Positions 1 through 64,000 of a DNA stretch of 64,000 nt are shown here, piece after piece. Location: NCBI RefSeq assembly GCF_039537585.1, contig NZ_BAABAU010000001.1:1178001-1242000 (forward strand), in the 5' to 3' direction. The position numbers and the translations under genes are program-made. This DNA is from Frondihabitans peucedani. Its GTDB lineage: Bacteria; Actinomycetota; Actinomycetes; Actinomycetales; Microbacteriaceae. Positions within the stretch are counted from its first letter, which is position 1, and every line of letters starts with the position of its first letter. Under the pieces are notes generated by a model. It did not search any database, was not told where the DNA came from, and worked only from the letters and a program-made list of their open reading frames with translations.

Positions 1-744
1 TACGCCCCGCAGCAGTACGCCCAGCAGCCCTACGCCCAGCAGCAGTACGCCCAGGGCGGCTACGGGAACGGCTCCCGCTTCCTCGCCAAGCCGACCGTCA
101 TGCCGGTCGACAAGGCGATCAACCGGCCGGCGCGGAACGGGATGGCGCTCGGGGTCCTGAGCATGCTGCTCACCCTCATCCTGGTCGGCGCCACCATGGC
201 GACCGGACACCTCCTGGTCGTCTGGTCGGTGTGGGGCCTGGCCGGCCTCGCCTGGAGCATCTTCGGGCTCGTCAAGGCCCGCCGCTGGGAGGCCCAGGGC
301 CTCGTCCCCGTCGGTGCGCATCGGGCCGTGGCGGGGATCGTCCTGTGCTCCCTGGCCCTTCTCGGCCAGGGCACCGAGACCGGCCTCGCCCTCGCCGCAG
401 GAGTCCAGCCTGCCACCGGCAGCGCTCTACCGGCAGGAGGCACCGGCACGGGCACAGGCACCGGCACCGGAGCCGGCGCGGCCGCGACCACGCCGCCCGT
501 CGTCGCCGTCCAGCAGGGCGACGGCACCTACGCCTACTCGCAGGCGACGGCCCAGTCGTCGATCGGCTCGGCCTACGCGTCGACCCTCAAGTCCACGCCC
601 ACCTCGGTGGAGTGCCCCGCGAGCGAACCGATGCAGATCTCGGTGTCGTTCCAATGCCGGGTTACCCTCCCCGGGGGAACCGTCACAACCGCCCAGGTCA
701 CGATCATGGACGCGCAGGGCCACGCCGAGGTGCAGGTCCACTAG
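1..744 (+). CDS. Membrane protein with QQY-rich N-terminus and DUF4333-like C-terminus (5' partial)
   Basis: The reading frame is open from base 1, so the gene starts before the window. The visible N-terminus is a low-complexity run of YAQQ/YAPQQ units, typical of actinobacterial DUF4190-type membrane proteins. About 40 residues in come two to three hydrophobic segments (around 45-85 and again near 110), then a Gly/Thr linker of GTGTGT type. The last 80 residues contain two cysteines in a VECPASEP...FQCRV context followed by an alternating-strand stretch, which resembles the DUF4333/lipoprotein-like domain. A cell-surface role is likely; the exact function is unknown. An ATG at 100 lies in frame but the sequence before it is clearly coding. 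Confidence 0.75.
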   Translation, partial: YAPQQYAQQPYAQQQYAQGGYGNGSRFLAKPTVMPVDKAINRPARNGMALGVLSMLLTLILVGATMATGHLLVVWSVWGLAGLAWSIFGLVKARRWEAQGLVPVGAHRAVAGIVLCSLALLGQGTETGLALAAGVQPATGSALPAGGTGTGTGTGTGAGAAATTPPVVAVQQGDGTYAYSQATAQSSIGSAYASTLKSTPTSVECPASEPMQISVSFQCRVTLPGGTVTTAQVTIMDAQGHAEVQVH

Positions 745-777
745 CCCGGTCTGCAGCCGAAGCCGCCGCCGAGAGGC

Positions 778-1383
778 CTACCGCAGCGCCCCGCCCGACT
801 CCTCCAGGTAACAGACCGCGCAGAGCGCCTCGTACGACACCTCTTCGCCGTCGATCGCGACCTGGTCGCCGTCGAAGACGTAGCGGCCGTCGATCAGCCG
901 GGCGTTGAACATGGCCTTTCGTCCGCAGCGGCAGATCGTCTTGAGCTCTTCGAGCGAGTGCGACACCTCGAACAGGCGGGCGGCCCCGGGGAACGCCGTC
1001 GTCTTGAAGTCGGTGCGGATGCCGTAGGCCAGCACCGGGATGTTCTCGACGACGGCGATGCGCAGGAGGTCGTCGACCTGGGCCGGACGGAGGAACTGCG
1101 CCTCGTCGACGAGCAGGCACGCGACGTCGCGGCCCGTGTCGTCGAGGACACCCTCGCGTGCGGCCGCGAACACCGACAGGAGGTCGTCACCGGGCGCGAC
1201 GAGGAAGTCCGCGGGCCGGGTGACGCCGAGGCGGGAGACGATCTGCTCCTCGCCCTTGGTGTCGGTGTCGGGCTTCGCGAGCAGGACGCGCTGGTGGCGC
1301 TCCTCGTAGTTGTAGGCCGCCTGGAGGAGAGCGGTGCTCTTGCCGCTGTTCATCGCCCCGTAGCGGAAATAGAGTTTTGCCAC
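778..1383 (-). CDS. tdk: Thymidine kinase
   Basis: Type II thymidine kinase, 201 aa, the usual length. It phosphorylates thymidine to dTMP in the salvage pathway. The P-loop GAMNSGKS is at residues 9-16, the Walker B-like DEAQF at 93-97, and four cysteines (151, 153, 188, 191) form the expected zinc site near the C-terminus; the first pair is CxC rather than the more common CxxC. The start codon is GTG. The gene is convergent with the membrane protein at 1-744 and lies 52 bp downstream of the response regulator, so it may be the last gene of that transcript. Confidence 0.95.
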   Translation of the reverse strand: MAKLYFRYGAMNSGKSTALLQAAYNYEERHQRVLLAKPDTDTKGEEQIVSRLGVTRPADFLVAPGDDLLSVFAAAREGVLDDTGRDVACLLVDEAQFLRPAQVDDLLRIAVVENIPVLAYGIRTDFKTTAFPGAARLFEVSHSLEELKTICRCGRKAMFNARLIDGRYVFDGDQVAIDGEEVSYEALCAVCYLEESGGALR

Positions 1384-1435
1384 CCGGCGAGCCTACCGGC
1401 AGCCCGACCCGGCACCCCGCGCGGGCGGAACGCCC

Positions 1436-2179
1436 CTATTGCAGGTAGCCGTCCTCCGCCGCGCGACGGATGAGCTCGGCCTTCTTCGACGCCGGTCGGT
1501 TCGCCTTCGCGTACTTCTCGCGCACGCGACGGAGGTACGTCTTCGCCGTCTCGTACTGCACGTTCATCTGCTGCGCCACCTCGTTGGTGCTGAAGCCCGA
1601 GACGTAGAGGCGGAAGGCCTCCGCCTCGCCGGCGCTGAGCTTCGGCCGGCTCTGGTTGGCCGCGCCGACCGGCAGCGGCCGCCAGTCGCGCTGGGGCGCG
1701 TTGTCGCGGGCGACGCCCATGACCTGGCGAGCGGCGTCCATGACCTCGCGCATCGGCAGCGCCTTCGACAGGAACGCCGAGGCCCCGGCCTCGAGGGCGC
1801 GCTCCCGCGACTCGCGCGTGTCGAGGGACGACAGGACGACGACCTTCGCGCCGGCCGCGCGGCAGGTGCGGACGCGCGCCTCGATCGACACGGGCTCCTT
1901 GAGCTGGAAGTCGAGGAACACCAGATCGGTCGGGAAGTTGTCGCTGTGCACGAGCTGCAGCCAGGTGTGCGCGGTCAGCACGAGATCGAAGTCGTAGGCG
2001 TTGACGTTGATCCAGCTCGAGAGGCTGTCGAGCAGGACCTCGTGGTCGTCGAGGATCGCCAGACGCACGCGGCGCTGCGAGGGCGCCTCCGGTGCGAGCG
2101 AGTTCCAGGAGGCGACCGGCATCGGCCGAGATGAGCTCGAGCGGAGGTGGTGGCTACCGGTCGGGTCAGTGCTGGTCAT
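1436..2179 (-). CDS. NarL/LuxR-family response regulator
   Basis: 247 aa. Residues 36-150 form a receiver domain with acidic pair D44/D45, phospho-acceptor D90 (in LVFLDFQL), S117/S118 and K139. Residues about 180-247 form a LuxR-type helix-turn-helix (LSAGEAEAFRLYVSGFS then NEVAQQMNVQYETAKTYLRR). A 30-residue Ser/Pro-rich leader precedes the receiver. The ATG start overlaps the stop of the upstream membrane protein by 14 bp, so the kinase, membrane protein and regulator are probably translated together. The target genes are not known. Confidence 0.9.
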   Translation of the reverse strand: MTSTDPTGSHHLRSSSSRPMPVASWNSLAPEAPSQRRVRLAILDDHEVLLDSLSSWINVNAYDFDLVLTAHTWLQLVHSDNFPTDLVFLDFQLKEPVSIEARVRTCRAAGAKVVVLSSLDTRESRERALEAGASAFLSKALPMREVMDAARQVMGVARDNAPQRDWRPLPVGAANQSRPKLSAGEAEAFRLYVSGFSTNEVAQQMNVQYETAKTYLRRVREKYAKANRPASKKAELIRRAAEDGYLQ

Positions 2180-3311
2180 AAGAAAACCTTAGTGTCAGGA
2201 AGGATCCCGAGACCTCGACCTGGAGGTCGCGGAACAGGATGCGGAGGACGGCGAAATAGGGGGCGTAGTGCTGTCGGACGGCCAGATCGGGAGACGTGCT
2301 CTCGACCCGGATGAGGGCTCTGACGAGCGGGTCGTCATCGTGGAGGACGATGCCGAGGCTGGAGGCCTGCGCGGCCGTGTCGGTGGCGATGGCCTGCAGG
2401 ATCGCGCGGATGGCGGTGCGCTGGTCGCTCGTCATCCGCTCGGCGAGGCCCGAGCGGTCGACGACCGTCCCCGCCTGGCCCCGGGGGCAGATGTCGAGCA
2501 GGATCTGCTCGAGCCAGCTCCGGTCGCTCTCGGCGACGATCCGCTGGCGGATGGCCGTCGCCGCGGTCCCTGCGCGCTGCCGGTCGTCCTCGGTCACCTC
2601 GCCGCGCTCGACGAGGTCGGTGAAGAACGGCACCACGTCGCGATTGAGACCCGTGACGCTGTCCTGCTGCACCGATCTCGCGATGCCGGGACGCATCTCC
2701 TGGGCGCTCTCCTCGGTCAGGATCGCGGCCCGGGACAGCCACTGCTCGACCAGCCGGACGAAGGTGCCGGAGTAGACGGCGCTCCCGACGCCGAGAGCGG
2801 CCACGGGGGTGACGCCGACGGCCACGAACAGGGGTGCCGGAGCCTCTGTGGTGAAGTAGGGCGTCTCGAGGACGACGATCACGGCGATGACGACCGCCGC
2901 GACCGCCGTGCCGACGGCGAGGTCGCGTCCGGGCCGGTAGGGCGCGCAGGCGAGGAGGAGGAGCCCGGTGGCCGCGCTCCCCCAGTCGTCGCGGATGACG
3001 AGGTCGTGGCCGAAGCCCGCTGCCGCCTCGGTGACCGCGCCCAGGATGCCCGACCCCAGGACGACGACGAACCGCAGCCGGGAGAACGGGGCGCGCAGCG
3101 GACTGGAGGCGAACACGATACCGAGGGCGGCGATGCCCACGAAGACGATCGCGACGACGCTGAGGACCGCGTCGGAGCCCGGATCACGCGTGACGATCGA
3201 GCGCCCGGCGGCCAGCACCACCGCGAACAGGGCGATGACGAGCGTGACGGGTCTCTGCTTCAGGGCACCGAGCGGATCGATCTGCTGGGCGGTGGCCTCG
3301 CGGCCCTTCAC
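2166..3311 (-). CDS. Membrane protein between sensor kinase and response regulator, possibly a degenerate kinase
   Basis: 381 aa from a GTG that overlaps the kinase stop in a GTGA arrangement, a clear sign of translational coupling. About seven hydrophobic segments fill the first 210 residues. The rest is a soluble helical region of about 170 residues, with no recognisable H box, N box or G box. Topology and length copy the neighbouring kinase (membrane sensor, helical bundle, compact end domain), so it could be a kinase paralogue that lost its ATPase, working as co-sensor or inhibitor; this is inference. The reading frame stays open far upstream of this start, but the overlap with the kinase decides the start. 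Confidence 0.75.
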   Translation of the reverse strand: MKGREATAQQIDPLGALKQRPVTLVIALFAVVLAAGRSIVTRDPGSDAVLSVVAIVFVGIAALGIVFASSPLRAPFSRLRFVVVLGSGILGAVTEAAAGFGHDLVIRDDWGSAATGLLLLACAPYRPGRDLAVGTAVAAVVIAVIVVLETPYFTTEAPAPLFVAVGVTPVAALGVGSAVYSGTFVRLVEQWLSRAAILTEESAQEMRPGIARSVQQDSVTGLNRDVVPFFTDLVERGEVTEDDRQRAGTAATAIRQRIVAESDRSWLEQILLDICPRGQAGTVVDRSGLAERMTSDQRTAIRAILQAIATDTAAQASSLGIVLHDDDPLVRALIRVESTSPDLAVRQHYAPYFAVLRILFRDLQVEVSGSFLTLRFSYDQH

Positions 3312-4582
3312 GCGGCGTCTTCCGAGCCGCGGTCGTCGCCGGCTGCCGAGCCGCGCGCGCTGCCAGCTGCCGAGCCGCCGGCCGCACCGGCGCTCACGCC
3401 GGCCTCGGCGGGCAGCCCGATCATGACCGAGGTGCCGCTGCCGGGCGACGACCAGATCTGCACGGTCCCGCCGACCCGCGTGATCCTGGCCCTGATCGAG
3501 TTCTTGACCCCGAGCCGGTCTCCCGGCGTCTCGCTCTCGGTGAAGCCCACCCCGTTGTCGATGACCATCACCGACACGTCGCTGTCGGAGCCGATGATGA
3601 CGACCTCGGCGCGGTCGACGCCCGAGTGCTTGAGGACGTTGGCCAGACACTGGGCCACGGCCAGGGCGAGGGCCTTGGACCGCACAGGATCGAGACGGCC
3701 CACCGCGGAGACGTCACCGGTCACGACGACGTCGAGCCCCTGCTCGATCGCCCGGTCGACGGCCCGGTACAGCTCGCCGGCCTCCCAGTCGCCGCGGAGG
3801 GAGGCCGCATCGCCGTCGGCCTCGTGCAGCCACTCCTGGCCGATGAGGGCCTCGAGGTCGCGCTGCATCGCCCTGGCCAGCTCAGGATCGAGGGGGCCCG
3901 GCTTCGCGATCGAGATCGCGGCGAGGTGGCTGAGCACGGTGTCGTGGACGAGGGCGGACGCCTGCTGCTCGATCTCGTGCCGGAGCGACGAGACCTTCTC
4001 GTCGCGGGCCGCGAGATGCAGGTTCGGCTGGAACCTGCGCGCCCGGTCGCGGGCCACCAGCGAGCCGCCCATCGTCGCGACGATGAGGAGGTAGCCGAGG
4101 AGGGTCGTCACGTCGACCTTGTGCTGCGACCCGGTCTGGAACGTCGCGATCTGCGTCGCGAGCTCTCCGGCGAGGAGGCCGCACGTCGCCCAGAGCGGTC
4201 CGCGGCGGGCATAGAGGCCGCTGCCGCCCACCATCACGAGGGCGAGCTTCGGCAGCGACACCGAGAAGGCGTCGGAGGAGCGGACGACGTCGATCTGCGA
4301 CAGGACCGTCACCGCGTAGACGTAGACCGCTGCGCCACCGATCACGAGGTACGCGATCGTGGACACCGTCGACCGCACCCGCTCGACGATGACGAGGAGC
4401 GCGAGCATGGGGATGAGGGCCAGGAGCGCCGGCCACAGGATCAGCGACGGTCTCGTCAGCTGCACCGAGATCAGCAGCACGGTCGCTGCGATCAGCAGGA
4501 CGGTGGCGATGGCGTGGCACGAGCGGGCGATGGCGCGGCCGGAACTCTGAGGAGCGAGGTGGCTGGGTAGCCCGAGCAGCAC
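3308..4582 (-). CDS. Sensor histidine kinase of the NarX/DesK type
   Basis: About 424 aa. Several transmembrane helices in the first 170 residues are followed by a dimerisation helix with VHDTVLSHLAAI, the HD-motif of HisKA_3 kinases. The C-terminal HATPase shows an N box (AQCLANVLKHSG), a G1 box (DNGVGF) and a G2-like segment ending in TRVGGTVQIWSSPGSGTSV. I chose the GTG at 4582 because AAGGAGGA lies just upstream; a TTG at 4639 in the same frame would add 19 residues without a ribosome site. The C-terminal tail is Ala/Gly/Ser-rich. Its partner is the NarL-type regulator at 1436-2179. Confidence 0.88.
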   Translation of the reverse strand: MLLGLPSHLAPQSSGRAIARSCHAIATVLLIAATVLLISVQLTRPSLILWPALLALIPMLALLVIVERVRSTVSTIAYLVIGGAAVYVYAVTVLSQIDVVRSSDAFSVSLPKLALVMVGGSGLYARRGPLWATCGLLAGELATQIATFQTGSQHKVDVTTLLGYLLIVATMGGSLVARDRARRFQPNLHLAARDEKVSSLRHEIEQQASALVHDTVLSHLAAISIAKPGPLDPELARAMQRDLEALIGQEWLHEADGDAASLRGDWEAGELYRAVDRAIEQGLDVVVTGDVSAVGRLDPVRSKALALAVAQCLANVLKHSGVDRAEVVIIGSDSDVSVMVIDNGVGFTESETPGDRLGVKNSIRARITRVGGTVQIWSSPGSGTSVMIGLPAEAGVSAGAAGGSAAGSARGSAAGDDRGSEDAA

Positions 4583-4696
4583 GCGTCCTCCTTCGTTCAC
4601 CGGCGCGGATCGTTTCGACGACCCTCCGAAGTATGACAAATCGGACAGCCGCCGTGTACCCCGATATCAGGGGTCAAAACGCCTTCGAACCTCGCA

Positions 4697-4716
4697 GGGG
4701 CACAGATTTGTGCCCC
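4697..4716. promoter_or_regulatory. Inverted repeat upstream of the sensor kinase operon
   Basis: GGGGCACA-gatt-TGTGCCCC, a perfect 8-bp inverted repeat with a 4-bp centre. It lies between the end of mqo (4812) and the start of the kinase (4582). A second, looser element (ACCCC...GGGGT, 4658-4674) sits 23 bp closer to the kinase. It could be an autoregulatory site for the NarL-type regulator or a weak terminator for mqo; no T-tract follows it. Confidence 0.4.
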
Positions 4717-4811
4717 GTTCGCGGTCCACCAGGATCATATCGCTGCGCGCGATGCACGAGATCCGGCGCGAGTCGGATGCGGTGGGCCCTGCGAGCGGGA
4801 TCGGGCGCCGG

Positions 4812-6293
4812 TCAGGCGTGGATGTGGAGGGCCTGGGCTGTCGCACCCATGGTCGCGGCGGCCTTCGCCTCGTCGGCGGCGAGATGCTCCCCGATCGTCG
4901 GGATCATCTCGCGGAGCTTGCCGCTCCACTCCGACTTCTTGTCGGGGAAGCAGCGCTCGAGGACCGTGAGCATGATCGGCACGGCGGTGGACGCCCCGGG
5001 CGAGGCGCCGAGGAGGCCCGCGATGGAGCCGTCCTGCGCCGTGACGACCTCGGTGCCGAACTGCAGCACGCCGCCCTTCTCCTTGTCGCGCTTGATCACC
5101 TGGACGCGCTGACCGGCCGTGATCCGGTACCAGTCCTTCGGGTCGGCGTCGGGCATGTACTCGCGGAGGGCGTCGAACTTCGACCGCTTCGAGGCCGCCA
5201 GCTGACCGATGAGGTACTTCAGGAGGTCGACGTTCGAGAGGGCGACGCGGATCATCGGGTACAGGTTGTGCAGCCGGATGGAGCGGAACAGGTCGAGGTA
5301 CGAGCCGCTCTTCAGGAACTTGGGGCTGAAGCCGGCGTACGGGCCGAACATGAGGCTCGCCGAGCCGTCGACGACCCGGGTGTCGAGGTGCGGCACCGAC
5401 ATCGGCGGGGCGCCGACGGACGCCTTGCCGTAGACCTTCGCCTGGTGCTTCGCGACGACGGCAGGGTCGTCGGTGCGGAGGAACTCGCCGCTCACGGGGA
5501 AGCCGCCGAAGCCGCGGATCTCGGGGATGCCCGACTTCTGCAGCAGGTTCAGGGCGCCGCCACCTGCACCGACGAAGACGAACCGGGCCCGGACGTCGAT
5601 CAGTTCGCCGGTCGCGCCGCGCTTCATCGAGACGGTCCAGGTGCGGTCGCGACCGCGGCGGAGACCCGTCACGTGGTGGCCGAGCGCGAGCTCGACGCCG
5701 TTGGCCGTGAGGTACGAGAAGAGGTTGCGGGTGAGGGCGCCGAAGTCGACGTCGGTGCCCGCCAGGATGTGCGTGGCAGCGATCGGCTGGCCCTTCGGCC
5801 GTCCGACCATGAGCGCCGGCGCCCAGCCCGCGATCACGTCGGGGTCGTCGCTGAACTCCATGCCGGCGAACAGCGGGTGACCCTCGAGAGCCTCGTGGCG
5901 CTTCCGGAGGTACTCGACGTTGTCACGGCCCCAGACGAAGCTCATGTGCGGGGTCGAGTTGATGAACCGGTCGGGCTCCGGAAGAGCGCCCTCGTCGACG
6001 AGGAATGACCAGAACTGACGCGACACCTGGAACTGCTCGTTGACCTTGACGGCGCTCGTGATGTCGATCGAGCCGTCGGGCTTCTGCGGCGTGTAGTTCA
6101 GCTCGCAGAGCGCGGAGTGGCCGGTGCCGGCGTTGTTCCAGGGGTTGCTGCTCTCCTGGGCGACGTCGTTCAACGCCTCGTACACGCGGATCGACCAGTC
6201 GGGCTGCAGCTGCTTGAGCAGGGCTCCCAGGGTCGCACTCATGATGCCGCCGCCGATGAGGGCGACGTCGATGGGCTCCGTTGCAGCAGTCAC
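4812..6293 (-). CDS. mqo: Malate:quinone oxidoreductase
   Basis: 493 aa, normal family length, GTG start. It oxidises malate to oxaloacetate and passes electrons to the quinone pool at the membrane (TCA cycle). The FAD-binding loop GGGIMSATLG is at residues 14-23. Family motifs include the NNAGTGHSALCELNYTP stretch near 50-70, HMSFVWG, and the C-terminal GLLGASPGASTA. Expected start and end of the fold are both present, so it looks intact. It stands alone: upstream asd is 77 bp away and the kinase operon downstream is separate. Confidence 0.97.
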   Translation of the reverse strand: MTAATEPIDVALIGGGIMSATLGALLKQLQPDWSIRVYEALNDVAQESSNPWNNAGTGHSALCELNYTPQKPDGSIDITSAVKVNEQFQVSRQFWSFLVDEGALPEPDRFINSTPHMSFVWGRDNVEYLRKRHEALEGHPLFAGMEFSDDPDVIAGWAPALMVGRPKGQPIAATHILAGTDVDFGALTRNLFSYLTANGVELALGHHVTGLRRGRDRTWTVSMKRGATGELIDVRARFVFVGAGGGALNLLQKSGIPEIRGFGGFPVSGEFLRTDDPAVVAKHQAKVYGKASVGAPPMSVPHLDTRVVDGSASLMFGPYAGFSPKFLKSGSYLDLFRSIRLHNLYPMIRVALSNVDLLKYLIGQLAASKRSKFDALREYMPDADPKDWYRITAGQRVQVIKRDKEKGGVLQFGTEVVTAQDGSIAGLLGASPGASTAVPIMLTVLERCFPDKKSEWSGKLREMIPTIGEHLAADEAKAAATMGATAQALHIHA

Positions 6294-6370
6294 AGTGCGA
6301 TTGTATGCCGCGCCGGTCGGAGAGCCCGCAGGATCGCTCGACGCCGAGTCGGGCCCGGAGGCCCTGAATG

Positions 6371-8745
<2,375 letters not shown>

Positions 8746-8884
8746 GCTGGATGCTCCCGGGGTCGACGCGGTCGAGTTGCCGCCGTTCGCGCAATTCTAT
8801 TGGACGTTTCCGGCGCGTTACGGCTGCTTGCTCGGGTGGTGCTGCTGCTGTGGTGCCCGCCTCGTGCGGGTTAAGGCCTTCGCG

Positions 8885-8967
8885 TGCATATGGACGGAGA
8901 TTCTCGGCCTTCGTACATATGGACGGAGATTTTCGGGCGCTGCGTACAAATGGACGGAAATTCTCGG
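8885..8967 (-). repeat. Repeat array upstream of lysC, arm A (three copies)
   Basis: Three direct copies of a 23-24 bp unit on the plus strand: TGCATATGGACGGAGATTCT (8885 on), GTACATATGGACGGAGATTT (8913 on) and GTACAAATGGACGGAAATTC (8944 on), each ending in TCGG. Spacing is 29-31 bp. The same core occurs in reverse orientation in arm B at 9008-9112. The array fills most of the 410-bp gap between recR and lysC, which holds no gene. Confidence 0.85.
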
Positions 8968-9007
8968 CTGAGACCCCTCGGATCCCCATGAGTTCTTCCG
9001 GATCTCG

Positions 9008-9112
9008 AGGATCTCCGTCCATATGTACGCAGGAGGGTCTTAGAGCGCAGGATCTCCGTCCATATGTACGCAGGAGGGTCCGACAGCGCAGGATCTCCGT
9101 CCACATGTACGC
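9008..9112 (-). repeat. Repeat array upstream of lysC, arm B (three inverted copies)
   Basis: Three copies of a unit beginning AGGATCTCCGTCCATATGTA at 9008, 9049 and 9090, spaced exactly 41 bp. The first two continue CGCAGGAGGGTC and are identical over 32 bp; the third has CACATG for CATATG. The core is the reverse complement of arm A, so a lysC leader transcript reading through would hold three units followed by three complements and could fold into long hairpins. Confidence 0.85.
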
Positions 9113-9155
9113 GAGCGAGGGGGGAGACCGGGCAGCGCGAGCGAAGCAGCGCGAG

Positions 9156-9755
9156 CTACTCGCTGACGACGCGCCGGCCCTCGAAGGCACGACCGAGGGT
9201 GACCTCGTCGGCGTACTCGAGGTCGCCGCCGACGGGCAGGCCGGAGGCGAGACGGGTAACTCGCAGCCCGAAGGGCGAGAGCATGCGCGACAGGTAGGTC
9301 GCGGTGGCCTCGCCCTCGAGGTTCGGGTCGGTGGCGATGATGACCTCGGTCACGGTGTCGTCGGCCAGGCGGGTGACGAGCTGACGGATGCGGAGGTCGT
9401 CGGGGCCGATGCCGTCGATCGGGCTGATGGCGCCGCCGAGCACGTGGTAGAGGCCGCGGAACTCGCGCGTCCGTTCGATGGCCTGCACGTCTTTGGCCTC
9501 CTCGACGACGCAGATCGTCGCCGGCGACCGCCGCGGGTCGCGGCAGATGGAGCAGGTCTCCTCCTCGGTCACGTTGCCGCAGATCTCGCAGAAGCGGACC
9601 TTCGTCTTGACGTCGATGAGGAGCTCGGCGAGGCGGGTGGTGTCGAAGTTCTCGGACTGCAGGATGTGGAACGCGATCCGCTGCGCCGACTTCGGCCCGA
9701 TCCCGGGCAGGCGGCCGAACTCGTCGATGAGGTCTTGGACGATCCCCTCGTACAT
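9156..9755 (-). CDS. recR: Recombination mediator protein RecR
   Basis: 199 aa from the ATG at 9755. It works with RecF/RecO in loading RecA at gaps. It starts [20 protein letters not shown] (helix-hairpin-helix), then a zinc finger with CEICG and CSICR, then a Toprim domain beginning [13 protein letters not shown] at 9761 overlaps the dnaX stop as GTGA, but GGAGG lies 8 nt before the ATG and only 3 nt before the GTG, so the ATG is preferred. It is coupled to dnaX. Confidence 0.95.
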
Positions 9756-9757
9756 CG

Positions 9758-12199
9758 TCACTCACCTCCGAGCGGCGCGCCGGACTGCGGAGTCACCTTG
9801 GGAGCGATGGTCTCCTCGTGCATGAACTGCGCGTTCAGGATCTCGCGGACCACGGCCTCGCCATAGCGGGAGTTCTGCGGCACGCTGCCGCCGGCGCGCT
9901 GCGAGGAGCGCACGGGCTGCGGCGCGGCAGCCGCGGGAGTCGGCGCGGGCGCACCAGCGGGAGGAGTCGCGGCGGGGGCCGCGGGCACAGGATCGACGTC
10001 GACCGACGGCACGCCGCCCGGAGGCTCTTCGGTGATGTACTCGGGCTCGTCGGGCTCCGGCGGCGCCGACTGCGGGATGGGCGCGACATCCCAGCCGGTC
10101 GTCGGCGCGGCGGCCGCCCGGGTGGGAGCCGCGGCAGCAGCCGGCGCAGGGGCAGCAGCCGGCGCCGAGGCGCGAGCGGCAGGCGCAGATGCAACAGGAG
10201 CAGATGGGGCAGGCGCGGACACGACAGGCGCAGATGCAGCAGGCGAGGCCGCGACAGCTGGCGCAGCAACAGGAGCAGCAGCCGGCGCGGAAGGCGCGGC
10301 AGCACCAGCCGACGGAGCCGCGGGCCCGCCCTCCTCCGGGCGCTCGACCCGCGCGATGTACTTCACGCGCACGCCGAGGATCTGCAGGATCGCGCGCCGC
10401 AGGTGCTCGCTGACGCCCTCGCCGGCGCCGACGGGCCGCTTGAACAGCTCGACGTCGTTGTGGCTCGGGAAGCTCAGGGTCAACACGTCGTCGGCGAACC
10501 CGCGGACGGTCGCGGTCATGACGACCATCCAGGCGGAGAGCTTGTCTCGCTCGAGCGCCTCGAGGATCTCGGGCCAGGCGTCGCGGAGCTGCTGCAGAGA
10601 CACCGGAGCAGCGGGCGTCGTCACGGCATCGGCCGTCTGCACCCAGGTGCTCGAATGGGCTGACGTCGGCACCGCCGGCTCAGGCGAGACGTCGCCAGCA
10701 TCGGGCGACACCGCAGGATCGGGCGACACCGCGGCAGGATCAGGAGCCTGAGCCGCGGCGGGAGCCGCAGGCGCCTGCGCAGCCCAGGCCTCGGCAGCCG
10801 CCGCCGGGGACGACGATGCGACCGACGGAGCGGAAACCGTCACCGACGGAGCAGAGGCCCCCGGAGCGGAAGAAGCGGAGGCGGCAGCCGAAGCACCGGC
10901 AGCCGAAGCACCGGCAGCCGGAGTACGGGCAGCCGAAGGCCCGGCAGCAACGGGCGCAGAGCCGGCAGCCCGCGGAGGGGTCGCCGACGCTCCGCCGGAG
11001 GTCTGCCCGGCTCCGGGACCCTGGACGCCAACCCGCCGCTCGAGGCGCTCGACTCGGGCGAGGGCGCCGCGCTCCGTCTCGTCGCTCTCGGGCACGAGAA
11101 CGCGCGCGATCATGAGCTCGAGGTGGAGCCTCGGCGAGGTCGCCCCGGTCATCTCGGTGAGCGCGCGGTTGACGACGTCGGCGGAGCGCGAGAGCTCGGC
11201 CGCGCCGAAGGCGTGCGCCTGCCTCGCGAGGTGTTCGAGCTCCTCGGGCGTGATGCCGCGGAGGACGGCGGCCGCCCCCTCGGTCGTGGCGCCCACGACG
11301 ATGAGGTCGCGGAGGCGCTCGAGGAGGTCTTCGACGAAGCGGCGCGGGTCTTGCCCGGTCTGGATCACGCGGTCGACAGCCGCGAAGGCCGCCGCACCGT
11401 CGTGCTCGCCGAGGGCGTCGACGACGGCGTCGAGCAGCGACGCGTGCGTGTAGCCGAGCAGGGCGACGGCCCGCTCGTAGTCGATGACGACCGTGCCGGA
11501 GGCGTCGCCGTCGGAGCCGGCCATCAGCTGGTCGAGGAGGGACAGGGTATCGCGCACCGAGCCGCCGCCCGCCCGGACGACGAGGGGCAGGACCCCGGGG
11601 GCCGCCTGCACGCCCTCGGTCTCGCAGAGCTGCCCGACGTAGTCGAGCATCTGGGCCGGCGGGACGAGCCGGAACGGGTAGTGGTGCGTGCGGGAGCGGA
11701 TCGTGCCGATGACCTTCTCGGGCTCGGTCGTCGCGAAGATGAACTTGACGTGCTCCGGCGGTTCTTCGACGATCTTGAGCAGAGCGTTGAAGCCCTGCGG
11801 CGTGACCATGTGCGCCTCGTCGAGGATGAAGATCTTGTAGCGGTCGCGGGCCGGCGCGAAGATCGCCCGGTCGCGGAGGTCGCGGGCGTCGTCGACGCCG
11901 TTGTGGCTGGCCGCGTCGATCTCGATGACGTCGAGCGAGCCGGAGCCGTCGCGCGACAGCTCGACGCAGCTCGGGCAGACGCCGCAGGGCGTGTCGGTCG
12001 GGCCCTCGGCGCAGTTGAGGCAGCGGGCCAGGATGCGCGCGGACGTCGTCTTGCCGCAGCCGCGCGGACCGCTGAAGAGGTAGGCGTGGTTGACGCGGTT
12101 GGTGCGGAGGGCCGTGCGGAGCGGATCGGTCACCTGAGTCTGCCCGATGAGCTCGGCGAAGTTCTCGGGCCGATAACGGCGATACAGAGCGGTGACCAC
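9758..12199 (-). CDS. dnaX: DNA polymerase III subunit gamma/tau
   Basis: About 813 aa from a GTG at 12199, giving the normal N-terminus [19 protein letters not shown]. It is the clamp-loader ATPase. Walker A GPRGCGKT is at about 44-51, zinc cysteines lie between 60 and 78, and ILDEAHM is the Walker B. After about residue 400 come two long Ala/Pro/Ser linkers separated by a folded segment ([20 protein letters not shown] on), which corresponds to the tau domains. The open frame continues upstream to 12403, but that part is not conserved in type. It is followed directly by recR. Confidence 0.95.
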
Positions 12200-12393
12200 A
12201 GAGAAAGAGTAGTCGGAGCCACCGACACTCGACCTCGCTCCCGTGATGTCAGCGATCCTGCTCGGATTGTCCCCTTTCCGAACCGGACGGTCGGGGGTAC
12301 TGTCGTTCCAACAACCGGATGCGGCACACGCCGGGCAGGGTCTCACCAACCCCGCTCCCTCACCAGGCACCCGGCTCAGGATCAGGAGAAGGC

Positions 12394-13041
12394 ATGTCCG
12401 CACCCTCGGCGTCCCGCGACGCTCTCACCGCGCCCAGCGGGCTCTCGCCCGCCGCCGTCCGCCGTCGGCGGCTGTCGAGATCGGGCCGCGTCCGCGCGGT
12501 CCTGGCTCTCGGCGCCGTCGTCGGCCTCGGGACGGTCGCGACGCTCGCGGCCTGGTCGGACACCGGGGCGGCGACCGGCAGCTTCAGCACCGGCTCGCTC
12601 GACTTGAAGCTGAACAGTCAAGACGGAACCGTCGCCCTCACCTCGCTGTCGATGGCGAACGCGACGCCGGGCACCGTCGTCTACGCGAACCTGCCGGTGT
12701 CGAACGCGGGCACGGTGCCCTTCACCTACGGCTTCACGACCTCGTCGACCAACAGCGCCGACAGCACGCCGCTGAACGCCAACCTCAACTGGTCGATCGT
12801 CTCGCTCGGAACCTCGGCGACCTGCAACGCGTCCACCTACGCCACGGCGGCCGGCGTCCCGGCCACCTATCTGTCGCCCACGACGACGCTGAGCGCGGCG
12901 CCCGCCGTGAGCGGCCGAGCCCTGGCTGCCGGCGCCACCGAGAACCTGTGCTTCCGGGTCGAGCTCCCGACGACGGCCCCGAGCGGCGTCCAGAGCAAGA
13001 CCACCGTGGCGACGGTGTCGTTCACCGCCACCCAGTCCTGA
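12394..13041 (+). CDS. TasA/CalY-like SipW-dependent surface protein
   Basis: 215 aa. ATG at 12394 follows AGGAGAAGGC. A basic N-terminus is followed by a hydrophobic segment at about 33-53 and then AAWSDTGAATGSFSTGSL, the typical start of SipW-processed proteins (cleavage before the AxWSD region). The remainder is a beta-rich domain with two cysteines, like the TasA/camelysin family, which forms fibres in Bacillus; here that role is only inferred. The next gene is a SipW-type signal peptidase, which supports the assignment. Confidence 0.85.
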   Translation: MSAPSASRDALTAPSGLSPAAVRRRRLSRSGRVRAVLALGAVVGLGTVATLAAWSDTGAATGSFSTGSLDLKLNSQDGTVALTSLSMANATPGTVVYANLPVSNAGTVPFTYGFTTSSTNSADSTPLNANLNWSIVSLGTSATCNASTYATAAGVPATYLSPTTTLSAAPAVSGRALAAGATENLCFRVELPTTAPSGVQSKTTVATVSFTATQS

Positions 13042-13089
13042 TCCTCCGGCCGACTCTCGGCCGCTTCGGTCCCGGCCGTGCCGGGACTC

Positions 13090-13140
13090 GCGGGCGGTGA
13101 TCCGCAGGCTCCTTCGGGTGGAGCCCGGATCACCGCCCGC
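13090..13140 (+). terminator. Long hairpin between the TasA-like gene and the signal peptidase gene
   Basis: A perfect 15-bp inverted repeat (GCGGGCGGTGATCCG, 13090-13104, with its complement at 13126-13140) encloses a second 6-bp stem (GGCTCC/GGAGCC, 13107-13112 and 13120-13125). There is no run of T afterwards. It could act as a partial terminator setting the substrate-to-peptidase ratio, or as an mRNA stabiliser. Confidence 0.65.
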
Positions 13141-13167
13141 CTCTCCACGTCCTCGAGGCGGTCACGC

Positions 13168-14277
13168 ATGACGTCACCCGCGGCTCAGCCGCCCGGCCCC
13201 AGTCGCGGCTACCGGGCGGCCGTCGTGGTGCGCGAGATCGTCCTCTGGATCGGCTCGGCCGTCGGGGTCCTCTGCCTCGTGACGGCCGCCGCCGCCCTGT
13301 TCTTCGGCGTCACGCCGCTCGTCTTCCGCTCCGGATCGATGTCGCCCGGGATCCCCACCGGAGCCCTCGCCCTCGCCCGCACCACGCCCGTCGCCGACCT
13401 CCGACCGGGCGACGTCGTGAGCGTCATCCGGGCCGACGGCGAACGCGTCACGCACCGGCTCGTCTCCGCTACCGCCGACGCCGGCGGCCGCTCCTCCCTC
13501 GTCATCAAGGGCGACGCCAACGCCGCGGCCGACCCGGAGCCCGTCGTCACCCGCAGCGTCGACCGGGTGTTCTGGTCGGCGCCCAGGATCGGCTACCTGG
13601 TCCAGGGGGCCTCCAGACCCCAGGTCCTGCTCCCCCTCGGCGCGCTGTTCGGCGTGCTGATCGTCGTGGGTTTCCGGCCTCCGCTCGACAAGCGGCTCCT
13701 CCGTGATCCTGCGTCGCTCGACGAGGAGCACGAGGAGCACGAGGAGTCGCAGGAGTCGCAGGAACCGGCGCAGTCGCACGAACAGTGGCAGTCGCGGGCG
13801 CAGGATCCGGCCCCCGCCGCTCCCCCGGCCCCCTCCCGGGTTCGCGGAGGTGCTCTCGGCCTCGCTCTCGTCGTCGTGGCGGCCGGTTCCGCCTTCGGGC
13901 TCCACGCCACCGGGACCCTGGCCGCCTTCGCCGACGCCGGCAGCACCACGGCGTCGTTAGCGACGGGATCCGTGGCCGCACCCGCGACCTTCACCTGCTC
14001 GATCGTCGGCGGGAAGGTGCGCTTCGCCTGGTCGCTGCAGCCGGCGCCCCTCTGGACGCCCGGCTCGTTCGTCATCACGAACACCAGCACCGGCTTCTCC
14101 ACGACGGTGTCGGACCCCGCCGCCACGACGATCGACATCACGCCGCCCCTCGTCTCGGTGGGCGGTCTGACGTCGTTCACCTACGCGATCACGTCGCGCC
14201 TCGGCTCCTCCTCCGCGACCGCCCCGCAGACGCGGACCGTGACCGCCGTGCTCGGCATGGCGCCCACCTGCGGCTAG
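13168..14277 (+). CDS. SipW-type signal peptidase I fused to a TasA-like C-terminal domain
   Basis: 369 aa, ATG at 13168. The N-terminal half is a signal peptidase: transmembrane helix at about 22-47, catalytic serine S57 in SGSMSP, and H96 in RVTHRL in place of the lysine general base, as in SipW/archaeal enzymes. A second helix is near 148-168. After a Glu/Gln/Ser-rich linker (about 178-212) comes another hydrophobic segment and AAFADAGSTTASLATGSV, which copies the cleavage region of SipW substrates, followed by a 120-residue beta-rich domain with two cysteines. So enzyme and substrate-like domain are in one chain. The frame is uninterrupted. Confidence 0.85.
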   Translation: MTSPAAQPPGPSRGYRAAVVVREIVLWIGSAVGVLCLVTAAAALFFGVTPLVFRSGSMSPGIPTGALALARTTPVADLRPGDVVSVIRADGERVTHRLVSATADAGGRSSLVIKGDANAAADPEPVVTRSVDRVFWSAPRIGYLVQGASRPQVLLPLGALFGVLIVVGFRPPLDKRLLRDPASLDEEHEEHEESQESQEPAQSHEQWQSRAQDPAPAAPPAPSRVRGGALGLALVVVAAGSAFGLHATGTLAAFADAGSTTASLATGSVAAPATFTCSIVGGKVRFAWSLQPAPLWTPGSFVITNTSTGFSTTVSDPAATTIDITPPLVSVGGLTSFTYAITSRLGSSSATAPQTRTVTAVLGMAPTCG

Positions 14278-14386
14278 CTCGCGGTCGGCACCAGCTCGAG
14301 CCCTCCCCGAGCCCGAGCTGCCCCGCGACCTGCCCGAGCTGCCCCGCGCCCACCCCGCGCCGAGATCGCAGCACGACGCACGAGAC

Positions 14387-14432
14387 CCGCCGGCGACCCC
14401 GTCGACCTGCGATCTCGACGGGGCCCCGGCGG
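14387..14432. terminator. Hairpin in the gap between convergent surface genes
   Basis: CCGCCGG and CCCCGTCGA pair with TCGACGGGG and CGGCGG around a small internal loop. It lies 110 bp after the peptidase gene and precedes a second hairpin, so it may be one of two tandem terminators. Confidence 0.5.
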
Positions 14433-14440
14433 GCACATGC

Positions 14441-14479
14441 GGAACGACCCTCCCGACCCGAATGCGGGAGGGCCGTTCC
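14441..14479. terminator. Bidirectional terminator between the peptidase gene and the giant surface protein gene
   Basis: GGAACGACCCTCCC (14441-14454) pairs with GGGAGGGCCGTTCC (14466-14479) with a single mismatch around an 11-nt loop. TGTTT follows on the plus strand. It ends 10 bp before the stop codon of the giant gene on the opposite strand. Confidence 0.7.
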
Positions 14480-14488
14480 TGTTTGGCG

Positions 14489-17400
14489 CTACCTCCTGCT
14501 CGCCCTGATCCTGCTCAGTCCCCGGGAAGCACCCACCATCCCGAGTCCCAGGGCGAAGAGGCCTGCGCCCACGACCATCCAGGGGAGGACGGTCGAGCCT
14601 GTGAATGCGAGCGCTCCGCCGGACACGAAGGTCGGTGTCGCACCGCCGCCCGCCGTGACGCCGATCCCGGAGCCCGCACTGGTGCCGGTCCCGCTCCCGT
14701 TGCCGGGGGCGCCGGAACCGGTGCCGTTCCCGCCGGTCCCGCCGTTCCCGTCGCCGTCCGTGCCGCCGCTGCCGCTGTCGCCGCCGTCGGTGCCCGAGGC
14801 AGGACCCTGCAGCACCAGGAACGAGGTCGACACGGGCGCCGAGGCGAAGCCGTCGACGGTCTCGTGCACGACGTACACGTGGTCGCCGGGCTTCACCGCG
14901 GGGAACCTCAGCGACCAGCGGCCGCGGGCGTCAGCGGTGACCGTCTCGGTCCGGCCGTCGTCGAGGCGGACGGTCACGGTCGCTCCCGGCTCCGCCGTGC
15001 CGCTCACCGGGATCCACATCGTCCCCTCCGGGCCCGTGGTGAACACGGAGCCGGGACGAGGAGACGAGACCGTGACCGGGGCCACACCGCTGACCGTGAA
15101 GTCGCGCGGGGCGGTCGTCGTGGTGCCGGTGATGGCGACCTGCGTGGCGGTGTAGTCGTGCGTGCCGAGGGCCACCGCCGGGAAGACGACGCTCCAGGTG
15201 CCCGCCGTGCCGACCGTGGCCGTGGCCGTCCGGCCTCCGTCGAGCGCGACCGAGATCGCGGCTCCCGGCGTCCCGGTGCCGGTCACCGTGACATCCTGCG
15301 AGCCGTTGCCGTCACGGTCGAGGAGCAGCGCGCCGTTCCGCGGCGACGTCACCGTCAGCGCTCCGCCGGTGACGGTGCCCGTGACCGTGAAGGTCGTGGA
15401 GACCGGCGCCGAGGTCGCTGCCCCGACGGTCTCCGTCGCGGTGACCGTGTGGTCGCCTCGCGAGACGGCGGTCAGCAGGATGCTCCAGCTCCCGTCGGCC
15501 GCAGCGGTCGCGGTCTTCGCCGCGCCGCCGTCGAGCGACAGCCGCACGGTCGCGCCGGGCTCGGCCGTCCCCGACACGGGCACCGCCGACGTCCCGGTCA
15601 TGCCGCCGGCGAAGACCTGACCCGGGGTGGGCGAGGTGATCACGATGGGCGCCGCCTTCGATCCGGTGACCTGCACGGACGCCGAGCCGGTGGTGGTGCC
15701 GCCGGTGGTCTGCGTCACGACGATGGTGCGCGGGCCGTCGGGGACCGACGTCACGGTCGTCGACCAGGTGCCGTCCGAGAGGACGGTGGTGGTCCGGCTG
15801 ATCCCCGAGCCGAGATCGACCCTGATGGTCGAGCCGGGCTCGCCCGTGCCGGTGACGGGCACGTCGAACGTGCCGTCGCCGTCGGTGTCGCGGATGATCT
15901 GGCCATTCGCGGGGCTGGTGATCGTCGGTCCCACGGCAGGATCGGCCGTGACGGCGACGGTGAACCCGACGCTGGTGGGCGCCTGGCTGGTGCCGCCGAT
16001 GCTCTCGGTCGCCGAGACCGTGTGCCGGCCTGCGCCGACGCCCGTGAAGGTGGTCGTCCAGCCGCCCTGCGCGGTGACCGTGACGGTGCGGGGGTTCGCG
16101 CCGTCGAGGGTCACGGCGACGCGTGCTCCCGGCTCGCCGGTCCCGGTCACGACGACGGGGGTCGTCGTGTTCGAGGTCACCTGGAACTGCTGGCCCGGCT
16201 GCGGCGTCGTGATGACCGCGGCCGTCGCGACCCGGACCGTCACGTCGTTCGAGACGGGATCGGTCGCGCCGTCGGCGAGCGCCTCGGTCGCCTCGACGGT
16301 GTGCGCGCCGGGCGAGACGGCCGGGAACGAGGTCGACCAGGTGCCGTCGGTGCCCGTCGTGACCGTCTTCGGCGTGGCGCCGTCGAGGGTCACGGTGACC
16401 CGCACGCCGGGCTCCGCCGTCCCGGCGACCGGGAGGGTGGCGGTCGACGACGCGGTGGGCACGGTGACCGCCGACCCGTCGCGGGGGCTGGTGATCGCGA
16501 CCGGCTTCGCGACGGCGACCGTCACGTCGCGGGTCACGGCCGGGAGGGTGGCGCCGTTCGACGTCTCCACGACGGAGACCGTGTGGTCGCCGACCGGGAC
16601 GTCGTCGACCGTGACCGACCAGGTGCCGTCGGAGCCGACCTGCGCCGTTCCCGTGAGGCCGTCGCCGAGGTCGACCGCGATCGTCGCGCCGGGCTGGCCG
16701 GTGCCGGTCACCGTCACGTCCGCCGTCGCCGTGGGCGACGAGACGACGATCGGCGTGCCGGCCGCCGGAGCCGTGATGGTGACCGGGGCGATGGTCACCG
16801 CGGTGATCTGCACCGCGTCGGAGCCGGTCGTGTCGCCGTCGGTCTCCTGGGTGACGACGACGGTGATCTGGCCGACCGGGACGTCCGCGACCGTGGTCGA
16901 CCAGTCGCCGCCGGTGCCGACGGTCGTGGTGCTGGTGTGTCCGTCACCGGCGTCGACGGTGATCGTCGAGCCGGGCTCGCCGGTTCCCGAGACGGGCACG
17001 TCGACCTTCCCGTCGCCGTCGGCGTCGGGGAGGACCGCGTCCCGGACCGGGCTGGTGACGACCACCGGGGCTGCCGGATCAGCGGTCACGACCACCGAGA
17101 AGTCGACGTCGACCGGAGCCTGGTCGACTCCGCCGACGGACTGCGTCACCGCGGCCGTGTGGGAGCCCGCGGGGACCCGGGTGAACGTCGTCGTCCAGGA
17201 GCCGTCGCCGGCGACCGTGGTCGTCCTCGCGTTCGCCTGGTCGGCGTCGAGGGCCACCGAGATGGAGGCTCCCGGGTAGCCGGTTCCGGTCACCGGCACG
17301 GTCGCCGTCTGACCGGCGGCCACCTGGACCACCTGATCCGGCCGCGGCGTCGTGATGGTCGCGGCGTCGGCTGTGGCGACAGCGAAGCCGGCGTCGACGA

Positions 17401-20400
17401 GCGCGGTCGGACCGTCGTTCAGGATCTCGCGGGCGGTCACCTCGTGGTCGCCGATCCCGACGCCCGTGAAGGTCGTCGTCCACGCCCCGGCGCCCGACGA
17501 GCGCAGGACGACGGGGGTGCCGCCGTCGAGCGCGACGCGCACCTCGGTGTCCGGCTCCGCAGTGCCTGCCGCGGTGACCGAGCGGGTGCCGCCGATGAGG
17601 GCGACGGGCAGCGAGCTGCCGTCGGCCGGCGACTGGATCGCGACCGGTGCTGCCACGCGGACGGTGAGATCCTGCGTGACGGGCATCGTGGGGGCACCGC
17701 CGACGAGCTGGGTCACCGAGATGGTGTGGTCGCCCACCGGGACGTCCTCGACCACGGTCGACCAGGAGCCGGTGGGTCCGGCCTGGGCGGTGGCGGTCAG
17801 GCCGCCTCCGAGGTCGATCGTGACCGAGGCGCCGGGCTCGGCGGTGCCGGCGACCGGGACGGTCGCGGTGGCGCCTGCCGCCCCGACCACGACGTCGACG
17901 CCGGGCTCGGGCGCGGAGAGGACGATCGGCGCAGCGGCCCGCACGGTGACCGTGACGGTGGCAGCGGTCGGCGAGGTGGTGCCGTTGACGGTCTGCTTCA
18001 CGGAGATCGTCTGGGAGCCCGTCGGGACGTCCTGGAGGGTCAGCGAGTAGGAGCCGTCGTCGGCAGCGGTGGTCGTCGCGGCGATGCCGCCCGGGAGCTG
18101 GGCCACCACGGTCGCCCGGGGCTCGGCCGTGCCGGTGACGGTCACCGACGTGGTCGAGGTGTCGCGGGCGACGGGGTAGACGGCGCCCGTCGAGGGCGAG
18201 TCGATGACGACGGCTGCACCGACCACGACCTGGAACGGCCTCGTGACCGCGCCGGAGGTGGTGCCGCCGACGGTCTGCGTCGCGCTCGCGGTGTACGAGC
18301 CCGTGCCGAGGTCGGCGACGGTGACGGTCCACTCGCCGGAGCCGTCGGCGGTCGCCGTGCCGCGGGGGGCACCCGCGATCGAGAGGGCGATCGAGGCGCC
18401 CGGCTGCGCGGTGCCGGTGACGGCCACGTCGGTGGTGAGACCGGCGGCTGCCACGGGGATCCGCGCGTCGGCGGTCGGGTCCGTGATCGCCAGCGGAGCG
18501 CCGGGGACCACGGTGACACGGGAGGTCACCGCGTCGGACGTGGTGCCGCCGACCTGCTGGGTGACGCTGACGGTGTAGGCGCCCACGGGCACGTCGGCGA
18601 CCGTGGTCGACCAGCGGCCGTCGGAGGCGGCCGTGGTGGTCGCCGTGAGGCCGCCGCCCAGGTCGACGCTGATGTCGGCGTTCGCCTCGGCGGTGCCCGA
18701 GACCGGCAGGTCGACGCGCGCCGCGGAGTCGGCGACGGTCACGCGACCGCCGTCGGCGGGCGAGAGGACGACCACAGGATCGCCCGCGACGATGGTGAAG
18801 TCGGACGTGACAGGGACCGAGACGGTCCCGTTGACCGTCTGCGAAGCGGCGATCGTGTACCGCCCGACCGGGAGCTGGGCGAAGTCGGCGGTCCAGACAC
18901 CGGTGCCGTCCGCGGTGGCGGTAGCGGTGAGACCGGAGCCGAGGTCGATCGCGACCGGGGCCCCGGGAGCCGCGGTGCCGGTGACGGTGACGTCGATCCT
19001 CGCTGCCGGACCGGCGACCGTGATGGTCGAGGTCGGGGCGGTGACGGTGACGGGTGCCGCAGCGCGGATGGTCACCGTGCGGTCGATCGGCGCGGAGGTC
19101 GTCCCGTTCAGGGTCTCGACGGACCGGAAGGTGCGCGGCCCGACTCCCACGTTCGCGAACGAGGTCGACCAGGTGCCGTTCAGACCGACCGTCGTGCTCT
19201 TCGTGGTGGCGCCGAGCGCCACCTGCACGGTGGCGCCGATCTCTCCGGCGCCGCTGACCGCGATCGTCTGAGTGCCGGACGCGTCGGCCACGTCGACGAC
19301 CGAGCCGTCGAGGGGCGCGGTCACCGTGAACGCGGCTCCGGCTGCGACCGAGAACGAGCGGGTGACGGGAGTGGACGTGGTGCCCCCGATCGTCTCGGTC
19401 ACCGAGGCCGTGTACGTGCCCTCGGTGAGACCCGCGGTGCGGACCGCCCAGGTGCCGTCGGCGCCGGCGGTGGTGGTGGAGAGGGTGGCTCCGGCGACGG
19501 CGACCGAGATGTCGGCCCCCGGCTGGGCGGTGCCGGTGATCGCGACGGGGACGGCGGAGTCCGGCGTCGCGACCCTGATCTCCATGCCGGCGACCGGCGC
19601 AGTGATGTCGACCGGGGCGCCGGCGCGGATGCTGAACGACGTCGGGGTGGCGTCGTCGGAGGCCGCCTGGAGCGTCTGGGTGGCGTTCACGGTGTAGGTG
19701 CCCACCGGGAGGTCGGTGAAGTCGACCTGCCAGGCGCCGCCCGTCGCGGTGGTCGACCTCGTCCTGCCGCCTCCGAGGTCGACGAGCACGCTCGCGCCGT
19801 CGCTCGCGCGCCCCGAGACGGTGGTGGTCGCTCGGGTCGAGCCGGACTCGGCGACCAGGTAGCCGGTGCCGTCGGCGGGCTGCTGGATGACGATGGCGCC
19901 GCCCTGGACGACCGAGAAGGGCTGGGGAGCCGTCGCGGAGGAGGATCCGTTGATGCTCTGCGTAGCACTCAGGCTGTAGGTGCCGATGCCGACGGCGGGG
20001 ATGCTGACGGACCACGCGCCGGTGGGCGACGCCGTGGTGGTGGCGCTGAGTCCTGTGCCGAGGGAGACCCTGACCGAGGCGCCGGGCTGAGCGGCACCGG
20101 AGACGACGACGTCCGTCGTGCCGGTGGCGCCGAAGACCGTGACCGTCTTGCCGGAGACCGGCGACGCGATGGTGATCGGGGCTCCCGCAGCGACGGTGAG
20201 AGGCTGCGTCACCGCGAGCGACACGGTGCCGCCGACGGTCTCGGTCACGCTGATGGTGCGGTCGCCGATCGGCACCTCTGTCACCTGCGCCGACCAGGCG
20301 CCGGAGGCGTTCGCGGTCGTCGTGGCGGTGAGACCGTCGCCCAGGTCGATGGCGATGGCGGCTCCGGGCTGCGCCGTGCCGGCCACGGTGACTGTAGCCG

Positions 20401-23400
20401 TGCTCCCCTCGGAGGCGACGACGACGTCGACGCCGGGGGTCGGTGCGGTGATGGCGACGGGGGCGCCGGCCTGGATGGAGTAGGGGCGCGTGACCGGCAG
20501 GGAGGTGGTGCCGCCGACCGTCTGGGTGGCCTGGATGGCGTAGTCGCCGACCGGGATGCCCGTAAAGGTCGTCGTCCACGCTCCGGTGCCCGAAGCGGTG
20601 ACGGTGGCCGTGTGGTCGGCGTCGAGGACGACGTCGACGGAAGCGCCTGGCTCGGCCGTGCCGCTGACCGTCACGGGCCGCCTCGAGCTCGGGTCGGCGA
20701 CGATGCTGGTCGTGCCGGCGGCCGGGGCGGTGATGACGACGGCGTCGGCGGCCACCACCGAGAAGGCGCGGTCCTCGGGTGCGGAGGTCACTCCGGCGAC
20801 GGTCTGCGTGACGGTCGCGGTGTAGTCCGCCACCCCGAGGTTCGGGAACGTGGCGCTCCAGGTGCCGGAGACCGCGTCGGCGGTGACCGTCCTCGAGACG
20901 CCGTCCGCGAGCTGCACGGTCACCGAGGCGCCCTTCTCGGCGGTGCCGGACACGGTGACGGGAGTCGTGGAGAGAGGACCGGCGACGCGGAACTGGCCGC
21001 CCGGCACAGGGGCCTGGATGACGAGCGGCGCGGAGGCGACGACGGTGATGGCGCGGGTGATCGGCGCGGAGGTCGAGCCTCCGACGCTCTGCGTGACGCG
21101 GACGCTGTAGTCGCCGACGCCGACGCCCGCGACGGGGATGCTGTAGCTGCCGTCGGCGGCGGCCGTCGTCGTGCCGGTGAGGCCGCCTCCGAGGTCGGCT
21201 CTGACGGTGGCGCCCGGCTGGGCGGAGCCCGTGACCGTGACGGTGGTGGTCCCGGTCTGGCCGGGGACGACGATCCTGGTGCCGTCGGTGGGAGCGGTGA
21301 CGGTGAGCGCCGCCCCCGCGACGACGGTGAAGGGCCGGGTCGCGACGGGCGACGTCACGCCGCCGGAGGTCTGGGTGGCCGAGATCGTGTAGCTGCCGAC
21401 GCCCACGCCCGCCACCTGCGTCGTCCAGGCGCCCGAGGCGTCGGCGGTCGCCGTGCCGGTCAGGCCGGAACCGAGGTCGAGCGCGATGGCCGCACCCGGC
21501 GTGGCCGTGCCGGACACGGTGACGGCGGTGGTCGCCGTCGGCGACACGACGGTGAAGGTGCGGTTCGCGGTCGGTGCGGTGATCACGAGGGGCTGCTGGG
21601 CGACCACGGCGAAGGTCCGGGTGACGGCGGGTGAGGCGACGCCGCCGAAGGTCTGGACCGCCGAAGCGGTGACGGAGCCCACCCCCACGCCCGGGATCGT
21701 CGTGCTCCAGGTGCCGTCGGCGCCGACGACGGCCGTGCCGGTGCGGCCGGCCCCGAGGTCGACGGCGACGGATGCCGAGGGCTCCCCCGCGCCGGTGATC
21801 GTGATCGACCTGGTCGCGGTGGGCGTGGCGACGGTGAACTGCTGGTCGGCGGTCGGAGTGGCGATGGTGAGCGGTGCGACGGTCGTCGCGTTGACGGTCG
21901 ACGTTGCGAGGTCGACCGTCGCGGCGTTCACCCCGGGCAGGATGCTCAGCTGCAGCGCGTGGACGGAGCGCGATCCTGCGGTGGTCCCCCGGTCGTCCTG
22001 GAAGCCGGCGGAGTCCTGCGCGTTGACGGTGATCGAGACGAGCTGGCCGAGCAGTGCGGGGAGGGCGGAGACCGTCGTGCCGACCGGCGTCGTGACGGCC
22101 GCGAGCGTCGCCGGGATCCCGGTGACGGTCGGGGCGAAGACGCCCCGGAGGAGCGGTGCCAGGGTGCCGTCGACGACGGGCTGCAGCGCGGGGGTCAGGA
22201 CCGCCGAGCTCACCGTCAGGCCGCCGAGGCCGAGCGGCGTGATGCGGGCGTTGACCGACAGGGGTGCGCGGCCGGTGGTCTTGAGGAGGTTGCCGAGGGT
22301 CGTCGTGCTGACGACGGACAGGGTGCCGACATTGACGCCGAGTGCCGCGACCCGCGCGGTCAGGGTCGCCGTGACGGTCGCGGTGCCGATGGCCTGGACG
22401 ACCGCGGTGTCGAGGGCGGCCGGGAGCTGCGTCACCAGGATGTCCTGGAGGGCTGCGGAGACGATGCTCCGCAGGGCCGGCGTCGAGAGCAGCTGCGTGT
22501 TCGCCGGCTGCCCGTTCAGGGCCTGCAGCGTGTTCAGGTCGATCACGATCCTGCCGGTCGACGGGGTGACCGTGACCGGGCCCGACGTGTAGGTCCGCGC
22601 GAGGACGGGAGCGGTGACCGCTCCGAGGTTCAGGCCGCTGAGGCCGACCGTCAGACCCGTGCCGTTCAGGCTCAGGACTCCGAGGCCGAGCGAGTTGAGC
22701 GCCGTCGTGAGGTCGCCGGTGGTCCCGCTCACCACGGTGTTCAGCGCCGACGTGTTCGTCGTCAGGTCGTTGAGGTCGGATCCGACCTGGTTGACCGTCG
22801 TCTGGAGCGAGGTGTTGAGCCCGCCGATCGCCGGGCTGGTGACGGCGAAGTCGGCCCCGGCGATGGCGTAGGAGGACGAGGTGCCGACCGCGGACCCGCG
22901 GGTCGCGGAGATCCGCGAGGCGAGCGCGCCGATGTCGAGCTGGGCTGCGCTGGCGACCGCCGCCGAGGCGCCGACGCGGCTGAGGAGCGGCGTCAGGTTG
23001 AGTGTCGAGGCGCTCCCGGGGGTGCCGGGGCCGACGGCGATGGTGCCGTCGGAGCCGATCACACCGGAGGCCGCCGTCGAGCCGGTGGCGGTGGTGTTCG
23101 CGTACTGCCCCGCCGCGCCGAGGGTCAGGAGGCCGTTGGTGCCGAGGAGGCGCACGCCGTTGCCGAGGCTCACTCCGAGGGCGTTCACCGCCGTCACATC
23201 GAGCGGGTTCGACACGGTGCCCTGCGTCGCCGTCGCGGTGGTCGCCGAGTAGGCGCTCCGCAGCTGGGCGATGGTGTCGAGGTCGACGATGCCGGAGCCG
23301 GAGAGGAGGGCTCCCTCCGCCTCGCTGACGTCGCCCGTCGCCGCCTGCGCGGGGACGATGGCCGAGGCGGCGATCACGGCCCCGACGACCGTCGCGGCGC

Positions 23401-23467
23401 CGACCCGGAGGAGGAGGTGACGACTGAAGAACGAGGGCGAACGACGGCTGATCCGGTGGGTGGGCAT
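14489..23467 (-). CDS. Giant wall-anchored repeat protein (choice-of-anchor G N-terminus, 25 Ig-like repeats, LAFTG signal)
   Basis: 2992 aa. A signal peptide (about 1-43, ending VPAQA) is followed by a 500-residue region that resembles the choice-of-anchor G family. About 25 tandem units of roughly 93 residues follow, each with a core like VTVTGTAEPGASV, then GAWST, then SVTQTVGGTTS: beta-sandwich adhesin-type modules. Three units near the C-terminus carry DxDGDG-type calcium loops (DADGDGKVD, DTDGDGTFD, DRDGNGSQD). A Gly/Thr/Ser linker leads to LAFTG (residues 2953-2957), a hydrophobic helix and a basic tail: a sortase signal of the LAxTG kind used by class E sortases. AAGAGG precedes the ATG. 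No sortase gene is in the window. Probable role: adhesion or surface layer; ligand unknown. Confidence 0.92.
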   Translation of the reverse strand: MPTHRISRRSPSFFSRHLLLRVGAATVVGAVIAASAIVPAQAATGDVSEAEGALLSGSGIVDLDTIAQLRSAYSATTATATQGTVSNPLDVTAVNALGVSLGNGVRLLGTNGLLTLGAAGQYANTTATGSTAASGVIGSDGTIAVGPGTPGSASTLNLTPLLSRVGASAAVASAAQLDIGALASRISATRGSAVGTSSSYAIAGADFAVTSPAIGGLNTSLQTTVNQVGSDLNDLTTNTSALNTVVSGTTGDLTTALNSLGLGVLSLNGTGLTVGLSGLNLGAVTAPVLARTYTSGPVTVTPSTGRIVIDLNTLQALNGQPANTQLLSTPALRSIVSAALQDILVTQLPAALDTAVVQAIGTATVTATLTARVAALGVNVGTLSVVSTTTLGNLLKTTGRAPLSVNARITPLGLGGLTVSSAVLTPALQPVVDGTLAPLLRGVFAPTVTGIPATLAAVTTPVGTTVSALPALLGQLVSITVNAQDSAGFQDDRGTTAGSRSVHALQLSILPGVNAATVDLATSTVNATTVAPLTIATPTADQQFTVATPTATRSITITGAGEPSASVAVDLGAGRTGTAVVGADGTWSTTIPGVGVGSVTASAVQTFGGVASPAVTRTFAVVAQQPLVITAPTANRTFTVVSPTATTAVTVSGTATPGAAIALDLGSGLTGTATADASGAWTTQVAGVGVGSYTISATQTSGGVTSPVATRPFTVVAGAALTVTAPTDGTRIVVPGQTGTTTVTVTGSAQPGATVRADLGGGLTGTTTAAADGSYSIPVAGVGVGDYSVRVTQSVGGSTSAPITRAITVVASAPLVIQAPVPGGQFRVAGPLSTTPVTVSGTAEKGASVTVQLADGVSRTVTADAVSGTWSATFPNLGVADYTATVTQTVAGVTSAPEDRAFSVVAADAVVITAPAAGTTSIVADPSSRRPVTVSGTAEPGASVDVVLDADHTATVTASGTGAWTTTFTGIPVGDYAIQATQTVGGTTSLPVTRPYSIQAGAPVAITAPTPGVDVVVASEGSTATVTVAGTAQPGAAIAIDLGDGLTATTTANASGAWSAQVTEVPIGDRTISVTETVGGTVSLAVTQPLTVAAGAPITIASPVSGKTVTVFGATGTTDVVVSGAAQPGASVRVSLGTGLSATTTASPTGAWSVSIPAVGIGTYSLSATQSINGSSSATAPQPFSVVQGGAIVIQQPADGTGYLVAESGSTRATTTVSGRASDGASVLVDLGGGRTRSTTATGGAWQVDFTDLPVGTYTVNATQTLQAASDDATPTSFSIRAGAPVDITAPVAGMEIRVATPDSAVPVAITGTAQPGADISVAVAGATLSTTTAGADGTWAVRTAGLTEGTYTASVTETIGGTTSTPVTRSFSVAAGAAFTVTAPLDGSVVDVADASGTQTIAVSGAGEIGATVQVALGATTKSTTVGLNGTWSTSFANVGVGPRTFRSVETLNGTTSAPIDRTVTIRAAAPVTVTAPTSTITVAGPAARIDVTVTGTAAPGAPVAIDLGSGLTATATADGTGVWTADFAQLPVGRYTIAASQTVNGTVSVPVTSDFTIVAGDPVVVLSPADGGRVTVADSAARVDLPVSGTAEANADISVDLGGGLTATTTAASDGRWSTTVADVPVGAYTVSVTQQVGGTTSDAVTSRVTVVPGAPLAITDPTADARIPVAAAGLTTDVAVTGTAQPGASIALSIAGAPRGTATADGSGEWTVTVADLGTGSYTASATQTVGGTTSGAVTRPFQVVVGAAVVIDSPSTGAVYPVARDTSTTSVTVTGTAEPRATVVAQLPGGIAATTTAADDGSYSLTLQDVPTGSQTISVKQTVNGTTSPTAATVTVTVRAAAPIVLSAPEPGVDVVVGAAGATATVPVAGTAEPGASVTIDLGGGLTATAQAGPTGSWSTVVEDVPVGDHTISVTQLVGGAPTMPVTQDLTVRVAAPVAIQSPADGSSLPVALIGGTRSVTAAGTAEPDTEVRVALDGGTPVVLRSSGAGAWTTTFTGVGIGDHEVTAREILNDGPTALVDAGFAVATADAATITTPRPDQVVQVAAGQTATVPVTGTGYPGASISVALDADQANARTTTVAGDGSWTTTFTRVPAGSHTAAVTQSVGGVDQAPVDVDFSVVVTADPAAPVVVTSPVRDAVLPDADGDGKVDVPVSGTGEPGSTITVDAGDGHTSTTTVGTGGDWSTTVADVPVGQITVVVTQETDGDTTGSDAVQITAVTIAPVTITAPAAGTPIVVSSPTATADVTVTGTGQPGATIAVDLGDGLTGTAQVGSDGTWSVTVDDVPVGDHTVSVVETSNGATLPAVTRDVTVAVAKPVAITSPRDGSAVTVPTASSTATLPVAGTAEPGVRVTVTLDGATPKTVTTGTDGTWSTSFPAVSPGAHTVEATEALADGATDPVSNDVTVRVATAAVITTPQPGQQFQVTSNTTTPVVVTGTGEPGARVAVTLDGANPRTVTVTAQGGWTTTFTGVGAGRHTVSATESIGGTSQAPTSVGFTVAVTADPAVGPTITSPANGQIIRDTDGDGTFDVPVTGTGEPGSTIRVDLGSGISRTTTVLSDGTWSTTVTSVPDGPRTIVVTQTTGGTTTGSASVQVTGSKAAPIVITSPTPGQVFAGGMTGTSAVPVSGTAEPGATVRLSLDGGAAKTATAAADGSWSILLTAVSRGDHTVTATETVGAATSAPVSTTFTVTGTVTGGALTVTSPRNGALLLDRDGNGSQDVTVTGTGTPGAAISVALDGGRTATATVGTAGTWSVVFPAVALGTHDYTATQVAITGTTTTAPRDFTVSGVAPVTVSSPRPGSVFTTGPEGTMWIPVSGTAEPGATVTVRLDDGRTETVTADARGRWSLRFPAVKPGDHVYVVHETVDGFASAPVSTSFLVLQGPASGTDGGDSGSGGTDGDGNGGTGGNGTGSGAPGNGSGTGTSAGSGIGVTAGGGATPTFVSGGALAFTGSTVLPWMVVGAGLFALGLGMVGASRGLSRIRASRR

Positions 23468-24102
23468 GAGTGCCTCTTTCTGACGGGCCGAGACCCGTCA
23501 CTGATCCGAACCTCCGGTGGTGGGGCGGAGGGTGGTGCTCGAGCCGCTGGTGAGGCGACTCGTCGCGGGCCCGGTGGTGAGTCGGAGCCGCTCGTCCCGC
23601 TGGTGAAGCGGATCGGGGTGGTGCTCGGCCTGGTGAGGGCCGTCGGGTCGGGTGCTCCCCCTGGCTGGACTCGCGCGACGGCTTGGGACGATCGCGCGAG
23701 GGGGGGATGGCGGGGTGCGCGGTGGTGAGGCGCGCACTCCGCAGGTGGTGCCGGGGCCGTGCTGACGGGCGCCTGATCCGCCCGTCGCTGGTGCACGACC
23801 TCTAGCGTCTGGGAGGTCGGCCCCTCGCGGCGCCGTGGGCGAGCGGAGACAGAGGGATGGTGAGCCTGATCCTGGTGTGCGACGTCACGGTCGCGTCCTT
23901 TCCCGAGGGGAGGAGTGCGTCTCCGTGGTGAGGGGAGACGAGTGGTTGCCGCAATCTTAGACAGAAGGAGGGGGTCGAAGGCGAGCGTTCTGCCCCATCT
24001 GTACCCCCAAAACGAGTGGTGTCCTCCCTGTGGAGGACCGGCTACCCTCGGCCCGTCTTCGTCGACGCGTGCGGACCGCGTTCGCAGCGCCCGAACACGC
24101 AG
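23468..24102. other. Non-coding gap upstream of the giant surface gene
   Basis: About 635 bp with no convincing gene. The part nearest the giant gene is rich in GGTGG/GGTGA (CACC on the transcribed strand), including repeated CCGCTGGTGA-type units around 23550-23610, and would form a long, unusual 5' leader. One GATCCTG heptamer is at 23868. I see no clear promoter or riboswitch. Confidence 0.5.
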
Positions 24103-24194
24103 AAGACCCCCCACGCACCCGCCAGAGCCCGGTTACCCTTGCTGCATTTCTGCCCTGGGGGAGTTGGCCTGGATGGCGCCACGTGGGGAGCCGG
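24103..24194 (-). ncRNA. ffs: Signal recognition particle small RNA (4.5S-like)
   Basis: Read on the minus strand the sequence contains CCAACTCCCCCAGGGC, then AGAAAT, then GCAGCAAGGGTAACCGGG and CTCTGGCGGGTG, the conserved core of actinobacterial SRP RNA. The outer ends CCCCACG and CGTGGGG pair to close the rod. The apical tetraloop is GAAA closed by A-U, where GGAA closed by C-G is usual; the closing pair has changed on both sides, which supports a functional stem. Ends are approximate. In related genomes this gene sits close to dnaX; here it is 12 kb away. Confidence 0.85.
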
Positions 24195-24249
24195 GCACTA
24201 CTTTACCGTCTTTCAACGCCCGTGCAGGACACCCGGGTTCAATGGGTGC

Positions 24250-24927
24250 ATGAGAATCGTCATCGCCGGGGGCCACGGCAAGATCGCCCTGCTCCTCGAA
24301 CGCCTGCTGTCCGATGCTGGTCACGACCCCGTGGGCATCGTCCGCAACCCCGATCACACCGCCGACCTCGAGCAGGCCGGTGCTCGCGCCCTCGTCCTCG
24401 ACCTCGAGAGCACCGACGTCGACACCCTCGCCGGGCACCTCGACGGGGCCGACGCCGTCGTGTTCGCGGCGGGCGGCGGCAGTGCCAGTGGCGCCGAGCG
24501 CAAGCTGACCATCGACCGGGACGGCGCGATCCTGCTCGCCGACGCCGCCGAGAAGGCCGGCGTCTCGCGGTACGTGCTGATCTCGGCGATGCACACCGAC
24601 GAGTTCGACGCGTCGCGCGCCGAGCTCCCGGCCGAGGGCGACGACGTGTTCCAGGTGTACCTGCGGGCGAAGAGCGAGGCCGACGCCGACCTGCGCGGCC
24701 GGGACGCGCTCGACTGGACGATCGTCCGTCCGGGCGGCCTCACCGACGATCCTGCGACGGGCCTGGTCGCGGTCGGCGCCCGACTCGAGACCGGCACGAT
24801 CCCGCGCGCCGATGTGGCGTCGATCGTGGCGACGGCCCTGCTCGAGGGCGTCGCCGTGAAGACGCAGTTCGAGGTGGTCTCGGGCGAGCTCGAGATCAGC
24901 GACGCGCTGACGGCGATCCGCTACTGA
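24250..24927 (+). CDS. NAD(P)-binding Rossmann-fold protein (atypical SDR)
   Basis: 225 aa from the ATG at 24250, which gives the expected N-terminus MRIVIAGGHGKIALLLERLL with the nucleotide loop GGHGKIA. Later features are the FAAGGGSASGAERK segment, SRYVLISAMH and WTIVRPGGLTDDP, as in the YwnB/NmrA-like atypical short-chain dehydrogenases that lack the full YxxxK site. Substrate unknown. The frame is open upstream to 24016, but that part overlaps ffs, so the internal ATG is correct. It is convergent with ackA. Confidence 0.88.
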   Translation: MRIVIAGGHGKIALLLERLLSDAGHDPVGIVRNPDHTADLEQAGARALVLDLESTDVDTLAGHLDGADAVVFAAGGGSASGAERKLTIDRDGAILLADAAEKAGVSRYVLISAMHTDEFDASRAELPAEGDDVFQVYLRAKSEADADLRGRDALDWTIVRPGGLTDDPATGLVAVGARLETGTIPRADVASIVATALLEGVAVKTQFEVVSGELEISDALTAIRY

Positions 24928-24933
24928 CCCGGC

Positions 24934-24959
24934 CGGGCGGGGGCCGCTCCCCCCGCCCG
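24934..24959. terminator. Hairpin between convergent SDR gene and ackA
   Basis: CGGGCGGGGG (24934-24943) and CCCCCGCCCG (24950-24959) form a perfect 10-bp stem with a 6-nt loop, in the 41-bp gap between two convergent genes. It probably ends both transcripts. Confidence 0.65.
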
Positions 24960-24968
24960 CCGACGGAG

Positions 24969-26162
24969 TCAGACCAGCTCGGCCGCCTGCCGGGCGATCT
25001 CGAGCTCCTCGTCGGTCGGCACGACCAGGACCGACACGGGCGCGCCCTCCTTCGAGATGTACCTGGCCTCGCGGGAGGCGAGCTCGTTCCGGTCGTCGTC
25101 GATTGTGACCCCGAGGAACTCCAGCCCGAGCAGAGTCCGTCGCCGCAGCAGGGCGTTGTTCTCCCCCACGCCCGCCGTGAACACGATCGCGTCGAGACCG
25201 CCGAGCTGCGCCGCGTAGGCGCCGACGTAGTGCCGCATGCGGTGGCGATACACCGCGAGCGCCGCCTCGGCCACCTGGTCGCCGCGGGAGGCGGCATCCT
25301 GCACGTCGCGCATGTCGCCGTTGCCGGTGAGCCCGAGGAGTCCGCTCCGCTTGTTGAGCATCGTCTCGATCTCGTCGAACGACAGCCCCGCCTCGCGGTG
25401 CAGGTGGAACACGACCGCAGGATCGACGTCTCCAGACCTCGTCCCCATCACGAGCCCTTCGAGCGGCGTCAGGCCCATCGACGTCTCGATGCTGCGGCCG
25501 CCCTCGATCGCGGTGGCGGACGCCCCGTTTCCGATGTGCAGGACGATCATCTTCAGCTCGGCGAGCGGGGTGTCCAGGAAGTCGGCGGCGGCCTGCGAGA
25601 CGTACTTGTGCGACGTCCCGTGGAAGCCGTAGCGGCGCACCTGGTGCTTCTTGGCGAGCTCGTCGTCGATGGCGTAGGTGTAGGCGGCCGGCGTCAGCGT
25701 CTGGTGGAACGCGGTGTCGAAGACCGCGACCTGGGCCACGTCGGGGAACGCCTCCTTCGCGGCGCGGATGCCCTCGAGGTTCGCGGGGTTGTGCAGCGGT
25801 GCGAGGGCGGAGAGGCGTTCGATGGCCTCCTCGACGGCGTCGTCGACGATCGTTGCGCGGTCGAACTCCGACCCGCCGTGCACGACCCGGTGGCCGACGG
25901 CGAGGAGCGGGTGCTCGTCGAACGACGGGCCGTGCTGCTCGAAGGCCTTGAGCATGGCGGCGAACCCGGCGGCGTGGTCGGCGATCGGCTCGGAGTCGTT
26001 CGACGTCTCGTCGCCGGTCAGCGCGTTCCGGTGCTTCGTCGCGCCGGTCTCCTCGCCGATGCGCTCGACGAGCCCGGAGGCGAGCGTCTTCTCGCCCTCG
26101 AGCTCGATGAGCTGGTACTTGAACGACGACGAGCCGGAGTTGACGACGAGGACGGCGCTCAC
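24969..26162 (-). CDS. ackA: Acetate kinase
   Basis: 397 aa, usual length. It converts acetyl phosphate and ADP to acetate and ATP, or the reverse. The N-terminus VLVVNSGSSSFKYQLIEL carries the phosphate-binding NSGSSS. GTSHKYVS, VLHIGNGAS and MGLTPLEGLVMGTRSGDVDP are the other signature motifs. The GTG start overlaps the pta stop (GTGA), so expression is coupled to pta. The C-terminus is intact. Confidence 0.97.
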   Translation of the reverse strand: MSAVLVVNSGSSSFKYQLIELEGEKTLASGLVERIGEETGATKHRNALTGDETSNDSEPIADHAAGFAAMLKAFEQHGPSFDEHPLLAVGHRVVHGGSEFDRATIVDDAVEEAIERLSALAPLHNPANLEGIRAAKEAFPDVAQVAVFDTAFHQTLTPAAYTYAIDDELAKKHQVRRYGFHGTSHKYVSQAAADFLDTPLAELKMIVLHIGNGASATAIEGGRSIETSMGLTPLEGLVMGTRSGDVDPAVVFHLHREAGLSFDEIETMLNKRSGLLGLTGNGDMRDVQDAASRGDQVAEAALAVYRHRMRHYVGAYAAQLGGLDAIVFTAGVGENNALLRRRTLLGLEFLGVTIDDDRNELASREARYISKEGAPVSVLVVPTDEELEIARQAAELV

Positions 26163-28279
26163 AGGGATGCTCCTTCGGTTGCGGCGGTACCCGCCTGGAT
26201 CGCGGTGATGGCCACGGTGTTGACGATGTCCGACACCAGGGCGCCGCGCGACAGGTCGTTGATCGGCTTCCGGAGACCCTGCAGGATCGGCCCGATCGCC
26301 ACCGCTCCGGCGCTCCGCTGGACGGCCTTGTAGGTGTTGTTGCCCGTGTTGAGGTCGGGGAAGATGAACACCGTCGCGCGCCCGGCCACCTCCGAGTCGG
26401 GCATCTTCGCGGCCGCGACGGTCGGATCGGCGGCCGCGTCGTACTGGATCGGCCCCTCGACGAGGAGGTCGGGGCGGCGCTCGCGCACGAGGGCCGTCGC
26501 CTGACGGACCTTCTCGACGTCGGCGCCCGAACCGGAGGTGCCGGTGGAGTAGCTGAGCATCGCGATCCGGGGCTCGATCCCGAACTGCTCGGCCGTCTGC
26601 GCCGACGAGATCGCGATGTCGGCGAGCTGCTCGGCCGTGGGGTCGGGGATGACGGCGCAGTCGCCGTAGACGAGCACGCGGTCGGCGAGCGCCATCAGGA
26701 ACACGCTCGAGACCACACCGACGTCGGGGAGCGTCTTGATGACCTCGAACGACGGCCGGATCGTGTGCGCCGTGGTGTGCTTCGCGCCCGAGACCATGCC
26801 GTCCGCGAGGCCGAGCCTGACCATCATGGTGCCGAAGTACGAGACGTCGGTGACGGTGTCCATCGCCATGTCCATGGTGATGCCCTTGTGGGCCCGCAGA
26901 GCGGCGTACTCGGTGGCGAACTTCACCTGGAGTTCGTGGTCGGTCGGATCGAGCACGGCCGCGTCGGTGAGATCGAGCCCGAGCTCGGCGCCTCGGGCGC
27001 GGACGCTCGCCTCGTTGCCGAGGAGGGTGAGCTTCGCGACGCCGCGCTGCAGCAGAGACGAGGCGGCGCGCAGGATCCGGTCGTCGTCGCCCTCGGGCAG
27101 CACGATGTGCTTCCGGCTGCTCCGGGCCCGGTCGAGCAGCTGGTACTCGAACATGAGCGGGGTCACGACCTTCGACGGGCTGACCTGGAGCAGTCGCAGC
27201 AGCTCCTCGCCGTCGACGTGCCGCTCGAACAGCGACAGGGCGAGGTCGGTCTTGCGCGACGAGTCGGCGGCCAGGCGGCCGCGGGTCTGCGTGATGGTGA
27301 GGGCCGTGTCGTAGGTGCCGAGCTCCGACCACAGGATCGGCAGCGGGCTCCCGAGACCGCCGATCAGCCGGACGACCTGCGGCGCGAGGTCGAAGCCGCC
27401 GTTCAGCACGATGCCGGCGAGCGACGGGAAGGTGTCGGAGGCGTGGGCGAGGACCGTGGCCACCAGGACGTCGGACCGGTCGCCCGGCACCACGACGACG
27501 GCGCCCTCGGTGAGACGCGGCAGCACGTTCTCCATCGACATCGCCGCGACGACCACGCCGACGGCCTCGCGGTCGAGGAGGGCCTCGTCGCCGCGCAGGA
27601 GACGCGCGCCGGTGGCCTGCATCACCGAGCGGAGCGTGGGCGAGACCAGGACGCGGTCCTCGGGGATCGCCCAGACCGGCACGAGCCCCTCCGGCGACGC
27701 GGCGAGCGCGTCGCCGATGCCCGCGACGACCTCGTCGAGGTGGCCCGGCTCCGCGCGGTTCGCGATCACGGCGAGGAGCCCCGCGTGCTCGCTGCGGAGC
27801 TCCGTCGTCGTCAGCTCGGCGACCTGGCGCATGTCGGCGCCCGAGCGCGGCCGCTGTCCGTCGGACGTCCGACCGCCGAGGACCAGCAGGACCGGCGCCC
27901 CCAGGTTCGCGGCGATGCGCGCGTTGAACGACAGCTCCGTCGGGCTCCCCACGTCGGTGTAGTCGGAGCCGACGATGACCACCGCGTCGCACTGCCGCTC
28001 CACCGCGGCGAAGCGGCCCACGATCGTGGCCAGCGCGGCGTCGGGATCGGCGTGGACGTCGTCGTAGGTCACGCCGATGCAGTCGTCGTACGGGAGATCG
28101 ACGCTGTCGTGCGACAGCAGGAGCTCCAGCACGTAGTCGGGCTCGCTGGTCGAGCGGGCCACGGGGCGGAAGACGCCCACCCGGCCCAGCTCGTGACTCA
28201 GCGTGTCGAGCACCCCCAGGGCGATCGAGGACTTGCCGGTGTGGCCTTCGGCCGAGGTGATGTAGATGCGGGTCGACAC
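26159..28279 (-). CDS. pta: Phosphate acetyltransferase
   Basis: 706 aa from the GTG at 28279 (STRIYITSAEGHTGKSS), close to the long bacterial Pta form. It transfers acetyl between CoA and phosphate. Domain order: BioD/DRTGG-type P-loop domain with GHTGKSS (about 12-18), a DRTGG-like middle domain, then the catalytic phosphotransacetylase domain (ARSSRKHIVLPEGDDDRILR on, with YSTGTSGSG and FPDLNTGNNTYK). Its last base pairs overlap ackA. The divergent neighbour is tRNA-Ser. Confidence 0.96.
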   Translation of the reverse strand: MSTRIYITSAEGHTGKSSIALGVLDTLSHELGRVGVFRPVARSTSEPDYVLELLLSHDSVDLPYDDCIGVTYDDVHADPDAALATIVGRFAAVERQCDAVVIVGSDYTDVGSPTELSFNARIAANLGAPVLLVLGGRTSDGQRPRSGADMRQVAELTTTELRSEHAGLLAVIANRAEPGHLDEVVAGIGDALAASPEGLVPVWAIPEDRVLVSPTLRSVMQATGARLLRGDEALLDREAVGVVVAAMSMENVLPRLTEGAVVVVPGDRSDVLVATVLAHASDTFPSLAGIVLNGGFDLAPQVVRLIGGLGSPLPILWSELGTYDTALTITQTRGRLAADSSRKTDLALSLFERHVDGEELLRLLQVSPSKVVTPLMFEYQLLDRARSSRKHIVLPEGDDDRILRAASSLLQRGVAKLTLLGNEASVRARGAELGLDLTDAAVLDPTDHELQVKFATEYAALRAHKGITMDMAMDTVTDVSYFGTMMVRLGLADGMVSGAKHTTAHTIRPSFEVIKTLPDVGVVSSVFLMALADRVLVYGDCAVIPDPTAEQLADIAISSAQTAEQFGIEPRIAMLSYSTGTSGSGADVEKVRQATALVRERRPDLLVEGPIQYDAAADPTVAAAKMPDSEVAGRATVFIFPDLNTGNNTYKAVQRSAGAVAIGPILQGLRKPINDLSRGALVSDIVNTVAITAIQAGTAATEGASL

Positions 28280-28409
28280 ACGAGCAACTGTAGGACCGCC
28301 ACCTCCGAGCAGGCAGGGCGGACGGGGTTCCGCGCCGTGGTTCGTCACCGGGCCGCGGAACCGGTAGAGTGCTCTAGGTCGAACGCCGCCCGCGAGGGCG
28401 ACGATCACT

Positions 28410-28494
28410 GGAGAATTCGCCTAGTGGCCTATGGCGCACGCTTGGAAAGCGTGTTGGGTTCACGCCCTCGGGGGTTCGAATCCCCCATTCTCCG
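28410..28494 (+). tRNA. tRNA-Ser(GGA)
   Basis: 85 nt. The acceptor stem GGAGAAT pairs with ATTCTCC (28487-28493), discriminator G. The anticodon stem CACGC/GCGTG encloses TTGGAAA with anticodon GGA at 28444-28446. A long variable arm (TTGGGTTCACGCCCTC region) is typical of serine tRNAs, and GGGGGTTCGAATCCCCC is the T arm. CCA is not encoded. Confidence 0.97.
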
Positions 28495-28502
28495 CTCGGC
28501 GT

Positions 28503-28539
28503 GGCCCCTGTCTGTTCTCGGTGAGAACAGGCGGGGGCC
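28503..28539 (+). terminator. Terminator-like hairpin after tRNA-Ser
   Basis: GGCCCCTGTCTGTTCTC pairs with GAGAACAGGCGGGGGCC through a GGT loop, 17 pairs including two G-U pairs, 9 bp after the tRNA. Confidence 0.7.
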
Positions 28540-28574
28540 TCGCTCGTCTCCACGGGTCGCTCCGCTCCCGCGGC

Positions 28575-28665
28575 GGCGCTTCGCGCGCCAGGCGGCGCTT
28601 CGCGCGCCAGGAACGGCGGGACAGGGGAAGGCAGCAGGACGGCCGGCGACGCTTCGCGCGCCAGG
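28575..28665. repeat. Three copies of an 18-bp hairpin repeat
   Basis: GGCGCTTCGCGCGCCAGG occurs at 28575 and 28594, and GACGCTTCGCGCGCCAGG at 28648. Each holds a small stem GGCGC-TTCGC-GCGCC. They lie between the tRNA-Ser terminator and the S4-domain gene. They look like a small REP-type element; I noticed no other copies in the window. Confidence 0.7.
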
Positions 28666-28689
28666 GCAGCACAGGGTTAGGGTCGGAGC

Positions 28690-29085
28690 ATGGCGGGTGA
28701 AGTGACCTCGGCGCGCGTGGACGCGTGGCTGTGGGCGGTGCGGATGTACAAGACGCGATCGGCGGCGACGGCGGCGTGCCGCGCCGGACACGTGCGGGTC
28801 AACGGCGAGCGGGTCAAGGCGGCGCAGGCGGTCCGCGAGGGCGATGAGATCCGCTCCCGCGAGGGCGGCTTCGACCGGATCGTCGTGGTCCGGAAGCTCC
28901 TCGTCAAGCGCGTCGGCGCTCCCGTCGCCGCGACCGCGCTCACCGACCTCACGCCTCCCCCGCCTCCCCGCACCGAGATCGCCTCCGTGCCGGTGCGCGA
29001 CCGCGGAGCCGGCCGCCCCACCAAGCGCGATCGACGCGAGATCGACCGGCTGCGCGAGGAGATCTTCGGACGCACCGACGAGTGA
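28690..29085 (+). CDS. S4-domain RNA-binding protein, Hsp15-like
   Basis: 131 aa. Residues 8-60 form an S4 domain (RVDAWLWAVRMYKTRS, then CRAGHVRVNGERVKAAQAV, then GDEI). The rest is a Pro-rich stretch and a basic tail ending RDRREIDRLREEIFG. This is the layout of Hsp15 (HslR), which binds stalled 50S subunits with attached nascent chains. The function in actinobacteria is untested, so it is given without a symbol. Confidence 0.9.
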   Translation: MAGEVTSARVDAWLWAVRMYKTRSAATAACRAGHVRVNGERVKAAQAVREGDEIRSREGGFDRIVVVRKLLVKRVGAPVAATALTDLTPPPPPRTEIASVPVRDRGAGRPTKRDRREIDRLREEIFGRTDE

Positions 29086-29306
29086 TCCTGCGCCCCTGAC
29101 GCCCCTGTCCGATCCCCGGATGCGCCACCGCCGGCTCGCCCGGACGGCCCGCCCGACGGGTGAGAGAAAAACATACTCTCCGGTCGGATACCACCCGAAC
29201 TGGGCTGTCTACCCGCCTCCGCCTCCCAGTACAGTGATCCGAGCGCGCGATCTCCCCCAGGGGTGGAGGAGGCCGGCGCCCCGTCACGTCCAGGGGGAAC
29301 GAAGCG

Positions 29307-29930
29307 ATGCCGAGCGGAACCAGCCGCACCGAGACCGACACTCACGTGACCCCGCTCCCGACTCTCGGACGGACCGCGCTGCTGTCCGGCGCCTTCAGCC
29401 TGCTGCCCGTGTTCGCCGTCGTGCTGTACCTCGCCCGCACCTCCCCCGCCTGGCCCGTGGTGCTCGCCGTCGAGGCCGTCGTGGCCGTCGTCTTCGTGGT
29501 CGTCTACATCCGCTTCCGCCTGGTCTACTCGCGCGTGACGCGCACCCACTTCGTGAAGCGCAGGATGCTGCTCCCGCAGGTCTCCGTGCAGCGCACCAGC
29601 ATCGACCGCCTGCTCCTGCACCGGGTGTACCGCACCGGCTCGACCGAGGCGCTGACCCAGCTCCTCGGCGTCGACTCGCTGGGTCGCCGGGTGCTGGGGA
29701 TGAACGCGCTGTTCTGGTCGGAGGACGACATCCAGCGGGTCGTCGAGGCCCTCGACGTGCAGACGACCGTCGACACCCTCCCGATGTCGGCCGCCGAGTA
29801 CCACCGCCGGTTCCCGGTGGCGCGGGGCTGGTACCTGCGCTGGCCCGTGCTCATCGGCGCGGCCGCCGCCGCTCTCGGCGTGCTGGTGGTCGTCGTGCTC
29901 TCGCTCGAGAGCGTCGTCGACGCCTCCTGA
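29307..29930 (+). CDS. Membrane protein with a PH-like cytoplasmic core
   Basis: 207 aa. Two transmembrane helices near 25-70, a central soluble stretch of about 100 residues (YSRVTRTHFVKRRMLLPQV, then LLLHRVYRTGSTEALTQLLG) and a last helix near 180-200. The middle resembles a bacterial PH-like domain by its strand pattern and the TRTHFVKRRMLLP start, but the match is weak. The 220 bp before it hold a possible promoter but no gene. Function unknown. Confidence 0.7.
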   Translation: MPSGTSRTETDTHVTPLPTLGRTALLSGAFSLLPVFAVVLYLARTSPAWPVVLAVEAVVAVVFVVVYIRFRLVYSRVTRTHFVKRRMLLPQVSVQRTSIDRLLLHRVYRTGSTEALTQLLGVDSLGRRVLGMNALFWSEDDIQRVVEALDVQTTVDTLPMSAAEYHRRFPVARGWYLRWPVLIGAAAAALGVLVVVVLSLESVVDAS

Positions 29931-29946
29931 CGGCGAGCGCCGCGGG

Positions 29947-31851
29947 TCAGCGGCGGCGCAGCAGCGTGCCGAAGATGCCCTTCGCGACGTCGGCCACGAG
30001 CCTCTGACTCGACTTCGAGGTCAGGAGGTCCTCGATCATCGAGCCCGACGATCCTGACGATCGCGTCGACCGGGGCGTGGAGCGCGAGGTCGACCTCGTC
30101 CGGCTCGCCTCCTGGCGCTGCGCCTTCTCGGCCCGCTCGAACTCGCGCTGCTGCCGCTCGTAGTCGGCCTGGGCCTTCGCCTGCTGCTTCGCGGCGCGCG
30201 CCTGATCCTGCGCCTGCGCCTTCTGAGCGGCCGCGGCCTCCTTCGCGGCCGCGGCAGCCTCGGACGCGGCCCTGGCAGTCTCGGCCGCGCCCTCCAGCTT
30301 CGCCGCGAGGATCTCGCGCGCCGACTCGCGGTCGATCGCCGTGCCGTACCGCGCCAGCAGCGGGCTCGCCGCGACCGTCTGGTCCATGGCCTCCTGCGGT
30401 GTCGGCGCCATGGAGCCGCGCGGCGCTCGGAGCCTCGTCCAGGCCACCGGGCTCGGCGCGCCCTTCTCGTTCATCACCGTCACGACGGCTTCGCCGGTCG
30501 CGAGCGACTGCAGGACCGCGCCCAGGTCGTAGCCGCTCGACGGGTACGTCGACACCGTCGCCTTGAGGGCCTTGGCGTCGTCGGGGGTGAAGGCGCGGAG
30601 CTGGTGCTGCACGCGCGAGCCGAGCTGGGCGAGCACCTCGCTCGGGACGTCCTTCGGCGTCTGCGTCACGAAGACGATGCCGACGCCCTTCGACCGGATG
30701 AGCCGCACCGTCTGCGTGATCGAAGCGAGGAAGTCCTTCGATGCGTCGCGGAACAGCAGGTGCGCCTCGTCGAAGAAGAACACGAGCTTCGGCTTGTCGA
30801 GGTCGCCGACCTCCGGCAGGTCGTTGTAGAGGTCGGCGAGCATCCACATCAGGAACGTCGAGAACAGCGCCGGCTGCGTCGCCACCCCCGGCAGTTCGAG
30901 GAGGCTCACGATGCCGCGGCCGTCGGACGCCACCCGCAGGAACTCGGCCGTGTCGATCTCGGGTTCGCCGAAGAACTCGTCGGCGCCCTGGTCGGCGAAC
31001 GTGATCAGCTCGCGCAGGATCACCCCCACCGTCTGCGAGCTGAGGCCGCCCAGGTCGGCGAGCTCCGGCTTCCCCTGGTCGCTGACGAGGAACGTGAGCA
31101 CGCTCCGCAGGTCGGCGAGGTCGAGGAGCGGGAGCCCCGCCTTCTCGGCGTAGTGGAAGACCAGGCCGAGGCTCGACTCCTGCGTGTCGTTCAGGCCGAG
31201 GACCTTGCTGAGGAGGAGCGGCCCGAAGCCCGAGACGGTGGCCCGCACCGGGATCCCGGTGCCCTTGCCGCCGAGTGCGAAGTACTCTGTCGGCGCAGCC
31301 TGCGGCGACCAGTTCTGACCGATACCGCGCGTGCGCTCGAGGAGCTTCGCGCTCGACTCCCCCGGGCTGGCGATCCCCGACAGGTCGCCCTTGACGTCGG
31401 CGGCGAAGACCGGCACCCCGGCGGCCGAGAGCTGCTCGGCGAGCACCTGCAGGGTCTTCGTCTTGCCGGTGCCGGTGGCGCCCGCGACGAGGCCGTGCCG
31501 GTTAAGCATGGCGAGCGGGATCCGCACCGGGACGTCCGCGAGCGCCTCGCCGTTGACGAGAGCGCCCATCTCGAGCGCGGGCCCGTCGAAGGCGTAGCCG
31601 CTGCGGATCCTCTCGACGTCGTCGAGGCCGAGAGGGCCGTCCGCGGCCGTGGTCGAGGGCTTCGCAGCGCTCTCCGCCCCTGCCTCTGGCGCACTGTCGG
31701 CCGCAGCCGCGGCGGCAGCGGCGGCGGCAGCGGCCTCCGCCTGGAGCTGTCGCGCGTGCGCGAGAGCGGCCTCCGCGTCGGCCTGCGCCTTCTCCGCTGC
31801 GGCGACGGCCGCGTCCGCGTCGGCTCGGGCACGTTCGGCTGCGTCGCTCAT
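29947..31851 (-). CDS. HerA-like ATPase (DUF853 family)
   Basis: 634 aa. The N-terminal 70 residues are an Ala-rich coiled coil with a run of 12 alanines. The ATPase core follows: RIRSGYAFDGPALEMGALVN, Walker A GATGTGKT at 124-131, a VFFFDEAHLLF Walker B and FVTQTPKDVP. The C-terminus is a second, charged Ala/Gln/Lys coiled coil and a Ser/Arg/Thr-rich tail. This is the DUF853 type related to the HerA translocase. No NurA-type nuclease partner is nearby, so its substrate is unclear. The ends are convergent with the PH-like gene. Confidence 0.9.
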   Translation of the reverse strand: MSDAAERARADADAAVAAAEKAQADAEAALAHARQLQAEAAAAAAAAAAAADSAPEAGAESAAKPSTTAADGPLGLDDVERIRSGYAFDGPALEMGALVNGEALADVPVRIPLAMLNRHGLVAGATGTGKTKTLQVLAEQLSAAGVPVFAADVKGDLSGIASPGESSAKLLERTRGIGQNWSPQAAPTEYFALGGKGTGIPVRATVSGFGPLLLSKVLGLNDTQESSLGLVFHYAEKAGLPLLDLADLRSVLTFLVSDQGKPELADLGGLSSQTVGVILRELITFADQGADEFFGEPEIDTAEFLRVASDGRGIVSLLELPGVATQPALFSTFLMWMLADLYNDLPEVGDLDKPKLVFFFDEAHLLFRDASKDFLASITQTVRLIRSKGVGIVFVTQTPKDVPSEVLAQLGSRVQHQLRAFTPDDAKALKATVSTYPSSGYDLGAVLQSLATGEAVVTVMNEKGAPSPVAWTRLRAPRGSMAPTPQEAMDQTVAASPLLARYGTAIDRESAREILAAKLEGAAETARAASEAAAAAKEAAAAQKAQAQDQARAAKQQAKAQADYERQQREFERAEKAQRQEASRTRSTSRSTPRSTRSSGSSGSMIEDLLTSKSSQRLVADVAKGIFGTLLRRR

Positions 31852-31962
31852 GGCTTCAGACTAGGAGGCGGCGCCCTCCGGCGACAGTGCTTCTCGCCGC
31901 CTGCGCTCCTAACCGCCTGCGCTCCTAGGCTCCCGCGCCCCTATGCTCCTGCACCCCAGGGC

Positions 31963-33192
31963 TCAGTGCCCGATGTCCGGCACCGTCCGCGGCCGGACCA
32001 GCAGCCACAGGCTCAGGATCGCCACGGCCGTCGTGCAGATCATCACGGCTCCCATGGGCGCCGCGGTCGTCACCCCGATGAAGCCCACGACGGGAGAGAT
32101 GAGCCCGGCGAGACCGAAGTTCAGGGCACCGAGGAGAGACGCGGCGGTGCCGGCCTCCTTGCCGTGGTTGACCAGCGCCAGCACCTGGACCTGCGGGAAC
32201 GAGAACCCGCACGACGCGATGAAGAACCACAGCGGCACCAGGACCCCGAGGAGCCCGAGGTGCAGGCTGTCGAACACGACGATCAGGACGGCGGCCGTGA
32301 TCATCACGCTGGTCGACCCGGCCAGGATCCACGGCGGGCCGAAGCGCTGGGCGAGACGCGACGACGCCTGCACCCCGAAGACGACCCCGAGCGAGTTGAT
32401 CGCGAAGAGGAGGCCGTAGGTCTGAGCGCTCATGCCGTAGACCTCCTGGAACAGGAACGACGACGACGCCAGGTAGACGAACAGGCCCGAGAAGACCATG
32501 GCGCCGATCAGCGCGACCCCGACGAAGATGCGGTCGTGGAAGAGCACCCGGTAGCGCTGCCGCAGGGTGGAGTGCCCCGCCTCTCCGCGGCGCTCCTTCG
32601 GCAGGGTCTCGACGACGAAGAACACGGCCGCGGCGACCACGAGGATGCCGTACGCCGCGAGGAACGCGAAGATCCCCCGCCAGCTCGTGAAGCGGAGCAG
32701 CTGCGAGCCGATGACCGGTGCCAGGATCGGAGCCAGGCCGTTGACCAGCGCCAGCCGCGACAGCATCCGCACCAGAGGCCTGCCGCCGAAGAGGTCGCGC
32801 ACCAGAGCCATCGCGACGACGCCGCCCGCCGCGGCCCCCATTCCCTGCAGCACCCGGAAGAGCCCCAGCACCTCGATGCTCGGCGCGGTGGTCGCGCCGA
32901 TGCTCGCGACGACGTGCAGGGAGCTCGCCACGATCAGGGGCACCCGCCGTCCGACGCGGTCGCTCCACGGCCCCACCAGCAGCTGCCCGAGCGCGAACCC
33001 GATGGTCGTCGCCGTCAGCGTCAGCTGGATGATGCCCTTGCCGACGCCGAAGTCGCTCTGCAGCGAGGGGAACGCCGGCAGGTAGAGATCGATGGTCGCA
33101 GGACCGAGAGCGGTGAGAGCCCCCAGGACGACGACGTAGACGAGGCGCTGGCGCCGGGTGAGGGCGTCACCCGGGTGCACGACGGTGGTCAC
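31963..33192 (-). CDS. Bcr/CflA-type MFS drug exporter
   Basis: 409 aa from a GTG at 33192 with GGAG 5 nt upstream. Twelve membrane helices; it starts RQRLVYVVVLGALTALGPAT and IDLYLPAFPSLQSDFGV, with the cytoplasmic loop GPWSDRVGRRVPL (motif A) and FRVLQGMGAAAGGVVAMALV. This is the Bcr/CflA family, which exports drugs and other small molecules by proton antiport. A TetR regulator is divergent at 33451, so it is probably its repressor. Confidence 0.93.
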   Translation of the reverse strand: MTTVVHPGDALTRRQRLVYVVVLGALTALGPATIDLYLPAFPSLQSDFGVGKGIIQLTLTATTIGFALGQLLVGPWSDRVGRRVPLIVASSLHVVASIGATTAPSIEVLGLFRVLQGMGAAAGGVVAMALVRDLFGGRPLVRMLSRLALVNGLAPILAPVIGSQLLRFTSWRGIFAFLAAYGILVVAAAVFFVVETLPKERRGEAGHSTLRQRYRVLFHDRIFVGVALIGAMVFSGLFVYLASSSFLFQEVYGMSAQTYGLLFAINSLGVVFGVQASSRLAQRFGPPWILAGSTSVMITAAVLIVVFDSLHLGLLGVLVPLWFFIASCGFSFPQVQVLALVNHGKEAGTAASLLGALNFGLAGLISPVVGFIGVTTAAPMGAVMICTTAVAILSLWLLVRPRTVPDIGH

Positions 33193-33372
33193 GGAGCTCC
33201 TTTGCCGAGGATGTCGCGCAGGCGGCACGAGGATGGCGCCCGGGCGGGTGCGCGGCAGCGCACGAGAGACGACCCCCGCCCGTGATCGGGGCGAGGGAGG
33301 GAGGAGGGGGGTCGCCGCCACTCGACGGTCGCAGCACGTCAAGCCTAGTGTCGACCCCGGGGTCGGCCGCAA

Positions 33373-33384
33373 GCGGTCGACCGC
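33373..33384. promoter_or_regulatory. Palindrome between MFS exporter and TetR genes
   Basis: GCGGTCGACCGC is a perfect 12-bp palindrome in the 258-bp divergent gap. It sits just before TTGAGA (33389-33394), a possible -35 element of the TetR gene. A TetR operator is plausible but unproven; G+C-rich palindromes of this length arise by chance. Confidence 0.4.
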
Positions 33385-33450
33385 CCGATTGAGAACGCCG
33401 TCGGAGCCCCGGTCTAGGCTTCGGGAGACGCACCGGATGCAGGAGGAAGC

Positions 33451-34017
33451 ATGGTGGACGCTCGCATCGTCCAGACGACGAAGTCGCTTCACACGGCGAT
33501 CGTCGACCTCGCGTCGTCGACGCCGGTCTCAGCGATCACCGTCGCCGACGTGACCCGCGCGGCGGGGATCAACCGCGCGACGTTCTACAGCCACGCGACC
33601 TCGCCGGGCGCGCTCCTGGCCGACGTGCTGCGGCCCGAGCTCGATGCCATCCGCGCGGCCGACCTCGACGCCCGCGAGGAGGGCCGAGGGCCCGCGACCG
33701 AGATCACGAGGCGCGGGATGGAGCGCGTGGTCGAGCACGTGGTGAAGTACCGCGACGTCTACCGGCTCGCTCTGCCCGACCCGCTGGACGCGTCGACGCA
33801 CCGAGCGCTCGCGCGGCACTTCGAGGAGTCGTCTCTGATGCACCTCGACCTCCGCGACGCGGCCGCGCTGCCGCAGGGGTTCTCGAAGCCGCTCGCCGCC
33901 GGGTTCGTGGCGCACGGCCTCGTCGGGGTCATCGAGAACTGGCTGACCGGCAAGCGGTCGAGCAGGCGCTCCCTCGTCGACAACATCATGCTCATGCTGC
34001 CCACCTGGTGGGACTGA
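33451..34017 (+). CDS. TetR-family transcriptional regulator
   Basis: 188 aa, ATG preceded by AGGAGGAAGC. The N-terminal HTH reads LASSTPVSAITVADVTRAAG followed by INRATFYSHATSPGALL, the classic TetR pattern. The C-terminal ligand domain is helical (MERVVEHVVKYRDVYRLALP) and resembles TetR_C_33-type domains. It is divergent from the MFS exporter at 31963-33192, which it most likely represses. Confidence 0.92.
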   Translation: MVDARIVQTTKSLHTAIVDLASSTPVSAITVADVTRAAGINRATFYSHATSPGALLADVLRPELDAIRAADLDAREEGRGPATEITRRGMERVVEHVVKYRDVYRLALPDPLDASTHRALARHFEESSLMHLDLRDAAALPQGFSKPLAAGFVAHGLVGVIENWLTGKRSSRRSLVDNIMLMLPTWWD

Positions 34018-34090
34018 CCGCCGCTCGCCCCGGATTGCGCCAGAGTTGCGCACGGCGGAGTCGTGCACGCCAGAAGCACGCACGGCCGGG

Positions 34091-35158
34091 TCACCCACGG
34101 TGGAGGCTCGCCTCGAAGGCCTGCAGGGTGTCGTCGTGGAGCGCCTGCCGGAGTCTCGCCGTCGCCGCCTCGTCGACACGGACGACCGACTGGTCGCCCT
34201 CCATGCCGGTCCCGGCCGTCGGCATCGTGAAGAACGAGAAGCCGGACAGGTCGATCCCGCGGAGGCTGTACGCGAGCGAGCCGGCAGCCCGGAGCGTGAA
34301 GCCGGAGTCGACCGTCAGGTTCTTGGAGGTCTCCGACGCGAAGTCGGCGAGCGCCCGAGGATCGGCGAGCACGTCGCGACTGATCGCCCGGCTCAGGATG
34401 CCCTTGAGCAGCAGCTGCTGGTTCGCGACCCTCTGATAGTCGCCGGTCGGGAAGGCGTAGCGCTCTCGGGCGAAGACGAGCGCCCGGTCGCCCTCGAGCT
34501 CGATCTCGCCCTCGGGGAAGAAGCGGTCGTCGCCTCGCGACGCCGTGAACGCCTGGGGGTTGTCGACCACCACGCCGCCGAGGCTCGTGGTCATCGAGGC
34601 GAGCCCGGCGAAGTCGATGATCGCCACGTGGTCGATCCGCGCCCCGAGGAGCTTCTCGAGGGTCTGGATCGCGAGGGGCGTGCCTCCCCAGGCCAGCGAG
34701 GCGTTGACCTTCGCCTTGCCGTGGCCGGGCACGTCGACCCAGAGGTCGCGCATGACCGACATGACCGACACGTGGCTGCAGTCTTCGGAGACGTGCACGA
34801 GCATCATCGTGTCGGCCCGCTGCGATCCTGCGCTCTCGAGATCGTGCGAGGAAGTCGTCTGCCTCGAGTCGGAGCCCAGCAGCAGGATGTTCATCGCTCC
34901 GGTCGAGGGGGCGGGGCGCCCCGCCTCGTCGGGGAAGGCCTCGGTCGAGGCCAGAGTCGTCAGGTTCTGGCCGACGAGGTTCTGCAGGAGGACTGCCCCG
35001 GCGCCGAGCACCGCGAGGATCAGCACGGCGACGACCCCGAAGGCGATGGCTGCGTTGCGGATCGCCCGCGAGCGGCGGCGGCGGGTGCGGCGCGAGGCCC
35101 GTGTCGGGAGCGACTCCGGCGCGGGGGCGGGGGTCGTGGCTGTCGGCGACGCGCTCAT
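34091..35158 (-). CDS. LytR-CpsA-Psr (LCP) family wall-polymer transferase
   Basis: 355 aa. Basic N-terminus, one transmembrane helix (about 36-58), then an extracellular LCP domain: MNILLLGSDSRQ, SQRADTMMLVHVSED, VMSVMRDLWVDVPG, and KVNASLAWGGTPLAIQTLEKL. These match the phosphate-binding arginines and aspartates of LCP proteins, which attach glycopolymers to peptidoglycan. The ATG overlaps the stop of the sugar transferase gene (ATGA), so both are one operon. Confidence 0.93.
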   Translation of the reverse strand: MSASPTATTPAPAPESLPTRASRRTRRRRSRAIRNAAIAFGVVAVLILAVLGAGAVLLQNLVGQNLTTLASTEAFPDEAGRPAPSTGAMNILLLGSDSRQTTSSHDLESAGSQRADTMMLVHVSEDCSHVSVMSVMRDLWVDVPGHGKAKVNASLAWGGTPLAIQTLEKLLGARIDHVAIIDFAGLASMTTSLGGVVVDNPQAFTASRGDDRFFPEGEIELEGDRALVFARERYAFPTGDYQRVANQQLLLKGILSRAISRDVLADPRALADFASETSKNLTVDSGFTLRAAGSLAYSLRGIDLSGFSFFTMPTAGTGMEGDQSVVRVDEAATARLRQALHDDTLQAFEASLHRG

Positions 35159-35865
35159 CAGTAGGCCCCCACCGGCGCGACGACGGCCCGGACGGTCTGC
35201 AGCAGGATGGCGGCGTCGTAGCGGAGGCTCCACCGGTCGACGTAGTGCAGGTCGAGGTCGAGGCCCTCCTCCCACGAGAGCGTGCTGCGGCCGCCGACCT
35301 GCCAGGCGCCCGTCATCCCGGGGACGACCTCGAGGCGGCGGAGGGCGCGCGGGCAGTAGGCGTCGACCTCGGCGGGGAGCGCCGGCCTGGGGCCGACGAG
35401 GCTCATGTCGCCGCGCAGGACGTTGACCAGCTGCGGGAGCTCGTCGATCGAGAACCGGCGCAGGATGCGGCCGAGCGGCGTGACCCGCGGGTCGTCGACG
35501 AGCTTGAACAGCGGGCCGGACGCCGTGCCCGACGCTCCTGCCACGGCCTTGAGGCGGACGAGGACGTCGTCGGAGTCGGACCGCATGGTGCGGAACTTGA
35601 TCATCGAGAACGGCTGGCCGTCGAGCCCGACCCGCGTCTGCCGGTAGAGCGCTCCGCCCGGGCTCGTGATCGCGACGAGAGCCGCGACCACGAGCAGGAT
35701 CGGAAGCAGCAGGAGCAGCCCCAGAGCGGAGCCCAGGATGTCGACGCCCCGCTTGGCGAGGGACTCGCTCGACGCCCGGGAGCGGTGCTCACGCTGGGGT
35801 CGGGCGGCCTCGGCGATCGAGGGGAGGCGCGGGCTGGCGAGGTCGAGTACGGTCGGGGTGCTCAT
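35158..35865 (-). CDS. Undecaprenyl-phosphate sugar-phosphate transferase (WcaJ/WbaP type)
   Basis: 235 aa from the ATG at 35865, which follows AGGAGAAGCCC; an upstream ATG at 35895 lies inside the operator repeat and is less likely. One hydrophobic segment (RGVDILGSALGLLLLLPILL on) is followed by the bacterial sugar transferase domain: YRQTRVGLDGQPFSMIKFRT, DPRVTPLGRILRRFSIDELP, and LRGDMSLVGPRPALP. It starts glycopolymer assembly by adding a sugar phosphate to the lipid carrier. It is the short form without the extra membrane helices. Confidence 0.93.
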   Translation of the reverse strand: MSTPTVLDLASPRLPSIAEAARPQREHRSRASSESLAKRGVDILGSALGLLLLLPILLVVAALVAITSPGGALYRQTRVGLDGQPFSMIKFRTMRSDSDDVLVRLKAVAGASGTASGPLFKLVDDPRVTPLGRILRRFSIDELPQLVNVLRGDMSLVGPRPALPAEVDAYCPRALRRLEVVPGMTGAWQVGGRSTLSWEEGLDLDLHYVDRWSLRYDAAILLQTVRAVVAPVGAY

Positions 35866-35875
35866 GGGCTTCTCC

Positions 35876-35899
35876 TGCAATGTGCAATATGACATTGCA
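35876..35899 (-). promoter_or_regulatory. Operator-like inverted repeat before the sugar transferase gene
   Basis: TGCAATGT (35876-35883) and ACATTGCA (35892-35899) are a perfect inverted repeat with an 8-bp centre. It is directly downstream of the -10 element at 35900-35905, over the expected start of transcription, so a bound repressor would block the promoter. The sequence is A+T-rich in a G+C-rich genome. Confidence 0.7.
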
Positions 35900-35928
35900 A
35901 GAGTAGCTCAGCACACCGACTGTATCAA
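35900..35928 (-). promoter_or_regulatory. Sigma-70-type promoter of the sugar transferase-LCP operon
   Basis: On the minus strand TTGATA (35923-35928) is 17 bp upstream of TACTCT (35900-35905). Both match the consensus well and the surrounding 60 bp is A+T-rich. Confidence 0.75.
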
Positions 35929-35971
35929 TACCTGATATTTCTCACTCTTGTCGGGCGCGAGAGACCAGCAC

Positions 35972-37123
35972 CTACTCCAGGCGGTCGAGCGCCTGGAGCA
36001 CGTCCACCACGAGGTCGTCGACCGACTCGATGCCGACGGACAGCCGGACGACCGTGTCGGGCACCTCGAGCTCCGTCCCGCGGACGGAGGCGTGCGTCAT
36101 CTCGGAGGGGTAGCCGATCAGCGACTCCACTCCCCCGAGCGACTCCGCGAGCTGGAACACCTCGGTCGACTCCGCGAAGCGCCGGGCGGCCGGGGCGCCG
36201 CCGCGGACGCCGACGGAGAGCATGCCGCCGAAGCGCTTCATCTGGCGAGAGGCCAGCTCGTGCCCCGGGTGGCTCGGCAGGCCCGGATAGTACACCCGCT
36301 CCACGGCGCGGTGCGAGACGATCGCCTCGGCGATGGCCTGCGCGTTCTCGGAATGGCGGTCGACCCGCACCCCGAGGGTCTTGATCCCGCGGATTGTCAA
36401 CCACGCCTCCATCGGAGCGGAGATCGCGCCGACGCCGAACTGGATGAAGCCGATCTTCGACGCGAGCTCGTCGTCGCGCACGACGAGGGCTCCGCCGAGC
36501 GTGTCGGAGTGCCCGCCGAGGTACTTGGTCGTGGAGTGCACGACGACATCGGCTCCGAGGGCGAGCGGCTGCTGGATGTAGGGCGACGCGAAGGTGTTGT
36601 CGACGACGACGAGGGCGCCGGCGGCGTGGCCGATCTCGGCGAGCCCTTCGATGTCGGTGATCTTCATCAGCGGGTTCGACGGCGTCTCGACCCAGAGCAC
36701 GGTCGTCTCGCCGGGTCGCGCGGCCGCGCGGACCGCGTCGAGGTCGCTCATGTCGACGGTCTCGAGGGTCACGCCCCACGGAGCCCAGACGCGGCTCACG
36801 AGACGGTGGGTGCCGCCGTACACGTCGTTGCCCATCACCACGCGCGAGCCCGACGAGAGGACGGCGCGGAGGAGGGCGTCCTCGGCCGCGAGACCGGACG
36901 CGAAGCTGAAGGCCGCCGAGCCGCCCTCGAGGCTCGCGAGGACCGTCTGGAGCGAGTCACGGGTCGGGTTGGCCGACCGGCCGTACTCGTAGCCGCCACG
37001 GAAGCCGCCGATGCCGTCCTGGACGAAGGTGGAGGTCTGGTAGATCGGCGGGACGACGGCGCCGGTGGTCGGGTCGAAGGCCTGACCGTCGTGGATGGCG
37101 CGGGTCTCGAAGCTGTGGGTCAC
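35972..37123 (-). CDS. metB: Cystathionine gamma-synthase/lyase (PLP transsulfuration enzyme)
   Basis: 383 aa from a GTG at 37123 with AAGGA 5 nt upstream. PLP enzyme: FETRAIHDGQAFDPTTGAVV, then YGRSANPTRDSLQ, and the PLP lysine in STTKYLGGHSD. It makes cystathionine from an activated homoserine and cysteine, or cleaves it. The residues separating synthase from lyase are hard to judge by eye. The pairing with a cystathionine beta-synthase upstream would also suit a gamma-lyase in reverse transsulfuration. It is 44 bp after cbs, same strand. Confidence 0.85.
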   Translation of the reverse strand: MTHSFETRAIHDGQAFDPTTGAVVPPIYQTSTFVQDGIGGFRGGYEYGRSANPTRDSLQTVLASLEGGSAAFSFASGLAAEDALLRAVLSSGSRVVMGNDVYGGTHRLVSRVWAPWGVTLETVDMSDLDAVRAAARPGETTVLWVETPSNPLMKITDIEGLAEIGHAAGALVVVDNTFASPYIQQPLALGADVVVHSTTKYLGGHSDTLGGALVVRDDELASKIGFIQFGVGAISAPMEAWLTIRGIKTLGVRVDRHSENAQAIAEAIVSHRAVERVYYPGLPSHPGHELASRQMKRFGGMLSVGVRGGAPAARRFAESTEVFQLAESLGGVESLIGYPSEMTHASVRGTELEVPDTVVRLSVGIESVDDLVVDVLQALDRLE

Positions 37124-37167
37124 GGGGTTCCTTTGCGTGGTGCTGGAGGGCGCGGCAGGACCGCGGG

Positions 37168-38532
37168 TCATTCGGAGAGGAAGGCGAGGAGGTCGTGCCG
37201 CGTGACGACCGCGGCGGGCTTGCCGTCGGAGGTCACCAGCAGGGCGTCGTTCTTCTCGAGGGCGCGGCGAGCGGTGGAGATCGACTCGTTGAGGCCGATC
37301 AGGCCCAGGGGCGCGCCGGTGAACCTCTCGATGGAGTCGGTCATCTGCGCCTCGCCGGAGAACACGAGCTCGAGCAGCGCCTTCTCCTCGACGGCACCGA
37401 CGACCTCGCCCATGACGACGGGCGGCTCGGCCGAGAGCACCGGCATCTGCGAGACGCCGTACCGCGACATGATGCCGACGACGTCGCGGACCGTGTCGGA
37501 CGGGTGCGCGTGCACGAGGTCGGGCATCGCGCCGTTCTTGGAGGCGAGGAGGTCGCTGACGGTCTTCTCGTCGCCGACCTCGCTGAAGCCGTACGAGCGC
37601 ATCCACCGGTCGTTGAAGATCTTGCCGAGGTAGCCGCGGCCGCCGTCGGGCAGCAGGACGACGACGACGTCGTCGGGCCCGAGCTCGCGGGCCACGTCGA
37701 GCGCGGCGGCGACGGCCATGCCGCTCGAGCCGCCGACGAGGAGACCCTCCTCGCGGGCGAGCCGCCTGGTCATGTCGAACGAGCGGGCGTCGGAGATCGC
37801 GATGATGCGGTCGACGACGCTGCCGTCGTAGGCGCCGGGCCAGAAGTCCTCGCCCACGCCCTCGACGAGGTACGGGCGGCCGCTGCCGCCGGAGTAGACG
37901 CTGCCCTCGGGGTCGGCGCCGATGATCTGCACCAGGCCCTCGCCGACCTCTTTGAGGTACCGGCCGGTGCCGCTGATCGTGCCGCCGGTGCCGACGCCCG
38001 CGACGAAGTGCGTGAGCTGCCCCTCGGTGTCGCGCCAGATCTCGGGCCCGGTCGTCTCGTAGTGGCTGAGCGGGCCGTTCGGGTTCTCGTACTGGTTGGG
38101 CTTGAACGCTCCGGGGATCTCGCGGACGAGGCGGTCGGAGACGCTGTAGTACGACTCCGGGCTGTCGGGGGCGACCGCGGTCGGCGTGACGATGATCTCG
38201 GCGCCGTACGCCGTCAGGACGTTCCGCTTGTCTTCGCCCACCTTGTCGGGCAGGACGAACACGCAGCGGTAGCCGCGCTGCTGGGCCACGAGAGCGAGAC
38301 CGACGCCCGTGTTGCCGCTGGTCGGCTCGACGATCGTGCCGCCCGGCTTCAGGTGGCCCTCGCGCTCGGCCGCGTCGATGATGCGGGTGGCGATGCGGTC
38401 TTTGCTCGAGCCGCCCGGGTTGAGGTACTCGACCTTGACCAGGACGGTGGCGCTGATGCCCTCCGTGACCCGGTTGAGCTTGACGAGAGGGGTGTTGCCG
38501 ACGAGATCAATAACGGAGCCTGCGTACTTCAC
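37168..38532 (-). CDS. cbs: Cystathionine beta-synthase
   Basis: 454 aa, GTG start. N-terminal PLP domain of the cysteine synthase fold: IDLVGNTPLVKLNRV, NPGGSSKDRIATRI with the PLP lysine, TSGNTGVGLALVAQQ, and FVAGVGTGGTISGTGRYLKE. Two C-terminal CBS domains (about 335-454) make it a beta-synthase rather than CysK. It condenses serine (or acetylserine) and homocysteine to cystathionine. With the next gene it gives a reverse transsulfuration path from homocysteine to cysteine. Confidence 0.93.
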   Translation of the reverse strand: MKYAGSVIDLVGNTPLVKLNRVTEGISATVLVKVEYLNPGGSSKDRIATRIIDAAEREGHLKPGGTIVEPTSGNTGVGLALVAQQRGYRCVFVLPDKVGEDKRNVLTAYGAEIIVTPTAVAPDSPESYYSVSDRLVREIPGAFKPNQYENPNGPLSHYETTGPEIWRDTEGQLTHFVAGVGTGGTISGTGRYLKEVGEGLVQIIGADPEGSVYSGGSGRPYLVEGVGEDFWPGAYDGSVVDRIIAISDARSFDMTRRLAREEGLLVGGSSGMAVAAALDVARELGPDDVVVVLLPDGGRGYLGKIFNDRWMRSYGFSEVGDEKTVSDLLASKNGAMPDLVHAHPSDTVRDVVGIMSRYGVSQMPVLSAEPPVVMGEVVGAVEEKALLELVFSGEAQMTDSIERFTGAPLGLIGLNESISTARRALEKNDALLVTSDGKPAAVVTRHDLLAFLSE

Positions 38533-38621
38533 CCAGCGAGTCTACCGGGGGCACCCGGGAGTATCTCGGGGATGACGGGCGATGACAGACCCCGCGGCGA
38601 CCGCAGGATCGGGCCGGGGCA

Positions 38622-40505
38622 TCAGCCCGGGACGGCCGCCTGCTGCTCGTACAGCTCGGTGTAGAGCCCTCCCAGGGCGACGAGCTCGTCGTGGGTGCCG
38701 CGCTCGACGATCCTGCCCCCGTCGACGACGAAGATGACGTCCGCCGCGCGCACCGTCGAGAGGCGGTGGGCGATCGAGATCGTCGTGCGGCCGCGGGCGG
38801 CCGTGTCGAGTGCGTGCTGGACGATGCGCTCGGAGACGGAGTCGAGGGCGCTGGTGGCTTCGTCGAGCACCAGGACCGCGGGGTCCTTCAGCAGCACGCG
38901 CGCGATCGCGATGCGCTGCTTCTCACCGCCCGAGAGCCGGTAGCCCCGCTCGCCGACCACGGTGTCGTAGCCGTCGGGGAAGGACGCGATGGTGTCGTGG
39001 ATGTTCGCCAGGCGCGCCGCCGCCTCGAGCTCGGCCTGGCTCGCACCGGGCTTGGCGTAGCGGAGGTTCTCGCCGATGGTCGCGTGGAAGAGGTAGGTCT
39101 CCTGGCTGACGATGCCGATGTTCGCGACGAGGTCGTCCTGGCCGATGTCGCGGACGTCGACGCCGGCGAACCGCACGGACCCGCCCGTGACCTCGTAGAA
39201 GCGCGGGATCAGGTACGAGACGGTCGTCTTGCCGGCGCCCGACGGGCCCACGAAGGCGGCGAACCGGCCGGGCTCGATGTCGAACGAGAGGCCGTCGAGG
39301 GTCAGCGCCCCGGGCTCGGCGTCGGGGTAGGCGAACCGGACGTCGTCGAACTCCACGCGGCCGAGGGCGGTGGGGTCGAGGGCCGACGCGGCCTTCGGGT
39401 CGCGGATGGCCGGATGCAGGTCGAGGTACTCGAAGATCCTGGCGAAGAGGGCGCCCGAGGTCTGGATGTCGAGGGCGACGCGGAGGAGCGCCATGAGCGG
39501 GAACGTGAGGCGTGCCTGGACGGTCGTGAAGGCCACGATCGTGCCGGCCGTGATCGGGATGCCGCCCTGGATGAGGTACGCCGCCACCAGGTAGATCGCC
39601 GCCGGGATGATCGACAGGAAGATCTGCACGGTGGCGAAGAACCACTGCCCGCTCATCTGCTGCCGGACCTGCAGCCGGATCTGGTTGCGGTTCTCGGCCG
39701 AGTACCGCTCGATCTCGGTGCGCTGCTGGTTGAAGCTCTTCGCGAGCAGGATGCCGGACACGCTCAGCGTCTCCTGCGTGATCGCGGTCATGTCGCTCAG
39801 CGACTCCTGCGTCTCCGTCGCGATCCTGGCCCTGACCTGCCCGACCCGGCGCTGCGCGATGACGAGGAGGGGCAGCAGGATCACGGCCACCACGGTCATC
39901 TGCCAGCTCAGCAGCAGCATCGCCACGAAGGCCGCGATGACCGTCACGGTGTTGCCGAGGACGCTCGAGATGGTGTTGCTGAGAACGCTGGCGACACCGC
40001 CGACGTCGTTCTGGAGCCGCGACTGGATGACGCCCGTCTTGGTGCGGGTGAAGAACGCCAGCTCCATGCGCTGCAGGTGGCCGAAGAGCCGGATCCTGAG
40101 CGCGCCCATGACCTTGTTGCCGACCGTCGCGGTGAGGTAGGTCTGCCAGACCCCGATGGCCGCCGAGAGCACCCACAGGCCGACCATGGCGCCGACGAGG
40201 CGCATCAGGACCGGGACGTCCGGACCGCCCTTCGGGAACAGGCCCCGGTCGAACGCCTGCTGGGTGAGGAGCGGGGGCAGGACGCTGAGTGCGGCGCCCA
40301 CGAGCACCAGCACCACCGTCACGACGAGGGCGTTCCGGTGCGGGGAGAACAGGCTCCGGATGCGGGCGACGAGGTCGGGGATCTTCGGCGCCTCGGCGTT
40401 CGCGGCCTTCTGCGCGCGGGCGTCGGCCGCCGACACGCGGCCGCCCGGGCGCCCCCCGCCGCCGCGCATGCCGCCGCCGGAGGCCACCGAATCCATCCTG
40501 CTCAC
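38622..40505 (-). CDS. ABC exporter, fused permease and ATPase
   Basis: 627 aa. Six-helix membrane domain (about 50-345) followed by the ATPase: Walker A GPSGAGKTT, Q-loop VSQETYLFHATIGEN, signature LSGGEKQRIAIAR, Walker B VLVLDEATSALD and the H-loop SIAHRLST. A Gly-rich N-terminus precedes the first helix. This is the half-transporter type (MsbA/LmrA-like) that works as a homodimer or with a partner; substrate unknown. The start is GTG at 40505; an ATG at 40496 is an alternative. Confidence 0.92.
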   Translation of the reverse strand: MSRMDSVASGGGMRGGGGRPGGRVSAADARAQKAANAEAPKIPDLVARIRSLFSPHRNALVVTVVLVLVGAALSVLPPLLTQQAFDRGLFPKGGPDVPVLMRLVGAMVGLWVLSAAIGVWQTYLTATVGNKVMGALRIRLFGHLQRMELAFFTRTKTGVIQSRLQNDVGGVASVLSNTISSVLGNTVTVIAAFVAMLLLSWQMTVVAVILLPLLVIAQRRVGQVRARIATETQESLSDMTAITQETLSVSGILLAKSFNQQRTEIERYSAENRNQIRLQVRQQMSGQWFFATVQIFLSIIPAAIYLVAAYLIQGGIPITAGTIVAFTTVQARLTFPLMALLRVALDIQTSGALFARIFEYLDLHPAIRDPKAASALDPTALGRVEFDDVRFAYPDAEPGALTLDGLSFDIEPGRFAAFVGPSGAGKTTVSYLIPRFYEVTGGSVRFAGVDVRDIGQDDLVANIGIVSQETYLFHATIGENLRYAKPGASQAELEAAARLANIHDTIASFPDGYDTVVGERGYRLSGGEKQRIAIARVLLKDPAVLVLDEATSALDSVSERIVQHALDTAARGRTTISIAHRLSTVRAADVIFVVDGGRIVERGTHDELVALGGLYTELYEQQAAVPG

Positions 40506-40651
40506 GGGACGAGCCTAAGCCCGCCCGGATGCCCCCAGTTGTGGCCGGGAAACGAAAACCTGCCTGTGAGAAAGAAATCTCAGTTTATGATGTGCAGGTC
40601 CGCATTCTCCGTCCCGAGCGGGGAACTACCCGATGCGGCAGAGGTAAACGC

Positions 40652-42244
40652 GTGAATCCCCGAAACGACACGACCGTCGACCCCGAAATCTCGACGGCTC
40701 TCGAGCTCGACCACCGATCCCTCCTCGAGACGATCGAGAGCATGTGGCCGCAGATCGCCCCTCTGCAGGGTGCCCGTCTCCGCGACGCCGTCCGGAGCGT
40801 GCCCGAGAAGGAGTGGAGCCACCGCCCGCGCATCCTGATGGCCGTCGCGGCGAGCCACCGCTCGGTCGGCTCGACGAGCCGCAGCGCCGCGCTCCCCTGG
40901 CTCCGCTCGGTCAACAAGCTGATCCGCGCCGACCCGCACTCGCCGCTCGACCTCCGCGCCGGCTACCTCGTCCAGCTGGCCACGACCCTCCGCACCCTCG
41001 GCGACCAGGTGAAGGCCCGCGAGCACCTCGAGACCGTCCGGCACCTGCTCGAGGAGGACCTCTCCGGAGAGGTGGGGCGCAGGATCGACACCAGCGCGTC
41101 GTTCTCGCTGCAGCTCGGTCTCGTCCGCATCCACGCCGGCGAGTTCGACGAGGCGCTCTTCGCCCTGTCGCTCGCCGAGGGACTCGCCGACGAGCACCTC
41201 TCGACCGCCGAGCGGGTCGAGTGCCACTCCGCTCTCGCCTGGGTGTCGTTCCAGCTCGGCGACTTCGACGCGGCCGAGCGCCAGATCGACCTCGCGACGC
41301 AGCACTCGGAGGGCACCGAGCTCCTGCGGTCCACTTTCGCCGCGCTCGCTCAGATCACGCGGTTCCTGCTGCTCGTCGAGCGCGAGAAGACGGGCACCGA
41401 CCTCGACCTGCCGCTCCGCGAGGTCAGGATCGCCAGCCGCAACAGCGACTGGGAGGCCACCGCGCTGTTCGCCGAGGCCGTGGTCAAGCACGCCGCCGGG
41501 TCGCACATCGAGGCCCTCGACCTCCTCGGGCGGGTCACCCGGCTGCTGGTCTCGTTCAGCGGGCCCGTCGTCCTCCGCAATGAGGCCGGGATCCTGCGCG
41601 CGGAGTGCCTCCGGAGGCTCGGCGACAGCGACCAGGCCCGGCGCGTGCTCGACGGGCTCGCTGCCGGCCAGCACCACGCCCCGTGCCCGCCGCGGCTCCT
41701 CGCGCTGGGGCTGTTCACGCTCGGCGATCCGCAGGGGGCCCTCGATGCGCTCCGCGACTGCCTCGAGCTCGGCGACCTCCACTCGTCGCGGACGATGTCC
41801 CAGATCTACGCCGTCGCAGCCGCCGCGCACGCCGACCTCGGAGACACCGTCGGCTCGGCGATCTCGTTCGACCGGGCGCTGCTCGTCGCGGCCACGAACG
41901 AGGTGACCTGGCCGTTCCGCGGCCTGCCCGACGAGGTCCTCGCGCGCCTTCTCGCCGGAGCGGCGGGTCGCACGCAGCCCGCCTCCGTCGCCGCCCTCAT
42001 CGAGCGGATGCACGTCTCCCCGCCGCCGGCGGCTCACCCGCTCGCCGACCCGCTGTCCGAGCGCGAGCTCGTGATCGTCCGGCACCTCACCACCGGCGCG
42101 ACCCTCAGCCAGATCGGCGCCGAGCTGTTCATCTCCGTGAACACCGTGAAGAGCCACGTGCGGAGCATCTACCGCAAGCTGTCGGCGACGAATCGCCGCG
42201 AGGCGATCGCCCGGGCGGCGCAGCTGGGGCTGTCGGGCGACTAG
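40652..42244 (+). CDS. Large LuxR-family regulator with TPR-like middle
   Basis: 530 aa from the GTG at 40652 with GAGGT 6 nt upstream. The body is helical repeats resembling MalT-type TPRs (AGYLVQLATTLRTLGDQVKA, LGLVRIHAGEFDEALFALS). The C-terminal LuxR HTH is clear: LSERELVIVRHLTTGATLSQ, then ISVNTVKSHVRSIYRKLSAT. There is no P-loop domain, so it is shorter than MalT. The trigger and targets are unknown. The frame is open upstream, but there it overlaps the ABC exporter. Confidence 0.88.
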   Translation: MNPRNDTTVDPEISTALELDHRSLLETIESMWPQIAPLQGARLRDAVRSVPEKEWSHRPRILMAVAASHRSVGSTSRSAALPWLRSVNKLIRADPHSPLDLRAGYLVQLATTLRTLGDQVKAREHLETVRHLLEEDLSGEVGRRIDTSASFSLQLGLVRIHAGEFDEALFALSLAEGLADEHLSTAERVECHSALAWVSFQLGDFDAAERQIDLATQHSEGTELLRSTFAALAQITRFLLLVEREKTGTDLDLPLREVRIASRNSDWEATALFAEAVVKHAAGSHIEALDLLGRVTRLLVSFSGPVVLRNEAGILRAECLRRLGDSDQARRVLDGLAAGQHHAPCPPRLLALGLFTLGDPQGALDALRDCLELGDLHSSRTMSQIYAVAAAAHADLGDTVGSAISFDRALLVAATNEVTWPFRGLPDEVLARLLAGAAGRTQPASVAALIERMHVSPPPAAHPLADPLSERELVIVRHLTTGATLSQIGAELFISVNTVKSHVRSIYRKLSATNRREAIARAAQLGLSGD

Positions 42245-42300
42245 GCCGCTGATCCTGCGCTCTGGTCCGCCCGGCCCGGCAGCGGAGGCCGCGGACGCCA

Positions 42301-42332
42301 GAAGCCCCCGACCAGACGGTCGGGGGCTTCTG
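42301..42332. terminator. Bidirectional terminator between LuxR-type gene and rplL
   Basis: AGAAGCCCCCGACC pairs perfectly with GGTCGGGGGCTTCT (14 bp) around AGAC. It lies between convergent genes; TGTCGTTGT follows on the plus strand. Confidence 0.9.
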
Positions 42333-42348
42333 TCGTTGTGAGGCTGTG

Positions 42349-42732
42349 TTACTTGAGGGTCACCGAAGCGCCGGCGGCCTCGAGCTGAGCCTTGGCCTTC
42401 TCGGCGGTCTCCTTGTTGGCGCCCTCGAGGACGGTGCTGGGCGCACCGTCGACGACGGCCTTGGCCTCGCCGAGGCCGAGGCTCGTGAGCGCGCGGACCT
42501 CCTTGATGACCTGGATCTTCTTGTCGCCGACCGAGTCGAGGACGACGTCGAAGGAGTCCTTCTCCTCGACCTCTTCGGCGGGGGCGGCGGGGCCAGCGGC
42601 ACCGGCAGCGGCGACGGGGGCAGCAGCGGTGACCTCGAAGACCTCTTCGAACTTCTTGACGAAGTCGCTGAGCTCGATGAGCGTGAGCTCCTTGAAAGCC
42701 TCGATCAGTTCGTCCTGGCTGAGCTTTGCCAT
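42349..42732 (-). CDS. rplL: 50S ribosomal protein L7/L12
   Basis: 127 aa. Flexible N-terminal dimer domain ([20 protein letters not shown]), an Ala/Gly hinge, and the C-terminal domain with [20 protein letters not shown] and [13 protein letters not shown]. It forms the ribosomal stalk that binds translation factors. It lies 58 bp after rplJ in the usual order. Confidence 0.98.
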
Positions 42733-42790
42733 TGTGTTTCTCCTTGTTGTCTAGCTGAAAAGTGGTGAGTGAAACGCGTACGGCAGCGGG

Positions 42791-43306
42791 CTACGCTGCG
42801 GATTCCTGCTTCTCGCGGAGTGCCTCGACCGTGCGGACGGTCTTCGACAGCGGCGCCTGGAAGAGGTAGGCCGCACCGAACAGCGAGGCCTTGAAGGCGC
42901 CGGCCAGCTTGCCCAGCAGCACCTCCCGCGACTCGAGATCGGCGAGCTGGTTGACCTCGGTCGCGGTCAGGGGGTTACCGTCGAAGTAACCGCCCTTCAC
43001 CACGAGCTGAGGGTTCGCCTTGGCGAAGTCACGCAGGCTCTTGGCAACGGCGACAGGGTCTCCGTGGACGAAAGCGATCGCGGACGGTCCAACGAGCTCG
43101 GCATCGAAGGAGCTGATGCCGGCGTTGTTCGCCGCGATCTTGGTGAGCGTGTTCTTCACGACGGCGTAGGTGGCGTGCTCCTTGATACCGGTGCGCAGCT
43201 GCTTGAGCTGAGCAACGGTGAGCCCGCGGTACTCGGTGAGCAGGACGGCGGTCGAGTCGCGGAACGAGTCCGTGAGCTCGGCGACCGAAGCTTCCTTGTT
43301 CGCCAT
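42791..43306 (-). CDS. rplJ: 50S ribosomal protein L10
   Basis: 171 aa from the ATG at 43306 ([20 protein letters not shown]), which follows AGGAG by 4 nt; the frame extends upstream into the leader but is not coding there. It anchors the L7/L12 stalk on the ribosome and normally represses its own operon by binding the leader. Confidence 0.97.
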
Positions 43307-43520
43307 GTCGCTCCTAACGTGTGTGGTGCCGGCAGCCCCCGGGCCGTGTCTTCGAGAAGACACATCTCACACGAGAAAAGGCCCTGCGCAGGAGCGCAGA
43401 GCCTCGACAGAACGTCTTGCTTCACACACCTGCGCGGGTCGTCTCTCTTGCGAGGACCTTCGGCCGGTGTGACTCTCACGAGCGCACGCCGACAACCAGC
43501 GGTCTTGGGCTGGGATCAGT
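43307..43520 (-). promoter_or_regulatory. L10 leader with attenuator upstream of rplJL
   Basis: A 200-bp leader rich in paired segments. Within it GGCTCTGCGC and GCGCAGGGCC (43380-43403 on the plus strand) form a 10-bp hairpin with a TCCT loop, followed on the minus strand by TTTT (43376-43379), a textbook intrinsic terminator before rplJ. A CTGCGCAGG-type partner further upstream (TGCGCGGG region near 43431) could compete. Position and shape fit the ribosomal L10 leader that lets L10 or L10(L12)4 attenuate transcription. Confidence 0.75.
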
Positions 43521-43626
43521 GTAGGCGGGCTGCGCCCTGCCGCGCAACTCGGGTGAGTGCGCTCCGTTCACGTCCACCGCGCGGCACGGAGTTGCACCGC
43601 GGGGGTAGCGCGCCCGCCCGACCGCA

Positions 43627-43670
43627 AAGGCAGCTCGCGACCGCCGGCGTGTGCGGTCGCGAGCTGCCTT
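43627..43670. terminator. Strong hairpin downstream of the two-component system
   Basis: AAGGCAGCTCGCGACCGC pairs perfectly over 18 bp with GCGGTCGCGAGCTGCCTT around CGGCGTGT. It lies 42 bp after the sensor kinase stop on the minus strand and separates that operon from the rplJL leader region. Confidence 0.9.
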
Positions 43671-43711
43671 CGTGGTCGCGGGAGGGCGCGCGGAGCCGGA
43701 GGCCACCGGGG

Positions 43712-45277
43712 TCAGGAGCGGACGGGCTCCGGCGCCGGCAGCGGGACGGGAGCGCCCTGCGGCGCACGCTCGAGCGGCAGCCGCACGGTGAAGACCGCGC
43801 CCGGGTCGCCGTTCGACGCGGTCACGGTGCCACCGTGGGAGTGCACGACCGCCTGGACGATCGCGAGGCCGAGCCCCGTCGATCCTGCCTTCCGCGACCG
43901 CGAGCTGTCGGCCCGCGCGAACCGCTCGAAGAGCACCGGCATGACAGCAGGATCGATGCCGGGACCGTTGTCGGACACGGTCACCACCGCCTCGTGCGCG
44001 TCGTCGTCCCGCTCCAGCGTGACCCAGACCTCGGTGCCGTCGGGGGTGTGCGTCCGCGTGTTTCCGAGGAGATTCGCGACCACCTGGTGGAGGCGCATCG
44101 GGTCGCCGAGCAGCGTGATCGGCTCCTCCGGCACGGACACCTCGAACTGGTGGCCCGAGTCCTGGACACCGGTGTCGTGGACGGCGTCGAGCACGATCCT
44201 GGTCAGGTCGACCTCTTTTTTGATGAGGTCGGTACCCTCGTCGAGCCGCGCCAGCAGGAGGAGCTCCTCGACGAGGGAGGTCATGCGGACCGACTCCGAC
44301 TCGATCCTGCCCATGGCGTAGACGACGTCCTCGGGGAGGTCCTTGCCCATGCGGCGGGTCAGCTCGGCGTAGCCGCGGACCGACGCGAGCGGGGTGCGCA
44401 GCTCGTGGGAGGCGTCGGCGACGAACTGCCGCACCTTGTTCTCGGACTGCTGCCGGGCGGCGAGGGCCTGCGAGACGTGGCCGAGCATCCTGTTCATGGC
44501 GGCACCGACGCGGCCCACCTCGGTGCGGGTGTCGGTGTCCTCGTCGGGGACACGGGCGTCGAGGGCCACCTCGCCGCGGTCCAGCGGCATCTCGGCGACG
44601 CGGGAGGCGGTGTCGGCCATCCGCTGCAGCGGCCCGAGGGCGTAGCGGACGGTGAGGAGCGCGAAGAAGATCGAGACGGCGATGCCAGCGGCCGCGATGA
44701 TGGCGATGCTCGCGATGAGCTTCGAGACCGGGCCCGTCACGCTGTCGCGCGGGAGGGCCACGGCGACGGTGATCGTGACGTTCTGCCCGGATGCGGTCGG
44801 TCCGGTGAACGTGGTCGACTTGCCCTGGAAGACGCCGAGGGAGCCTCCGAGGTCGACTTCGGACGACTTGCCGTCGGTTCCAGACGGTGAGAGTGCGAGA
44901 AGTCGGTCGCCGACGGACGACGAGATGCTGGTCGGCCGACCGGACTCGCCGACTCGGATCTGCACCTGGCTGGTGCCGTTGGAGACCGCTTCGATGGTCC
45001 CGGGGATCTGGCCCCGGCCTCCGTCGTCGCCGACGCCCATGGCTGCCGACGGGATGCCGAGTTGCGCCGTCGCGCGGTTCAGGGACGACCTGACCTGGGA
45101 GTCGAGCTGGGTAGCGAGCACGTTCTGCAGGACCAGCACGCTGATCGCCCCGATCAGGACGGCGAGCAGCGCGGAGATGGCGACGATCGACAGGATGAGG
45201 CGCCGACGCAGAGTCAGCGGCCCACGCCAGGTCGCCGCCCACCCGCGGACCGCCGCGGCCGGGTGGAGCTGGCTCAT
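43712..45277 (-). CDS. Membrane sensor histidine kinase (OmpR-partner type)
   Basis: 521 aa. Helix at about 30-52, an extracellular domain of about 130 residues, second helix near 190-212, HAMP, then the HisKA domain with H box FVADASHELRTPLASVRGYA, N box NLLGNTRTHT, G1 DNGPGI, and G2 GSTGLGLAIVQA. The ATG overlaps the stop of the response regulator (ATGA). The pair resembles actinobacterial TcrY/PrrB-like systems. It is divergent from a MacB-like ABC transporter, a probable target. Confidence 0.94.
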   Translation of the reverse strand: MSQLHPAAAVRGWAATWRGPLTLRRRLILSIVAISALLAVLIGAISVLVLQNVLATQLDSQVRSSLNRATAQLGIPSAAMGVGDDGGRGQIPGTIEAVSNGTSQVQIRVGESGRPTSISSSVGDRLLALSPSGTDGKSSEVDLGGSLGVFQGKSTTFTGPTASGQNVTITVAVALPRDSVTGPVSKLIASIAIIAAAGIAVSIFFALLTVRYALGPLQRMADTASRVAEMPLDRGEVALDARVPDEDTDTRTEVGRVGAAMNRMLGHVSQALAARQQSENKVRQFVADASHELRTPLASVRGYAELTRRMGKDLPEDVVYAMGRIESESVRMTSLVEELLLLARLDEGTDLIKKEVDLTRIVLDAVHDTGVQDSGHQFEVSVPEEPITLLGDPMRLHQVVANLLGNTRTHTPDGTEVWVTLERDDDAHEAVVTVSDNGPGIDPAVMPVLFERFARADSSRSRKAGSTGLGLAIVQAVVHSHGGTVTASNGDPGAVFTVRLPLERAPQGAPVPLPAPEPVRS

Positions 45278-46023
45278 GCGACGGGCTTGATCACGTATCC
45301 CACGCCGCGGACGGTGTGGATCATGGGCTCCTCGCCGGCGTCGATCTTCTTGCGGAGGTAGGAGATGTAGATCTCGACGACGCTGGACTTGCCGCCGAAG
45401 TCGTAGCTCCAGACGCGGTCGAGGATCTGCGCCTTCGACAGGACGCGGCGGGGGTTCCGCATCAGGAAGCGAAGAAGCTCGAACTCGGTCGCGGTCAGCT
45501 CGATCTCGCGGCCGGCGCGGTTGACCTCGTAGCTCTCCTCGTCGAGCACCAGGTCGCCGACGGTGATGCGCGAGTCGCCGCCCTCGGACACCATCGCGGC
45601 CGAGCGCCGGATGAGGCCGCGGAGCCTCGCGACGACCTCCTCGAGGCTGAACGGCTTCGTGACGTAGTCGTCGCCGCCCGCGGTGAGGCCGGTGACCCGG
45701 TCTTCGACAGCGTCCTTCGCGGTGAGGAACAGGATCGGCGTGTCGTCGCCGCCCGAGCGCAGTCGGCCGAGCACCTGCAGGCCGTCGATGTCGGGGAGCA
45801 TGACGTCGAGCACGATCGCGTCGGGCTTGAAGTCGCGGGCGAGGCTGAGGGCCGTCTGCCCGTCCGGGGCCGCCTTGACGTCCCAGCCCTCGTAGCGGAG
45901 CGCCATGGAGAGCAGGTCGGTGAGGCTGTTCTCGTCGTCGACGACCAGCACCCTCAGGGGCGAGCCGTCGGCACGGGTGAGCCGCGGGGCGGCGGGAGCG
46001 GTGATGGGGGCTGAAGTGGTCAC
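45274..46023 (-). CDS. OmpR-family response regulator
   Basis: 249 aa, GTG start. Receiver with DDE near residue 29, phospho-acceptor in DAIVLDVMLPDIDG, and K in DDYVTKPFSLEE. The C-terminal winged helix reads ELTATEFELLRFLMRNPRRV, then VVEIYISYLRKKID and HTVRGVGYVI. There is little room for a leader: a GATACT-like -10 ends about 8 nt before GTG, so the mRNA may be leaderless. It is coupled to its kinase. Confidence 0.95.
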   Translation of the reverse strand: MTTSAPITAPAAPRLTRADGSPLRVLVVDDENSLTDLLSMALRYEGWDVKAAPDGQTALSLARDFKPDAIVLDVMLPDIDGLQVLGRLRSGGDDTPILFLTAKDAVEDRVTGLTAGGDDYVTKPFSLEEVVARLRGLIRRSAAMVSEGGDSRITVGDLVLDEESYEVNRAGREIELTATEFELLRFLMRNPRRVLSKAQILDRVWSYDFGGKSSVVEIYISYLRKKIDAGEEPMIHTVRGVGYVIKPVA

Positions 46024-46044
46024 GAATCCAAGTATCTGCCGTTT

Positions 46045-46105
46045 CCTATGAGCCGTCTGTGATGACCTGATGAGCCAGCCAGGGATCTGCGGAGGGTCTC
46101 ATAGG
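46045..46105. promoter_or_regulatory. Inverted and direct repeats between the response regulator and ABC transporter genes
   Basis: CCTATGAG (46045-46052) and CTCATAGG (46098-46105) are a perfect inverted pair. ATGAGCC also occurs twice in direct order, starting at 46048 and 46070, exactly 22 bp apart, the two-turn spacing seen at OmpR-type sites. They lie in the 233-bp divergent gap, so the regulator may control itself and the transporter. Confidence 0.45.
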
Positions 46106-46256
46106 CGATTGAGAAGGCCGCGATAGAGCCGCCACAGCAGCCGTTCCTAGGGTCGGCGGGGTCGAGCAGGATCGGCAGGGCCCTCGGGCTCGCTGGCCGC
46201 TCCGCTCCGTCCTGCATCACGCAGCCACCCCCATCGCGCCCTACAAGAGGAGACCC

Positions 46257-47789
46257 ATGTTCTGGACCTATCTGTTCCGGGAGCTGAGCAATCGGCGAAA
46301 GCAGACGGCGATCATCGCCACCGGCATGGCTCTCGCCATCGCCCTCGTGATCATCGTCAACTCGGTCGCCGGCGGTGTGAAGGCCGCCCAGGCCACGGTC
46401 CTCGAGTCGGTCTACGGCGTCGGCACGGACGTGACGATCAGCCAGGCCGAGACCGCCTCCTCCACCGGCCGGCCCACCTTCACCTTCGGCTCGGGCGGCG
46501 GCACGACGAACGGCAACAGCACGACGCTCTCGCAGTCGCGGCTGACCGCGGCCCGCGGCAAGGCGACGTTCGACGCCTCGGAGCTCACCACCGTCCAGAA
46601 GACCGACGGGGTGAAGGCCGCCGCGGCGACGCTCTCGCTGCAGCTCATCGACTTCTCCGGCTCGACGTCCCGCACGCAGACGCAGTCCGGCACTGGCACC
46701 GGCACCGGCACCGCTCCGGGCGCAGGATCGGGCGAGGCCGGGACCCCCGGACAGGGCGGCGGCTTCGGCGGCGGCTCGTTCAGCTTCGACCAGACGACCG
46801 TCGAGGGCGTCAGTGTGACGTCCGACGCCGTCGGGCCCCTGACGAGCGTCGAGCTCACGTCCGGTCGCACCTTCGCCGCCTCCGACGCCGGGAAGGACGT
46901 CCTGGTCGTCGACAAGACCTACGCCGCCTCGAACAGCCTCAAGGCGGGCAGCACGAAGAAGATCGGCAGCACGACCTTCACCGTCATCGGCATCGTCGAG
47001 TCGACCTCGTCGTCGTCGAGCACCGCCTCCGACTTCTACATGCCCCTCGACACGGCGCAGAAGGCGGCCGACCTGTCCGGGAAGATCAGCACGGTCTACG
47101 TGACGGCCGACTCGTCGAGCGACGTCGGGACCGTCAAGGCCGCCCTCGAGAAGGCGCTCCCGAAGGCCACCGTCTCGACCGAGGCCGACCTCGCGTCCAG
47201 CGTGTCCGGCTCGCTGTCGACGGCGTCGAGCCTGGTGTCGAACCTCGGGACGTGGCTGTCGGTGATCGTTCTCGCGGCGGCGTTCCTGATCGCGATCCTG
47301 TTCACCGTCTCGGGCGTCACCCGACGGACCCGCGAGTTCGGCACCCTCAAGGCCATCGGCTGGTCGAACGGCAGGATCGTGCGACAGGTCGCGGGCGAGT
47401 CGTTCGTCCAGGGGCTCCTGGGCGGGGTCGCCGGAGTGGTCGTCGGCCTGATCGGAGTCGTCGTGATCAACGTGATCGCGCCCACGCTGTCGGGCGGCGC
47501 GACCACGTCGGCCGGCGGCTTCGGCGGCGGCGCTGCACCGGGCGGAGCGGGCGGCGGCACGGGCACAGGCACCGGGACCGGCACCGAGGGCGGGGCCGGC
47601 ACAGCCGGCCGCTTCGGGGCGCAGGTCGCCTCCACGGCGACCGAGGTGAGCCTCCATGCTCCGATCGCGGTGACGATCATCGTCGTCGCGGTCGCCCTCG
47701 CCCTCGTCGGCGGGCTGCTCGCCGGCGCCATCGGCGGCTGGCGCGCCTCGCGCCTCCGCCCCGCCGAAGCGCTCCGCAGCGTGGCCTGA
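46257..47789 (+). CDS. MacB/FtsX-type ABC transporter permease
   Basis: 510 aa. First helix at about 18-40 (QTAIIATGMALAIALVIIVN), a large extracellular domain, then three helices in the C-terminal third, including SVIVLAAAFLIAILFTVSGV followed by TRRTREFGTLKAIGWSN, the FtsX motif. Two Gly/Thr-rich insertions are present (near 145-175 and in the last extracellular loop), both with GTGTGT runs. It forms a transporter with the ATPase that follows 38 bp later. Substrate unknown; MacB-like machines export or sense envelope-active compounds. Confidence 0.92.
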   Translation: MFWTYLFRELSNRRKQTAIIATGMALAIALVIIVNSVAGGVKAAQATVLESVYGVGTDVTISQAETASSTGRPTFTFGSGGGTTNGNSTTLSQSRLTAARGKATFDASELTTVQKTDGVKAAAATLSLQLIDFSGSTSRTQTQSGTGTGTGTAPGAGSGEAGTPGQGGGFGGGSFSFDQTTVEGVSVTSDAVGPLTSVELTSGRTFAASDAGKDVLVVDKTYAASNSLKAGSTKKIGSTTFTVIGIVESTSSSSSTASDFYMPLDTAQKAADLSGKISTVYVTADSSSDVGTVKAALEKALPKATVSTEADLASSVSGSLSTASSLVSNLGTWLSVIVLAAAFLIAILFTVSGVTRRTREFGTLKAIGWSNGRIVRQVAGESFVQGLLGGVAGVVVGLIGVVVINVIAPTLSGGATTSAGGFGGGAAPGGAGGGTGTGTGTGTEGGAGTAGRFGAQVASTATEVSLHAPIAVTIIVVAVALALVGGLLAGAIGGWRASRLRPAEALRSVA

Positions 47790-47827
47790 CCCGCAGACCG
47801 ATCACTCGACCTCACCGAACGGACACC

Positions 47828-48496
47828 ATGTACACCCTCACAGACGTCACCAAGACGTACGTCCAGAAGAAGCGCACCGTCACCGCCCTGAGCCGGGTGA
47901 CCCTCGAGATCCCGACCGGGCAGATGGTCGCGATCCAGGGCCCGACCGGCGGAGGCAAGTCGACACTCCTGCAGATGCTCGGCGCCCTCGACAAGCCGTC
48001 CGCCGGCAGCGTCGTGCTCGGCGACGATAAGGTCTCGGGACTCGCCGACTCGAAGCTCGCGGCCATCCGCGCGAACAGGATCGGCTTCGTCTTCCAGGGC
48101 TTCAACCTGATCCCGACCCTCACGGCGCTCGAGAACGTCGAGACGGCCTTCGCCCGCTCCGACGTGTCGCGCGACGAGCAGAAGAAGCGGTCGTCCGACG
48201 CGCTCGAGTCGGTCGGCCTCGGCGAGCGCGGCGACCACCTGCCTGCCGAGCTCTCGGGCGGTCAGCAGCAGCGCGTCGCGATCGCCCGGGCCCTGGTCAA
48301 GGAGCCGCAGGTGCTCCTCGCCGACGAGCCCACGGGGAGCCTCGACGAGTCGACCCGCGACGAGATCATGGAGCTCCTCGAGGGCCAGTGGCGCGACCGC
48401 GGCCTCACGTTCATCCTGGTCACGCACGACTCGTCGGTCGCGCGCCGCGCGGAGCGGCGCCTCTACCTCAAGGGCGGCGTCGTCACGGAGGCGTAG
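47828..48496 (+). CDS. MacB/LolD-type ABC transporter ATPase
   Basis: 222 aa. Walker [10 protein letters not shown], signature [15 protein letters not shown], Walker [13 protein letters not shown] and the H-loop [15 protein letters not shown]. It partners the permease just upstream. It ends 9 bp from the convergent beta-propeller gene with no room for a hairpin between them. Confidence 0.95.
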
Positions 48497-48505
48497 CGCC
48501 TGGCG

Positions 48506-49423
48506 TCAGTCGGCGACCGGGTATTCGACGCACGCGAACCGCGTGCTGTCGGGTGCCCAGCCGTTGACGTTCAGCGTGCCCTGCCCGCCGAACAGGCGGA
48601 GGAGGTCGCGGACGCCGTGGGGCTCGGGATCGCCGGCCTCGTCGAGGGGCAGGATCCGGAGCACCACGTCGCGGTTCTCCGGGTGCCCCAGCGTGCCCGC
48701 CTCGTAGGAGAGGTAGGCGACCGACCGCCCGTCGGGGGCCGGGTGCGGGAACCAGTCGACGCTGACGCTCTCGACGACGCGCGAGAGGTCGGAACCGTCG
48801 ACCCGGACGCGTGCCAGCTGCGCGTGGCCCGGCTCGCTGGTGAAGCGCTCGGTGTTGAACCAGAGCCACCGGCCGTCGGGGGTGAACTCGGCCCCGTCGT
48901 CGGCGGACGCGTCGCTCGTGACGAAGGAGGCCTCGCCGGTCGCGAGGTCGACGAGCGCGACGTCCGTCTGCCAGGCGGACTCGGGATCGGACGGCCGGGG
49001 CCGGTGGCCGACGATGACGCTCAGCGTGCTGCCGTCGGGCGAGACGCCGTGGAGGTAGTTCTTGTAGCCGCGGCCGACGGGGTGGTCGCGCGTGATCCTG
49101 CGCGGCGTGCGCTCGTCGAGGGGGACCTCGTAGAGGTGGCCGTCCTTCGCGCTGACGACGACGGCGAGCCCGTCGGGGGTCAGCACGTGGTCGTTGTTGA
49201 TCTCGGGGACGCCGGGCATCGGGATCTCGGCGAGGTCGTGGCCGTCGACCGGCAGGCGCCAGAGCAGGCCGTCGGCGTTCAGCACGAGGGAGACGCCGTC
49301 GGCGGTCCAGTTCGGCGCCTCGACGAGCACGGAGTCGCTCTCGAACACGCAGCGGCTCTCACCCGACGCCGGGTCGACGATCAGCACGCGAGACGACTGC
49401 CCGGGCAGCAGGGTCCGCGGCAT
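48506..49423 (-). CDS. Cytoplasmic beta-propeller protein (TolB/PD40-like)
   Basis: 305 aa with no signal peptide. Repeated blades carry WTADGVSL, VSPDGSTLSVI, FTPDGRWLWFN, PAPDGRSVAYLS and WAPDSTRFACV, the PD40/WD40-like pattern. This type resembles the oligogalacturonate lyase/TolB family, but catalytic residues cannot be confirmed by eye. The ATG overlaps the LacI stop (ATGA), so it belongs to the sugar locus. It may bind or act on the imported sugar. Confidence 0.8.
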   Translation of the reverse strand: MPRTLLPGQSSRVLIVDPASGESRCVFESDSVLVEAPNWTADGVSLVLNADGLLWRLPVDGHDLAEIPMPGVPEINNDHVLTPDGLAVVVSAKDGHLYEVPLDERTPRRITRDHPVGRGYKNYLHGVSPDGSTLSVIVGHRPRPSDPESAWQTDVALVDLATGEASFVTSDASADDGAEFTPDGRWLWFNTERFTSEPGHAQLARVRVDGSDLSRVVESVSVDWFPHPAPDGRSVAYLSYEAGTLGHPENRDVVLRILPLDEAGDPEPHGVRDLLRLFGGQGTLNVNGWAPDSTRFACVEYPVAD

Positions 49424-50469
49424 CAGGCGCGTCCCGCGGTCGGCGCGGCGGTGCTGTGGCGGACGACGAGGCTGGTGGCGAGCTCCAGGCGGGTCGACTT
49501 CAGCTGCGGCTCGGCCCGGAGGCGGAGCACCAGCCGCGTCGCCTCCTCGGCCATCTCGGTCAGGGGCTGCCGGACGGTGGTGAGCGGCGGGCCCGCCCAC
49601 TGGGCGACCTGGAGGTCGTCGTATCCGACCACGGAGACGTCGTCCGGCACGCGGAGTCCGAGCTCCCGGGCGGCCTCGTACGCACCGAGAGCCTGCATGT
49701 CGCTGGCGGCGAAGAGGGCGGTCGGCGGGTCGTCGCGCATCAGCAGGACGCGCGCGGCAGCGGCGCCCGCCTCGTGGCTGAACTCGCCCCGGGGCGAGTA
49801 GCCGTGCGGCTCCGTGAGGCCGGCGCCGGCGAGAGCGGCGCGGTAGCCGGAGAGCCGGGCGGTGGCGGCGAGGAAGTGCACCGGCCCGCCGAGCGTCGCG
49901 ATCCTGGTGTGACCCAGCTCGATGAGGTGCCTGGTGGCCAGGAAGCCGCCCATCCAGTTCGCCGAGCCGATGGCGGGGACATCCTGCGCAGGATCCCCCT
50001 CGGGGTCGACGATCACGAACGGGATTCCGTGGCTCCGCAACTGGTGCTGGTTGGCCTTGGGGATGTCGGTGATGACGAAGATCACGCCGGTCGGGCGGCG
50101 CTGCAGCACGCCCTCGATCCAGCCCTCCCCCGGCCTCCGGTCTTTCATGCCGGTGACGACGAGACTCATGCCGTTCTCGCGGGCGACCCGCTCGACGCCG
50201 ACGACGACCTCGACCATCCAGGGGCTGTCGAGCGCGTGGCAGACGAGCTCCAACAGGAGGGACGGCGGCTGCGCGCCGCCCCTCCTGTTGTACTGCTCGT
50301 CGTGCAGGATCCCGGTCACGCGCTCCCGGGTGTCGACGGACACCCCGGCGCGCCCGTTGAGCACCTTCGACACGGTCGAGATCGACACCCCGGCCCGCTC
50401 GGCGACGTCGGCCAGCTTGGCGCGCGTGTCGGCGCCCTGCGTTCTCGACTCCTCCGACACGGTCGTCAT
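49423..50469 (-). CDS. LacI-family transcriptional regulator
   Basis: 348 aa. HTH KLADVAERAGVSISTVSKVL with hinge NGRAGVSVDTRERV, then a periplasmic-binding-like sensor domain (GVIFVITDIPKANQHQLRSH, LGHTRIATLGG, FAASDMQALGAYEAA, VSVVGYDDLQVAQW, TTVRQPLTEMAEEA). Likely repressor of the sugar genes around it; candidate sites are at 55704-55718 and 55866-55880. It sits between the dehydrogenase and the propeller gene, all on the minus strand. Confidence 0.94.
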   Translation of the reverse strand: MTTVSEESRTQGADTRAKLADVAERAGVSISTVSKVLNGRAGVSVDTRERVTGILHDEQYNRRGGAQPPSLLLELVCHALDSPWMVEVVVGVERVARENGMSLVVTGMKDRRPGEGWIEGVLQRRPTGVIFVITDIPKANQHQLRSHGIPFVIVDPEGDPAQDVPAIGSANWMGGFLATRHLIELGHTRIATLGGPVHFLAATARLSGYRAALAGAGLTEPHGYSPRGEFSHEAGAAAARVLLMRDDPPTALFAASDMQALGAYEAARELGLRVPDDVSVVGYDDLQVAQWAGPPLTTVRQPLTEMAEEATRLVLRLRAEPQLKSTRLELATSLVVRHSTAAPTAGRA

Positions 50470-50509
50470 CGTAGTGGCCCGCTTCTCTCGGGATCCTGGG
50501 CGGGCTCCG

Positions 50510-51607
50510 CTACCAGGTCTCGGGTCGGGCCTCGAAGGGCACGGGTTCCGGACGCTCGACGGTGCTCTCGAGCTCGATGACGCGCTTCTCGTCGCTGGAG
50601 CGCAGGATCGCGTCCATCGCCTCGAGCACGTGGAAGGCCAGTCGGCCGGACGCCCGGTGCGGACGGTCCGTCTCGATGGCCCGCGCCATGTCGGCGAGGC
50701 CGTAGCCGCGCCCGGCGTCCGCGTAGCCGGCCGAGACCGGCACCTCGACGAAGTCGGGAGCGTCGCTCGTCGACAGCGAGACCGGGTCGGAGAACCGGTT
50801 GGGGTCGGGGACCTCGAGCGTGCCCTTCGTGCCGTAGACCTCGAACAGCGGCGACTTCGTGGCCCAGATCTCGAAGCTCACCGTGAGGGTCGAGGTGACT
50901 CCCGAGGCGTGCTCGAGGAGCGCGCTGACGTGCGTGTCGACGTCGACGGGGATCGCCGTGCCGGCCAGAGGGCCGGTCTCGACGGTGCGCTCGCGGTCGG
51001 AGCGGGTCGCGAGACCCGAGACGCGCGTAATCGGACCGAACAGAGTGATGAGGCTGGTCAGGTAGTACGGCGCCATGTCGAGCAGGGGGCCGCCGCCAGG
51101 CTGGTAGTAGAACAGCGGCGACGGGTGCCAGCGCTCGTGTCCGGGAGCCGACCAGTGCACCTGAGCCGCGACGGGCTCGCCGATGGCGCCCGAGTCGAGC
51201 ACCTGGCGGGCGGTCTGCACGCCGGTGCCGAGCACCGTGTCGGGTGCGCTCCCGACGCGGAGGCCCTTCTCGTCGGCGAGCTCGAGCATGGGCAGCGCCT
51301 CGGTCGGGTTGAGCCCGAGCGGCTTCTCGGCGAAGACGTGCTTTCCGGCGTTGAGCGCCTTCGTGCCGACCTCCACGTGGGCGGCGGGGATCGTCAGGTT
51401 GACGACCGCGTCGATCTCAGGATCGGCGAGCAGCTCGTCGACCGTGAGTGCTCGGACGCCCTGCTCGTCGGCGACCTGCTTCGTCCTGGCGGCGTCGATG
51501 TCGGCGACCGCCACCAGGTCGAGGTTCGGGAGCTGGGGGAAGCTGGCGAAGTACTGCTCGGAGATCTTGCCGACGCCGATGACGCCGACTTTCAACGGGA
51601 CGCCCAC
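50510..51607 (-). CDS. Gfo/Idh/MocA-family dehydrogenase
   Basis: 365 aa from a GTG at 51607 with AGGGG 6 nt upstream. NAD(P)-binding N-terminus KVGVIGVGKISEQYFASFPQ; AEKPLG carries the usual catalytic lysine, and a C-terminal alpha/beta domain follows. It overlaps the ThuA gene by 16 bp. The ThuA-Gfo/Idh pair matches ThuAB of rhizobia, where ThuB oxidises trehalose and related disaccharides to 3-keto forms. The substrate here is inferred, not shown. Confidence 0.9.
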   Translation of the reverse strand: MGVPLKVGVIGVGKISEQYFASFPQLPNLDLVAVADIDAARTKQVADEQGVRALTVDELLADPEIDAVVNLTIPAAHVEVGTKALNAGKHVFAEKPLGLNPTEALPMLELADEKGLRVGSAPDTVLGTGVQTARQVLDSGAIGEPVAAQVHWSAPGHERWHPSPLFYYQPGGGPLLDMAPYYLTSLITLFGPITRVSGLATRSDRERTVETGPLAGTAIPVDVDTHVSALLEHASGVTSTLTVSFEIWATKSPLFEVYGTKGTLEVPDPNRFSDPVSLSTSDAPDFVEVPVSAGYADAGRGYGLADMARAIETDRPHRASGRLAFHVLEAMDAILRSSDEKRVIELESTVERPEPVPFEARPETW

Positions 51608-52305
51608 AGGAGACCCCTTTCGATGATGGTGCGGACGTTGCCGTCCTCGAGGATGTCGACGTGGTGGCCGGGGGTCGAGACGAAGATCCGCCCCTTCGCC
51701 CACTGGCGGGTCCAGATCGCCGGCGAGGTGACCTCGCGGTTCCACTGGTCCCACGGGCGCACCTTCTGCGTCGTGGTCGCCAGCACATCGTTGTAATCGT
51801 CGTGGAGCACCCAGTACTGCTCGGTCGTGAGCTCGAAGTCGCCGATGCCCTGCGTGATCGGGTGGTCGGCCGCCGCCGCCGTCATGTTCACCGTGTACGG
51901 GACGTAGTTGTCCGACTGCTCGCCGGTGCGCTCCTCGGGGGCCTTGCCGGGGTGGGTCGCGAACTGGCCGCCGATCATGTGGAGGTAGTCGGAGTTGTTG
52001 CGGAACGAGTCGGCGATCCCGCCGTGCCAGCCCGCGAGGCCGGTGCCGTTCTCGACAGCCCTCCGGAGACCTTCGAACTCCTCCTTCTCGATGGTCGACA
52101 TGGTGACCGACTGGACGATGAGGTCGACGGTGTCGAGGTAGGCGGCGTCGGCGTACACGGCGGGCGACTCCTCGATCCTGACCTCGAAGCCGTTCTCCCG
52201 GAGGAAGGGCACGAAGAGCTCGGTGGCTTCGACGGGCTGGTGGCCGTCCCAGCCTCCTCGGACCACGAGTGCGCGTCGCGTGGGGGTGTCTGAAGTAGCA
52301 GTCAT
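51592..52305 (-). CDS. ThuA-like protein
   Basis: 237 aa. RRALVVRGGWDGHQPVEATE, GLAGWHGGIADSF, YLHMIGGQFATHPG and FVSTPGHHVDILED are the ThuA/class I amidotransferase-like motifs of the trehalose-utilisation family. There is no catalytic Cys triad in the GWHGG position. ATG at 52305. It is translated with the overlapping Gfo/Idh gene and follows the terminator of the ABC importer. Confidence 0.92.
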   Translation of the reverse strand: MTATSDTPTRRALVVRGGWDGHQPVEATELFVPFLRENGFEVRIEESPAVYADAAYLDTVDLIVQSVTMSTIEKEEFEGLRRAVENGTGLAGWHGGIADSFRNNSDYLHMIGGQFATHPGKAPEERTGEQSDNYVPYTVNMTAAAADHPITQGIGDFELTTEQYWVLHDDYNDVLATTTQKVRPWDQWNREVTSPAIWTRQWAKGRIFVSTPGHHVDILEDGNVRTIIERGLLWASR

Positions 52306-52350
52306 GCGGTGTGAGACCAGATCTTTCGTGTTGTGCGGTGGAGGAGACGG

Positions 52351-52390
52351 CGGAGGCCGCCGACCGGGTTGCCCTGGCCGGCGGCCTCTG
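52351..52390 (-). terminator. Hairpin between importer genes and thuA-like gene
   Basis: GAGGCCGCCG (52353-52362) and CGGCGGCCTC (52379-52388) form a 10-bp stem around a 16-nt loop, in the 100-bp gap after the second permease gene. It probably limits read-through from the importer genes into thuA. Confidence 0.65.
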
Positions 52391-52405
52391 TCGTTCCGAG
52401 GGGGA

Positions 52406-53302
52406 TCAGCGTCCGGCGAGCGAACCGCCGATGCCGCCGACGGAGAAGTACCGGTTGAGGAACGCGAACAGGATGATCGGGGGCAGCATCATCACGACGG
52501 CGACCGCCATGACGAGACCCCAGTTCGTCGCGTTCTGCTGGAAGAACGTCTCGAGACCGACCGGGAGCGTCTTGTTGCCGTCGGAGCGCAGGAAGACCAG
52601 CGCGACGAGGTAGTCGTTCCAGGCGAGCAGGAACGAGAAGATCGCGGTCGACAGGATGCCGGGGAGCGAGTTGCGGAGCACGATCCGGGTGAACGAGCCG
52701 AGCAGCGAGGCGCCGTCCATCCAGGCCGCCTCCTCGAGCGCGATCGGGATCGAGTCGTAGTACGCCGCCATCATCCAGATCGCGACCGACATCGTCGATC
52801 CGACATAGATGATCGTGACGCCGGCGAGGCTGTCCACGAGGCCGAACTTCGAGAACAGGATGAACAGCGGGATGACCGCCGACACCACCGGGAGCGACTG
52901 CACGACGAACAGCACGAGCGAGTAGCCCGAGACGAGCTTGTTGCGGGCCCGGCTCAGGACGTACCCGGCGGGGGCTGCGACGACGACCGCCACCAGCACG
53001 GTGACGACCGTGACGATGAGGCTGTTCGTCAGCCAGCTGACCACGCCGGTCTGGCTGAAGATGTTGGAGTAGTTCTCGAGCGTGAAGTTGCCCTTGACCG
53101 TCGAGCCGAGGCCCGGCGTGAAGGACAGCCCCACGACCGCGACGATCGGGATGAGGACGACCGCGGTGACGAGCAGGATGAGGGTGAACCTCCACCACCC
53201 GCCGCGCTTGCCCTGTTCGGCCTGGGAGCGGCGCCTCGGGACGGTGACGCTTCCCGCGGCCTGGTCTTTGACGCGAGCGCGCCGGACGCTGATAGTGCTC
53301 AT
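52406..53302 (-). CDS. Sugar ABC importer permease, MalG type
   Basis: 298 aa. Six membrane helices and the EAA loop LEEAAWMDGASLLGSFTRIV ending in LPG, which contacts the ATPase. ATG at 53302 overlaps the stop of the first permease (ATGA). No ATPase gene is in the locus; a shared MsiK-type ATPase elsewhere probably serves it. Confidence 0.94.
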   Translation of the reverse strand: MSTISVRRARVKDQAAGSVTVPRRRSQAEQGKRGGWWRFTLILLVTAVVLIPIVAVVGLSFTPGLGSTVKGNFTLENYSNIFSQTGVVSWLTNSLIVTVVTVLVAVVVAAPAGYVLSRARNKLVSGYSLVLFVVQSLPVVSAVIPLFILFSKFGLVDSLAGVTIIYVGSTMSVAIWMMAAYYDSIPIALEEAAWMDGASLLGSFTRIVLRNSLPGILSTAIFSFLLAWNDYLVALVFLRSDGNKTLPVGLETFFQQNATNWGLVMAVAVVMMLPPIILFAFLNRYFSVGGIGGSLAGR

Positions 53303-54267
53303 TCGATGTTCACCTTTCGGATCTGGCGGTACAGCACCACGGAGATGATGACGAGCACGAGCGTCATCAGGAACGCGATGGCGATTCCAGGCCCGGTCTG
53401 GAAGTTCTGGAAGACCGTGAGGTACGCCAGGACGACCAGGGACTGGGTCGCGTTGACCGGCCCGCCGCCGGTCAGGAGGAAGATCGTCGGGAAGTCGTTC
53501 ACGCAGAAGATCGTCATCAGGATCCAGGAGACGAACGTCGTGCGGGCGATCATCGGCATCGTGATGTAGCGGAAGGTCTTGAAGCCGCTGGAGCCGTCGA
53601 CCTTGGCCGCCTCGTAGACGTTGGTGTCGACCGACGCGAGCGCCGACGACATCATCATCATCATGAACGGGAACGAGATCCACACCTTGAAGATGCACAC
53701 CACGACCTGAGCGAGGAACGGGTTCGCCAGGAACAGGACGTTGCCGAGGCCGAGGTGGGCCGCGATGACGGGGAACGGCGACTGGGGGGTGGCCACCAGC
53801 CAGTTCCACGACATCGACGACACGACCACCGGCACGATCCAGGGCAGGAGCAGGAGCACCTTGAACACGGTGTTGCCGGGGATGTGGGTGCGGAGCAGGA
53901 GCGCCAGGAGGAGCCCCACGATCCACGACCCGAAGACCCCGACCACGGTGAAGACCACCGTGAACCGCGCTGCCGCCCAGAAGCTCGGCTGCGTGAGGAT
54001 GTCGAGGTAGTTCTGCAGCCCCACGAAGGGCCCGGCGTCCAGCAGCGTCCCGTTGTGGAGCGACTGGATGAACGCGTAGATCACCGGGTAGAGGTTGATC
54101 AGCAGCAGGAGGACCAGCGAGGGCAGAGCGAAGGCCAGCAGCGTCCAGGTTCTCGGTGTGAATCGTTTCGTCTTGCGGACGGGGCGGGGCGCGCCAGACC
54201 CGGAGCCGGACACACCGACTCCGCGCCTGGCACGCCTGAGATTTTCTGCGACGCTACTGGCCGACAT
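53299..54267 (-). CDS. Sugar ABC importer permease, MalF type
   Basis: 322 aa. A basic N-terminus, then helix TLLAFALPSLVLLLLINLYP, the FVGLQNYL loop typical of MalF-like permeases, and the EAA loop VYEAAKVDGSSGFKTFRYIT. It is the second gene after the binding protein. It pairs with the MalG-type permease. Confidence 0.94.
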   Translation of the reverse strand: MSASSVAENLRRARRGVGVSGSGSGAPRPVRKTKRFTPRTWTLLAFALPSLVLLLLINLYPVIYAFIQSLHNGTLLDAGPFVGLQNYLDILTQPSFWAAARFTVVFTVVGVFGSWIVGLLLALLLRTHIPGNTVFKVLLLLPWIVPVVVSSMSWNWLVATPQSPFPVIAAHLGLGNVLFLANPFLAQVVVCIFKVWISFPFMMMMMSSALASVDTNVYEAAKVDGSSGFKTFRYITMPMIARTTFVSWILMTIFCVNDFPTIFLLTGGGPVNATQSLVVLAYLTVFQNFQTGPGIAIAFLMTLVLVIISVVLYRQIRKVNIE

Positions 54268-54317
54268 TCGTCACTCCTTCGTGATGTTCTGTGAAACGGG
54301 TTGCCGTACGGCCCGGA

Positions 54318-55631
54318 TCAGGACGCCTTGAGGGCGTTCTGCAGGGTCGTGAGGGCGGCCTTGGCGGTGACGTTGCCACCGAGGACCGACTGGGCGAAGG
54401 TCGTCATCGCGGGCGTGCCGTCGACCTTGGTGACTCCGAGGAACAGCGAGTTGGTGCCGGGGGCGGCCCAGGTCTTCGAGATCGGCTGCCACTCGTTGAT
54501 GACCTTGACCGCGTTCGCGTTCGCCTTGAACTCGGAGGTCTCGGCGATCGACTTGAGGGGAGGAAGACCGATGCCGGTGTTCTTCGTCCACAGCGGTGCC
54601 ATGTTCTTGTAGTAGTACGTGAGGAACGCCTCGCTCGCCTTCTGCGAGGGGGTGTTCGTGTACATCATGATGTTGTTCGGGAAGTACAGCGCGCCCTTCT
54701 TGCCGGAGTCGCTCTTGAGCGGGCTCAGGACGGCGACGTCGCTGGCGAACTCGCCACCGAGGTTGGCTGCGAGGCCGGCGGTGTCGCCGCCCATGCCGAA
54801 CTTCTTGGCCTTCCACTGGCTCTGCACGTTGTCGCTGGTGTAGGTCGCCGACGCGGGGTCGGAGTAGCCCTTCTTCACCATCTCGAGCACGAAGTCGACG
54901 GCCTCGATGTTCTCGGGCGTGACGACGTTGGGCTTCTGGTTCTCGTCGAAGAGGCCGCCGCCGTTGTTGATCATGTGGCCGACGATGATCTGGACGCCGG
55001 TGAAGTCACCCGCACCGGAGCCGGTGCCGTAGCCGTAGACGCCGATCTTCTTGAGCGCGGCGCAGGCCTTGATGTAGGACTGCCAGTCGGTGGGGACGTC
55101 GGCGCCGGCCTTCTCGAGGAGCGACTTGCTGTACCACATGACGCGCATGTCGAGGTTGTACGGGACGGCGGCGTAGCCCTTGTCGGTCTTCATCGTGTCG
55201 ACGAGGCCGGGGAGGAAGTCGTCGTAGATGCCGTTCTTCTTCCAGGAGTCCAGCAGGTCGTCCGCGTAGGCGATCTTGCCCTGCGAGGCGAACTGGAAGG
55301 CCTGCGTGCCACCACCGGACGACACGGCGGGGCCGGTGTTCGAGGCGACCGCCGAGGCGAACTGCTGCGTGAAGTTGGCCCACTGGATCTGCTGGTAGGT
55401 GGCCGACGGGAGACCCTTGGCGGGCTTGTAGGCCAGCGTGATCTTCTTGTCGAGCGGGTTGAACGTCGTTCCGCCCCAGGGCATGTTCCAGAACTTGAGC
55501 GTCTTGGAGCTGCTCCCCGAGCCGCCCCCGCCGGAGGTGCAGGCGGCCAGGAGGGCGACAGCCGAGACTCCCGCTGCTCCGCCGAGGAATGCGCGACGCG
55601 AGAAAGCGGAGCTCGAGATGTTGTTTGGCAT
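54318..55631 (-). CDS. Extracellular sugar-binding lipoprotein
   Basis: 437 aa from the ATG at 55631, with AAGGA 8 nt upstream. SRRAFLGG gives a twin-arginine-type signal and ALLAAC the lipobox. The mature part is a family 1 solute-binding protein (FWNMPWGGTTFNPLDKKITL, YAAVPYNLDMRVMWYSKSLL, PNNIMMYTNTPSQKASEAFL). It captures a sugar for the two permeases. Translocation by Tat is suggested, since a twin arginine with FLGG precedes a Gly/Ala-rich helix. Confidence 0.95.
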   Translation of the reverse strand: MPNNISSSAFSRRAFLGGAAGVSAVALLAACTSGGGGSGSSSKTLKFWNMPWGGTTFNPLDKKITLAYKPAKGLPSATYQQIQWANFTQQFASAVASNTGPAVSSGGGTQAFQFASQGKIAYADDLLDSWKKNGIYDDFLPGLVDTMKTDKGYAAVPYNLDMRVMWYSKSLLEKAGADVPTDWQSYIKACAALKKIGVYGYGTGSGAGDFTGVQIIVGHMINNGGGLFDENQKPNVVTPENIEAVDFVLEMVKKGYSDPASATYTSDNVQSQWKAKKFGMGGDTAGLAANLGGEFASDVAVLSPLKSDSGKKGALYFPNNIMMYTNTPSQKASEAFLTYYYKNMAPLWTKNTGIGLPPLKSIAETSEFKANANAVKVINEWQPISKTWAAPGTNSLFLGVTKVDGTPAMTTFAQSVLGGNVTAKAALTTLQNALKAS

Positions 55632-55703
55632 GGTCGGTGTCCTTCCGGAGCCAGCGTCCGTGCTGGCTCCTATTCTTCTTCGAATAAAAGAACTGCTGTG
55701 TTG

Positions 55704-55718
55704 ATGGAAACTTTCGTG
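55704..55718. promoter_or_regulatory. Second LacI-type operator candidate
   Basis: ATGGAAACTTTCGTG matches the 15-bp palindrome at 55866-55880 in 12 of 15 positions. It lies 73 bp upstream of the binding-protein start. Two such sites 162 bp apart would allow looping by a tetrameric LacI-type repressor. Confidence 0.55.
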
Positions 55719-55865
55719 CGTTCGTCTTGCTAGGGAGACGTTCGCGGCAGGTGCTTCGGGCCTCTCAACCAGGTGCTGCATCATCCTCACCGATAATTTC
55801 GGGGAAGTCAACGCAGTCCTGGTCCGTTTACCCCATCGTTATCGGATGGAGCGGGTCGAAACGGG

Positions 55866-55880
55866 CACGAAACTTTCGTG
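55866..55880. promoter_or_regulatory. LacI-type operator candidate before the sugar importer
   Basis: CACGAAACTTTCGTG is a perfect 15-bp palindrome with a single central base. It lies in the 313-bp gap between the TIM-barrel gene and the binding-protein gene. The gap is otherwise non-coding and relatively A+T-rich. Confidence 0.65.
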
Positions 55881-55944
55881 AGAGCTCGTTTCGGTTTCGT
55901 CGCCGGGTGACGACGAAAGAGGGAGGGCTGACGCCGGGTGGCGG

Positions 55945-56685
55945 TCAGACGCGAACGCCTTCCAGGAAGCGGAGGCTGTCGCGGAGGGCTGTGAAGACGT
56001 CGCCCGCGTGATCGTCGAGCTCGACGACGGGAAGAGCCTGAGGGGCGGCCCGCAGGATGTCGCGGATCGGCATGGACCCGCGGCCGACGGCGACCTGCTC
56101 CGTGTCGTCCTTCGTCTTCGGCCCGTCCTTGACGTGGAGGAGCTGCACGCGGTCCCCCAGGCGGGCCAGGAGCTCGGGGGCGTCGACGCCGCCGACCTCG
56201 ACCCAGTAGGTGTCGACCTCGAGGACGACGCTCTCGGGCAGCGCATCGGCGAAGACCTCGAGCGCGGGGACGCCGCCGATCCTGTTCTCCAGCTCGAAGG
56301 CGTGATTGTGGTAGCCGACGCGGAGGTCGTGCTCGGCGGCGCGGTCGGCGATCTCGCCGAGCTCTCGGGCGATCGACTCGACGTCCTCGCGAGTGACCCA
56401 CCGGGTCTCGTCGATGTGCGGGTCGATCACGGTCTCGACGCCGAGGCGCTTCGCGGCCGAGAAGACGGCGTCGAGGTCTCGGCCGAGGAGGTTGGCGTGA
56501 GCGCTCGGAGCGGTGAGGCCCAGGGCCTCGAGCTGCTCGGCGTACTCGTCGACGCGCTCGACGAAGCCCCAGGGCTCGACCCGGGTGAAGCCGATCTCGG
56601 CCAGGCGGGCGAGAGCGCCCGGAAGGTCTTCGGCGATGGCCGACCGGACCGTGTAGAGCTGAACCGAAGGCGGGACGGTTGTCAC
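55945..56685 (-). CDS. Sugar phosphate isomerase/epimerase-like TIM barrel protein
   Basis: 246 aa from a GTG at 56685 with GAGGAG 9 nt upstream. AP-endonuclease family 2 fold: SVQLYTVRSAIAEDLPGALA, GFTRVEPWGF, LRVGYHNHAFELEN, VVLEVDTYWVEVGG and LLHVKDGP contain the metal-binding His, Asp and Glu positions of these enzymes. Members act on 3-keto sugars, inosose or related keto sugars. The neighbourhood favours a 3-keto-glycoside role; this is inference. Confidence 0.88.
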   Translation of the reverse strand: MTTVPPSVQLYTVRSAIAEDLPGALARLAEIGFTRVEPWGFVERVDEYAEQLEALGLTAPSAHANLLGRDLDAVFSAAKRLGVETVIDPHIDETRWVTREDVESIARELGEIADRAAEHDLRVGYHNHAFELENRIGGVPALEVFADALPESVVLEVDTYWVEVGGVDAPELLARLGDRVQLLHVKDGPKTKDDTEQVAVGRGSMPIRDILRAAPQALPVVELDDHAGDVFTALRDSLRFLEGVRV

Positions 56686-56752
56686 CTGATCTGTCTCCTC
56701 ATCGAACGCGGATCGGGCGGGGGCCGGTGCCGGCCGCCGTCGACCGAGACTC

Positions 56753-56781
56753 ACGATAGGGCCACTTCTGTCGAGGCGCAA
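56753..56781 (-). promoter_or_regulatory. Promoter of the TIM-barrel gene
   Basis: TTGCGC (56776-56781) and TATCGT (56753-56758) on the minus strand are 17 bp apart, 68 bp before the GTG start. Confidence 0.5.
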
Positions 56782-56802
56782 GCAAAAGATGCGCGACAGT
56801 CG

Positions 56803-56833
56803 ACAGCTTTCTCCGCTGACGGAGAGAAGCTGT
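56803..56833. promoter_or_regulatory. Inverted repeat before the ROK regulator gene
   Basis: ACAGCTTTCTCCG and CGGAGAGAAGCTGT are complementary except for one inserted base, around CTGA. The element ends 14 bp before the ATG of the ROK gene and lies in the divergent gap with the TIM-barrel gene. It is probably the operator of the ROK protein or another local repressor. Confidence 0.6.
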
Positions 56834-56847
56834 GGTTTACTCCTTGC

Positions 56848-58038
56848 ATGTCAGACGCGATGCGCACGTCTGTCCTCGGGACGACGGGGGCGGGCGACCT
56901 GTTCCAGCTCCTGCGCGACGGGCGGCCCCGCACGCGAGCGGAGCTCGCAGCCCTGACCGGCCTCGCGCGCTCGACCATCGGGCTCCGCCTCGACTCCCTC
57001 ACCGAGCTCGGCCTCGTCGGCCCCGTGGCCGACGCGGTCTCGACCGGCGGCCGACCGCCGTCCCGGGTCGCCCTGCGTCCGTCGTCGCGGGTCGTCCTCG
57101 CCGCCGACCTCGGTGCCAGCCACGCCCACGTGGCCATCACCGACCTCATGGGCCAGGAGCTCACCAGTCACCGCGAGAAGCTCGAGATCGGCCTGGGGCC
57201 CGAACACGTCCTCGGCTGGATGGTCGAGCACGCCGACGAGCTGCTGGAGCGTCTCGGCAAGACCCGGAGCGACGTCATCGCCGCAGGGATCGGCCTGCCC
57301 GGCCCGGTGGAGTTCTCGACCGGCCGACCGGTCAACCCGCCGATCATGCCCGGCTGGGACGCCTTCGACGTGCCGGGCTGGGTCAGGCAGCACATCGACA
57401 TCCCCGTCTTCGTCGACAACGACGTCAACATCATGGCCCTCGGCGAGCGGCAGCACTCGTGGCCGAACGCCGAGCACCTCTTCTTCCTCAAGGTCGCCAC
57501 CGGCATCGGGTCCGGCATCATCTCCGGCGGGCAGCTGCAGCGCGGCGCCCAGGGCATCGCCGGCGACATCGGCCACATCCCGGTCGCCCGCGGAGCCGGC
57601 ATCGCCTGCCGCTGCGGCAACACCGGCTGCCTCGAGGCCATCGCCTCCGGCCCGGCCATCGCAGCCGGTCTCCGACGGGAGGGCCACGACGTCGACGGGG
57701 GCGCCGACGTCATCGAGCTGGTGCGCCAGGGCGACATCGACGCCGTCCGGGCGGTGCGCCAGGCGGGGCGCGACATCGGCGAGGTCCTCACCACGTGCGT
57801 CAGCCTGATCAACCCGTCCGTCATCGCGATCGGCGGGTCGATGGCGCAGGCCGGAGAGCACCTGATCGCGGGGGTCCGCGAGGTCGTATACTCGCGCTCG
57901 ATGCCCCTGGCGACCGAGCACCTCACCATCGCGCAGTCTCGCGCGGGCGAGAACTCCGCGATCCTGGGCGCCAGCATGCTGGCCATCCACTACGCCCTGT
58001 CGCCCTCCGGGCTCGACACGCTCGCCGCCGCCTACTGA
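56848..58038 (+). CDS. ROK-family transcriptional regulator/sugar kinase
   Basis: 396 aa. N-terminal winged HTH (TRAELAALTGLARSTIGLRL), then the ROK fold: VLAADLGASHAHVAITDLMG, GIGLPGPVEF, FVDNDVNIMALGE, GIGSGIISGGQLQRGAQGIA, and the zinc motif CRCGNTGCLEAIASG. The HTH points to a NagC/XylR-type repressor that senses sugar. No ribosome site is visible before the ATG and TTTACT lies just ahead of it, so the mRNA may be nearly leaderless. It is divergent from the TIM-barrel gene. Confidence 0.93.
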   Translation: MSDAMRTSVLGTTGAGDLFQLLRDGRPRTRAELAALTGLARSTIGLRLDSLTELGLVGPVADAVSTGGRPPSRVALRPSSRVVLAADLGASHAHVAITDLMGQELTSHREKLEIGLGPEHVLGWMVEHADELLERLGKTRSDVIAAGIGLPGPVEFSTGRPVNPPIMPGWDAFDVPGWVRQHIDIPVFVDNDVNIMALGERQHSWPNAEHLFFLKVATGIGSGIISGGQLQRGAQGIAGDIGHIPVARGAGIACRCGNTGCLEAIASGPAIAAGLRREGHDVDGGADVIELVRQGDIDAVRAVRQAGRDIGEVLTTCVSLINPSVIAIGGSMAQAGEHLIAGVREVVYSRSMPLATEHLTIAQSRAGENSAILGASMLAIHYALSPSGLDTLAAAY

Positions 58039-58087
58039 ATCTGCGCGCGGCGGCTCTCGTCCGAGAGACAATTGAGGGGTGACCCTC

Positions 58088-58777
58088 GTGCAGCCGACGC
58101 TCTCCCTCTGGGACGACGACGTCGATCCTGCGCTGGTGTCCCCTTCTGCGCCCGTCTCCTCTCCGGCGCCGGTCTCCCCTCCTGCGCCCGCGCCCCGCGC
58201 GCACCACGGCCAGCGGGTCCTCGCCGACTCGACCGACCGCGTCGCCTGGCTCCGGGCCCGGAGCCGCGGCATCACCGCCACCGACGTGGCACGGCTCTCG
58301 AGCGAGGCCGCGATCCAGGCCGTCGTCCTCGACAAGCTCTACGGCAACGGCTTCCGCGGAAACGACTACACCGATCACGGCCGGGCCCGCGAGCCCGTCA
58401 TCGCGCGGTGGGTCAGCCGCAACCACGCGATCGAGCCGAGCAGCCTGCTCTTCCACTCGCTCCACGACGAACGGCACCTGGCGACACCCGACGGGATCGC
58501 CGAGCGGTCGAACGGCAGCGTCGTGCTGGCCGAGATCAAGACGACCTCGAAGCCGTGGCGGAGCATCCCCCGCTCGTACCTCCGCCAGGTCTGGTGGCAG
58601 CAGTACGTCCTCGGAGCCGAGCGGACCCTCCTCGTGTGGGAGCAGCACGTGGACTTCGTGCCCGTGGCCGGCCCCCCGACGTGCCGCTGGATCGAGCGCG
58701 ACGACAACGAGATCCACCGGCTGGTGGGCCTCGCCGATCAGGTGCTGGCGACCCTCGCGCGCTCGTCCGTGCGCTGA
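58088..58777 (+). CDS. YqaJ-type (lambda-exonuclease-like) nuclease
   Basis: About 229 aa from a GTG at 58088 with GAGGGG 8 nt upstream (a GTG at 58079 is in frame but too close to it). After a Pro/Ser-rich start: RSRGITATDVARLSSEAAIQ, then EPVIARWV, ATPDGIAE, VLAEIKTTSK and QVWWQQYVLGAERTLLVWEQ, the YqaJ recombinase fold with metal-binding Glu, Asp and Glu-x-Lys. Such genes usually sit in phages with a RecT partner; here it is alone among chromosomal genes. Its 3' end overlaps the next, convergent gene by 40 bp. Confidence 0.88.
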   Translation: MQPTLSLWDDDVDPALVSPSAPVSSPAPVSPPAPAPRAHHGQRVLADSTDRVAWLRARSRGITATDVARLSSEAAIQAVVLDKLYGNGFRGNDYTDHGRAREPVIARWVSRNHAIEPSSLLFHSLHDERHLATPDGIAERSNGSVVLAEIKTTSKPWRSIPRSYLRQVWWQQYVLGAERTLLVWEQHVDFVPVAGPPTCRWIERDDNEIHRLVGLADQVLATLARSSVR

Positions 58778-59394
58778 CCGGCGCCGGGCCGCAGGATCGC
58801 GAAGCGGCTGAGCGCGATCACGATCGCGCTCATCGCGACGATGAACGCCGTGATCCCGATGCAGTAGAAGAACACCTCGAGCCCGCCCAGCTTCTGGATG
58901 TCGAGGAACGGGTAGGGCACGAAGCTCCGCTGACGGATGGCCAGGATGACGAACAGCCACACGACCGGGTAGATCAGGAACAGCCACAGCCGCTTCCACG
59001 CGATGCGTGAGCGGTCACCGAACAGGATCCACTGCAGGACGGCGAAGAGCGGGATCCACCGGTGCAGGATGTCGTTCGACCACGGCACGTTGAAGTCACC
59101 GAGAGGGCCGCCCGCGAGGAGGAGGTTGTACACGACCCCCGTCGTCGCCATGTAGGTGACGGTCGCGCCGTGCACGACGGTCAGCCACGGCGGCGTCAGC
59201 CGCCCCGAGAAACCGTAGAACGCCAGGATCACGAAGGCGGTCGCGATGAACAGGTTGCTCTGGATCGTGAAGTACCCGAAGAAGTTGAAGAAGAAGTAGT
59301 TCGGGTCTCGCTGACTCTCGATCCACTGCGCGACGACGGCGATCACGATCGCGACCGCGGCGATGAGCCGCAGAGCGGCGAAGAGGTATCTCAT
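58738..59394 (-). CDS. Pr6Pr-family membrane protein
   Basis: 218 aa from the ATG at 59394 (MRYLFAALRLIAAVAIVIAV). Six predicted helices, with FFNFFGYFTIQSNLF, WSNDILHRWIPLFAVLQW and YPFLDIQKLGG, the conserved pattern of the Pr6Pr (FAR-17a/AIG1-like) family. Function unknown. The frame remains open upstream to 59619, but that part lacks membrane character and a ribosome site. It overlaps the YqaJ gene at the 3' end. Confidence 0.88.
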   Translation of the reverse strand: MRYLFAALRLIAAVAIVIAVVAQWIESQRDPNYFFFNFFGYFTIQSNLFIATAFVILAFYGFSGRLTPPWLTVVHGATVTYMATTGVVYNLLLAGGPLGDFNVPWSNDILHRWIPLFAVLQWILFGDRSRIAWKRLWLFLIYPVVWLFVILAIRQRSFVPYPFLDIQKLGGLEVFFYCIGITAFIVAMSAIVIALSRFAILRPGAGQRTDERARVAST

Positions 59395-59533
59395 CTGCTG
59401 AGAGTACCCAGCGGAGAGATAGTTTCCGCACAAGTGACACTCCCGAAACACGAGCGACTCATGCTCCCCCTTTACTGAGAGGAACCACCCGGCGCCTGAC
59501 CCGACAGCCGCTCGACCCGACGAAGGGCTCTCG

Positions 59534-60523
59534 ATGACGACGACGACCGAAAGGCCACCGATGACCAGCACCATGCGCGCGGTGGTGATCAGTGAGAACG
59601 GGGGGCCCGAGGTCCTCACCAGGGCTCAGATCTCCACGCCGAGCCGGCAGGGCTCCGAGGTGCTCGTCCGGGTCGTCGCGGCCGGGGTCAACCCGTTCGA
59701 CGTCGAGGCCAGGAACGGCCTGGCCGGACGCTGTGGGAGCCCCGAGCTCCCGGCCGTCCTCGGCTGCGACTTCAGCGGCGTCGTCGTCCAGAGCCCGTAC
59801 GCGGCACATCCGCTCAGGCCGGGCCAGGAGGTCTACGGCGTCGCCTCCGTCCCCCGGGCCGCCGGCACCTACGCCGAGTACGTCAGTGTGCCGGCTCTGC
59901 AGGTCACGCGGAAGCCGAAGTCGCTCTCGCACGTGGAGGCGGCGGGCGTCCCGCTCGCGGCCCTCACGGCGTGGGGTGTGGTCGTCGACGTCGCCAAGGC
60001 CCACGACGGGCAGCGGATCCTGATCCACGCCGGAGCCGGAGGCGTCGGCCACTTCGCCGTGCAGTTCGCCGCCTACTTCGGCGCCCACGTCGTGACGACA
60101 GGATCGACGAGGAACTCCAGCTGGCTCCGACAGCTCGGGGCGGCGCAAGTGGTCGACTACACCGCGCAGCGGTTCGAAGCGGAGGTCGAAGCGGTCGACG
60201 TCGTGATCGACCTCGTCGCCGACCCGGACGTCGCCCGGCGTTCACTCCAGGTCATCCGGCCCGGGGGTCTCCTGATCCACGTGCCCGTGACGGACACGAC
60301 GGGGCTCGCCGAGGAGGCCGAGTCGGCAGGGGTCCGCTTCACCGACTACGCGATGGCGCCCGACGCCACCTGCCTGGCCGTCATCGCCCGGCTCCTCGAC
60401 TCGGGCGACGTGTCGGTCTACGTCGACGACGTCTACGACCTCGACGACGTGGCCGACGCTCACCGCCTGCTCGAGCGCGGTCACACCCGCGGCAAGCTGG
60501 TGGTGAAGATCGCGGAGGACTGA
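59534..60523 (+). CDS. NADP-dependent quinone oxidoreductase-like protein (zinc-free MDR)
   Basis: 329 aa. GroES-like domain (VVAAGVNPFDVEARNG, LGCDFSGVVVQS) and a Rossmann domain with HAGAGGVGHFAVQFA. The zinc ligands of alcohol dehydrogenases are missing, which places it with the quinone oxidoreductases. In-frame ATGs at 59534 and 59561 both have possible ribosome sites (AAGGG and AAAGG). It is convergent with rplA. Confidence 0.9.
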   Translation: MTTTTERPPMTSTMRAVVISENGGPEVLTRAQISTPSRQGSEVLVRVVAAGVNPFDVEARNGLAGRCGSPELPAVLGCDFSGVVVQSPYAAHPLRPGQEVYGVASVPRAAGTYAEYVSVPALQVTRKPKSLSHVEAAGVPLAALTAWGVVVDVAKAHDGQRILIHAGAGGVGHFAVQFAAYFGAHVVTTGSTRNSSWLRQLGAAQVVDYTAQRFEAEVEAVDVVIDLVADPDVARRSLQVIRPGGLLIHVPVTDTTGLAEEAESAGVRFTDYAMAPDATCLAVIARLLDSGDVSVYVDDVYDLDDVADAHRLLERGHTRGKLVVKIAED

Positions 60524-60554
60524 CAGCCGGATCGGTCGAGCCCCGCGGGGACGA

Positions 60555-60588
60555 CGAAGGGCCCGCACCTCTCGGTGCGGGCCCTTCG
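60555..60588. terminator. Bidirectional terminator between the oxidoreductase gene and rplA
   Basis: CGAAGGGCCCGCACC pairs perfectly over 15 bp with GGTGCGGGCCCTTCG around TCTC, 22 bp before the rplA stop codon. Confidence 0.9.
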
Positions 60589-60610
60589 GTGTCACGCCGA
60601 GGCTTCGAGC

Positions 60611-61300
60611 CTAGAGCGCGTTGACGTCGAGCGGGATGCCAGGACCGAAGGTGGTCGAGACGGTGCCCTTGGTGATGTAGCGGCCCTTCGAGGAGGACGG
60701 CTTGAGGCGCGTGACCTCGTCGAGCGCGGTGTCGAGGTTGGCGTTGAGCTGCTCCTCGGTGAAGCCGGCCTTGCCGATGACGAAGTGCACGTTGGCGTGC
60801 TTGTCGACACGGAACTCGATCTTGCCGCCCTTGATGTCGTTCACGGCCTGAGCGACGTTCGGGGTGACGGTGCCGGTCTTGGGGTTCGGCATGAGGCCGC
60901 GCGGGCCGAGGACCTTGCCCAGACGGCCGACCTTGCCCATGAGCTCCGGGGTCGAGACCGCGGAGTCGAAGGAGGTGTAGCCGCCGGCGACCTTCTCGAT
61001 GAGCTCGTCGCCACCGACCTCGTCGGCGCCCGCGGCGATGGCGGCCTCGGCCGCGGCACCGGTCGCGAACACGATGACGCGGGCGGTCTTGCCCGTGCCG
61101 TGCGGCAGAATGACGGTGCCGCGCACCATCTGGTCGGCCTTGCGCGGGTCGACGCCCAGCTTCAGCGCGACCTCGACGGTCGAGTCGAACTTCTTGGATC
61201 CGGTCTCACGAGCGACGGCGACGGCCTCGCTGGTGCTGTAGAACTTACCTGCCTCGATCTTCTCGGCAGCGGCGCGGTACGCCTTTGACTTCTGAGCCAT
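60611..61300 (-). CDS. rplA: 50S ribosomal protein L1
   Basis: 229 aa. [40 protein letters not shown], and the signature [14 protein letters not shown] followed by [19 protein letters not shown]. It is part of the L1 stalk on the large subunit. ATG start; it follows rplK by 75 bp, the usual order. Confidence 0.98.
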
Positions 61301-61375
61301 GTGAAATCTCCTGATTTCGAGAGCGTGGTAACGAGCCTGGCCGGCTCTCCCACTGGATGTCTGGTGAGGAGCCGA

Positions 61376-61807
61376 CTACGCGTCGACGGTGATGCCCATG
61401 GAGCGGGCGGTGCCGGCGATGATCTTCGCCGCGGCGTCGATGTCGTTGGCGTTGAGGTCGGCCTGCTTGGTGGTGGCGATCTCGCGGACCTGCTCCATCG
61501 TGAGCTTGCCCACCTTGACGGTGTGCGGGGTCGAGGAGCCCTTGGCGAGACCGGCGGCCTTCTTGATCAGCTCGGCCGCCGGGGGCGTCTTGAGGATGAA
61601 CGTGAACGAACGGTCTTCGTAGACGGTGATCTCGACGGGGACGACGTTGCCGCGCTGCGACTCGGTCGCGGCGTTGTACGCCTTGCAGAACTCCATGATG
61701 TTCACGCCGTGCTGACCCAGGGCCGGGCCGATGGGCGGGGCGGGGTTCGCGGCGCCGGCGTTGATCTGAAGCTTGATCAGACCCGTGACCTTCTTTTTCG
61801 GTGCCAT
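61376..61807 (-). CDS. rplK: 50S ribosomal protein L11
   Basis: 143 aa. [40 protein letters not shown], then the C-terminal [20 protein letters not shown]. It forms part of the GTPase-associated centre. ATG start; it lies 102 bp downstream of nusG. Confidence 0.98.
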
Positions 61808-61909
61808 GTTGTTTTCCTTCTTGTGGGGTTCGAACCGGTCGCGGTTGCGGCCGGCTCTCCCGGAATCTGCTCGCGCAGGGATCCGGTGGTCGAAAAGCGT
61901 GCGGGGAGG

Positions 61910-62995
61910 CTAGAGCTTGGTGACCTGGTCGAACGACAGCTCGACCGGCGTCTCGCGCTCGAACAGCGAAACGAGCACGGTGAGCTTACCCGATTCGGGC
62001 TTGATCTCGTTGATCGTTCCGGGAAGGCCTGCGAACGAGCCCTCCTTGATGGTGATGGTCTCGCCGATCTCGAAGTCGACCTCGGCCGGGATGACGCGCT
62101 GAGCGGCCTTGCCGCCCTTCGCCCCGCCCTTGGCGGCCGGAGTGGCCTCCTGGACCTGGACGAGGCTCTTCAGCATGTTGAAGGCCTCCTCGAAGCGGAG
62201 GGGCGTCGGGTTGTGGGCGTTGCCCACGAAGCCGGTCACACCCGGGGTGTGACGGACGACCGACCAGCTGTCCTCGTTGAGGTCCATCCGCACCAGGACG
62301 TAGCCGGGGATGCGGACGCGGGTGACCAGCTTGCGCTGCCCGTTCTTGATCTCGACGACGTCCTCCATCGGGACCTCGACCTGGTAGATGAAGTCCTCCA
62401 TGGTGAGCGACACCATGCGGTTCTCGATGTTCTGCTTCACGCGGCGCTCGAAGCCGGCGTAGGAGTGGATGACGTACCACTTGCCGGGCTTGCCGCGGAG
62501 CTCGTAGCGGAAGGCCTCGTAGGGGTCGACCTCGGCCTCGTCGTCGGCGGCCTCGTCGTCGGCGGCCTCGTCGGCAGCACCCTCGGACACGTCGCCCTCG
62601 GGAGCGTCGGTCTCGGCGGCCTCGATGTCGGTGACGGCGTCGAACGCCGCGACGGCGTCGCCCTCGGCCTGGTGCTCGGCCGCGTCCTCCTCGGCCTCGT
62701 CCTCCGTCGCCTCGACGGCGGCCTCGGCCTCGTCGACGCTGTCGATCGTGAGGGCGTCGTCGACGACCGCGTCGGCCTGCTCGTCCTCGGCCTCGTCGAG
62801 CGAGTCGAGCAGCTCGTCGAGGTCGACGACGTCGCCGGGTGCCTCTTCGGTCTCGATGCCGATCGCGTCGTGCTCGGCGGAGTCGACCGACAGCTCGTCG
62901 GCCGTCTGGGTCGAGCCCTCTTGGGCCTCCTCGACCTCCGAGGACTGCTCGGCGGCGGTGGCGAGGTCGATGTCGTCGCGCTCGTTCTTCGGCAA
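61910..62995 (-). CDS. nusG: Transcription antitermination factor NusG with long acidic N-terminus
   Basis: 361 aa, about twice the size of Escherichia coli NusG. The first 160 residues are almost only Asp, Glu, Ala, Val and Ser (SSEVEEAQEGSTQTADELSV, DDEAADDEAEVDPYEAF). The NGN domain starts at KPGKWYVIHSYAGFERRVKQ, and the KOW domain is DFEIGETITIKEGSFAGLPG on. Actinobacterial NusG proteins often have such extensions, but this one is long. It couples RNA polymerase to the ribosome or Rho. The gene lies 104 bp after secE. Confidence 0.96.
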   Translation of the reverse strand: MPKNERDDIDLATAAEQSSEVEEAQEGSTQTADELSVDSAEHDAIGIETEEAPGDVVDLDELLDSLDEAEDEQADAVVDDALTIDSVDEAEAAVEATEDEAEEDAAEHQAEGDAVAAFDAVTDIEAAETDAPEGDVSEGAADEAADDEAADDEAEVDPYEAFRYELRGKPGKWYVIHSYAGFERRVKQNIENRMVSLTMEDFIYQVEVPMEDVVEIKNGQRKLVTRVRIPGYVLVRMDLNEDSWSVVRHTPGVTGFVGNAHNPTPLRFEEAFNMLKSLVQVQEATPAAKGGAKGGKAAQRVIPAEVDFEIGETITIKEGSFAGLPGTINEIKPESGKLTVLVSLFERETPVELSFDQVTKL

Positions 62996-63099
62996 GGGTT
63001 CTTCTTTCGGTGGATTGGGGCGGGTGTCCGGGGAAGAGGGACGCCCGGTTTCTGAGGCTCTGCGCCGGCCGGACAGGCACGGGCAGGGCGCCCCGGAGG

Positions 63100-63381
63100 C
63101 TAGCTCGCGTTGACTCCGTTGCCGAAGACGTACTGGACCAGGAAGCCGAACAGCGTGTCGAGTCCGAACACGAGAGCCATCATGATCACGACGAAGACGA
63201 GGACGACGAGCGTGTAGCTCACCAGCTCTTTGCGGGTCGGGGTGACGACCTTCTTCAGTTCGCTGATGACCTGGCGCAGGAAGAGCGCGATGCGCGCGAA
63301 GCGGCCTCGGCGGGCTGCTCCGTCGGCTCTCGCGATCGCGACGACGTCCTCGCTGGGAACGTCCACGTCTTTTCTCGCCAC
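63100..63381 (-). CDS. secE: Preprotein translocase subunit SecE
   Basis: 93 aa from a GTG at 63381; GGAAGG is 11 nt upstream. A short acidic start is followed by RIALFLRQVISELKKVVTPT and one transmembrane helix (ELVSYTLVVLVFVVIMMALV), the SecE layout. The frame continues upstream without a better start. It is placed between tRNA-Trp and nusG, as expected. Confidence 0.94.
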   Translation of the reverse strand: MARKDVDVPSEDVVAIARADGAARRGRFARIALFLRQVISELKKVVTPTRKELVSYTLVVLVFVVIMMALVFGLDTLFGFLVQYVFGNGVNAS

Positions 63382-63483
63382 TGTCGTACTTACCTTCCGA
63401 GCTTCGACCTGCGCGTGCTCCCGACGAGTGTCAGGGCCACACCGGGCCTTCGTCCGGTTCGTGCGAGTGCACGGACCGGGCTG

Positions 63484-63556
63484 CAGGGCGGACAGGACTT
63501 GAACCTGCAACCTGCGGTTTTGGAGACCGCTGCTCTACCAATTGAGCCACCGCCCT
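63484..63556 (-). tRNA. tRNA-Trp(CCA)
   Basis: 73 nt on the minus strand. Acceptor AGGGCGG pairs with CCGCCCT, discriminator G. The anticodon stem GCGGT/ACCGC encloses CTCCAAA, anticodon CCA. AGGTTCAAGTCCT is the T arm region. CCA is not encoded. It precedes secE as in most actinobacteria. Confidence 0.97.
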
Positions 63557-63682
63557 TCGGATCCGGAACCCTGGTCGACCTGCTGGCCGACACGATCTCC
63601 GACCGACCGTAGAGAGGGCTCCGTGTGGAACGCTCCGTCTGGAAGGCGCAGAAAATCTTGGTGGATTCCACCACCGCAGACA

Positions 63683-63711
63683 AGTGTAGGTGACCCTCCT
63701 GGGCAAGTAAA
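63683..63711 (-). promoter_or_regulatory. Promoter of tRNA-Trp-secE
   Basis: TTTACT (63706-63711) and TACACT (63683-63688) on the minus strand are separated by 17 bp and lie about 127 bp upstream of the tRNA. Confidence 0.55.
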
Positions 63712-63754
63712 GTTGGCCCGGCTCCGGGCATGTCGCCCCGATAGGCTGGCCGTC

Positions 63755-64000
63755 GTGAACAGCACCGACCAGAGCGTCCGACTCCCCCGTCTCTCCGCGC
63801 GCATCGCAGCGATCGCCGAATCGGCGACGCTCAAGGTCGATGCCAAGGCCAAGGCCCTGCAGGCCGAGGGGCGCCACGTCATCAGCTACGCCGCCGGCGA
63901 GCCGAACTTCGCCACGCCCGAGCACATCGTGGAGGCCGCCGTCGTGGCCGCCCGCGACCCCAGGAACCACCGCTACACGCCCGCCGCCGGGCTCCCCGAC
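63755..64000 (+). CDS. Class I/II PLP aminotransferase, 3' partial
   Basis: The first 82 codons: GTG start, then [40 protein letters not shown] and [11 protein letters not shown], the N-terminus of aspartate-type aminotransferases (fold type I, AspC-like). TAGGCT at 63742-63747 ends 7 nt before the GTG and no ribosome site is seen, so the mRNA is probably leaderless. The gene continues beyond the window. Confidence 0.9.

What the first reader, a model, noticed from the sequence alone, without database searches (positions are those of the whole stretch)
8885..9112. Three-plus-three inverted repeat array upstream of lysC
The 410-bp recR-lysC gap carries three copies of a CATATGGACGGAGAT unit and three reverse-complement copies. 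The inverted arm has an exact 41-bp period and two of its copies are identical over 32 bp. A transcript through it could fold in several alternative ways. The place, just before aspartokinase, suggests either control of lysC or a spreading repeat family.
Basis: seen in the sequence. Interest (0 to 1): 0.65.

Follow-up and report, generated by a model that had tools for sequence, protein, structure and literature searches.

The report
Dispersed repeat tied to a nuclease gene
The repeat cluster in front of lysC is one of about seventeen copies of a species-specific, gene-end repeat that appears to belong to a DNA-binding nuclease gene, and related bacteria carry the same design with a different recognition word; it does not look like a lysC switch.

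Summary
In detail: six copies ('heads') of ATGGACGGAGAT, three pointing right and three left, lie at 8890-9104 between recR and lysC. They are not a lysC control region: the genome has 75 exact heads in 17 islands beside unrelated genes, mostly at gene 3' ends, and none in six congeners. Inner heads face each other 61 bp apart around a conserved core; extra heads sit at helically phased distances although spacers differ. Congeners carry similar systems with other heads: four (G087, G246, G201, G150) have arrays of one geometry (21-31-31, then an inverted head) with heads GGGAGGA, AAGGA or GCAGGA; three (G285, G201, G004) have inward pairs about 65 bp apart. The likely partner is an AbiEi_4-DUF559 gene (winged helix plus nuclease-like domain): in five genomes the best AbiEi_4 hit lies beside that species' array, and the repeat read beside G285's gene predicted 88 dispersed copies there. 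Subfamily matches geometry; species matches head. Best reading: a REPIN-like, probably mobile repeat with a winged-helix nuclease partner instead of a tyrosine transposase. Binding, cutting and movement are inferred, not shown.

The parts
8882..8908 (+). left satellite head 1 (12-mer ATGGACGGAGAT at 8890-8901)
8911..8937 (+). left satellite head 2 (12-mer at 8919-8930)
8942..9030 (.). central module: inner + head (8950-8961), asymmetric core, inner - head (9011-9022), head starts exactly 61 bp apart; 24 such modules in this genome align without gaps, plus one (L054) with a start distance of 62
8974..8991 (+). core of the central module (CCCCTCGGATCCCCATGA here; consensus CCCCTCCGATCCGCATGA); a related core lies between the heads of some elements of G285, G201 and G004
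9008..9048 (-). 41-bp unit 1 (includes the inner - head)
9049..9089 (-). 41-bp unit 2, right satellite head
9090..9130 (-). 41-bp unit 3, right satellite head, diverging after the head
8791..8824 (-). block upstream of lysC seen in all seven congener gaps whatever else lies there; probable lysC promoter/leader, not part of the array
   Evidence: read by eye from the seven gap sequences
9156..9761 (-). recR, whose 3' end adjoins the array

Best explanation
The array is one island of a species-specific dispersed repeat whose heads are recognised as double-stranded DNA by an AbiEi_4-DUF559 protein (N-terminal winged helix, C-terminal restriction-endonuclease-like domain) encoded elsewhere in the genome (L049:3531-4541, -), with the same array directly behind its gene. 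SHOWN: dispersal; kept geometry with variable spacers; helical phasing; gene-end placement; species-specific heads; a matching repeat beside such a gene in six species. INFERRED: the protein binds the heads; its nuclease domain cuts at or near such sites; repair or recombination then copies the element into gene 3' ends, where insertion is tolerated; extra heads and modules arise by local duplication. The recR-lysC gap is a favoured landing site. Any effect on lysC or recR transcripts is a by-product.
For: Own genome: 75 exact heads, reversed word 0; 0 of 397 other family genomes have the inward pair; 0 of 6 congeners have even the 12-mer. Phasing: unique same-strand spacings fit periods of 10.2 bp (own, R 0.90, n=20), 10.5 (G087, R 0.80, n=63) and 10.6 (G246, R 0.48, n=53); no jittered set of 2000 was as strong. 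Successive predictions held: AAGGA arrays in G201, GCAGGA arrays in G150, GAAGGGGATT pairs in G285 (88 elements, controls 0). Partner gene: in each of the five genomes whose arrays were known beforehand (own, G087, G246, G150, G201) the best-scoring of its 5-8 PF13338 hits lies beside an array (G201 by eye, inner heads decayed). All 40 hits were then checked: of 10 genes of subfamilies A and B, 6 by script and a seventh (G201 L394) by eye lie next to their species' repeat; of the other 30, one does. G201 L410 and G285 L404 carry the pair on both sides. Subfamily B goes with inward pairs, A with 21-31-31; the sister A proteins of G087 and G246 (100/99) share the head GGGAGGA. In G004 a third-subfamily gene sits in the recR-lysC gap itself, and G285 has related coding sequence there. 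D224 and E235 of the nuclease-like domain (L395 numbering) are invariant in 9 aligned proteins.
Against: No binding, cutting or movement was tested. For L404 and L410 the repeat was first read beside the gene, so their adjacency is not independent; there only the dispersal is a test. Subfamilies were defined after the adjacency was seen, and the label 'array' itself does not cluster on the tree (4 changes; 121 of 500 shuffles as low). Three A/B genes have no matching neighbour: own A gene L398, broken A gene L397, and G004's B gene L396, although G004 has dispersed pairs. Seven of own's 8 hits have no heads nearby, so the own link rests on one gene. A third-subfamily gene (G246 L406) also has phased GGGAGG words. 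Pfam support for the nuclease domain is modest: DUF559 over its cut-off in own and 5 of 7 others, REase_MTES_1575 under it in all 7. For G246 a 12.5-bp period fits nearly as well (R 0.477). No target-site duplication or empty site could be shown. Near-random spacers with intact heads fit long-term selection at least as well as recent hopping.
Confidence: 0.55

Rival explanations
1. Host-maintained protein-binding arrays at gene ends: a DNA-binding protein (possibly the same AbiEi_4-DUF559 protein acting only as a binder) coats phased heads and blocks or insulates transcription, like phage stoperators. The host benefits, so heads and spacing are kept while spacers drift.
For: Kept heads and spacing with weakly conserved spacers; 21 convergent, 24 co-directional and 3 divergent of 48 islands against 29, 72 and 43 of 144 background gaps (Fisher p 0.002 for convergent, 0.0007 for divergent).
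Against: Few positions are shared between congeners, which a needed insulator would not predict; gene-end placement is equally expected of tolerated insertions, as for REPs (PMC3733652, abstract).
Confidence: 0.24
2. RNA-level element: the inverted heads form long hairpins acting as bidirectional terminators or mRNA stabilisers.
For: Own array folds far better than shuffles (z -11.2 and -9.9); L047 is a bare inverted pair with a near-continuous stem; gene-end position.
Against: Eight folds of arrays of the 21-31-31 type (four direct heads and one inverted) give z from -2.6 to +1.2. Phasing near 10.2-10.6 bp is a B-DNA property (recalled). No Rfam family reaches its gathering score.
Confidence: 0.1
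3. Control region of lysC (leader, attenuator or operator).
For: Position: the first head starts 145 bp upstream of the lysC start.
Against: Sixteen other islands beside unrelated genes; a separate conserved block upstream of lysC; 19 of 28 other-genus loci have a short gap.
Confidence: 0.03
4. Ordinary REPIN/REP repeat moved by a RAYT tyrosine transposase.
For: Inward pairs, extragenic, species-specific, hairpin-forming.
Against: No Y1_Tnp (PF01797) match in any of 7 genomes of the genus, while the control rings in 5 of 14; phased satellites.
Confidence: 0.04

Closest known systems
REPIN / REP elements with RAYT transposases
   Same: Short inverted pairs that can fold as hairpins, dispersed between genes, mostly downstream of genes, some species-specific, with a partner gene that can be flanked by the same repeat (PMC3116915 and PMC3733652, abstracts read).
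   Different: No RAYT found in the genus; the candidate partner has a winged helix and a DUF559/REase-like domain; heads occur in phased multi-head arrays; head words differ between congeners while geometry is kept.
Stoperators of cluster A mycobacteriophages
   Same: Short asymmetric sites scattered at many places and bound by one protein, with differing immune specificities among phages (PMC9283540, abstract read).
   Different: Chromosomal, multi-head, both orientations, associated with a nuclease-domain gene; blocking of transcription not shown.
AbiEi antitoxin operators (type IV toxin-antitoxin)
   Same: AbiEi-type proteins bind inverted repeats, sometimes two sets (PMC7319586, abstract read).
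   Different: Those lie in the operon's own promoter. Here the protein carries a nuclease-like domain and the sites are dispersed; whether an AbiEii toxin gene is adjacent was not tested.
MITEs and multi-site transposon ends (Tn7, Mu; recalled)
   Same: Inverted ends with several recognition sites; copies without a gene outnumber the gene-bearing one.
   Different: DDE transposases were not searched for; no target duplication shown; spacers only weakly conserved.

Membership tests
REPIN/RAYT REP | RAYT (Y1_Tnp, PF01797) gene in the genome | tested here: not met
   0 of 7 genomes of the genus at E <= 0.001
REPIN/RAYT REP | inward pair of conserved words around a spacer, dispersed, extragenic | tested here: met
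   24 modules at start distance 61; 88 pairs in G285; 17 islands
REPIN/RAYT REP | palindromic 20-40 bp REP tagged with GTAG or CGTC | tested here: inconclusive
   Single heads are not palindromic; GTAC often precedes own heads, but no tag was scanned for
Stoperator | site bound by one protein, blocks elongation | not testable with these tools
   needs binding and transcription assays
AbiE type IV toxin-antitoxin | AbiEii (DUF1814) toxin gene next to AbiEi | not tested
   neighbours of the A/B genes were not scanned for it
AbiE type IV toxin-antitoxin | AbiEi-type winged helix | tested here: met
   PF13338 over its cut-off in the own L049 gene (33.3 bits) and in 6 of the 7 other A/B proteins scanned; L410 is under it (22.6 against 25)
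MITE / transposon end | target-site duplication and empty site | tested here: inconclusive
   the seven recR-lysC gaps were only compared by eye and do not align closely enough
lysC leader / riboswitch | match to a known RNA family | tested here: not met
   no Rfam match at gathering score; best 22.1 bits against 55
lysC leader / riboswitch | tied to lysC | tested here: not met
   16 other islands beside unrelated genes

The most novel reading that the evidence does not exclude
A previously undescribed class of bacterial selfish or domesticated element: a winged-helix-plus-nuclease protein (AbiEi_4-DUF559) that owns and spreads short, helically phased recognition arrays at gene ends. Array geometry is fixed by protein subfamily while the recognition word turns over between species, so all copies in a genome change together with the protein, like a bacterial counterpart of PRDM9 or RAYT-REP co-evolution.
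Probability: 0.4. Interest if true: 0.86.

Novelty: new variant of a known kind. Interest (0 to 1): 0.7.

Why it matters
If the link holds, it gives AbiEi_4-DUF559 genes a testable function and adds a nuclease-type partner to REP-like repeats, a repeat kind of which one large class apparently lacks a dedicated transposase (PMC3733652, abstract). It also offers a natural series of protein/site pairs (six head words seen among seven species) for reading how a winged helix changes specificity while array geometry is kept.

Tried and rejected
Considered and rejected: (1) lysC regulation (other islands, separate conserved block). (2) RAYT-driven REP (no PF01797). (3) Plasmid or viral origin: no plasmid match. 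(4) Wider spread of the same words: own pair 0 hits in genome contigs; the GGGAGGA triple hit 15 stretches in unrelated organisms, 13 with one match and two with two, none named as Microbacteriaceae. Both scans may leave out records near this genome. (5) A regulon: 30 neighbouring proteins of the 16 other islands were scanned, 28 with families (BioY, CoaE, ribosomal S1, GH15, rhamnosidase, LytR, carboxyl transferase, LysE, DEAD helicase, PHP and others) and two without; L051 and L053 on one side only, and some proteins are not the nearest ORF. (6) A first de novo scan for phased words gave many chance-like hits; one (G150 L299) proved real. A 21-31-31 grammar scan found nothing convincing in 614 kb of G004, 614 kb of G285 and 400 kb of nearest-genus G035; these are samples, and the scan is weak, finding only 2 places in the G246 and 4 in the G201 island loci. 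(7) Structure prediction was not submitted: its stated rule does not list loci from the genome search.

Caveats on counts. Islands are my grouping of hits. The ORF caller is a crude GC-frame script; ORFs spanning an island were flagged at 8 of 48 islands (3 own, 3 G087, 2 G246) and ignored, and one own island (L050, convergent by eye) was dropped by the clustering rule. In one search the G246 recR-lysC island and one of nine G201 loci were dropped in the same way. In some searches heads and arrays were picked by allowed spacings and at most 2 mismatches, so head identity (0.88-0.94) and spacing agreement there are partly circular; spacers (0.35-0.45) exceed shuffles (0.28-0.33) but are close to the outer flanks (0.36-0.39). 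The less biased spacing evidence is. In one search the 8-base core with 2 mismatches matched 24 of 24 own modules (8.5 expected from shuffles, any position) but 9 of 12 G285 and 5 of 5 G201 elements against 5.5 and 2.6 expected; the longer motif is the better test. The Poisson figure printed rests on an assumed 1.5% coverage and is not used. By hand, 6 of 10 A/B genes against 1 of 30 others gives a hypergeometric 3e-4; leaving out L404 and L410, whose repeat was read beside the gene, 4 of 8 against 1 of 30 gives 4e-3.

Full report
WHAT IS THERE. Between recR and lysC (both on -) the window holds six heads, three on + (8890, 8919, 8950) and three on - (9011, 9052, 9093), all pointing inward. 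For the 14-mer, chance gives 0.15 matches per window; six were found and none of 100 shuffles reached six. The right arm repeats every 41 bp, the left at 29 and 31.

NOT A lysC DEVICE. The genome (G000, 3.69 Mb) has 75 exact copies of ATGGACGGAGAT, against 0 for the word read backwards. I group them in 17 islands; the 16 outside the window were fetched and all were printed. All but one (L047, a single inverted pair) contain a central module. Thirty neighbouring proteins of the 16 other islands are functionally unrelated. Of 48 islands in three species that my simple ORF caller could place, 21 lie between convergent genes, 24 co-directional and 3 divergent, against 29, 72 and 43 of 144 other gaps (Fisher p 0.002 and 0.0007). 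A block upstream of lysC is seen in all seven congener gaps, outside the array (by eye). In 19 of 28 other-genus loci the recR-lysC distance is 63-171 bp, in five 912-1103 bp, and in four no lysC was found within reach.

ANATOMY. Twenty-four modules share an exact 61-bp distance between inner head starts (a 25th, in L054, has 62) and align without gaps; the best match to CGATCCGC lies at the same position in all 24, at most 2 mismatches. Further heads are added outside. Their spacings, after removing duplicated spacers, are 29, 31, 40-42, 71, 81, 101-102 and 113, best period 10.2 bp (R 0.90, n=20; none of 2000 jittered sets as strong). Spacer letters differ between islands. Heads and lengths kept, letters mostly free, and a B-DNA period point to a protein reading double-stranded DNA on one face.

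THE SAME SITE IN CONGENERS. The 12-mer is absent from six congeners, but their recR-lysC gaps are not all plain. G087 and G246 carry GGGAGGA words, G201 AAGGA words at 30-31 bp. G004 holds an AbiEi_4 gene (L408) with a 63-64-nt repeat at both ends. G285 has related coding sequence (by eye, apparently broken) with a 65-nt repeat at both ends. G150 has a 200-bp gap without an array. These words are dispersed. CGGGAGGA pairs: 32 hits in G087, 27 in G246, 2 in G285, 0 in the other four; reversed controls 0-2. AAGGA triples: 13 in G201, 3 in G004, 0 elsewhere; the reversed control is 0 in G201 but 8, 7 and 2 in G087, G246 and G285. With the 21-31 spacing: 11 in G201, 0 elsewhere, one control hit in G246. 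A scan of sampled G150 sequence suggested GCAGGA; its 21-31 pattern then hit 5 times in G150, 0 in the six others, controls 0. In these four species many arrays share one plan: heads at 0, 21, 52 and 83 (or 82), then an inverted head. Phasing: G087 best 10.5 bp, R 0.80 (n=63); G246 best 10.6 bp, R 0.48 (n=53), with 12.5 bp almost as good. Few islands share positions across species: recR-lysC (own, G087, G246, G201), G201 L297 with G246 L232, and G246 L240 with own L044 on both flanks; G087 L215/G246 L241, G087 L222/G246 L233, G246 L239/own L043 and G087 L228/own L048 share one side or a neighbourhood (17, 18, 13 and 8 islands compared).

THE PARTNER GENE. Own island L049 directly follows the stop of a gene with AbiEi_4 and DUF559 domains. 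I searched AbiEi_4 (PF13338) in the seven genomes: 40 hits at E <= 0.001, 30 delivered as loci and the other 10 fetched. In each of the five genomes whose arrays I then knew, the best-scoring hit lies beside an array: own L392 (of 8 hits), G087 L395 (5), G246 L391 (6), G150 L393 (5), G201 L394 (6; by eye, inner heads decayed). A tree of 25 proteins (5 of the 30 loci left out as short or over-long) gives two subfamilies of interest. Subfamily A (99/98): those four non-own proteins, own L398, and a G285 copy (L397) whose frame is interrupted; by eye the A genes other than L397 share the same downstream neighbour. Subfamily B (100/99): own L392, G285 L404, G201 L410, G004 L396. The label 'beside an array' by itself is not clustered on this tree (121 of 500 shuffles as low). 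The ten further hits fit other subfamilies (6) or none (4). A script over all 40 loci finds the species' repeat next to 6 of 10 A/B genes, with L394 a seventh by eye, and phased GGGAGG words next to one of the other 30 (G246 L406). For L404 and L410 the word was read beside the gene, so those two are not independent.

A PREDICTION THAT HELD. G285's B gene lies between two inward pairs of the word GAAGGGGAT(T), and G201's between pairs of AAGGAGA(T). Sampled G285 sequence (614 kb) held 22 copies of GAAGGGGATT with 8 inward pairs at 65-66 bp; the samples of the other species held none. A whole-genome pattern for both words gave 88 elements in G285, 11 in G201, 2 in G004 and 0 in own, G087, G246 and G150, controls 0 in all seven. 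So inward pairs of these words, or of own's word, occur in the four genomes with a detected B gene and not in the three without one; B genes scoring below E 0.001 would be missed, and G004's B gene is not itself next to such a pair. A longer form of the own core occurs in some of these elements: 2 of 18 in G285, 4 of 9 in G201, 5 of 11 in G004, shuffles about 0.04. Of 15 G285 and 7 G201 elements placed, 9 and 4 are in convergent gaps, 3 and 2 co-directional, 1 and 0 divergent, 2 and 1 inside a called ORF.

MECHANISM. Best reading: the winged helix of the A/B proteins reads the head; subfamily sets the spacing rule; species sets the word. The sister A proteins of G087 and G246 share one word. 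The nuclease-like domain keeps D224 and E235 in all nine aligned proteins; that these are catalytic is recalled, and Pfam support is modest (DUF559 under its cut-off in 2 of 7, REase_MTES_1575 under it in 7 of 7). Cutting followed by repair could copy the element into gene ends, with the gene-bearing copy as master. The recR-lysC gap, which holds arrays in four species and an AbiEi_4 gene or its remains in two more, fits a landing site. Binding, cutting and copying are not shown. The chief rival is that the host keeps the arrays as roadblocks or insulators, since intact heads among weakly conserved spacers suggest lasting selection. RNA folding is strong for own but weak for the other geometry (z -2.6 to +1.2 in eight folds), so RNA structure is unlikely to be the shared function.

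RELATION TO THE KNOWN. It works most like REPIN-RAYT pairs (PMC3116915, PMC3733652; abstracts read), but the defining RAYT was not found, so it is not filed there. AbiEi proteins bind inverted repeats in their own promoters (PMC7319586, abstract read; PMC3985639, search listing only). Stoperators (PMC9283540, abstract read) are the nearest case of many scattered short sites for one protein. Searches on DUF559, AbiEi and dispersed, intergenic or phased repeats showed no paper describing this pairing in the titles and abstract starts listed; the library lacks most subscription papers.

Noticed in passing
L179 / L182 (recR-lysC gap of G004 and G285): An AbiEi_4 gene of a third subfamily (L408) occupies the gap in G004, with a 63-64-nt repeat at both ends (77% alike); G285 has related coding sequence split over frames, with a 65-nt repeat at both ends (77%). 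Dispersal of these repeats was only partly checked in the G004 sample.
   Followed up: partly
L181, L182 (G285 recR): RecR of G285 reads as two overlapping pieces in different frames: frameshift or assembly error.
   Followed up: no
Flanks just outside the outermost heads, own islands and G285/G201 pairs: Flanks are often low-complexity and mirror-skewed: pyrimidine fraction 0.62 left and 0.43 right (16 of 16 own islands left higher), 0.66 and 0.28 in G285 (14 of 15), 0.57 and 0.46 in G201 (6 of 7). Unexplained; may record slippage during spread.
   Followed up: partly
L049:4571 (upstream of the own partner gene): A separate inverted repeat AAAGGTCAAC/GTTGACCTTT (5' ends 54 bp apart) precedes the gene; possibly its own operator.
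   Followed up: no
L309:18560-18900 (G150): Three tandem copies of about 110 bp, each with an inverted GACTCCACG...CGTGGAGTC, another palindromic repeat.
   Followed up: no
L323:11050-11420 and L323:5860-6160 (G004): Further repeats (AGTCGGCGGGTGTTC, CACCCCCGCCTGGCCAGATC), the first beside a masked stretch.
   Followed up: no
G246 L406: A third-subfamily AbiEi_4 gene has four phased GGGAGG words nearby (1181-1333), the only such case among the 30 non-A/B hits.
   Followed up: no
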